From contig CACMZN010000020.1 in NCBI GenBank assembly GCA_902618175.1, positions 1 through 37,020 of the forward strand: a DNA stretch of 37,020 nucleotides. The letters are read 5' to 3'. The notes beneath the pieces were generated by a model that was given only the letters and a program-made list of their open reading frames with translations, was not told the origin of the DNA and did no database searches. Below are positions 1-37,020 of this stretch, piece after piece. Numbering within the stretch: the first letter of the stretch is position 1; every line of letters begins with the position of its first letter. The stretch comes from an uncultured Verrucomicrobiota bacterium (GTDB lineage: Bacteria > Verrucomicrobiota > Verrucomicrobiia > Opitutales > Seribacteraceae). Position numbers and translations under genes: made by a program.

Positions 1-380
1 AATCGGCATAGCCGGATGCGGTAGACGAATCTGGGGACTCATAACCCTCATCCGGCGTACCGTAAATATCGTCAGGGTAATTCACTCCCTCATCGGGCGT
101 ACCATATCCGTAGTCGGGGGTTCCATATGCGTCGTCTGGAGAAGTCATGCCATCGTCCGGGGTGGCGTACCCATAATCGGGTGTCCAGTATCCGTCGTCA
201 GGCGTACCATATCCAACCTCAGGCGTACCGTATCCATAATCGGGCGTTCCATATGAGTCGTCGGGAGAAGTCATGCCATCGTCCGGGGTGGCGTACCCAT
301 AATCGGGCGTTCCATATGAGTCGTCGGGAGAAGTCATGCCATCGTCGGGGGTGCCGTAACCCTCATCCGGGAGTTGAAGT
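1..380 (-). repeat. Degenerate short repeats encoding PDDGYGTPDYG-type motifs
   Basis: Read on minus, the DNA encodes a run of 7-residue-like steps such as TPDDGY, TPDYGYA and TPDDGMTSPDD. At DNA level 21- to 60-base blocks recur, for example the block giving DGMTSPDDSYGTPDYGYA, which is present at least twice here and again at 760-830. It continues off the left edge, so total length is unknown. Confidence 0.9.
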
Positions 381-3127
381 CCGTCGTTGAAAGAATTGAT
401 TGGAGTGATGTTTCGAGAGGCAAGATATTGCTCAACATCAAGCATTGAGAAGACATTCAATGGGTTGGAAGGATAGGTAAAAGCAGCCTCTTGTTCCCAA
501 GTCACTCCGTTGTAGTACATCATGGGTATCTGGATCTCTGCAAACCCGTCGGAATTGATCACTTCAACAAAGGAATAGTTTTGAGGAGTGACGTATCCGG
601 AAGATGTATCAGCCAAATATTCGATAGCTGGAGCATCCAAGTAGTATACATGAAGAATACCGTCCTCTGGCGTTGTATACGCATCATCGGGAGTGGCGTA
701 TCCATAGTCGGGGGTAGCATACCCAACATCGGGCATACCGTATCCGTCGTCTGGAGAAGTCATGCCATCGTCCGGGGTGGCGTATCCATAATCAGGCGTT
801 CCATATGAGTCGTCGGGAGAAGTCATGCCATCGTCAGGCGTGCCATATCCATAGTCAGGCATACCGATGCCATCGGCTGGCGTACCGTATCCGTCGTAAG
901 GCGGATCTTCCGTATTGGAACTATAGGGCACGCCTCCGATCTGTACCAAAGCATCAAATTGGGGACCTTGGTTGCTCTGCAAGTCGGTGAGCGTGGGATG
1001 ATAGGCCATCAGCCCGTCGTTCTCGCCGGTGTATTCGTACTCGTCGTCGGGAGTGCCGGTAGCGCCGTCTGGACCGGGCCCGAGCAGGGTCACGGGTTCG
1101 AGGTACAGCGCAGAATAATAAGGCCCCGAGGCCGGGTCATACGACTCGGTGAACGCATAGGGACCGGGGGTCCAGGACCCAGTGGGCGAAGGTTGAGCGA
1201 AAAAGCCGAGGTCGTTCTCATTCAGCAAGTAAACCGGCAGGGGCGGTGCCTGGGTCGGGAAAGAGCCGGGCACTTCACCGCGGACGTTCGGGAGACCGAA
1301 ACCGAGATGGTTCAACACGTCGGTCTCGGTGGCAAATTGCGGGGCGAGAGCGAGGGTGTCGTTTCCGGGAGTGAACTCGTAGCCGTCGTCGGGGGTGCCG
1401 GGTATCCCATCGGGTCCTAATTCCGCTCCGGGATTGGCGGGATCGTATCCCATGGGCATGGCGGGTTCGAGAGCGAGAACACCATTCAGGTCATAAATTG
1501 CAAAATAGGGAGGCAGGTCGTCTGTGGTGCCGGGTACGCCGTCGGGTCCGTCGAAGTTGAGGCCGGGTTGTCCGGTGAGGGTCTGCAGTTCCGTCGAATT
1601 GTAGATCTCGTATACCGAGTAAGGGGGATCTTCCGTATCGGAACCATAGGGCACGCCTCCGATCTGTACCAAAGCATCAAATTGGGGACCTTGGTTGCTC
1701 TGCAAGTCGGTGAGCGTGGGATGATAGGCCATCAGCCCGTCGTTCTCGCCGGTGTATTCGTACTCGTCGTCGGGAGTGCCGGTAGCGCCGTCTGGACCGG
1801 GCCCGAGCAGGGTCACGGGTTCGAGGTACAGCGCAGAATAATAAGGCCCCGAGGCCGGGTCATACGACTCGGTGAACGCATAGGGACCGGGGGTCCAGGA
1901 CCCAGTGGGCGAAGGTTGAGCGAAAAAGCCGAGGTCGTTCTCATTCAGCAAGTAAACCGGCAGGGGCGGTGCCTGGGTCGGGAAGGAGCCGGGCACTTCA
2001 CCGCGGACGTTCGGGAGACCGAAACCGAGATGGTTCAACACGTCGGTCTCGGTGGCAAATTGCGGGGCGAGAGCGAGGGTGTCGTTTCCGGGAGTGAACT
2101 CGTAGCCGTCGTCGGGGGTGCCGGGTATCCCATCGGGTCCTAATTCCGCTCCGGGATTGGCGGGATCGTATCCCATGGGCATGGCGGGTTCGAGAGCGAG
2201 AACACCATTCAGGTCATAAATTGCAAAATAGGGAGGCAGGTCGTCTGTGGTGCCGGGTACGCCGTCGGGTCCGTCGAAGTTGAGGCCGGGTTGTCCGGTG
2301 AGGGTCTGCAGTTCCGTCGAATTGTAGATCTCGTAAACCGAGTAAGGCGGATTGGATTGAGACACTACAGTCAAAGGGGACTGCATGCCATTGTGATAGA
2401 TGCAATAGTAAAGGAGACTGCCTGTAAAGTCTTGGGGAATGTTAAGGATAAGCTGATTACCAGGTGGAAAACCGTTCAATGGTGAGCCTGAGACGTAAAC
2501 CGACGAAGTATCGCCGTAGAATTCACCAATCATAAAAGGATGACCGCCGGAAACCCCAACATCCTCGAACATATAGGTGTTTCCGCTCACAAATGGATAA
2601 TTGTTGAGGTCCACGCTAATTCCGGTTTCGTCAGTTACGTCGTAGAAGGGGGCGGAAAAATTTCCGCCGCTGACGAATAAGGTAGTCGGGGGAGGAGTGG
2701 AAACAAGAGGAGCGGGAGAAACGTTGAGCGGGGCTTCCATTGAACCGTGAGCGGTGCAGTAGTAGATTAAAGTATCAGAAAATCCAACAGGTATGGTGAG
2801 AGATATTTGTCCGGATGCACCAGACAATGGACCCCCGGAAACATGCGGGCTTGGCGATCTGCCTAAATTTCCAATCATGAATGGATGACCGCCGGAAACA
2901 CCTACGTCCATGAATAAGTAGGTGTTTCCGGGCTCAAAGGGATAACTGGTGAGGTCCACGCTGATTCCGGTTTCGTCAGTAATGTCGTAGTAGGGGGCGG
3001 AAAAATTTCCGCCGCTGACGAAAAAGGTAGTCTGGGCAGGTAGATTTGCGTTTAGAAGACACAGTGTACCCATCATCCAAAGCAATGGAGCCTTGAACGC
3101 CTTGAACCTTATAGGTCTGCTAGGCAT
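1..3127 (-). CDS. Secreted cupredoxin / tandem-repeat protein (C-terminus beyond window)
   Basis: An open frame of about 1042 codons runs from ATG at 3127 past the left edge without a stop; I checked the frame at several points. Residues 1-31 look like a signal peptide, with a hydrophobic core LLWMMGTLCLLNA and likely cleavage after LPA. Two cupredoxin-like domains follow (about 35-136 and 150-254). Each has GGHPFMIG (His81, His196) and a YYC-x2-H-x2-M end (Cys124/His127/Met130 and Cys242/His245/Met248), the ligand set of type-1 copper sites. Residues of about 262-743 are two nearly identical 241-residue units, each with three GPDGxxGTxDD motifs that resemble calcium-binding DxDG loops. After about 744 comes PDDGYGTPDYG low-complexity sequence, interrupted by a non-repetitive segment (about 823-918). 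It starts 44 bases after the stop of the secreted protein upstream, so the two are probably co-transcribed. The start lacks a clear Shine-Dalgarno. Function is unknown; extracellular copper and calcium binding or adhesion is inference. Confidence 0.85.
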   Translation of the reverse strand, partial: MPSRPIRFKAFKAPLLWMMGTLCLLNANLPAQTTFFVSGGNFSAPYYDITDETGISVDLTSYPFEPGNTYLFMDVGVSGGHPFMIGNLGRSPSPHVSGGPLSGASGQISLTIPVGFSDTLIYYCTAHGSMEAPLNVSPAPLVSTPPPTTLFVSGGNFSAPFYDVTDETGISVDLNNYPFVSGNTYMFEDVGVSGGHPFMIGEFYGDTSSVYVSGSPLNGFPPGNQLILNIPQDFTGSLLYYCIYHNGMQSPLTVVSQSNPPYSVYEIYNSTELQTLTGQPGLNFDGPDGVPGTTDDLPPYFAIYDLNGVLALEPAMPMGYDPANPGAELGPDGIPGTPDDGYEFTPGNDTLALAPQFATETDVLNHLGFGLPNVRGEVPGSFPTQAPPLPVYLLNENDLGFFAQPSPTGSWTPGPYAFTESYDPASGPYYSALYLEPVTLLGPGPDGATGTPDDEYEYTGENDGLMAYHPTLTDLQSNQGPQFDALVQIGGVPYGSDTEDPPYSVYEIYNSTELQTLTGQPGLNFDGPDGVPGTTDDLPPYFAIYDLNGVLALEPAMPMGYDPANPGAELGPDGIPGTPDDGYEFTPGNDTLALAPQFATETDVLNHLGFGLPNVRGEVPGSFPTQAPPLPVYLLNENDLGFFAQPSPTGSWTPGPYAFTESYDPASGPYYSALYLEPVTLLGPGPDGATGTPDDEYEYTGENDGLMAYHPTLTDLQSNQGPQFDALVQIGGVPYSSNTEDPPYDGYGTPADGIGMPDYGYGTPDDGMTSPDDSYGTPDYGYATPDDGMTSPDDGYGMPDVGYATPDYGYATPDDAYTTPEDGILHVYYLDAPAIEYLADTSSGYVTPQNYSFVEVINSDGFAEIQIPMMYYNGVTWEQEAAFTYPSNPLNVFSMLDVEQYLASRNITPINSFNDGLQLPDEGYGTPDDGMTSPDDSYGTPDYGYATPDDGMTSPDDSYGTPDYGYGTPEVGYGTPDDGYWTPDYGYATPDDGMTSPDDAYGTPDYGYGTPDEGVNYPDDIYGTPDEGYESPDSSTASGYAD
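660..896 (-). repeat. Second block of PDDGY-type degenerate repeats
   Basis: This block uses the same repeat vocabulary as 1-380 (TPDYGYA, TPDDGM, TSPDD, GMPDYGYG). It lies between the 241-residue units and a non-repetitive segment of about 95 codons. The core GTPDDGY also occurs once in each 241-residue unit, which suggests where the array may have come from. Confidence 0.88.
897..1619 (-). repeat. 723-bp tandem repeat, copy closer to the C-terminus
   Basis: In-frame direct repeat (241 codons) inside the cupredoxin repeat protein. It is collinear with 1620-2342 at a constant offset of 723 bases. By eye only about five bases differ, for example near 902, 917, 923, 1264 and 1612. The near identity, synonymous sites included, points to a very recent duplication or ongoing gene conversion. 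Confidence 0.95.
1620..2342 (-). repeat. 723-bp tandem repeat, copy closer to the N-terminus
   Basis: First copy (in translation order) of the 241-codon unit, directly following the two cupredoxin domains. Each unit carries a YNSTELQTLTGQPGLNF segment, three GPDGxxGTxDD motifs and a proline-rich middle. The right boundary is set where similarity to 1619 and below stops, near 2343-2350. Confidence 0.95.
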
Positions 3128-3145
3128 GATCTGCAGGTGCGGATG

Positions 3146-3162
3146 CTTGAGAAAAACTCAAG
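3146..3162 (-). promoter_or_regulatory. Intergenic hairpin between the two secreted-protein genes
   Basis: A perfect 6-bp inverted repeat (CTTGAG / CTCAAG) with a 5-base loop sits in the 44-base gap between the upstream stop (3172) and the downstream ATG (3127). The loop reads TTTTT in the minus-strand transcript. It is too weak for a classic terminator and has no T-tail after it. It could tune expression of the second gene; this is inference. Confidence 0.35.
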
Positions 3163-3171
3163 TCTGCCTGC

Positions 3172-4773
3172 CTATGGAGCAATGGTGTCTAGTGAAATCC
3201 CTGCTGGATCTGCAGGATACGGTTCATATGCGGGATCATCCATCATTGCGGGACCATACATCGCGGGATCATCCATCATTGCGGGATCATACATCATTGC
3301 GGGATCATCCATCATTGCGGGATCATACATTAATCCGGGACCATACATCATTGCAGGATCATCCATCATTGCGGGATCATACATCGCGGGATCATCCATC
3401 ATTGCAGGATCATCCATCATTGCAGGATCATCGCTCATTACATCATCGGGATCATACATCAATACTGCCGGAACTGGTTCAATCGTGGTACCTACGGGTA
3501 TCGAAGAAACTATCGGTTCAGGTATTGGAATGTCGTCCATCGGCGTAGACGGAACTGGTTCAGGCGCAGGTGTTGTGTAGTTGCCCATCAATATCCCCGG
3601 ACCTTTGAATCCACCCGGAACATTGCCGGTGGTGGCGACCACGCGTACCCGGGCGTCGGGGACGCTTACGCCAGGTGCATCGATGGAAGCATCCCAGTGG
3701 AAATTGTGGCTGCCACCTCCATAAGAAGCATCTGGGCCATAAGCTGGAGGTCCCATCGAGTGATCCATGGAAGTTATCTCAGACCAAGTGTTTCCACCGT
3801 CGATGGAGAAGAAAGCTTCGACATAGAAAATTTCACCAGGCATAATATCAATGGAATATTCGACCCGATAGATGCCAGGCGCGGGCATTGGTACCACATT
3901 TACGCCATGCACCATGGGTCCGCCCGGATCCGATCCCGAAGAAGGCGGCTGGGAACCAGGGAAGGGGTCGTATCCGGAGTCGTCAATGGGTGGCGTCGTC
4001 GGTCCATCTGGTCCAACGCCGATGGAAAGTGGTTGGGGTTCTTCAAAAATTCCGATGGGATTTCCAAGTAATGGGTACAAGTATTCATTTGCGTTGCTCA
4101 TGGGTCCAGGAACACCAGTGGCATCATAAAAAATGGGGTTGTTTGTATCCACCATGCCGCCCATTGGCATGGAAACAGGACGGTACATTGACGGACCGAA
4201 TTCTTCCACAAGAAACCAAACTATTTCAAATCCGTGAGGGTGTTCGACTCCCGTCAAGGCGTAGGTTCCGGGTGCGGTCGATCCATTAATGCCCCCGGCG
4301 CTCATTCCCAAAGAATCCGTGTATGATGGAGTTAAGTAATAGACCGAAGAACCAGCTGGCACTTGCGGGTCATCACTTTCAATTACATTGCCAATAGGCA
4401 TCATATCGTACGGAGGTCCGTTCAGATTGGCTTCGAATAAAGCGACATCGGGATTGGCGGGTTGTTCGATCATCATCATTACCGGTAATGAAAAAACGTC
4501 AGGCCCACTATACATCCAACCAGAGGGAGGGTTCCCATGTGGACCGGAAAATGTTACCGGTATAATTTGATAAAAAGGAGCACCTTCCGGCTGGTATATT
4601 GCATGCGGATAGGGATAATCCGCGGGATCAGTCGGAGGCATGTTTGGATCCAACAAACTAACCGCAGTGGCATGGTCGAGATTCCAGACGTAAAAGGTGC
4701 TGTCTGGTTGAGCTTGGCTAGTAAAGAAAGAGGCCAAGAGCGTTAAGGTGACAAAGGGTTTTTTAATATTCAT
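3172..4773 (-). CDS. Secreted Met/Asp/Pro-repeat protein, unknown function
   Basis: A 533-residue protein with a clear signal peptide (Lys-rich start, hydrophobic TLTLLASFFTS, probable cleavage after SQA). The N-terminal half is Pro-, Met- and Gly-rich with no domain I recognise; it includes a Met cluster (SMPMGGM) and HPHGFEIVW. At roughly residues 295-410 there is an Ig/BNR-like stretch with FFSIDGGNTWSEI and VPDARVRVVATTG, typical of extracellular beta-sandwich or sialidase-like repeats. Residues 448-515 are twelve units of DDPAMM, YDPAMM or YGPAMM, and the end is short and non-repetitive. It is the first gene of a probable two-gene unit with the cupredoxin protein. Met-rich and acidic repeats could bind copper(I) or calcium, but nothing in the sequence proves this. 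Confidence 0.85.
   Translation of the reverse strand: MNIKKPFVTLTLLASFFTSQAQPDSTFYVWNLDHATAVSLLDPNMPPTDPADYPYPHAIYQPEGAPFYQIIPVTFSGPHGNPPSGWMYSGPDVFSLPVMMMIEQPANPDVALFEANLNGPPYDMMPIGNVIESDDPQVPAGSSVYYLTPSYTDSLGMSAGGINGSTAPGTYALTGVEHPHGFEIVWFLVEEFGPSMYRPVSMPMGGMVDTNNPIFYDATGVPGPMSNANEYLYPLLGNPIGIFEEPQPLSIGVGPDGPTTPPIDDSGYDPFPGSQPPSSGSDPGGPMVHGVNVVPMPAPGIYRVEYSIDIMPGEIFYVEAFFSIDGGNTWSEITSMDHSMGPPAYGPDASYGGGSHNFHWDASIDAPGVSVPDARVRVVATTGNVPGGFKGPGILMGNYTTPAPEPVPSTPMDDIPIPEPIVSSIPVGTTIEPVPAVLMYDPDDVMSDDPAMMDDPAMMDDPAMYDPAMMDDPAMMYGPGLMYDPAMMDDPAMMYDPAMMDDPAMYGPAMMDDPAYEPYPADPAGISLDTIAP
3229..3432 (-). repeat. 15/18-bp tandem array encoding DDPAMM / YDPAM
   Basis: About twelve units of 15 or 18 bases (read on minus: ATG ATG GAT GAT CCC GCA and variants) encode residues 448-515 of the secreted protein. 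All units keep frame. Because the unit contains no stop in other frames, long open frames also appear on the plus strand here; those are shadows. Confidence 0.95.
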
Positions 4774-4932
4774 GTTTAGATTAGTTGAAAGTATATACTA
4801 CGACATCCTTCTCTTAGCGCAGAAACCAAATTAAATACATGTTTTTTTTTCTTTGTTTCTTGCAACCTGATAACCTTGCGAGTTGATACATTGATACTTG
4901 TCTTCGTCGGCATAACCTACAGATCAGATATT
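4774..4932. other. Divergent intergenic region with a direct repeat
   Basis: This 159-base region separates the secreted-protein unit (minus) from the sugar-binding protein gene (plus). It holds a run of T residues near 4843-4853 and a direct repeat TTGATAC (4883-4889 and 4891-4897, 8-base period) upstream of the binding-protein gene. The repeat could be an activator or repressor half-site pair. I see no confident -10/-35 pair. Confidence 0.3.
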
Positions 4933-6225
4933 ATGCAATCATTCACCAAGTCGCTCCCGTCATCTTTTCAGCCAATTCATCGTATCCTTCTTTTTATTCT
5001 CTCGACGATGTCTTGCCATGCCGACGATCTGGAGATGTGGATCAGTTCTTTCCAAGATCAGATTTACTATGAAAATATGGGTGAATTATATGCAGAAAAA
5101 AAAGGAAAGGATTTGAATCTGGTGGTGAAAGCATACGGATTCAGGGAAATGCCCGACAAATTGGGCGTCGCCATAAGGAGCGGTGAGGGAATCCCCGATA
5201 TCGTCCAGTTGGACGAAATCTTTTTCGGTGTCTTTCTCAATGGTCCCAGTCCTTTTCTCGATTTGTCTACCCGGGCACGAAAAGCTGGGCTTGACCAGAC
5301 AATTCATCCACGCAGGCTGGAGGTTTTCAGTTACAACGAAAAATTGCTTGGTCTTCCTCAGTCGCTGAGCGCCATGATGCTTTACTACCGCAAGGATCTA
5401 TTTTATGAGTTTGGCATCGAACCCGAGGATCTGAAGACTTGGAGTGATCTGGCTAGATTGGGAAAGAAATTGATGGACGAACGCGGACAAAGATTTTTGG
5501 CTCTGGACGGAACACTGTTTGAAGTATTCCTCAAGCAAAGAGGTACGGATCTTTTTGACCGAGAGGGAAATTTTCTCCCCGATGAGGAGATTGCGTTGGA
5601 AATTTTGACTGAATTCGGCAACTTATCTGATTCTCAGATTGCCGCCATGCCCGATCGCGGTTCCATTTTTGACCCCGTCTTTTTCAGTGGGGATTTGGAA
5701 ACCGGTGAGGTCTTGTGTGTGGCCGGTGCGGACTGGTATGGATTGGATCTCTTCCAGCAATTTGCTCCTGGTATGCAGGGGATGTGGGGAATGATGCCTT
5801 TGCCCACTTGGCGGGATGAGGAAGGCAAGCTTGGTCCGCGTACGGCGACTTTTGCCGGACAGGGGCTGATGATCTGCAAAGCCAGTGAAAAAAAGAGAGA
5901 AGCATGGAAATTCATCGAATTCGTGATGAAGGACAAGGATGCGAATGCCCAGCGTTTTCTGCAGGGAAATAGTTTCCCTGCATATATGCCGGCTTGGAAA
6001 GATCCTAGATTGTTGGGGAAAATGGAGTATTTCGAGCAGTCGATGGGGAAATTGTTGGTGAATTTAGCAAATGAAATTCCTGCTGCGGTGGTGAATCCGG
6101 GACGTCCACAAGCCATTTTTCTGATGCAGGAAAACTATTTCGGTTCAGTCATGTTCGGATCTTTATCTCCCCGACAAGCTCTTGATCAGTATAAGGAGGC
6201 AATGCAGACTTCCTGGGGAAATTGA
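4933..6225 (+). CDS. ABC sugar transporter, extracellular solute-binding protein
   Basis: A 430-residue family-1 solute-binding protein, the usual length for CUT1 importers. I chose ATG at 4933 over an upstream TTG (4876) because it gives a clean signal peptide (hydrophobic ILLFILSTMS, cleavage after CHA). Typical features are the early IPDIVQLDE segment, the central LLGLPQSLSAMMLYYRKDLF segment (substrate pocket and hinge) and WKFIEFVMKDK near the C-terminal lobe. It delivers a sugar or oligosaccharide to the two permeases encoded next. The next gene follows after 35 bases and is probably in the same operon. The substrate cannot be read from the sequence. Confidence 0.9.
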   Translation: MQSFTKSLPSSFQPIHRILLFILSTMSCHADDLEMWISSFQDQIYYENMGELYAEKKGKDLNLVVKAYGFREMPDKLGVAIRSGEGIPDIVQLDEIFFGVFLNGPSPFLDLSTRARKAGLDQTIHPRRLEVFSYNEKLLGLPQSLSAMMLYYRKDLFYEFGIEPEDLKTWSDLARLGKKLMDERGQRFLALDGTLFEVFLKQRGTDLFDREGNFLPDEEIALEILTEFGNLSDSQIAAMPDRGSIFDPVFFSGDLETGEVLCVAGADWYGLDLFQQFAPGMQGMWGMMPLPTWRDEEGKLGPRTATFAGQGLMICKASEKKREAWKFIEFVMKDKDANAQRFLQGNSFPAYMPAWKDPRLLGKMEYFEQSMGKLLVNLANEIPAAVVNPGRPQAIFLMQENYFGSVMFGSLSPRQALDQYKEAMQTSWGN

Positions 6226-6260
6226 ATCAGATTAATGCAGGGATTACCTGAAGAATCGGA

Positions 6261-7181
6261 ATGAGAAATCCATCGTTTTCCATCTGGATCCTGTTAGGAC
6301 CTTTCATCGGAATTTGGTTCATGTTCTGGCTGATTCCGATGATGCTGGGAATTGAAATATCCCTGCAGGATCCGGTTTTTCGACCAAGCATGGCCGGGGA
6401 TACAGGGAACAATTTCGGAACTTCCTATGTGGGAACGGAGAATTTCAAGCGGGTTGCAAATGATCCGAAATTCTGGAAATCTTTGGAAAATTCTCTCTTC
6501 TACGTGATCGGTTCGATCCTCATCATTCTCCCCCTTTCCTTTTTTCTGGCAATGAATCTGAAGGAAATTCATCGAGTCCCACGCGGACTACTGGTCTTTT
6601 GCCTGCTGGTTCCCGGTTTGGCTTTACCGGGAGTTTTGTCCACTTTGTTTTATCTATTCTTCCATGGCCGGAATGGAATTCTCAACCAGTTTTTAGTGAT
6701 TCCTTTGGGAATGGAACCAATCAATTGGATGATGGATCCGAAATTCATCATGCCTTCGCTCATTCTCCAGTCGGTCTGGCGATGGACGGGGATGATCACG
6801 CTGTTTTTTCTCTGCGGCTTAGAGGCGGTTCCGAAATGGCAGATCGAAACGGCCAGGCTGGAAGGAGCTGGCGCATGGATGCGGATAAGCTGGGTTTGGA
6901 TCCCATGCATTCGTCATCTTGGGGTTTTTGCAGCGGTCTTTCTGGCAGTGGATGGATTCGCTTCCTTCTCCGGCGCATACGTACTTCTGGGTGGATCGGG
7001 AGGAATGCTGGATTCCGGCTTGCTCCTGGTCACCTATCTATACCAAGTCGCTTTCCCCGGAGGAGGGGGAAGGTTCGATTTTCCCGCAGCCGCGGCCATG
7101 AGTTTGATCGCATTTCCGTTTGCGGCAGCTCTCTCATATGCCTTGCTGTGGATCCGTTCATCCGCTTCCTCAAGCAAATGA
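6261..7181 (+). CDS. ABC sugar transporter permease (MalF/UgpA type)
   Basis: A 306-residue inner-membrane permease with about six hydrophobic segments. Near residues 190-215 it has the cytoplasmic EAA loop (ETARLEGAGAWMRISWVWIP), which docks on the ATPase. It starts at ATG 6261 and its stop overlaps the start of the second permease (ATGA), so translation is coupled. It forms the transmembrane heterodimer with that permease. The family is clear; the substrate is unknown. Confidence 0.92.
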   Translation: MRNPSFSIWILLGPFIGIWFMFWLIPMMLGIEISLQDPVFRPSMAGDTGNNFGTSYVGTENFKRVANDPKFWKSLENSLFYVIGSILIILPLSFFLAMNLKEIHRVPRGLLVFCLLVPGLALPGVLSTLFYLFFHGRNGILNQFLVIPLGMEPINWMMDPKFIMPSLILQSVWRWTGMITLFFLCGLEAVPKWQIETARLEGAGAWMRISWVWIPCIRHLGVFAAVFLAVDGFASFSGAYVLLGGSGGMLDSGLLLVTYLYQVAFPGGGGRFDFPAAAAMSLIAFPFAAALSYALLWIRSSASSSK

Positions 7182-7981
7182 GAATTGCTTCCTTATTGCT
7201 TTCACTCGCTGCCGCCTGTCTTTGTTTGTATCCCTTGCTTTGGATGTTCCTTTCATCCTTCAAGACTAACCGAGAAATTTTTCAACCCACGAATTTCTTC
7301 CCTTCGATTTTCGATTGGAGCGCATACCGTTCTTTGCTCACTGGAGAATTTCTTCCTTTTCAGAAATACTTGATCAATTCCCTGCTTTTGTCTTCCGGAC
7401 AGGCGATTCTGGCAACTTCGAGTTCGTTGGCGGCAGGTTTTGCGCTGGCGAAATTTCGATTTCCCGGAAGATCCGTTTTGGTGGGACTGGCGATCCTGTT
7501 GATATTGATTCCGAAACAGACTATGGTGGTGCCCACCTTTGAATGGTTGGATCGGTTGAACCTCATCGGGAGCAGGTGGTCCCTGTTGTTGCCCGGAGCA
7601 GTTTCCGGATTGGGCGTATTGTTCTTCCTGCAGATTTTCCGGAATTTGCCGAACGAATGGATGGACCAGGCAAGAATCGAGGGATTGAGTCCGCTGAGAG
7701 CCTTTTTCCTCGTTGTTCCTCTGGCCATGCCAGGCGTAGTTGGGTTCGGGGTTTTGCATTTCGTGCTCAGTTGGCAGGATCATCTGCTGCCACTGGTTGT
7801 GTTGGACGACGAAAACATCACCTTACCTCTGGCTTTGACGAAATTAAGGGATGCAAGTTTTCGCATTCCCGAAGCGGTGGGCATGGCCGCGGCCTGTCTT
7901 TCTCTGCTGCCCGTATTGGTCCTTTTTGGTCTCTGCATAGGCAACATGAAGACGGCTCTGAGAGAGGTGGTTCAGAGTTGA
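7178..7981 (+). CDS. ABC sugar transporter permease (MalG/UgpE type)
   Basis: A 267-residue second permease. The frame is open further upstream, but the real start is ATG 7178, which overlaps the previous stop (ATGA) and begins with a hydrophobic first helix (MRIASLLLSLAAACLCLYPL). Hallmarks are LWMFLSSFKTN after helix 1, typical of MalG-type proteins, and the EAA loop (MDQARIEGLSPLRAFFLVVP). The last ten bases overlap tail-to-tail with the ATPase gene on the other strand. Confidence 0.92.
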   Translation: MRIASLLLSLAAACLCLYPLLWMFLSSFKTNREIFQPTNFFPSIFDWSAYRSLLTGEFLPFQKYLINSLLLSSGQAILATSSSLAAGFALAKFRFPGRSVLVGLAILLILIPKQTMVVPTFEWLDRLNLIGSRWSLLLPGAVSGLGVLFFLQIFRNLPNEWMDQARIEGLSPLRAFFLVVPLAMPGVVGFGVLHFVLSWQDHLLPLVVLDDENITLPLALTKLRDASFRIPEAVGMAAACLSLLPVLVLFGLCIGNMKTALREVVQS

Positions 7982-9063
7982 ATACGGTGATTGGTTTCAG
8001 CATCGAACCAATGCGCTTTTCTCCAATTTGGTCGAACTAAAAGGCTGGATGAGGCGAATGTTTTCTCTCGGTCAAGTCGCATCCGCAGAGAATGTGAATC
8101 CTTTTTCAAATGAAGACATTGGGAATCTCCAAAGTTTTCGATTCTTTCAAGATTGGTTTTCAGGAATTCATATTGGAATCCGGTCTTTTCCGTTCTAGGT
8201 TCCAAATCCTCGGGCCGAATCCCGAGGGTGAATCGACCTGGCGGAGGAATCGGATGAGCACGTGGAATCGCAAGGGAAAAATCCCGGTTTCTAAAGATCG
8301 ATGAATTCAGATCCCCGCAGATGATCTCTCCCTCAAGGAGGTTGATGGGGGGGGTGCCGAAGAATTGAGCGACGAACAAATTATCAGGAAAATCAAAGAT
8401 TTCTTCCGGAGTTCCGACTTGAGCCACTCTGCCCTCGTTCATCACGCAAATTCTTTGACCAAGGGTCATTGCTTCAATCTGATCGTGGGTGACGAAGAGG
8501 GTGGTGCGTTGATGTTCCTGATGCAGACGGGCCAATTCCTGTCTCATTGAGGAGCGCAGATGAGCATCGAGATTGCTGAGGGGTTCATCCAGCAGATGAA
8601 TCGCTGGGTTTTTCACCAGCAATCGACCTAAGGCAACCCTTTGTCTTTGACCGCCCGAAAGTTGATGAGGCTTCCGGCGAAGGAGTTTTTCCAGACCGAG
8701 ACGTTGGGCCACGGGTCCGATGGCGTCTTGAATTTGCTGACGATTCTTTCTTCCTGCCCGTAGACCAAAAGACAAGTTTTCAAAAACGGAAAGATGAGGA
8801 AACAAAGCATAGTTTTGAAACACCATGCCGACGTTTCGATCCTTGGGTTGCCACCCGCCGACCTCCGATCCGTTGATGCGGATGCTGCCTCCGGTCGATT
8901 CGTCGAGTCCGCTGAGGATGCGTAGAAGAGTCGTCTTTCCACAGCCCGAAGGTCCGACGAGGGCCATAAGTTCCCCGCTGTTCACGGTCAAGTCGATTTC
9001 CTTCAGGGCTTTGGTGCCGTCAGGGAAGACTTTACTGAGCTTTTCAAAGATGATTTGAGACAT
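7972..9063 (-). CDS. ABC sugar importer ATPase (UgpC/MsmK/MalK family)
   Basis: A 363-residue ATPase of the normal length for CUT1 systems. It has Walker A GPSGCGKTT (37-45), Q-loop QNYALFP, signature LSGGQRQRVALGR, Walker B IHLLDEP with the D-loop, and switch THDQ. A C-terminal TOBE/MalK regulatory domain follows, with GIRPEDL and the terminal AHWFDAETN characteristic of UgpC-like proteins. It probably energises the two permeases encoded convergently beside it. The opposite orientation is unusual, because the ATPase is normally co-directional with or unlinked from the other genes. It is transcribed from the intergenic region shared with the cytochrome gene. Confidence 0.93.
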   Translation of the reverse strand: MSQIIFEKLSKVFPDGTKALKEIDLTVNSGELMALVGPSGCGKTTLLRILSGLDESTGGSIRINGSEVGGWQPKDRNVGMVFQNYALFPHLSVFENLSFGLRAGRKNRQQIQDAIGPVAQRLGLEKLLRRKPHQLSGGQRQRVALGRLLVKNPAIHLLDEPLSNLDAHLRSSMRQELARLHQEHQRTTLFVTHDQIEAMTLGQRICVMNEGRVAQVGTPEEIFDFPDNLFVAQFFGTPPINLLEGEIICGDLNSSIFRNRDFSLAIPRAHPIPPPGRFTLGIRPEDLEPRTEKTGFQYEFLKTNLERIENFGDSQCLHLKKDSHSLRMRLDREKTFASSSLLVRPNWRKAHWFDAETNHRIQL

Positions 9064-9107
9064 GTATGAAGAAGGATGTACGAGAGGCGGACGAGGGTAA
9101 AGCTCAG

Positions 9108-9139
9108 AGGATAGGCATAATCGCTTGAGCGACTATCCT
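9108..9139. promoter_or_regulatory. Bulged hairpin / palindrome upstream of the cytochrome c gene
   Basis: AGGATAG (9108-9114) pairs with CTATCCT (9133-9139). Inside it TCGC (9121-9124) pairs with GCGA (9129-9132) around a TTGA loop, leaving a six-base bulge on one arm. Four more T residues follow on plus, giving an attenuator- or terminator-like shape 20 bases before the ATG at 9160. It could instead be an operator shared with the divergent ATPase gene. Confidence 0.45.
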
Positions 9140-9159
9140 TTTTCCATAATCTGATTCTT

Positions 9160-9846
9160 ATGTTCATACGATGCGCTATTTTTTCTGCATGTTTTCTTGT
9201 TTTGGTAGGTTCCAAAGTCAGTGGCAGTGAGAAGTCTGAAGCCAAAACCGGCAACACCATGGCGGAAATGAAAATCCTGACACGGGAATGCACGGTTTGT
9301 CATGGAGTGCGGGAGGCTCAGCGGGGGCCCATTCTAAACGGCATGGATCATTGGTATCTATCCGATCAGATCCATAAGTTCAGATCGGGAATCCGGGGCG
9401 CCCGTTCCTCCAACAAGTCGGAATATCTGATGGGCGTGGGTACCCGCAAGGTGACCACCGATCTGCAGGTTGCCTTTTTGTCAAACTGGTTTGCGAACCA
9501 GGAACCCACTCCTGCCCTTCGCACAATAAGGGGAGACGTTGAACTTGGAAGGGAATTGTATCAAAGAAGGTGTGCTTCTTGCCACGGAGTCCGCGGAGAA
9601 GGGAATCGATTATTGTTGTCCCCTTCCTTGAACAAGTTGGAGGGTTGGTATTTTCTCGAACAGATGAGGAAGTTCCGTTCCGGAGAAAGGGGGTACCATC
9701 TGCGAGACGAGGGAGGAAAAATCATGGCTGCGGCATCAAAGGATTTTTCCGATTATGATCTCAAGAACATCGTTGCTTATTCAGTGGAAGCCTTTGGCCT
9801 GCCGGAAGCCCAAGCTGTTCCAGACCGGACCGAACGGGAGAAATGA
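9160..9846 (+). CDS. Di-haem cytochrome c (c4-like), periplasmic
   Basis: A 228-residue protein with an N-terminal signal peptide (hydrophobic AIFSACFLVLVG). It has two haem c sites, CTVCH (44-48) and CASCH (138-142), about 94 residues apart, so there are two class-I cytochrome c domains as in cytochrome c4. Both domains share the pattern of haem motif, GxR, and W-Y/F-L-x-x-Q-x-x-K-F-R-S-G. Candidate axial methionines are Met91 and the Met in GKIMAAAS. It would carry electrons in the periplasm toward a terminal oxidase or other reductase. It ends seven bases before the convergent murU stop. Its partner is not visible in the window. Confidence 0.88.
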   Translation: MFIRCAIFSACFLVLVGSKVSGSEKSEAKTGNTMAEMKILTRECTVCHGVREAQRGPILNGMDHWYLSDQIHKFRSGIRGARSSNKSEYLMGVGTRKVTTDLQVAFLSNWFANQEPTPALRTIRGDVELGRELYQRRCASCHGVRGEGNRLLLSPSLNKLEGWYFLEQMRKFRSGERGYHLRDEGGKIMAAASKDFSDYDLKNIVAYSVEAFGLPEAQAVPDRTEREK

Positions 9847-9853
9847 AAAGCAT

Positions 9854-10531
9854 TCAGCCGACCTTGGAGGGCGGTGAAGCTTGCAGAGCCTGGAGACGTT
9901 CGGGCGTACCCACGTCATCCCATTTGCCGAGATGAATCCTTCCTCCCACTTGGTCGTCGGCAATGGCCTTGCGCAGCCGGGGAACGATAGAGAATCTTTC
10001 AACTCTTGCTCCATCAAGGAGGGAGGGATGGTAAAGAGCGATGCCGGAATACAACAGGGTAGGGCAATCTACTTCCCGAACCCGGTTCTCAACCAGAGAA
10101 AAGTCACCCTTTTCCCGCCACTTGGGCTTGGGGGCGAGGTAAAGCATGGCGAGGTCACCGTCCGGCAGTCCGGCAGGAAGGGTAGTGAAGTCGAGATCGC
10201 ACCAAACGTCCCCATTGACGACCAGAAAGGTCTCCACACCAAGAAGGGGCAGGGCCTTTACCAGACCACCCCCGGTTTCCAAGGGATCCGGTCCCTCATC
10301 AGAATATCGGATCGATATGTTCCATCGCGAACCATCTCCCAGAGACTCAGGAATCTTGGTTCCGAGATGTCCCAGATTAATCACGATTTCCTTAAATCCG
10401 GCAGCGGATAATTTTTCCAGATGAAATTCGATCAATGGTTTCCCGCCGACCGGGATCAAGGGCTTGGGAATACGATTGGTGAGGGGACGCAGACGTTTGC
10501 CGTATCCAGCGGCCAGAATCATGGCCTTCAT
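9854..10531 (-). CDS. murU: N-acetylmuramate-1-phosphate uridylyltransferase
   Basis: A 225-residue nucleotidyltransferase that converts MurNAc-alpha-1-P plus UTP to UDP-MurNAc in peptidoglycan recycling. The N-terminus carries the signature AGYGKRLRPLTNRIPKPL, followed by GGKPLIEFHLEKL, ETGGG and VVNGDVWCD (metal and nucleotide binding). I chose ATG 10531 because the methionine directly precedes the conserved beta strand and overlaps the amgK stop (ATGA). Adjacency to the kinase that makes its substrate separates it from generic sugar-1-P transferases (RmlA or mannose-1-P guanylyltransferase types). Confidence 0.85.
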   Translation of the reverse strand: MKAMILAAGYGKRLRPLTNRIPKPLIPVGGKPLIEFHLEKLSAAGFKEIVINLGHLGTKIPESLGDGSRWNISIRYSDEGPDPLETGGGLVKALPLLGVETFLVVNGDVWCDLDFTTLPAGLPDGDLAMLYLAPKPKWREKGDFSLVENRVREVDCPTLLYSGIALYHPSLLDGARVERFSIVPRLRKAIADDQVGGRIHLGKWDDVGTPERLQALQASPPSKVG

Positions 10532-11517
10532 GAAAAATTCATGATTCGAGCCTGCTTGATAAGGGAACGAATGGCTTTGAGTTCCCCATACCGGTTCAGA
10601 ACTTCGTCGACATAACCGAGAATACGAGGAATGTCCTTCAGGTAATCGGACTTGCCGTCCCGAATCGTCAGACGATGAAAGATACCGATGCATTTCAAAT
10701 GCCTCTGCAAGCCGGAGAAATCAAACCATTTCATGAAGATGGGAGCATCCACCGTATGTTTCAAGGCGCCCTGAAGACGCAGTTGTTCCTGAAAGGATAG
10801 AACTTTTTCGGAAATCCATTTCTCGGAATTGTCGACGTAGCAATCCCGCAGCAAAGAAGCCAAGTCGTAGGTAACGGGTCCAAGCATAGCTCCCTGAAAA
10901 TCGATCACTGCAGGGCGTCCGTCCTCAGGCAAAAGAAGATTGCGGCAATGAAAATCCCGATGCATGAAGTTTTTCGGCATTTGGTCCACTTCCCGAACCA
11001 GTTCGTCAACCTGAGCATGGTAGGAGTCGATTGAAGTGTCGGGCAGGCACCAGGTGCGGAAGATTTCCAGTTCCTTGTGTTGCCAAGCCGGGTCGAAGAC
11101 CGGAAGATTGTCGGCTGCGGATCTGAGACGGGTCTGGAATCCAAGAATTTCACTCATGGCAAGATCATACAGATGGTCTCTTTGGCATCCTTGAATCGCT
11201 TCCTGATAGTGAAGATCTCCAAAGTCAGTGAGTACCATAAATCCAAGATCCATGTTTTTCTCCAGAATATCAGGTACGCGAATCCCTGCCCGCTTCATCC
11301 ACTCACCGATTCGAACGAATGGTTCGCAAGGTTCTTTTTCCGGGGGAGCATCCATGACGACGTAGGATTCCTGATTTTTCCGTATCCTGAAGTAACGCCT
11401 GAAACTGGCGTCCGCCGATGCAGATTCCAGTTCGGCATTCCCATAGGGAGTACATTCGCTCAGCCACTTCCTAAGCGCTTCCATCCTCTCGTCCATCACC
11501 TCAATCACACAATTCAT
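10528..11517 (-). CDS. amgK: N-acetylmuramate/N-acetylglucosamine anomeric kinase
   Basis: A 329-residue aminoglycoside-phosphotransferase-fold kinase with the catalytic loop HRDFHCRN (186-193), metal-binding DFQGA (206-210) and the AmgK-typical ASFRRYFRI near residue 37. It phosphorylates the anomeric carbon of MurNAc (and GlcNAc) and feeds MurU, whose start overlaps its stop. The pair bypasses MurA/MurB and makes the cell less dependent on fosfomycin-sensitive synthesis; that is established for Pseudomonas and inferred here. A shorter start at Met8 or Met12 is possible. It lies 70 bases downstream of the DUF1501 gene on the same strand. Confidence 0.87.
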   Translation of the reverse strand: MNCVIEVMDERMEALRKWLSECTPYGNAELESASADASFRRYFRIRKNQESYVVMDAPPEKEPCEPFVRIGEWMKRAGIRVPDILEKNMDLGFMVLTDFGDLHYQEAIQGCQRDHLYDLAMSEILGFQTRLRSAADNLPVFDPAWQHKELEIFRTWCLPDTSIDSYHAQVDELVREVDQMPKNFMHRDFHCRNLLLPEDGRPAVIDFQGAMLGPVTYDLASLLRDCYVDNSEKWISEKVLSFQEQLRLQGALKHTVDAPIFMKWFDFSGLQRHLKCIGIFHRLTIRDGKSDYLKDIPRILGYVDEVLNRYGELKAIRSLIKQARIMNFS

Positions 11518-11587
11518 TTGTGCGGATGAGTGAAACTGGGGTCAAAATAAAAACGCAGGATCCTGAAAAAAAGGAAAGGCTTCTGGC

Positions 11588-13048
11588 TTACGCCAACAAA
11601 TCAGAAATGACTTTGGGATGCTCCACACCGGTAAGTCTTTGATCGAGACCCAAGTATTTGTAGGTGAAGCGTTCGTGGTCGATGCCCAAAGCCCTGAGGA
11701 CTGTAGCGTTGAGATCGTTGACGTGCACGGGATTTTCGACGATGTTGTAGGCGAAATCATCTGTCTTGCCATATTCAAATCCCGCTTTGAATCCACCGCC
11801 CGCCATCCACATGGAAAAGCAACGTCCATGATGGTCGCGCCCATGGTTGTCCTTGGTCAGTTTTCCCTGAGAATAAATGGTTCTTCCAAATTCACCTCCA
11901 CAGATCACGATCGTATCCTTGAGCAACCCACGTTGTTTGAGATCCTTGACCAATGCAGCGGCGGCTTGATCGACGTCCTTGGTCTGACCACGAATTTGCT
12001 TAGGTAGGTTATTGTGCTGGTCCCATCCGCGATGAAACAATTGGATGAAAGGAACACCTCGTTCGGAGAGCCGTCGTGCAATCAGGCAATTGTGGGCGAA
12101 AGTTCCTTTTTCCAAGGCGTCTTCTCCATAGAGATCGAGCACATGTTGGGGTTCGTCCCTGAGATCGACCAATTCGGGCACGCTGGTCTGCATGCGGTAG
12201 GCCATTTCATACTGAGCAATGCGCGCGTCGATTTCCAGATCGCCTGTTTCACTCTTCTTGGCAAGGTTGATCCGAGAAATTCCATCGAGCATATTTCGAC
12301 GCATCTCTCTGGAAACCCCGTTTGGGTTGGAAAGATAGAGAACGGGATCACCGGCGGAGCGAAACTTCACTCCCTGGTGCTTCGAGGGAAGAAACCCACT
12401 GCCCCACAAACGATCGTACAGGGCCTGGGCATTTCCCTTGCCTTTGGAAATCATGACCACGTAACCGGGAAGATCCTTGTTTGGACTGCCTATTCCCCAA
12501 TCCAACCATGCCCCCATTGAAGGCTTTCCAGGTTGCTGAGAACCAGTGTTGATGGCGGTGATTGCGGGGTCATGGTTGATCGCCTCGGTGTGAACTGATT
12601 TAACTAAGGTGATTTCCTCTGCGATTCCGGCAATTTCGGGAATGGCATCGCTGAACCATGAACCACTGGGGCCGTGGCGGGAAAATTCGAACATCGGAGC
12701 GACACAGGGAAAAGATTCCTGCCCCGAAGTCATGCCGGTGATTCGTTGTCCGTTGCGAACACTGTCGGGAAGTTCGATTCCGTGAATTTCTCTCATCTTC
12801 GGATGGTAGTCGTACAAATCGATGTGCGAAGGACCACCGGACAAAAACAAATAAATGATGCGTTTTGCCGTAGGTTTGAAATGGGGAGTTTCCAAACTGC
12901 CGGAAAGTCTCAAGGCATCCGGGTTGGAGCCTCCTTCGAGAAGGTCGGGGTTGAGCAAGCTGGCGGCTCCGAGAGCGCCGAGTCCACGCGCTCCGAGACC
13001 GATCATTTCTCTGCGGGTTTGGACTTGGTGAAATTCGAATGGATTCAC
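11588..13048 (-). CDS. DUF1501 family protein (sulfatase-like fold), Tat-exported
   Basis: A 486-residue DUF1501 protein. The N-terminus has a twin-arginine motif ([10 protein letters not shown], Arg12-Arg13) and a hydrophobic stretch [11 protein letters not shown], so Tat export is likely. Typical family sequences are [30 protein letters not shown] and CGGEFGRT. The fold is related to alkaline phosphatases and sulfatases, but the biochemical role is not established. It starts five bases after the stop of the PSD1/DUF1549 protein, the standard gene pair in Planctomycetota and Verrucomicrobiota, usually linked to polysaccharide breakdown by genomic context. Confidence 0.9.
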
Positions 13049-13053
13049 TTTGA

Positions 13054-16000
13054 TTATTCTCGATTCATGGTTTCGTCCAAGTTCAGGATCATGGAGCCCA
13101 ATATCGTCCAGGTTGCATGCTCCGCTTGAGAAATCGAAGCGTCCCGAGGAGATTCCCCGATCGCGAGGAGTTCTTGGGCACGGTCTGGTTCCTTTTCGAA
13201 GATCTCAAGATGATGATGGTGTGCGTTCTTGAGAACTTCCAGCCGAAGAGAATCGGCGGACCGACCAGTGGCGCATTGGAAGGCCCAGTCAATTTTGCCG
13301 GAGATGGATTTCCTCCCACTTTGAAGAATCCTTTGAGCAAATGCCCGGGCTGCTTCGACGAACTGTTCGTCGTTTAGGGTGACGAGCGCCTGCATGGGGG
13401 TATTGGTGCGTTGCCTTTGCAAGGTACAAGTCTCCCGAGTGGGAGCATCGAAAGCCATGAGACCAGGGTGGGGAGCCGAGCGTTTCCAGTAGGTATACAT
13501 GCTCCTGCGGTAGAGCTTGTCGCCGTCGTCGCGTACAAACTTGACGACTGGTCGCAAGGCAACCTCATTCCATAGCCCGGGTGGTTGGTAGGTTCTGACG
13601 CCGGGACCACCAAAAGTTTGGTTCAAAAGTCCACTGACGAAGAGGGCGTTGTCACGGACGAACTCTCCCATCAAGCGGAAACGGGAAGCTCGAGAATAAT
13701 AAAGATTTTCTGGATCTTTTTTCCGGTGAACCGGACGAACGATTGAACTTTGACGGTAGGTGGAACTCATAACCAACTGTTTAATCATCCGTTTGACGTT
13801 CCATTTGCTCTCTCGAAAGTCATAGGCCAGCCAGTTCAGCAAGTCGGGGTGTGTCGGCGAACTACCCTGAGCTCCGAAATCACCTGGAGTGGACACCAGG
13901 GGCTGGCCGAAGATGGTTTGCCAATATCGATTGACCGTGACCCGGGCGGTCAATGGATGATTTTCATCCATCAGCCACTTTGCCAAACCAAGTCGATTTT
14001 TCGGCAGGTTTTTCCTCATGGGTGGCAGAAATGAGGGAGTGTCTGCTGAAATTTCCTTCGATTTGTCGGGGGCCGAATATTGTCCACGCATGAGAAGGTA
14101 GGTTTTTCTCTCCTTGTTTGCCGGGTTGTCTGCCATAATCATGGAAGTGACTCGTTCTTTTCTGAGACTCTCCAATTCCTTGTCTGCCTTGGTCTTGAGC
14201 TCCTTGATTTTTTGATAAGGTTCGTCCTGCGACTCCAAAAAATGGGTGAGGAGGGTTTCTTTTTGAGATTGTGTTCGATTGTTTTCGGGAATGCCCAGTA
14301 TCGGACCAATGGGATCACTCTGGGCAAGAATTCCAACTTCCTTCGGACTCAAGTTTCGATCGTAGAAGCGGACTTCATCGATTGCTGTGCCTTTTACAAA
14401 GGAAGACGTGGAACGCCCACCCACATGAAGAGGCTTTTTGGTGCGGATGGATTTGGTGAGAGAATCTTCGGCGGAAATCTTACCTTGGTTTTTACCGTTT
14501 ACATAGATCCGAACTCCCCCTGCTTTTGCCGTTCCATTGTAGGTAACGAAAAGGTGATTCCATTGATTAGGCTTGATTTTTTCTCTTGCAACCACCTTGA
14601 TGGCGTTGCTTGGCCATTCATGGATGAGATGTACTCCCGGGCGCCCGCCTTCCAGCCAAAGATCGTATCCGCGATGTTTGTTCTCCACGTCCATTTTGCC
14701 GAGAACGGCACCGGTTAGATTATCGCGGGGAATCTTGACCCAAGCTCCAAAACTGAAGGATTGGTTGCTTTCGAAATTTCCAAAATCCCGAACTTCGACA
14801 AATCCTCTTCCCTCGATTTTGATGCCGCCGCCAAACTTGGCCAGCCGTATGGGTTTGGCTTTGCCTTTCAGGAGACATCCTTGGGGCGGACGAATCAAGT
14901 CTTTGGTTACGTTTTCCTCGAATTCATCCAAGGGCAGGTGAGCAATGAGGTCCTCCGGTTCGGGTGCGCTAAGATTGCCGTCGTAAGATGTTGTGGTTTC
15001 CTTCGACCAGGCAAGAAAAGAATCCATCACCATGCCCCTTCTACTCTTCATTTCCTTAGTGAAACCTGCGACTTTCCTCTCCGCTTTGGCTAGACTGGCT
15101 TTTCTTTCCGGACTTACGATTTCGACCATGGGCTCCGCGTTTCCACTTCTCGTCTGCATTCCAGAGTCTGCGTTGTTGTTGTAGAAGGCGAAAAATTGGA
15201 AATATTCCTCCTGAGAGATGGGATCGTATTTGTGGGAATGACATTGGGCGCATTCCATGGTCAGTCCCATCCACACGTTGCTGGTCGTCTTGACTCGATC
15301 AACTACGTATTCGACTCGGAATTCCTCGGCAATTGCTCCACCTTCATCGGTGGTAGCGTGATTACGGTTGAATCCGGATGCAATTTTCTGATCGACGGAT
15401 GCGTCGGGCAAAAGATCGCCCGCTAATTGTTCGATGGTGAACTGATCAAAAGACATGTTGTTTCTGTAAGCGTTGAGAACCCAATCCCGCCAGGGCCACA
15501 TGTCCCGGGGTCCGTCATCGTGGAACACCGAAGTGTCTCCGTAGCGAGCGGCATCCATCCAGACCAAAGTCATTCTTTCGGCGTAGGCATCGGAACGGAG
15601 CAAATGGTCGACGACTTTTTCATAGGCATGAGGAGAATGATCCAAGACAAAAGAATCAATTTCTCCCGGACGAGGAGGTAATCCGGTGAGGTCGAAGTAT
15701 AATCTCCGAACCAGAGTTCTCTTGTCGGCTTCAGGCGAGGGTGAAAGATTCAGCTCCTCCAGGGTTTTCAGAACGAATTGATCAATGGGATTGCGGATCC
15801 AATGAGGGAGGGAATTCTTTGGCGGACTTGGTCTGATCACCGGATTGAATGCCCAGTGGTCTTCCCACTTGGCCCCTTGCTCAATCCATTGCCTCAAGGT
15901 TTCGATTTCCTCGGCGGTCAATTCCTTCTTGAATTCGGGTGGGGGCATTACATCATCTTCATCCTGAGAGGTGATTCGATGCCAGGCTTCGCTTTTATTC

Positions 16001-16221
16001 AAGTTTTTGATAGCAAAAGCAGCAACGCCGTTCCTTTCGTCGAAGGCATGGTCCTTTTTGTCCAAGCGAAGGTTGGCTTTGCGTGACTTTTCAGAAGGTC
16101 CGTGACAAAAGAAACATTTGTTTGACAAGATCGGACGCACGTCCCGATTGAATGAAATTGATTCAGACCAAGCTAAACATGCAGGATATGCAAACAGAAG
16201 GAAGCGAAAAAAGAATTTCAA
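13054..16221 (-). CDS. Planctomycete cytochrome c / DUF1549 / LamG / DUF1553 protein
   Basis: A 1055-residue secreted multidomain protein. In order it has a signal peptide (1 to about 20), a PSCyt1 cytochrome c domain with CFFCH (36-40) and the axial-ligand-like DVMPPP, DUF1549 (about 140-345, with [12 protein letters not shown] and FDLTGLPP), a LamG/concanavalin-like domain (about 430-630, with HLPLDEF and VRIYVNGK), and C-terminal DUF1553 (about 720-1010, with [12 protein letters not shown] and HPDLLNWLA). One haem site is visible. This architecture is almost confined to the PVC group, and the LamG insert suggests carbohydrate binding. It is first in a probable operon with the DUF1501 gene and perhaps amgK-murU. 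The catalytic role is not known. Confidence 0.92.
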
Positions 16222-16460
16222 ATTATTACGATTGGGTTTTGTTTACGGCATGGAAAACTTAGTGAGATAAACCCGAGAGTTTTGCTTGTGAAAACAACGC
16301 ATCCGTTTGAGACCGATTAAACCATTCATCCGACTTTCATCAAATTGAAACAAGATGAATCATGAATCAAGACTCAAAAGGTTTACAAGGGCATGGGGTA
16401 ATTCCTTAAGGTCATGAAATCTCGTTGATAAGAAAGAGTGAACGTTGCATAAAAGATCAA
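16222..16460. other. Divergent intergenic region with repeat elements
   Basis: This 239-base AT-rich region lies between the PSD1 gene (minus) and a hypothetical gene (plus). It contains an inverted repeat TTCATC (16336-16341) / GATGAA (16354-16359) with a 12-base spacer, and an overlapping direct repeat ATGAATC twice (16355-16368). Either may be an operator. I see no convincing sigma-70 promoter. Confidence 0.3.
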
Positions 16461-17057
16461 ATGAATGAGCAGAATAAAAGGCAGGATGAATCCAATGAAC
16501 CAAGCGAGGAATTGGGATTTGATGCAGTGGATATGATGTTGGATGGAAATCTCAAGGGACAAGTCATCTATTCGATGATCAAAGCTATGGCGTCTGCTTT
16601 GGATGAAAAGGTTGGAATCCTAATGGATGCCGAACGAGGATTTGAGTCTAAGGAAAACGAAACCTTTGCCGAGGTGGCATTGCCTGAAATTGAAGCAATG
16701 GGGCAAGCCGTCGTCGAGGGATGCGTAGATTTTTCCAAAATCCGTTTTTGGGAAGCTTGCGAAACTGCAGAAATTGCCTGGGAAGAGACCAAGAATGATA
16801 AGGGTGAGGTGATTCAACGTATGCCGTACGCCCTTGCTGTGGAACCCGCTCGTTCGGGTAATCGCATTCTCACCAATCTTGAACAGATTCATTCTTGGCT
16901 GGAAGCTTCGCACCAAGTACACCAGGAGAAGGGCATGGGATGGATTTCTCCCTACGGATGTCCGGAAGACGGCCAACAAGCATTTGACCGAAGAGGTGAA
17001 TGCCTTGACAAATTGAATCGAATCATTTCATCGATAAAAACGAATTTCGAATTTTAA
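16461..17057 (+). CDS. Hypothetical acidic cytoplasmic protein
   Basis: A 198-residue protein from ATG 16461; a TTG at 16425 would add 12 residues. It has no signal peptide or membrane segment. It is rich in Glu, Met and Ala, with a predicted helical central part (GQVIYSMIKAMASALDEKVG and EVALPEIEAMGQAVVEG) and a C-terminal segment with HSWLEASHQVHQEKGMGW and SPYGCPEDG. I recognise no family. It stands alone, and its stop lies ten bases before the convergent alr stop. The length and normal codon use favour a real gene over a chance frame. Confidence 0.7.
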   Translation: MNEQNKRQDESNEPSEELGFDAVDMMLDGNLKGQVIYSMIKAMASALDEKVGILMDAERGFESKENETFAEVALPEIEAMGQAVVEGCVDFSKIRFWEACETAEIAWEETKNDKGEVIQRMPYALAVEPARSGNRILTNLEQIHSWLEASHQVHQEKGMGWISPYGCPEDGQQAFDRRGECLDKLNRIISSIKTNFEF

Positions 17058-17067
17058 TTCGTTCACC

Positions 17068-18213
17068 TCACTGTCTATTGGTGACGTAGATGCGAGGCAC
17101 TCGCTTGGTTATCGAACATAATAGCTCCCATGGGATGGTCCGTACGTTTCTTGCCAGTTCAGAGAGGGAGATTTCTTCTTTTAGCTGTTTTCCAATGAGA
17201 GTAACCTGCTCTCCGGGAGCAAGATTCTGTGGGCCATTGGTGAGGTCGACCATGGTTTGATCCATGGTCACCCGTCCAACGATAGGATAAGCTTTTCCTC
17301 GTATCAGAGCCGATGTCCGATTTCCTGAGTGCAGGGGAATCGCATCCCCATAACCGGCGCAGATGATTCCTATTCTCGAGGTTTTGCTCAGCCTGTATTC
17401 TCTACCATAACTCAAGGAGGTTCCACTTGGCAGTCTCTTGATGATCGCAAGCTTGGAATGGAAGGAAAGGACGGGTTCCACTTTGAGGTGGGAAAAAAGT
17501 CCCCCTGAACGAGGTTTGATTCCAAACTGCAGCAAGCCAATTCGAACGGCGTTGAGAATCGAATCTTTTTCCAAATCTGGAAGGGAGGAGGAGTTGTCTG
17601 CGTGTACCCACAGGTCCTGTTTCGAAGTAAGGCTGATGAAATGATGAATTTTCCTAAATCGAATTCTCTGCATTTCCGTGAAAGAAGTGTCTGCAGGATC
17701 AGCAAAATGGGTGAGCAACCCAGATAGTTCGATCTCTTTCGAAGAGGCGATGCGCCTTGCCAGTTCTTCTGCATCCTCCCACCACACCCCCAACCTACCC
17801 ATGCCAGTGTCGACTTTAAGATGTACTTTTATCGAAGTTTGTCTCTTACGGGCAATCTTGCTGAATCTTTTGAGCTCATGCAATGAGGAAAGAGTAGGAG
17901 TCAACCCATATTCGAGCAGAGCTTCGTCTTCCTCTTCAAGCAATGGACCTAGGATAAGAATGGGCCAGCCTGAAGCCATTTCTCTGATTTCGGTGGCTTC
18001 CATGACGTTTGCCACAGCAAACAAATCAACACCGGTTTGCATAAGACGAGCCGCCGTAGGCAAAATTCCATGTCCGTAGGCATCGGCTTTTACCACTGAA
18101 ACATACCTGATTTCGTCGGGGAGAGTTTTTCGTATAAGTGAGAGGTTTCTTTCCAAAGCCGACAAGTCGATTTCAGCCCAACTCCGCATTCCTTTCATTG
18201 AGGAGTGTTGCAT
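17068..18213 (-). CDS. alr: Alanine racemase
   Basis: A 381-residue PLP enzyme that makes D-alanine for peptidoglycan. The PLP lysine is Lys42 in VKADAYGHG (41-49). The second catalytic tyrosine is in the C-terminal domain motif AGYGDAIP. Other family motifs are HLKVDTGMGRLGV and the MDQTMVDLT region. It starts ten bases after the tsaB-like stop and is the last gene of a four-gene operon (kinase, rpoN, tsaB-like, alr). A start at Met6 or Met9 is also possible. Confidence 0.95.
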   Translation of the reverse strand: MQHSSMKGMRSWAEIDLSALERNLSLIRKTLPDEIRYVSVVKADAYGHGILPTAARLMQTGVDLFAVANVMEATEIREMASGWPILILGPLLEEEDEALLEYGLTPTLSSLHELKRFSKIARKRQTSIKVHLKVDTGMGRLGVWWEDAEELARRIASSKEIELSGLLTHFADPADTSFTEMQRIRFRKIHHFISLTSKQDLWVHADNSSSLPDLEKDSILNAVRIGLLQFGIKPRSGGLFSHLKVEPVLSFHSKLAIIKRLPSGTSLSYGREYRLSKTSRIGIICAGYGDAIPLHSGNRTSALIRGKAYPIVGRVTMDQTMVDLTNGPQNLAPGEQVTLIGKQLKEEISLSELARNVRTIPWELLCSITKRVPRIYVTNRQ

Positions 18214-18223
18214 GGGACCAGAA

Positions 18224-18889
18224 TCATCGGCTTTGATGAGGGTTCCATTTGCGGAATGCGGTGGCTTGTGGAGCGAAGGGCAGGGGAGATGAACAAGGTT
18301 GTGATATTGGATTCAAGTCACTCAGTCCACTGACTCTCGCCAAATCGTACTTGATGAGGACTGCGTTGTCCGGAAGTGGGAAATGGTTTCTGGGGTCGGG
18401 CAAATGATGGCTGTTAGGAAACTTCTTCAATGCCTGCTCCGCATTAAACAACTGCTTTCTGCCGATTGGGTTCGACCCTTCAATTCTTACGATTCGAGTA
18501 CCCATCCGATAGGGAGCTTGCAGAAAAGATACCTTTTCCTCAACCATTCGAGGAGCCAAGTCCAAAGCATTGTACTTGAACAAACGAAAATCTCGGGAAG
18601 ACGCATTCCATGCCATGGTACGAACGCAGGCTGCTGCAATCCTCAGCCCTAAGGTTGAACCTGGACCTTCGCAATAATGAACCACGGAAATTCCATCCAT
18701 TTTGCATTCCGAATTAGATAAGATTCTTCCGATTGCATGATAAAGCCCCTCCATGGCTTGTTTTGCGGAAGATTCAATCCGATTCCAACCTTCGGCCGTT
18801 GCCAATCCGACTTGCAGGTTTGAAGAGGATGCATCCACCACCAACGATTCGCTTACTTCGCTTGAAACCGGATAGGCACTTTCAACCAT
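18224..18889 (-). CDS. Divergent TsaB-like protein (t6A tRNA modification)
   Basis: A 221-residue protein with the TsaB/M22 N-terminal pattern: ESLVVDASSSNLQVGLA (ASKHA first strand) and later CEGPGSTLGLRIAA, equivalent to the TsaB GPGSFTGLR motif. TsaB is the inactive partner that scaffolds TsaD and TsaE for N6-threonylcarbamoyladenosine formation. The C-terminal half is poorly conserved, as is common for TsaB. I chose ATG 18889 over TTG 18901. Position between rpoN and alr agrees with the frequent tsaB/tsaE/alr linkage in bacteria. Family confidence is moderate because only the N-terminal motifs are convincing. Confidence 0.65.
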   Translation of the reverse strand: MVESAYPVSSEVSESLVVDASSSNLQVGLATAEGWNRIESSAKQAMEGLYHAIGRILSNSECKMDGISVVHYCEGPGSTLGLRIAAACVRTMAWNASSRDFRLFKYNALDLAPRMVEEKVSFLQAPYRMGTRIVRIEGSNPIGRKQLFNAEQALKKFPNSHHLPDPRNHFPLPDNAVLIKYDLARVSGLSDLNPISQPCSSPLPFAPQATAFRKWNPHQSR

Positions 18890-18915
18890 TGCCCGATTCA
18901 ATACGACGTCAAAAA

Positions 18916-20469
18916 CTAATACCTCCGACGCAGGTTCGTAGGAGATATACCCAACTCCTCACGGTATTTAGCAACCGTTCTGCGAGCCAGTTGGATGTCT
19001 CTTTTAGCCAGAATGTCGACAATTTTGCGATCACTCAATGGCTTGGATGGATTTTCCTGCTCAATGATGGAGCCAATGATTTCCTTTACGCTGGTGTTTG
19101 ACACCGTATCTCCGTCTTTGCCTGAATATCCTGGAGTAAAAAAGTATTTAAAAGGAAAAATTCCGTGCGGCGTACGAAGAAATTTATTGGCTATTGCCCG
19201 CGAAACCGTAGTTTCATGAACTTCGATCGATTCGGCTACTTCAGCCATTGTCATGGGGCGAAGTTTGGAAATTCCCTCTTCAAAAAAATCTACTTGTCGA
19301 TCAATGATTTTACGAGTGATTCGCTCGATGGTGTTTTGTCGCTGGTCAATGGAATTAATGAGAAATTTTCCAGCACGCATTTGATTGCGAACATATTCCT
19401 TTTCCTTGGAGGATAAAGTGCCTTTGCTGATGAGTTCCTTGTAGGTCTTATTGATTTTGAGACGTGGAATGTAGTCATTGTTCAAACTTATGATCCATTC
19501 GTTTCCCACTCGCTCAACAGTTGCGTCAGGAGAAACCGCTAAGTTGTTGTCTTCCGAAAACCTCCTGCCTGGAGCCGGATCGAGCTCGGCAATTTTTTCC
19601 AATGCCTGATGAACTACATCCGTGGGTTGAGAAATCTTGCGGGAAAGTTCAGGCACCCTTCTGCGGACCAAGAGAGGGAAATGGTCTTTGACGATTTCAT
19701 AGGCATGACTCTCCTCCCAATGGCGAGCTTCCATTTGCTTCAGCAAGCATTCCTGAAGACTGCCCGATGCGATTCCAACTGGCTCAAAAGTCTTGAGTAT
19801 GCGCAATCCGATTTGCAAATCATCGAGTGCAATTCCAGAAAGCAGGGCAGCGTCCGATAACTTGGTTGTGAGGAAACCGTTTTCATCGAGGCTGCCGATT
19901 ATGAATTCGCATGCTGCTCTTTGCTGTTCGTTAATTTCTATCAGCTTGAGTTGATCCAGCAAATGTTCCTGCAACGAAGACTCGGCTACCAACGAATCGA
20001 AAAAGAATTTTCTTTTCTCTTCCGCATCGGAATTTCCAAGCTTTGCCTCCCCTTCGTATTCCCGTTCATAGTGCTCGCGGAGATCTTCCTGCATTTCCCG
20101 TAGGATTGCAAATTCGTCGGAAAAATCCATATCGGAAAGATTCTCGGACGATGTATCGTTGGGATCCTGAAGGTCATCGGAGTCCAAGTTCTGGTCTGTT
20201 GCAATTTCAGCTGGATCGTCATTGAATTCATCTTCCTCCACGGTCTCGATTTCATCGGGCGAGGGTTCAGTTAATTCGGAATCCAAACTTTCATCATTGG
20301 TTCCGAATTCCTCCAACAGCGGATTGGTTTGCAATTCCTCAAGAATTGCGGATCGGAGTTCAAGAGCAGGCACTTGAAGAATTTTGAGGGATTGCCTTAA
20401 TTGCGGAGCGAGTACTAAACTCTGCGTCTGCTTCTGAACCTGGCGGAGTCCTTGTGATTGGAGAGCCAT
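18916..20469 (-). CDS. rpoN: RNA polymerase sigma-54 factor
   Basis: A 517-residue sigma-54. Region I is the Gln/Leu-rich N-terminus (LVLAPQLRQSLKILQVPALE) with LEELQTNPLLEE, which contacts enhancer-binding activators. Region II is an acidic linker of about 70 residues (rich in D, E, S). The core-binding part follows, and the C-terminus carries the HTH and the RpoN box ARRTVAKYRE (495-504) that reads the -24 element. It lies 18 bases downstream of the Ser/Thr kinase and 14 upstream of the tsaB-like gene, in one operon. No bacterial enhancer-binding protein gene is present in the window. Confidence 0.96.
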   Translation of the reverse strand: MALQSQGLRQVQKQTQSLVLAPQLRQSLKILQVPALELRSAILEELQTNPLLEEFGTNDESLDSELTEPSPDEIETVEEDEFNDDPAEIATDQNLDSDDLQDPNDTSSENLSDMDFSDEFAILREMQEDLREHYEREYEGEAKLGNSDAEEKRKFFFDSLVAESSLQEHLLDQLKLIEINEQQRAACEFIIGSLDENGFLTTKLSDAALLSGIALDDLQIGLRILKTFEPVGIASGSLQECLLKQMEARHWEESHAYEIVKDHFPLLVRRRVPELSRKISQPTDVVHQALEKIAELDPAPGRRFSEDNNLAVSPDATVERVGNEWIISLNNDYIPRLKINKTYKELISKGTLSSKEKEYVRNQMRAGKFLINSIDQRQNTIERITRKIIDRQVDFFEEGISKLRPMTMAEVAESIEVHETTVSRAIANKFLRTPHGIFPFKYFFTPGYSGKDGDTVSNTSVKEIIGSIIEQENPSKPLSDRKIVDILAKRDIQLARRTVAKYREELGISPTNLRRRY

Positions 20470-20487
20470 GCTTATTGATGGATGCGT

Positions 20488-21468
20488 TTAGTCTTGGGCG
20501 AAGGTGGTTTCGCCGCGATGCCAGCGAAGAGCAGCGTTTTGACCATCTTCTCCGAAAACGTCATATACGTAGGCGGCGAGTTTTTCATTGGTGGGTCCAT
20601 ATCCCTCTCCATATATAAAACTCTCCAACTCGGTGAGCATTTCTTCAGAAGATTGATATCTTTGATCTCGTGGTCTCTTGAGAGCCGTGTGAATGATTTT
20701 GTTCAATCTGTCATCAATGTCGGCACGAAGGGAGGTAAAATCAGGCAATTCCATTTCTAGGATATTCTCCAAGGTTTTTTCGGGCGCTGAGGATTCGAAT
20801 ATGTTGTAACCTAGCAACACTTCCGACATTACGATTCCGCAGCAAAATAGATCAGCTCGATGATCAGTTACTTCACAACGAGCTTGTTCGGGAGAAAGAT
20901 ATTCGTCCTTTCCAGCAATCACCTCTCCCTCCTGATTGTACATCAAATCAAGTGCCTTAGCTATTCCAAAGTCGGTGAGCTTTACGTCCCCCTCTTTTGC
21001 AATCATGATGTTTTTTGGATTAACGTCCCGGTGTACGATTCCAAGCAACCTGCCTTGCAGATCTTTCTTTCGGTGCGCATAAGCCAGACCACGGCAAATA
21101 CGCGAAACGATGAATACCGCCAAATCTGCTGGTACATATTGTTCGGTCTCCTCGTGACGGTCGAGAAATTCTTCCAGATTCCATCCTGTGACGAATTCCA
21201 TGGTCATGAAATACTGTTCGCCGACTTTTCCAAGATGATAAGTCTGTACAATGTTGGTGTGAATCAGATCCGCCACTAATTTTGCCTCGCCGATGAAATT
21301 GTTTCTAAATTCCTCTATCGCAGAATATTCTTCGCGTATGAGTTTGATGGCGACTACTTTGCGAAAGCCTCCGATTCCCCGTTGCACCGCTTCATACACC
21401 ATACCCATCCCTCCTTCGGCGATCTTACGGGTCAATTCGAAATGCACTTCATTGAAAATGTGTTTCAT
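20488..21468 (-). CDS. Eukaryotic-type Ser/Thr protein kinase (soluble)
   Basis: A 326-residue Hanks-type kinase with a glycine-rich loop ([10 protein letters not shown]), ATP-anchoring Lys42 in VVAIKLI, catalytic loop HRDVNPKN (146-153) and DFGIAKA (166). The catalytic loop is the HRDV variant found in many myxobacterial and PVC kinases rather than HRDLKPEN. There is no transmembrane segment or PASTA domain, so it should be cytoplasmic. About 50 residues follow the kinase fold. It is the first gene of the operon with rpoN (18-base gap), which suggests its activity or substrate is tied to sigma-54, but no target is known. Confidence 0.93.
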
Positions 21469-21546
21469 CGGACAAGGTTGAAATTATGCCACTTCTTAGG
21501 GTTCATCAAGAAAAACATTTCACTTTTTTTCGAATTTCGAAAGATT

Positions 21547-21561
21547 TGGCACAAAATAAGC
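21547..21561 (+). promoter_or_regulatory. Possible sigma-54 promoter upstream of erpA
   Basis: TGGCACAAAATAAGC has the complete -24 TGGCAC and the required GG-N10-GC spacing, although the usual TT before the -12 GC is AA. It lies about 50 bases before the ATG at 21613 on the correct strand. One near match is expected by chance in a window of this size, so confidence is low. Confidence 0.3.
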
Positions 21562-21612
21562 TCAAGTTCGTGTACTATTGACTTTATCTAATCTTTCAGT
21601 AATCAGATTTCT

Positions 21613-21927
21613 ATGATTACTTTTACTGATTCCGCAGTAATTAAAGTGGCCTCCATGCTTACCGATGCTGGCAATGATAAATCTCTTCGCATTTTCATTG
21701 AACCTGGTGGATGCTCTGGTTTCGAGTATGGAATGTCCATCGACAAACCCAAGGAAGGTGATCATGTGGGTAGTCATCGGGAGGTTCGTTTTGCAGTATG
21801 TTCGGAGAGCTTGGAATACCTCAAGGGATCGGAGATACACTTCGACGATGGATTGTCAGGAAAGGGTTTTGAAATCCGCAATCCTAACGCAGAATCAACC
21901 TGCGGCTGCGGCAAGTCTTTCAGTTGA
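21613..21927 (+). CDS. erpA: Iron-sulfur cluster insertion protein (ErpA/IscA/HesB family)
   Basis: A 104-residue A-type Fe-S carrier with the three family cysteines: Cys34 in GGCSGFEYG and Cys97/Cys99 in the CGCG motif near the C-terminus. It accepts clusters from a scaffold and delivers them to apo-proteins. No scaffold or desulfurase gene is adjacent, so the ErpA versus IscA choice is tentative. Its stop overlaps the TTG start of the next gene. It is divergent from the kinase-rpoN operon. Confidence 0.9.
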   Translation: MITFTDSAVIKVASMLTDAGNDKSLRIFIEPGGCSGFEYGMSIDKPKEGDHVGSHREVRFAVCSESLEYLKGSEIHFDDGLSGKGFEIRNPNAESTCGCGKSFS

Positions 21928-22757
21928 TTCGTTTGTTTTTTGCATTGCTTACCTTTGCGGGACATTGGGCCTGCGGTGTAAGTGGACCCTCGCACAAAGC
22001 AGGTCCAGTAATCATGAACCTGGAAAGCGAATACAATGGGATTGATTCAAATGGTTCCTTTTGGTTGGCATGGAGAATAAAAAGAGAAAAGAGTTGGCAT
22101 ACTTATTGGAAGTATCCCGGAGACGTAGGCGTCGCTCCAATGGTTGAATGGTCCCTGCCCTCTGGATTAGTTGCCGAAGATTTGGTTTTTCCTCCACCTA
22201 AGAAAGTATCGATGGGTAAGGTCAGGGCCTATGGTCATACCGGTGAAACCCTTTTTTTGTGTCGTTTCCGTGCACAGAATCCTTTACCTATTGGCAAAAA
22301 AATAAGCATCTCCGGCAATTTCTCGTGGTTGACTTGCTCGGTTACCTGCTTGCCTGGAAATGCTGAAATGTCGATTGATTTGTCGGTTTTGCAAAACCCT
22401 GTTCCCGACCCGTTCTGCAAGCCCCGTTTCGACTCCTTTCGTAGAGAACGGCCGATTGCCTGTCCCAATTTCTGGGAAGCCCAGGCGATCGAAGAACCCA
22501 GTCGATTCCTTTTAAAAATTCCATTCCATTTATTTGATTCGCCAAGCGGCATCTACTTTTTTAACGAGGGAAAGAACATACTGTCCAATGTTCCACAACC
22601 AGTTTCGAGATACAAAGGTTTTTGGGAGATTAGTTTGAAAAAATCTCCTTGGGGAAAGCCACAGCGATATTTGAAAGGACTTCTCTATAAGGCAGACGGA
22701 TGGGACTCCTCAGCTAAATCTTTTTATAAGTTGAATCTCAGATTGAGGGCAGAATAA
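21924..22757 (+). CDS. Exported DsbD N-terminal-domain-like protein
   Basis: A 277-residue protein beginning with TTG at 21924, which overlaps the erpA stop and supplies a signal peptide (LFFALLTFAGHWACG). The body matches the N-terminal periplasmic domain of DsbD/ScsB-type proteins: the WHTYWKYPGDVGVAP segment (family pattern W-x-T-Y-W-x-N-P-G-D-x-G), VRAYGHTGETLFLC, and WLTCSVTCLPGNAEM, a cysteine-containing stretch seen in that family. The membrane and thioredoxin domains of full DsbD are missing, so it may pass electrons to or from a separately encoded DsbD or chaperone copper or thiols. The role is inferred. Confidence 0.75.
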   Translation: MIRLFFALLTFAGHWACGVSGPSHKAGPVIMNLESEYNGIDSNGSFWLAWRIKREKSWHTYWKYPGDVGVAPMVEWSLPSGLVAEDLVFPPPKKVSMGKVRAYGHTGETLFLCRFRAQNPLPIGKKISISGNFSWLTCSVTCLPGNAEMSIDLSVLQNPVPDPFCKPRFDSFRRERPIACPNFWEAQAIEEPSRFLLKIPFHLFDSPSGIYFFNEGKNILSNVPQPVSRYKGFWEISLKKSPWGKPQRYLKGLLYKADGWDSSAKSFYKLNLRLRAE

Positions 22758-22788
22758 GGATGAGTGGCGAGTAAAAAAAAAACGAGAA

Positions 22789-24552
22789 TTACATTTCCTC
22801 CAGAGTCTCGATTCCGAGAATTTCGAGTCCAGTGCGCAGAAAGGTCAAGGTCCTGTCGCAAAGGAGGATTCGCAGGTTTCGGGTACTGATGTCTTCTACC
22901 ATTACCTTATCATGACTGTAGAAGGAACTGAAGTCCGTTGCCAATTCAAATAGGTAGCAGCATAAAAAATGAGGTTTAGATTCTCGATCAGTTTGTTTTA
23001 GTGCAATGGGAAAAAACACGAGCTTTCTGGCGAGTCTTCTCTCTTGTGCAGTTTCTGGTTCTCGTGCAAATTTAGGATCTTTGTTTATTTTCACAGGCAT
23101 TTTTCTGAATATGCTTAAAATCCGAGCAACCGCATACTGCAAATAGGGTGCGGTGTTGCCCTGAAGAGCCAATAATTTTTCCCATGAAAAAACATAATCC
23201 AGTGTCCGGTCTTGCGAGAGATCGGCATACTTAACCGCTCCCAATCCAATTACCTTTGCCCTACGATGGATTTCACTTTCCGGCAAATGTGAAGATTTTT
23301 CAGTTACCATTTCAGCAGCTCTTTTGATTGCTTCCTCAAGGAGCTCGGAAAGTTTGATGGGTTGTCCGTCACGAGTCTTGATTGCTTTGTTGTCTTCTCC
23401 CAGGATCGTGCCAAACCATATGTGCTTGAGGAGGGGGAGCTTCCTGTTTTCTAACGCAAACCATTTTTTGGTGGTCAAGAAAAGCTGTTCAAAGTGGTCT
23501 CTTTGGCGCCCATCGGTGACATATATAACCTGGTCTGCTTTCCATTGGTCCGAACGATACGAAATGGTCGCCAGATCGGAGGTTGCATAATTGCTTGCAC
23601 CGTCCGATTTTCGAATGATGAACGGTTGTTCGGCAAACCTTTTGTGCTCCGAATGAAAAACAACCAAGGCACCTTCATCCTCCTCGCAAATTTTATGTTT
23701 GTTCAACGCTCTGTAAACTGAATCCACTTGATCACGATAAAAACTTTCGCCATGCGTATGATCAAAGCGAACGCCTAAGATCTGATAAATTTTCTCAAAC
23801 GAACACATGCTTAGATCCCTGATTTTTTGCCACATTCTGAGGTTCTCTCGATCGCCGTGTTGTAATTTTACAAGTTCATCTCTTGCTTTTGAGAGAGCTT
23901 TTTCATCTTCCCTTACCCAGTTGTTGCCTTTTCGATATAGGCTTTCCAGCTCAGAAATGGGTTCCTTGCCGAGGTGATTCAAATCGATGCCTTCACGCTT
24001 GATGGCATAAAGAAGTATGCCGAATTGAGTCCCCCAATCTCCCAAATGATTGTCGCGAATCACTTGGTGACCGCGAAATGAAAGCAGGCGCCCCAAACTA
24101 TCTCCGATAATGGTCGAGCGGATATGTCCGACATGCATTTGCTTGGCAGTGTTCGGCGAAGAGAAATCCAACACTACGATTCCAGCATCTTTGCATTTGA
24201 AGGCGTCTCTCAAAACTTCTTTAGAGCCATGATTCAAAACCCACTCGAGCAGAAGAGAAGAAGTTAGCTTGAAGTTAAGAAAGCCCGGACCCGAAAGTGT
24301 AATCTTCCAATGGACTGATTCTGGCATGCTCTGTAAAAGTTTTTCACCGAGTTTTCTTGGATTGACTTGTTTTTTTTTGGCAAAAGGCAAAATCCCATTT
24401 GCCTGGAAATCTCCGAATTTTTCATCTGCAATACGTACTTGTGGGTCGAATTCTTCGTCGAATTCAGCCAACTTGGACGCGGTGGACAATAAAGTTTGAC
24501 ATATGGCCTGACCAAGGTCGTGAAAATTTTCCATTCGCACGAACTCAAACAT
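22789..24552 (-). CDS. argS: Arginyl-tRNA synthetase
   Basis: A class I synthetase of about 587 residues from ATG 24552; TTG 24570 and ATG 24534 are alternative starts. The N-terminal tRNA-recognition domain is followed by the HIGH-type motif in SSPNTAKQMHVGHIRST, then GDWGTQFG, and a KMSKS-equivalent region FGTILGEDNKAIKTRDG characteristic of ArgRS. The C-terminus is the DALR anticodon-binding domain (AVARILSIFRK and TFLRTGLEILGIETLEEM). It converges with the DsbD-like gene and diverges from the phosphorylase gene. Confidence 0.95.
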   Translation of the reverse strand: MFEFVRMENFHDLGQAICQTLLSTASKLAEFDEEFDPQVRIADEKFGDFQANGILPFAKKKQVNPRKLGEKLLQSMPESVHWKITLSGPGFLNFKLTSSLLLEWVLNHGSKEVLRDAFKCKDAGIVVLDFSSPNTAKQMHVGHIRSTIIGDSLGRLLSFRGHQVIRDNHLGDWGTQFGILLYAIKREGIDLNHLGKEPISELESLYRKGNNWVREDEKALSKARDELVKLQHGDRENLRMWQKIRDLSMCSFEKIYQILGVRFDHTHGESFYRDQVDSVYRALNKHKICEEDEGALVVFHSEHKRFAEQPFIIRKSDGASNYATSDLATISYRSDQWKADQVIYVTDGRQRDHFEQLFLTTKKWFALENRKLPLLKHIWFGTILGEDNKAIKTRDGQPIKLSELLEEAIKRAAEMVTEKSSHLPESEIHRRAKVIGLGAVKYADLSQDRTLDYVFSWEKLLALQGNTAPYLQYAVARILSIFRKMPVKINKDPKFAREPETAQERRLARKLVFFPIALKQTDRESKPHFLCCYLFELATDFSSFYSHDKVMVEDISTRNLRILLCDRTLTFLRTGLEILGIETLEEM

Positions 24553-24674
24553 TTCCTGCCGCTTCGTCAAGGTTACTTGAAAGAAGAAAAAGCTCGACGA
24601 GGAAGAAGAAATTCACTATAAGTAATTTTGCACTGCTTCATTATCCCGGAAATGCACCAAGGAGTCACCTAATT

Positions 24675-26003
24675 ATGCCCAAGTCAAAATCATCCAAAGA
24701 CAATGTGCCCTCCTTCACATACCTGATTGAAAAGAAGCGTGAAGGCGGTGAGTTTACCGACGAGGAAATCCGTTTGATCGTAGACGCCATACTGGACGAG
24801 GAAATGCCCGAATTTCAGCAGGCTGCATGGATAATGACCACTTTTTTTCAAGGCATGTCAGCCCAAGAAATTGCAAACTTTACCGAGGAAATGATGCTTT
24901 CTGGTGAAGTCATTGAAATGATGGATGTTTCTCGCCCAAAGATCGAGAAATACTCCACCGGTGGAGTGGGAGACAAAACTACTCTCGTGTTGGGACCCTT
25001 GGCCGCAGCTGCGGGTGTAGCGATGCCATTGATGAATGGAGATGACGAGGAGTTCCTCACTTCCAACAGCGACAAACTCAAGGCAATTCCAAAGATCAAG
25101 ACTTCCATGGAGTTGGAAGACTTTTCCACTGAGGTTCGCAAATTCGGATGTGCTTTTGCGGACAGACATGAAGATATTTCCCCAGTCGAATCCATTCTAT
25201 ACGAACTTCGTAAGAAAATAGGGGCCATTCCATCCATACCTTTCATAACTGCCGGTACTCTAAGCCGCAAACTTGCTGCTGGGGCGGAAGGAGTTGTAGT
25301 TGACGTGAAGTGGGGAAAAGGATCCTTCATCAAAAATGCCGAGGATGCCAAGCAACTCGCTCGTTCTCTAACCCGGGTCGGACGTACTTTGAAACGCAGA
25401 TGCGTGGCACTCGTGACTGACGTCAATCAACCTTTGGGAACATGTGTGGGCGCTTCCTTGGAATTGAAGGAAGCAATCGAATTGCTTAAAGGTGAAGGTC
25501 CTGAGGATTTGCAGGATTTGGTCATGAAGCTCGGTATGGAAATTGTCAGGTTAGCAGGAGTCGCAGGATCGACCCTTTCAGCGAAGCAGACCGTTCGCAA
25601 ACATTTGGAAGACGGAACGGCATTGCAGAAATTCAAGGATGTCGTTGAGTATCAAGGTGGTGATGTACGAGTCATTGATGACGTTGAAAAACTACCCAAG
25701 GCGAAACATAGAAAGAAGATGCCTGCTCCCAAAAGAGGGTACGTTCACACCATCGATGCTGGGCAGCTTGCTCGTGGTGTGCAAATTCTTGCCTATGGGG
25801 AGGGAGCAAAATTTGATCCTGCGGTCGGAGTGGCTGAACTATGCAAGGTCGGAACGCAAATGAAGCAAGGTGAGGCTCTGATGATCATTCACTATAATGA
25901 TGAAAAGAGACTAAATGCAGCAATGGAATATTTCAAGGCTGCATATCGCTTGGCTCCGAAGCGTCCTAATCCAGCACCTTTGGTGGTGGAACGGGTAGCC
26001 TGA
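24675..26003 (+). CDS. Thymidine/pyrimidine phosphorylase-like protein with altered active site
   Basis: A 442-residue protein of the nucleoside phosphorylase II family. I chose ATG 24675 (AAGGAG ten bases upstream) because sequence above it overlaps argS and is not family-like. It has the all-alpha N-terminal domain, phosphate loop STGGVGDK (94-101) and the VVVDVKWGKGSF segment (209-218). Three positions that are near-invariant in DeoA and Pdp differ. The GHTGGTLDK loop is replaced by FLTSNSDK (127-134). The catalytic serine and lysine of the S-x3-K motif are Gly194 and Arg198. Only the arginine (Arg179) is kept. A changed substrate, or lost phosphorolysis, is therefore likely. The neighbours do not reveal the pathway. 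Confidence 0.82.
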   Translation: MPKSKSSKDNVPSFTYLIEKKREGGEFTDEEIRLIVDAILDEEMPEFQQAAWIMTTFFQGMSAQEIANFTEEMMLSGEVIEMMDVSRPKIEKYSTGGVGDKTTLVLGPLAAAAGVAMPLMNGDDEEFLTSNSDKLKAIPKIKTSMELEDFSTEVRKFGCAFADRHEDISPVESILYELRKKIGAIPSIPFITAGTLSRKLAAGAEGVVVDVKWGKGSFIKNAEDAKQLARSLTRVGRTLKRRCVALVTDVNQPLGTCVGASLELKEAIELLKGEGPEDLQDLVMKLGMEIVRLAGVAGSTLSAKQTVRKHLEDGTALQKFKDVVEYQGGDVRVIDDVEKLPKAKHRKKMPAPKRGYVHTIDAGQLARGVQILAYGEGAKFDPAVGVAELCKVGTQMKQGEALMIIHYNDEKRLNAAMEYFKAAYRLAPKRPNPAPLVVERVA

Positions 26004-26065
26004 AGAATCTCTTCACAACATACCAGTTCAAGATTTGCAGACGAGTCGTTGTTTTGCTTTTCCCG

Positions 26066-26626
26066 TCATTGAATGCGACCGAGGTATGATCGGTCGGATG
26101 TACTGATCTTAACAACATCGCCTTTTTTTATGAAGAGAGGAACTTGTACGGTTATGCCGGTTGAAATCGTAACTGGTTTAAGTACGTTTCCCGCTGTGTC
26201 TCCACGCAGAGCCTCTGGTGCCTCAATTACTTTGGCTTCAACTGAGGCGGGAAGTTGCAGTCTCACTGGTTCGCCCTCAACCAGCAAGATATCATAGGAA
26301 TTTCCTTCCACGAGAAAACAATCCTCTTCACCAATCATTTCGCTGGTTAAGACACTATCTTCGTATGTTTCCAAATCCATGAAGTGATAACCATCACTGT
26401 CCTTATAGCTGAACTCAAGCTTTTGCGTAGTAGTGTGAAGAAAGTCGATGGTGTCGGTGGAACGAAACTTGGTTGTGGTCGTCGAGCCGCTCTGCAGATT
26501 TCTCATTGTGGTCTGCACGAATCCTGCTTGTCTGCCTTGCGTGCGATGAAGCATTTCAAGAACCAGGTGAGGAGCGCCCTGATAGACGATCACACGACCT
26601 TTGCGAATGTCTGTGGGTGAAGCCAT
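26066..26626 (-). CDS. efp: Translation elongation factor P (Arg32 type)
   Basis: A 186-residue protein of standard length. I chose ATG 26626 because the family N-terminus (MASPTDIRKGRVIVYQGAPH) begins there; upstream codons overlap the divergent xth region. The three-barrel fold is recognisable, ending in GDVVKISTSDRSYLGR. EF-P rescues ribosomes stalled at polyproline. The modification loop reads HRTQGRQAG with arginine at position 32 instead of the common PGKG lysine loop. Polyproline-rich secreted proteins elsewhere in the window would be plausible clients. Confidence 0.95.
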   Translation of the reverse strand: MASPTDIRKGRVIVYQGAPHLVLEMLHRTQGRQAGFVQTTMRNLQSGSTTTTKFRSTDTIDFLHTTTQKLEFSYKDSDGYHFMDLETYEDSVLTSEMIGEEDCFLVEGNSYDILLVEGEPVRLQLPASVEAKVIEAPEALRGDTAGNVLKPVTISTGITVQVPLFIKKGDVVKISTSDRSYLGRIQ

Positions 26627-26721
26627 GTTGATTACTTTTTCTTGTCGATGAAGGAAAGACATGGGTAGTGTATTATCAATTGGTTGCAACCTTATGTTTT
26701 AAAAAATTACTTTTAATTACG

Positions 26722-27501
26722 ATGCATCAAACCACCAGTGAATTGATCTCTTGGAACGTCAACGGACTTCGAGCCTGTAGAAAAAAATCATTCGATCTAT
26801 TCGTCGAGCAGAGAAAGCCGGATTTCTTGTGTCTGCAGGAAGTAAAACTCAACTCGGAAGTGATTCCTGAAAATGATTTCGGATATCCGTTTCGGTATTA
26901 TCATTTGGCGGAAAAAAAGGGATATTCGGGAACTGCAATCTTTTCCTCGGTGGAACCTCAATCCGTAAGAGTGGATTTCCCTGATGGTCTTCATGCCGGC
27001 GAGGGTCGAATCATCACATGCGAATTCGATGGATTTCATCTGGTCAATGTCTACGTACCCAATTCCAAAGGCGATCTTTCACGACTATCCTACCGATACG
27101 AATCATGGGACCCCGACCTAAGGAATTATCTTATGAAACTTCGCTCTACAAAACCAGTAGTTTTGTGTGGTGATCTGAACGTTGCCCATCAGGAGATCGA
27201 TCTTGCCAATCCAAGGACAAATCGAATGAATGCAGGATTCACCAACGAAGAGCGAGAAGGAATCTCAAATCTTCTTGCCGAGGGTTTCATCGATACCTTC
27301 AGGCATGTCCATCCGGATCGCGAAGGAGCTTATTCATGGTGGTCTTACCGAAACAGCGCACGTTCCCGCAACATAGGTTGGCGGATTGATTACTTTGTGG
27401 TTTCAAACGAACTTGTTGGCTCTATTCAAGATGCATACATTCTGCCTGAAGTGGAAGGATCCGATCATTGCCCAATTGGATTGAGTTTGTCCATGAACTG
27501 A
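26722..27501 (+). CDS. xth: Exodeoxyribonuclease III / AP endonuclease
   Basis: A 259-residue enzyme of the exonuclease-endonuclease-phosphatase fold. Motifs in order are SWNVNGLRA, CLQEVKL (metal-binding Glu), GDLNVAHQEIDL, WRIDYFVVS and the terminal GSDHCPIGL (catalytic Asp-His). It cleaves abasic sites in base excision repair. I chose ATG 26722 because the conserved fold begins at once; an upstream in-frame start at 26668 lies inside the efp intergenic region. ribD follows 13 bases later. ExoA and Xth subfamilies cannot be separated by eye. Confidence 0.93.
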   Translation: MHQTTSELISWNVNGLRACRKKSFDLFVEQRKPDFLCLQEVKLNSEVIPENDFGYPFRYYHLAEKKGYSGTAIFSSVEPQSVRVDFPDGLHAGEGRIITCEFDGFHLVNVYVPNSKGDLSRLSYRYESWDPDLRNYLMKLRSTKPVVLCGDLNVAHQEIDLANPRTNRMNAGFTNEEREGISNLLAEGFIDTFRHVHPDREGAYSWWSYRNSARSRNIGWRIDYFVVSNELVGSIQDAYILPEVEGSDHCPIGLSLSMN

Positions 27502-27514
27502 ACAAAAGAAACGC

Positions 27515-28627
27515 ATGACTCACCAAAAGACCAAGGAAGTGTTTTTTTTTGAGCGAGTTCTGCAACTGGCAGAAAAGGGATGGGGTAAAACCCATCCCAA
27601 TCCCATGGTGGGAGCTCTAATCGAAGAGGATGGTGGAATCGTGGCCGAAGGGTATCATAGAGCATGTGGGGAAGCGCACGCGGAGGTGGAGGCTCTAAAG
27701 ATTTTGGGTCGAAATCCAAAGTCTTCGGCTCGTTTGTTCGTCTCCTTGGAACCTTGCTCCACCACGGGACGAACTCCTCCTTGCACGCGGGCCATCATTG
27801 AATCAGGTATCCGCAAGGTCTTTCTCTCAACAACGGATCCCAATCCGATTCATTCGGGAAGAGGAATCGACATTCTCAGAAAGGCAGGAATTCAGGTTTT
27901 CATGGCTGATGAAGAATCAAACAGAAGAGCGGAAAGGTTGAATTTCATCTTCAATCACAACATGATCAAAGGATTACCCATGATTGCTCTGAAGATGGCG
28001 GAATCCGCAAATGGAATGGTATCGGGAGAGGCAGGAAGCTCAACACGCATCACGGGTGAACAGGCCCGGGCGGACGTAATGCGTTGGCGTAGGTTGTTCT
28101 CTGCAATCTGCGTGGGTTCCGGCACGGTATTGTCCGACGATCCGAAGTTGACATCTCGAAGGGAGGATGAGGTTTGGTGCCCGATTCGATTGGTTGTGGA
28201 TTCCCACCTCTCCACCCTACAGGAAGATGTTTCAGACAGAAAATTATACACGGATCAATTCTCTGACTTTACTCTTATCCTCACTACTTCTATTGGAATG
28301 AGAAATTGGAGATGCATGCAAAGAGCAAGAAATCTGGGCATTGAAGTAAAGGAAGTGGAGATGGATGAGGGCGGTCGAGCATCGCCCACTTTTCTTCGGA
28401 ACGTTTTGAGAGAGTTGGGTTTGAACTCGGTTTTTCTCGAGGGAGGTCCGACGATTGCACGTTCTCTTCTCGAAGCGGGAGAAATTGATTATTTGTTCCG
28501 TTATCGTTCTCGAAGCAAGTTGCTAGGACCCAATGCCGTATCCGGTTTGAATTTGAACGGATGTGTCTTAACGAATCTGATCAAAGATCGTTGGGGAGAT
28601 GATACATTGGAACACGGATTTCTGTGA
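27515..28627 (+). CDS. ribD: Bifunctional riboflavin biosynthesis deaminase/reductase
   Basis: A 370-residue protein of normal RibD length. The N-terminal cytidine-deaminase-like domain has the zinc ligands HAEVEA (His55, Glu57) and PCSTTGRTPPC (Cys81, Cys90). The C-terminal reductase domain (about 155-370) has ALKMAESANGMVSG and FLEGGPTIARSLL. It performs the second and third steps of the pathway from GTP. Its stop overlaps the GTG start of rdgB (GTGA). The other rib genes are not nearby and no FMN riboswitch is apparent. Confidence 0.95.
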   Translation: MTHQKTKEVFFFERVLQLAEKGWGKTHPNPMVGALIEEDGGIVAEGYHRACGEAHAEVEALKILGRNPKSSARLFVSLEPCSTTGRTPPCTRAIIESGIRKVFLSTTDPNPIHSGRGIDILRKAGIQVFMADEESNRRAERLNFIFNHNMIKGLPMIALKMAESANGMVSGEAGSSTRITGEQARADVMRWRRLFSAICVGSGTVLSDDPKLTSRREDEVWCPIRLVVDSHLSTLQEDVSDRKLYTDQFSDFTLILTTSIGMRNWRCMQRARNLGIEVKEVEMDEGGRASPTFLRNVLRELGLNSVFLEGGPTIARSLLEAGEIDYLFRYRSRSKLLGPNAVSGLNLNGCVLTNLIKDRWGDDTLEHGFL

Positions 28628-29232
28628 AAACAATTTATCTTGCATCAGGAAATGTCAATAAGCTCAGGGAGTTGCAGACTGCGCTCACCAATGCCGGTCT
28701 TCCGATACGAGTTTCCAACCCAGATGAAATCGGTGGAATGCCGAATGTGGAGGAAACCGGTTCAACCTTTCAAGCTAACGCCCTGCTGAAGGCGGAGGGC
28801 CTGCGTCGGATGGGACCTAGCGAGGCTTGGTATCTGGCAGACGACAGTGGAATCGAGATCGATGCTCTTGGTGGTCGTCCAGGCGTCATTTCCGCTCGTT
28901 ATGCGGGTTTGGAATGTGATGACGAAGCAAACAATGACAAGGTAATCAAGGAAATGTCAGAGGTTCCCGAAACAAAACGAACTTGTCGTTTTCAATGCGT
29001 GCTTGCACTTCTTGCTAAGGAAAAAGAGCATTTTTTCTCGGGAACTTGTGAAGGAAGGTTACTTTTTGAAGGTAGGGGAAAAGATGGCTTTGGGTACGAT
29101 CCGCTTTTTCTTCCCATAGGGAGCGCTGGTACCTTTGCCGAAATCCTGCCCGCAGAAAAAGCGAACATCAGTCATCGAGCCCGAGCTATGAGCAAATTGA
29201 TTAATTGGCTTGGTTCGGGCAAGGTTCTTTGA
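28624..29232 (+). CDS. rdgB: XTP/dITP diphosphatase (Ham1 family)
   Basis: A 202-residue house-cleaning nucleotidase that hydrolyses dITP and XTP. It starts with GTG at 28624, overlapping the ribD stop. Family motifs are LASGNVNKLRELQ at the N-terminus, LADDSGIEIDALGGRPGV with ARYAG (active site), and GFGYDPLFLP with the later HRARAMSKL. It is the last gene of the xth-ribD-rdgB unit. Confidence 0.95.
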   Translation: MKTIYLASGNVNKLRELQTALTNAGLPIRVSNPDEIGGMPNVEETGSTFQANALLKAEGLRRMGPSEAWYLADDSGIEIDALGGRPGVISARYAGLECDDEANNDKVIKEMSEVPETKRTCRFQCVLALLAKEKEHFFSGTCEGRLLFEGRGKDGFGYDPLFLPIGSAGTFAEILPAEKANISHRARAMSKLINWLGSGKVL

Positions 29233-29884
29233 ATCTTATGTCAGTTCTCTTTTGCCTTCAGCCAGTTCAAAATGGTTTCAGATTGATGCAACGGATTTAT
29301 TTTGTTGTTGGGTTCTTCCTTTTTAAAATTTGAATCCTTGTTCCGATCATCGACGAAGTTCTCGAATGCATAAAAGCGAGTCTTTCTTCAAATATTTGGC
29401 TATGTTTTCCGAAGATAGAATTCTTGTTTTGTGCACTCACATTTATTATCAGTGCCTTAGTTGTTGAAGAGTTTCTGAAAAATCGACCATATCTTCTCAA
29501 TATGCTTTTAGGTGGGGTATTCAAAAGGACTTGCGAAGAACATTTCCAAACTGTCCAATTCTCCTCCCATGACTATGATGGTGATCAAGTACTTTCGCAG
29601 TGGAAGGTCAAATGGGAGGTTCTGGAATGCTTTCCGCTATGCATCAAGCAGATTGATTTTAATTTCCAGGACCTTATTCATCGCTTCCATTCAATCCGAG
29701 CATCGCTCCGTGATGGAGAAACGATTAGCGATTTTTTTGCTACAAAAGTCAAATTGTGGAAGGTGAAAGAATTGGATAAATGTTTGATGGATGATGTGCT
29801 GGCTGAGATTCGATAACGAATTCGATCCTTGTCGATAAGACTGCTGGAATCCTAAAAGTTTTCATTGAGATCAAGGAACTCACT
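29233..29884. other. 652-base stretch without a confident gene
   Basis: This stretch lies between rdgB (plus) and the convergent isocitrate dehydrogenase stop at 29885, and is AT-rich. It holds one weak plus-strand frame (29424-29816, listed separately). On minus there is a 47-codon stop-free stretch ending at TGA near 29249, whose last residues read HQSETILNWLKAKEN. It has no start and a TGA just upstream, and could be the remnant of a decayed gene. No RNA gene or strong terminator is visible. Confidence 0.4.
29424..29816 (+). CDS. Doubtful small ORF
   Basis: A 130-codon frame starting with TTG. The N-terminus is hydrophobic (LTFIISALVVEEFL), and the C-terminal half looks protein-like (HRFHSIRASLRDGETISDFF, then KVKELDKCLMDDVLAEIR). 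I recognise no family. There is no Shine-Dalgarno, and an overlapping frame in another phase is also open. It may be a decayed gene or chance. Confidence 0.25.
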   Translation: MFCALTFIISALVVEEFLKNRPYLLNMLLGGVFKRTCEEHFQTVQFSSHDYDGDQVLSQWKVKWEVLECFPLCIKQIDFNFQDLIHRFHSIRASLRDGETISDFFATKVKLWKVKELDKCLMDDVLAEIR

Positions 29885-32107
29885 TCAGTGCATCTTGGAT
29901 AGCAAGGAATTGAAGATTTTACTAGGTCTCATGGCAGAGGAAGTTTTTTCCTCGTCGGGCAGGTAATATCCTCCCAAGTCGACGGGAGATCCCTGAGAGT
30001 TGGCCAATTCTTCCAGAATTTCATGCTCCTTGTCTTTCAATCCACGAAAAAGGGGAGAAAAACGGGCAGCTATTTCTCGATCGGCTTCCTGTCCGGCAAG
30101 CGCTTCGGACCAGAAGAGCGATAGATAGAAGTGACTTCCCCGATTGTCGAGTTGGTTAACCTTGCGGGAAGGAGATTTTTTTTCATCGAGAAATTTTCCA
30201 ATTCCTTGATTCAGGCAGTCGGCAAGAATCCGAGCTTGGGGATTGTCGGTTTTTTCAGCAAGGTCTTCCAGAGAAACTCCAATGGCAAGGAATTCGCCCA
30301 GCGAATCCCAACGCAGATGCCCTTCCTCCATGAATTGCTGCACATGCTTGGGAGCCGATCCGCCCGCTCCAGTTTCGAAAAGTCCCCCACCTGCCAGCAG
30401 AGGTACGATGGAGAGCATTTTGGCGCTGGTACCCAGTTCGAGTATGGGAAACAAGTCAGTCAGATAATCCCTGAGAACGTTGCCGGTAGCGGAAATCGTG
30501 TCTAGCCCCTCGGAGCAGCGTAGGCAGGTGGAACGGGTGGCTCGAATGGGATCAAGTATTTGAATGTCCAAACCATCCGTGTCGTGTCTTTCAAGCTCAG
30601 CAATCAGACAGTCAATCAGATTTGCATCATGGGCTCGGTTTTCGTCCAGCCAAAAGATTAAGGCGTTGCCTGTAAAACGAGCGCGGTTGATTGCAAGTTT
30701 GATCCAGTCGGTAATGGCAATTTTCTTAGTCTGACACATTCTCCATAGGTCCCCCTCGTTGACCTCATGGCTGAGTAAAATTTCTTCCGACTGGTCCACC
30801 ACCCGGATGGTTCCGGTTCCAACAATCTCAAAGGTCTTGTCGTGTGAGCCGTATTCCTCCGCTTTCTTGGCCATCAGTCCAACGTTGGCGACATTTCCCA
30901 TGGAGGTGACGTCGAAGGCACCGTTTTCTTTACAGAAGTTTATGGTTTCCTGGTAAATGCCTGCATAGCTTCGATCGGGTATGACTGCTTTGGTATCCTT
31001 GGGATTTCCGTCTGGTGCCCACATTTGTCCGGATGTCCGGATCATGGCAGGCATGGAGGCATCGATAATGACGTCGCTGGGGACATGTAGGTTGGTGATA
31101 CCTTTGTCTGAATTGACCATGGCAAGATCCGGACGTTTGCCAAGTACTTGATCCAGGGAAGCGAGAACTTCCGTTTTTTTATTCGAATCGAGTTTTTCCA
31201 GTGATTGGTAAAAGTCGCTTAGTCCGTTATTCGGATTAAATCCGACGGATCGAAGGGTTTTTCCATGTTTCTCGATAACTCTTCCCAAGTAGGCCTCAAC
31301 GCAATGACCAAAGATAATGGGATCCGAGACCTTCATCATAGTGGCTTTCAGGTGGAGAGAAAAAAGAAGGTTTTTTTCGAATGCCTCGTTCAATTGCTCG
31401 GCAAGAAAGGAACGCAGGGCATTGCGGTTCATAACCGACGCATCGATGACTTCCCCCTCGGTCAGAGCTAATCCTTCTTTGAGAATCTCCGTTTTACCAT
31501 CCGCATCGACGAATTCAATCTTCACTTGGGTAGCTTTTTCCATGACTTTTGATTGTTCGCTTCCATAGAAGTCACCGGCTTCCATATGTGCGACGTGAGA
31601 TTTCGAATCGCTCGTCCATGGGCCCATGGAATGGGGATTCTTCATGGCATATTCCTTCACCGGTCGGGCCACGCGACGATCGGAATTTCCCTCCCGCAAA
31701 ACGGGATTGACAGCGGATCCCAGTACTTTTGCGTAAGTGGCTCGAATGTTTTCCTGTTCGTCATTCTGAGGATCTTCGGGAAAGCCAGGGACTGGAAAGC
31801 CTTTTTTCTGCAATTCCTCAACCGCGTCCTTGAGTTGCGGAATGGATGCGCTGACGTTCGGCAACTTGATGATGTTGGCATCAGGTTGGGTTGCCCATTT
31901 CCCCAGTTCAGCCAGGGCATCCGGGACTTGCTGTTCGGGAGAAAGATAACTTGGAAAATGAGCGAGAATGCGATTGGCCAAAGAAATGTCCTTCAATTCA
32001 TACTCGATTCCTGCTCCGCAGGTGAACGCACGCAGGATGGGGAGAAGGGAATAGGTGGCGAGGGCAGGGGCTTCGTCCGTCTTGGTGTAGGCGATGATGG
32101 ATGGCAT
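29885..32107 (-). CDS. icd: NADP-dependent isocitrate dehydrogenase, monomeric type
   Basis: A 740-residue monomeric IDH, the usual length of this class, which is unrelated in sequence to the common homodimeric type. The frame is open for 201 more codons upstream, but the family begins at [20 protein letters not shown], so ATG 32107 is the start. Conserved stretches include [54 protein letters not shown] and the [12 protein letters not shown] region. It converts isocitrate to 2-oxoglutarate with NADP in the TCA cycle. It diverges from the GntP permease gene and stands alone. Confidence 0.96.
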
Positions 32108-32253
32108 ATTGGTGAAATCGTTGTCGGATGAAAAGTTAACGCTTAGAAGACGGGATGCTTTTCTGCAATCCTCTTTCCGATTTCTCAAATGCTTGGCAGA
32201 AACACAAAAGAAGATCAAATTTTTCCTGATATCATTTTTGCTCTGAAATAAAA

Positions 32254-32271
32254 TTGGAAACCCCATTCCAA
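32254..32271. promoter_or_regulatory. Perfect inverted repeat in the icd / gntP-like intergenic region
   Basis: TTGGAA (32254-32259) and TTCCAA (32266-32271) form an 18-base palindrome with a six-base spacer. It lies 147 bases from the icd start and 98 from the permease start in a 261-base divergent region. Size and symmetry suit a dimeric repressor operator. No regulator gene is adjacent. Confidence 0.35.
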
Positions 32272-32368
32272 AGTATCGATGGCAAAAGTTGTTCTCGACG
32301 CCTTGATGAGCCCACTGCCTTTTTTTTGAGATTGCGGAGGTAGGTCTTTCGGTTTGTCCTGCAAACAA

Positions 32369-34339
32369 ATGAAGAAGACAGTAACCTCTTCCTTTTCCAA
32401 TCCCCCGCTTGGGAATCCAGGAGTTTGTCTTCGTCTTCGTTTGGTCTTGATTCAAGCGATTCTTTTTTTGGGAAATTGCCTTACTGGTGCAGTCGACTTC
32501 ATTTTTGATTATCCCTGCGAAACCACCAAGTCGTTTTGGAATCAGCATAGATATCCCATTGAACAGCCGGCATATGCTTGCGATAACGGAAGGAAGAGTG
32601 AAACCTATCTTTCCGAGACTCTTAACGACTTCGGACAAGGAGTGATCGGGTATGCAGGCTCCAACCATACGGTGAATCCGATTCAAAGGGTTGTGATTGA
32701 TTTCAAACACACTACAAGTTCAGGAAAAGCTACAGGGCAGTACGATGAAAGCGTTTTCTTTCCGTGTACTGTCGACGAATCAAACCATACGATGGCGTGG
32801 GTCAGATCTGCTGACGAACCGATCTTCTTAACCTCCGGTTTTCAAGCGAGTCCGCTACTGATATTCGCAGTGAGTGTATTCTGGGTAGTCTATTCGATTG
32901 CAAGACTCAAGGTTCATCCGTTTCTTTCGTTGATGTCTGCCGCAATCCTGGTCGGGTTGTGCAGCGGACCCCTGCCGGATATGAGCGTTGAAAACAAGGG
33001 ACTTTTCCACAACCGCGTTAATCTACCGGATTCGGAAGCGGAAATTTCGAATCCTCTGTTGGCGGTGAAGTGGACACTACTCGGCTTCGGCAACACCGCC
33101 GGGGGGATCGGTTTGGTCATCGCTCTGGCAGCCATTGTCGGCACCTGTATGATGAGAAGCGGAGCAGCGGAACGGGTGGTGCGACACATGTTGAATTTGT
33201 TTGGGGAGAAGCGGGCAGGCTTGGTCTTGCTAATCAGTGGATTTCTTCTTTCGATTCCCGTTTTCTTTGATACCGTTTTCTTCCTACTCATTCCATTGGC
33301 CCGTTCGATATCGGTACGGGCAGGTGGAAAGTTTCTGTACTTCGTCATGGTGATGGCCGGGGCCGGCGCCATCACCCACTCGCTGGTTCCCCCCACTCCA
33401 GGTCCCCTGATGATAGCGGAGATCTTGTCCATTGAATTGGGATATGCCATAACCGCAGGAGTAATAGTGGGCATTCCCGTTGCCGCTCTGGTTCTTCTGC
33501 TCTCGCAATGGTTTGATAAAAAGTATGGTTTTCCGATGCGTACGGTGTCTGGAACCAGCGCCGATGATTTGCGTTCCATTCTGGAAAAAAAGGATGAAGA
33601 ATTACCACCGTTGTTCTTTTCCTACCTGCCCATTCTTTTTCCCATTCTCTTGATTTCCTCAATCTCCTTGTTCAAGGTGCTCGCTGCAGAAGGTTACGAA
33701 CTCGGTGTTTTTGAACCAACGGGAGAGAATAACCTGTGGCGGGTCCTCTCGTTCCTTGGAGAACCCAATATGGCGATGTGCCTTTCGGCTTTGGTATCCC
33801 TTTGGCTTTTGGTCGGACAATCCCGAAGGAGCGAAGAGCAAAAGGGAGACAAATTGAGTACCTTCCTGGCCAAGCAATTGGAGGGACCCCTAAGTACAGC
33901 AGGCATGATCATACTCATTACCGGTGCAGGCGGAGCTTTTGGAGGAATGATTCGATTGAGCGGCGTGGGATCCACGATTGCTTCGCTCGCCACCTCCGTG
34001 AATCTTTCCTATGTTCTGCTTGCATGGGGTATGACCGCATTCATCCGAATTGCTCAGGGTTCGGCCACCGTGGCCATGATTACTGGGGTCGGATTGATGG
34101 CCTCGATCGTGGGTGATGGAAGCGCATTGTCATACCATCCAGTTTATATCTTCTTGGCCATTGGCTTTGGTTCAATCACTTTGTCTTGGATGAATGACAG
34201 TGGATTCTGGGTGGTTCAGCGGCTGAGTGGTTTGACCGAACGCGAGACTTTGCAAACATGGTCGGTCTTGCTGACTGCGATTTCCCTTTCCGGATTGATT
34301 CTGACTTTTCTGGGTTCCATGCTCCTACCGATGAAATGA
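32369..34339 (+). CDS. GntP-family organic-acid permease with N-terminal extracytoplasmic domain
   Basis: A protein of 656 residues from ATG 32369; TTG 32354 is possible. The C-terminal 470 or so residues are a GntP-type gluconate/sugar-acid:H+ symporter. Recognisable segments are [74 protein letters not shown] and the terminal NDSGFWVV. The first 150 or so residues are extra: a signal-like hydrophobic helix (about 22-42), then a soluble region with [11 protein letters not shown] and [10 protein letters not shown] (paired cysteines), then the first permease helix ([15 protein letters not shown]). Normal family members have about 450 residues. A substrate-capturing or sensing role for the extension is inference. 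Confidence 0.85.
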
Positions 34340-34455
34340 ATGACTTGGCTTTGCGGATTTCATCATTTGAAGAAAAACCTGGTTGATGGAACTTTGTTTA
34401 CTTCATCATCTGGATGAGTACGACTTGACCCTCAAAAGGTCTGCAGAATTGCTGT

Positions 34456-34460
34456 AGGAG
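34456..34460 (+). promoter_or_regulatory. Shine-Dalgarno for the sugar kinase gene
   Basis: AGGAG lies five bases before ATG 34466 and supports that start. It is worth noting because most genes in this window lack a clear Shine-Dalgarno. Confidence 0.6.
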
Positions 34461-34465
34461 AGCAT

Positions 34466-35569
34466 ATGAGATTTGCAGAATTGGACATGGAAAAAATTAT
34501 TTCCCAATTTCCCTTGCCAGGAAAGCTTACTGGTATTCGAACTCTGGGAAATGGTAATATCAACGACACTTTCCTTATCATAACAACAAACGAGGAAGCA
34601 TTCGAAAGATATGTTCTGCAGAGAATCAATCATGAAATCTTTCCGCATCCGGAATCCATGATGGAAAATTTCTCCAGAATTACTTCGCATTTGGAGCTTA
34701 AATGGAAGCAAGGAAAATATGGTTACCAAGTTCTTCGGTTGATGCCCAGTAAGGAAGGTGACAATTTTCATAGGGACGAAAAAGGAAATTTTTGGCGGGT
34801 TTGTAGGTTTGTTCCAAATGGACTTTCATTGGATTTTCCGAAAAACAAGAATCATGCGTACGAGGCTGCGAAGGCTTTTGGTGCCTTTCAAGCGAATCTC
34901 ATCGATTTGCCTGGCCCTCCCTTGACCGAAACCATTTCTCATTTTCACAATACCCGCAAAAGGTTCGAAAGCTTTCTTGGCTTAGTGAAAGAAGATCCTA
35001 GAAACCGATCTCGAAGGGTTGTGGACTTGATTGAATTTGCACAAAGAAGAGAATGCTTGACGGAGGCAATTTCAGTGAATTCCTTTCCCCTACGGATTGT
35101 TCACAACGACACCAAGTTGAATAACGTACTTATTCATGAAAAAACCGGTAAGGGAATTTGCGTTCTAGACCTTGACACCGTTATGACCGGTTGCGTCCTT
35201 CACGATTTTGGAGATCTGGCGCGCACTGCGTCTTGTTCGGCAGATGAGGATGAAGTTGATTTGAAAAAGGTTTCGTTTCTACCCACAATTTTTGAAGCAA
35301 TTGTGCGTGGATATTTGGAATCCACTGAATGCCTGTTGAATGCAAAAGAGAGAGAAACTCTTCATCTTGCGCCGCAAGTGATCACCTTTGAATTAGGTTT
35401 GCGATTTCTATCAGATTATTTGGATGGGGATCAATACTTCAAGACCAAGCATCCGAATCACAACTTGGACAGAGCTCGCCTACAGTTCGAATTGCTTCGA
35501 TCGATGGAGAATTATTCCGACAAGATTCGTAACATAGTAGAAAGTGCTCTCCAGTTTTGCCATCCCTGA
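34466..35569 (+). CDS. NahK-like N-acetylhexosamine 1-kinase (APH fold)
   Basis: A 367-residue phosphotransferase with strong likeness to bifidobacterial NahK. It has LGNGNINDTF (27-36), YVLQRINHEIFPHPESMMEN (49-68), catalytic HNDTKLNN (213-220), DLDTVMTG (235-242) and DFGDLAR (247-253). NahK phosphorylates GlcNAc or GalNAc at the anomeric carbon during mucin or glycan breakdown. No phosphorylase or epimerase partner gene is next to it, so the substrate is uncertain. It is separated by 126 bases from the permease upstream and converges with the porin-like gene. Confidence 0.82.
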   Translation: MRFAELDMEKIISQFPLPGKLTGIRTLGNGNINDTFLIITTNEEAFERYVLQRINHEIFPHPESMMENFSRITSHLELKWKQGKYGYQVLRLMPSKEGDNFHRDEKGNFWRVCRFVPNGLSLDFPKNKNHAYEAAKAFGAFQANLIDLPGPPLTETISHFHNTRKRFESFLGLVKEDPRNRSRRVVDLIEFAQRRECLTEAISVNSFPLRIVHNDTKLNNVLIHEKTGKGICVLDLDTVMTGCVLHDFGDLARTASCSADEDEVDLKKVSFLPTIFEAIVRGYLESTECLLNAKERETLHLAPQVITFELGLRFLSDYLDGDQYFKTKHPNHNLDRARLQFELLRSMENYSDKIRNIVESALQFCHP

Positions 35570-35584
35570 GGAATCGTTGAGGAT

Positions 35585-36829
35585 TCAAAACCAGATTCGA
35601 AAACTGGAACCCATGGTCCAGCCTTTGAAAACCCTTCTGTCCTCGGATTTCAAATCTTCGTATTGGATGCCATTGACGAACTTTAGATTTTCTCCGCAAA
35701 GGTAGTAATTCAATCCCAAATAATGGGAATCGTGTCGATCTCCCCTGCCTGCACTAAGATCGATGGTTTCGTCTCGAGCATCCGCAATGGGTACGTAGCG
35801 ACTATTCAATTGCAAGCCTTCCTTTCGATCCGCCCGTTGATGAACGGATCGCCAAACCAACTTCAATTTATCCTTTAGAATCCAGTACATCGGCATTAGA
35901 GCAATTCCATGGAAATCTCCTTGTTGAGATAGGCTTTTGTCGGAACCATCTCTTCCTCTGTTTCCATTTGAACCCAAGGCCAAGGTCGAATGGAGGGCCA
36001 ATCTGTTTTTTCCGATTCGGTTAACCAAAGACAATGCCCAGTCCATACCTCCCGCCAAGTGATCTTGGTCCCTTGATCCATCCTGCTTGTAAAAGGAAAT
36101 CCAATATTCCAAAAGGTCCATAGAACTGTTCTCGGAATAGTCTCCCAGCCAGGAAAGATAGTAAGTCAGGCTATCCTCCCACCCCCCTAGATAGTCGTCA
36201 TAAGTACCTGAAAAAAGAGCAAGATCAAAGGTGTGCTTCGATGCAGACCATTTCATCCAACCCGCCAGGGGATTTCCTTTTTCTTTGTCGTAGAGCCAAA
36301 GTTTGTTGGCAAAGGATGAGCGTTCCAGGCAATTGATGACAGTAGAGGAGCGTTGCCATTCGTCGGCCATCCGGCCGGTTCTGCGACCATATCCAAGCTG
36401 CATCGAGTCAACGTATTTCCCGTTCAAAAAAGGATCGGCATCGTAAGTGAGGTTGGCGGCCCGGAAGGTCTCGTGTCCCCATTGTCGATAATCACCGGGA
36501 TAAGCATTTCGGTCATTGGATAATTGACTGACCACCTTAAATTTCCACCGTGTTGCGAATCGCCCGGACAATCCCACCCAAAAACGCCGAAATTCCTCGA
36601 AATCATCATCGAAGGATTGGCCATTCTGGTCTTCGCCATGGATGTATCCGAGCTGATGCTGGTAGGAGAGAAAGAGCTTGGTGCTTTGCAAACCGGAAAA
36701 GTCTGGAGAATCGTAGAATTTGCCTAAGTTCTTGAGGGTTTGACAAAACTCTTCGTCATTTTGCTCTGAATACAGAATTGGTTGGAAACAGATAATAAGG
36801 ATCCAAACATACAAAATTGGGTAGCACAT
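35585..36829 (-). CDS. Outer-membrane porin-like beta-barrel protein
   Basis: A 414-residue protein with an N-terminal signal peptide (YPILYVWILIICFQPIL). The body has alternating aromatic/polar strands, for example EFRRFWVGLSGRFATRWKF, LGYGRRTGRMADEW, LALHSTLALGSNG and HYLGLNYYLCGENLKFVNG. It ends in phenylalanine (GSSFRIWF), the outer-membrane insertion signal. The FRRFWVGLSG region resembles the start of OprO/OprP phosphate-selective porins. The exact family and substrate are uncertain. It is divergent from the membrane protein at the right edge. Confidence 0.7.
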   Translation of the reverse strand: MCYPILYVWILIICFQPILYSEQNDEEFCQTLKNLGKFYDSPDFSGLQSTKLFLSYQHQLGYIHGEDQNGQSFDDDFEEFRRFWVGLSGRFATRWKFKVVSQLSNDRNAYPGDYRQWGHETFRAANLTYDADPFLNGKYVDSMQLGYGRRTGRMADEWQRSSTVINCLERSSFANKLWLYDKEKGNPLAGWMKWSASKHTFDLALFSGTYDDYLGGWEDSLTYYLSWLGDYSENSSMDLLEYWISFYKQDGSRDQDHLAGGMDWALSLVNRIGKNRLALHSTLALGSNGNRGRDGSDKSLSQQGDFHGIALMPMYWILKDKLKLVWRSVHQRADRKEGLQLNSRYVPIADARDETIDLSAGRGDRHDSHYLGLNYYLCGENLKFVNGIQYEDLKSEDRRVFKGWTMGSSFRIWF

Positions 36830-36877
36830 AAACGTTTCTTAATTGCCTGACTCGATTCGGTCAATCAGCATGAGGAT

Positions 36878-37020
36878 ATGACAGCCAAAGATTATTTTTT
36901 TCACGGACTCTTCGAGCCTCACTCGGGCGACATGAAAATTTTGCACAACCAATTGCACTGGACTTTGCGGATTACGGCAGCTTTGTGCTTCATCGGGCAT
37001 GGGGCATGGGGAGTAATTAC
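36878..37020 (+). CDS. Membrane protein, N-terminal fragment cut by window edge
   Basis: ATG at 36878 opens a frame of 47 codons to the right edge with no stop. It reads a soluble start (MTAKDYFFHGLFEPHSG) and then a hydrophobic helix with RITAALCFIGHGAWGVI. The CFIGHGAWG motif recurs in unassigned bacterial membrane proteins as far as I recall; I can give no function. The gene continues beyond the window. Confidence 0.65.
   Translation, partial: MTAKDYFFHGLFEPHSGDMKILHNQLHWTLRITAALCFIGHGAWGVI

Follow-up and report, generated by a model that had tools for sequence, protein, structure and literature searches.

Two adjacent genes for modular, probably surface-displayed proteins with cupredoxin-like domains and putative calcium loops in an uncultured Opitutales bacterium

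RESULTS

Two neighboring genes encode exported modular proteins

The two genes at the start of the window (the whole stretch of 37,020 nt that was analyzed, contig CACMZN010000020.1) encode exported proteins, here called A and B, that belong to a modular family of presumably surface-located proteins of marine Opitutales. In A, two cupredoxin-like domains with type-1-copper ligand sets precede modules carrying exact copies of a calcium-binding motif and a repeat tail; B is a smaller protein with an Ig-like domain. We consider it rather probable that A and B are adhesion or capture proteins of the cell surface, stiffened by calcium, in which the copper site would have a structural or a redox role. 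The bacterium itself is presumably marine, judging from related records and from the phages that have a domain in common with A.

Both frames are open and lie on the minus strand (B at 3172–4773, 533 aa; A at 2–3127, 1042 aa read without a stop), with a gap of 44 bases between them in the open reading frames, as given in the first-pass annotation. The window is an entire contig (C20) of a draft genome (G000, 67% complete), so that A is truncated at its C terminus, where the contig stops. Sec-type signal peptides can be discerned by eye in A (...LWMMGTLCLLNANLPAQ/TT) and in B (...LLASFFTSQAQ/PD), in agreement with the export first proposed for both. With Pfam and NCBIfam, neither protein matches a family above the cut-off. 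A match to gp350 is weak, falls in a low-complexity tail, and was rejected. Relatives of A are found in G004 and G013, two further genomes of the genus in which the A and B pair recurs; in G000, contig C38 carries another pair, in which a cupredoxin protein follows a B-like protein with an Ig domain. The pairing of the two genes noted at first is, in this way, also found in relatives.

The cupredoxin-like domains of A

The best-known roles of cupredoxins are in electron transfer and copper tolerance. The two type-1-copper-like ligand sets of the first-pass annotation are present in A as two H...CxxHxxM sets, with the cysteines at positions 124 and 242. Domain 1 (A residues ∼30–141; 2705–3040, minus strand; ligands H81, C124, H127, and M130) is supported by AlphaFold, alignment, and PDB matches; domain 2 (A residues ∼149–258; 2354–2683, minus strand; ligands H196, C242, H245, and M248) is recognized by the same profile and is 62% identical to domain 1. 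The His...Cys-x2-His-x2-Met spacing is that of amicyanin. None of the four ligands varies among the 13 domains aligned (13 of 13), nor in a wider alignment that includes phage domains. The HPF and CxxHxxM motifs are intact in 30 of the 38 distinct bacterial domains (of the remaining eight, two are truncated, five have an altered spacing, and one, in G019, has lost the ligands). The ligands are thus nearly invariant while the rest of the domain diverges to ∼40% identity.

The AlphaFold model of the domain (pLDDT 94.4, pTM 0.87) finds in the PDB mainly multicopper oxidases, copper nitrite reductases, small laccases, and the purple cupredoxin (5fc9). The top structural matches are mostly cupredoxins with Z between 6.4 and 7.0 (maximum 7.4, the caution level of the tool being 8), and SO1698, described as an aspartic peptidase, ties with them in Z score. 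No match reaches 0.001 in Foldseek with the same model. The best PDB sequence match of the domain profile is a copper nitrite reductase (E 0.0088); a PDB sequence search with a single domain gives nothing useful. The Pfam cupredoxin models match none of 13 members, and divergent members can be missed by them. Together, the structural data give moderate support to a predicted cupredoxin-like fold, which agrees with the domain type first suggested. The two domains would be competent for a type-1 copper site: they are like type-1 copper cupredoxins (amicyanin, the NirK domain, small laccases, 5fc9) in predicted fold and ligand set, but they escape the Pfam models and are arranged in tandem as building blocks of long repeat proteins.

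Within the family, 23 of 42 genomes have the domain; elsewhere in the class, few do. It occurs in a cadherin-like repeat protein of the same genome (contig C71, repeats named by eye) and in giant adhesin-like open frames of 2,000–12,157 aa. The frame of ∼12,157 aa (L058, contig C150 of G027) has four cupredoxin-like domains in tandem, and one of ∼10,840 aa (contig C56 of G337) also holds such domains. A phage form appears in 235 phage records, most of them from phages that infect Synechococcus and Prochlorococcus, and the matching PHROG families are named tail fibre and baseplate. HP[FL] and CxxHxxM are kept in all 12 of 12 viral domains. With these cyanophage proteins (phrog_677, phrog_30742) A has the domain in common, matching phrog_677 at 8.5e-17, but A is a bacterial exported protein with calcium-motif modules and PD repeats. 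Searches of the literature returned no publication that deals with cupredoxin surface proteins of Verrucomicrobiota or with the domain in phages.

Calcium-motif modules and repeats of A

The motif GPDGxxGTxDD occurs six times in A (residues 286, 330, 444, 527, 571, and 685), where residue shuffling predicts 0.0003 per protein. What was first described as calcium-loop-like corresponds in all six cases exactly to the PERCAL consensus, G-x-D-G-x-x-[GN]-[TN]-x-D-D, a published and experimentally tested calcium-binding motif; by calorimetry, the consensus peptide and a motif-bearing domain of PepA bind calcium (PMC3396595). The exact motif is common to A and to PERCAL proteins such as the PepA peroxidase and the pseudopilin 3G20 (PMC3396595), but in A it sits inside a different, uncharacterized module. 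The loops of A are, on this likeness, putative calcium-binding sites.

The motifs are located in diverged module copies of ∼86–118 residues (profile–profile probability 96%). A first pair of PERCAL-bearing modules (A residues ∼262–506; 1609–2344, minus strand), recognized by motif and module matches, contains three motifs. The second pair (886–1608, minus strand) is an in-frame duplicate of 1609–2331, with 715 of 723 bases identical (98.9%), and carries three of the six motifs. The sister protein of G013 likewise repeats a module nearly unchanged, so such duplications look real rather than due to assembly error. There is also a canonical VYxL module without the PERCAL loop (A residues 825–911; 395–655, minus strand; profile match 2.9e-29), with homologs in no fewer than seven further genomes; a fold prediction from two sequences reaches a pLDDT of only 48.

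A tail of PD heptad repeats, [GTA][TS]PDxxY/M (2–394, minus strand), is cut by the contig end, and an earlier heptad block lies at ∼656–885. Similar PD-type heptads are found in G011, G013, and G018. The last residues of A, SGYAD, resemble the start of a SGYADSxxFxLDT repeat in sister proteins. Contig C8 of the same genome opens (L116) inside such a repeat, where A breaks off (window 1–30). C8 may continue A, but the two ends overlap by 5 bases only, and the join was for that reason not accepted.

The one complete sister of A (L037, contig C13 of G013) ends in a Trp-rich domain, residues ∼1160–1247, with the pattern WxxSxWFG...WIYH..GW.YV....WLW...GW.WT...WPYLY. In the genus, this C-terminal domain is present in 3–31 copies per genome on many proteins, and in G000 it is found at 18 places (for example, C8, 1118–1384). 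In the few proteins checked, it has no match in Pfam or NCBIfam. It is probably an anchor or sorting domain and is our candidate for that role; A being incomplete in the window, any such anchor of its own would lie beyond the contig end.

Protein B

The Ig-like domain of B (residues ∼289–396; 3586–3909, minus strand) has a profile in common with the N-terminal domain of FGE-sulfatase-like sister proteins and is 78% identical to that of the G004 B protein over 128 aa. The FGE-sulfatase-like sisters carry PF03781; no match to PF03781, the catalytic FGE domain, is found in the B proteins of the window, G004, or G013. B is, from its sequence, a shortened relative of formylglycine-generating-enzyme-like proteins: it has the N-terminal Ig-like domain as in sister loci of the FGE-sulfatase/SUMF1-like type, but not the catalytic domain. 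A single Asp-box-like SIDGGNTW lies inside the Ig-like domain. Of the Ig/BNR-like segment first described, the Ig part stands; the BNR propeller was rejected, since there is that single box and Pfam finds none. A PDB search with B gives no match.

At its C terminus, B has a Met-rich DPAMM tail (3175–3456, minus strand) encoded by an 18-bp DNA repeat. The tail had been credited with twelve units; nine are exact DPAM(M), and ∼12 are reached by counting degenerate ones. It is species-specific, with no counterpart in 56 relatives (G000 alone among the 57 genomes searched). A paralogue of B on contig C38 of the same genome has a short DPSMGYDPVM insert. In place of the Met-rich tail, sister B proteins have a C-terminal PERCAL module with one exact motif each; in the window, B has no exact PERCAL motif, with a degenerate GPDGPTTPPIDD only. 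Because sister B proteins end in this module, A and B have a brick in common in the sisters (E 2e-8 between A and B of G004). Residues 25–184 of B match the VYxL modules weakly (BLAST E 0.007–0.009, with one sister A).

The slot beside an ABC importer

Divergent to A and B is an oligosaccharide-type ABC importer (4932–9063, mixed strands), assigned with Pfam. It consists of a binding protein (start inferred at 4932, plus strand), two permeases (plus strand), and a MalK-like ATPase (7972–9063, minus strand). The divergent binding protein is found in 21 genomes of the genus. In G008, G018, and G023, the contig ends in the slot, and these three are outside the count. Each of the 18 readable genomes (18 of 18) has a family member, a probable member, or a relic in this divergent slot: B plus A (G000, G004, G013), a cupredoxin protein (G001, G002, G006, G011, G020, G021, G022), an FGE-type B (G003, G007, G012, G017, G019), a protein with the module (G009), a pentapeptide protein truncated where the contig stops (G026), or a B-like gene that has decayed and has stops in every frame (G005; L110, contig C202, 2323–3458). 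We take the G026 protein as a probable member, since a similar protein in G021 continues into a cupredoxin domain. A contig end in or near the slot occurs in ∼18 of 21 genomes, as expected because repeats break assembly. In most other genera of the family, the content of the slot differs. A and B are linked to the importer by position only.

A cytochrome c gene (9160–9846) lies at the end of the ABC cluster away from A and B; G003 and G012 have a comparable gene at this position. A scan of 20 window genes recognized no copper gene; the leftward genes lie beyond the contig end.

DISCUSSION

The first-pass annotation had raised the possibility of a copper system, in which the cupredoxin domains of A would hold copper and the Met-rich tail of B would capture Cu(I). 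The conserved type-1 ligand set and the presence of such a tail are consistent with it, and a role in copper tolerance is described for CopI, which is cupredoxin-like and has regions rich in His and Met (PMC13308877). The theme of a cupredoxin with a Met-rich region is alike, but here it is split over two proteins, the Met tail is not conserved, and no copper gene is recognized in the context. The tail is confined to one species, sister B proteins end in PERCAL modules, and the domain recurs in giant adhesin-like proteins and in the tail fibres of phages. Because the tail is not conserved, no copper gene is recognized among the window genes scanned, B is FGE-related, and the neighbor is an ABC importer, extracellular copper handling is unsupported and, in our view, improbable. 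An extracellular redox chain, with type-1 copper domains at the surface exchanging electrons with the c-type cytochrome of the ABC cluster, is quite unlikely as well. The ligand set is as in electron-transfer cupredoxins and the similarly placed cytochrome genes of G003 and G012 speak for such a chain, but the cytochrome gene is >4 kb away, beyond the importer, and copies of the domain are also found in adhesin-like proteins.

The domains might, alternatively, be plain β-sandwich bricks in which the Cys/His/Met set stabilizes the fold or binds another metal, with no copper function. Their occurrence in phage tail fibres, where a redox role is unlikely, and the one member that has lost its ligands fit this reading, but the retention of the four ligands amid the divergence of the rest argues against it, and we regard it as unlikely.

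The reading that we prefer is that of surface adhesion or capture proteins. In A, the two cupredoxin domains would come first, followed by PERCAL modules stiffened by calcium and by the PD repeats as a flexible stalk, and a C-terminal domain rich in Trp would display the chain at the surface. For the copper site, a structural or a redox role would be expected. B would be a small exported partner in which, of an FGE-like protein, only the Ig-like domain remains, and the pair probably acts in adhesion or substrate capture beside the oligosaccharide importer; no domain that binds a known ligand was identified. A more specific proposal, which we put forward tentatively and with less than even confidence, is that marine Opitutales use blue-copper bricks, which they have in common with cyanophage tail fibres, in variable calcium-stiffened adhesins, and that the site serves surface recognition and not electron transfer or copper homeostasis.

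If this holds, one could test whether surface recognition or structure is among the functions of a blue-copper site. The family keeps its copper ligands nearly invariant in long adhesin-like proteins, with a domain common to the tail fibres of marine phages, and it offers a way to study the encounter of uncultured marine Verrucomicrobiota with particles and glycans.
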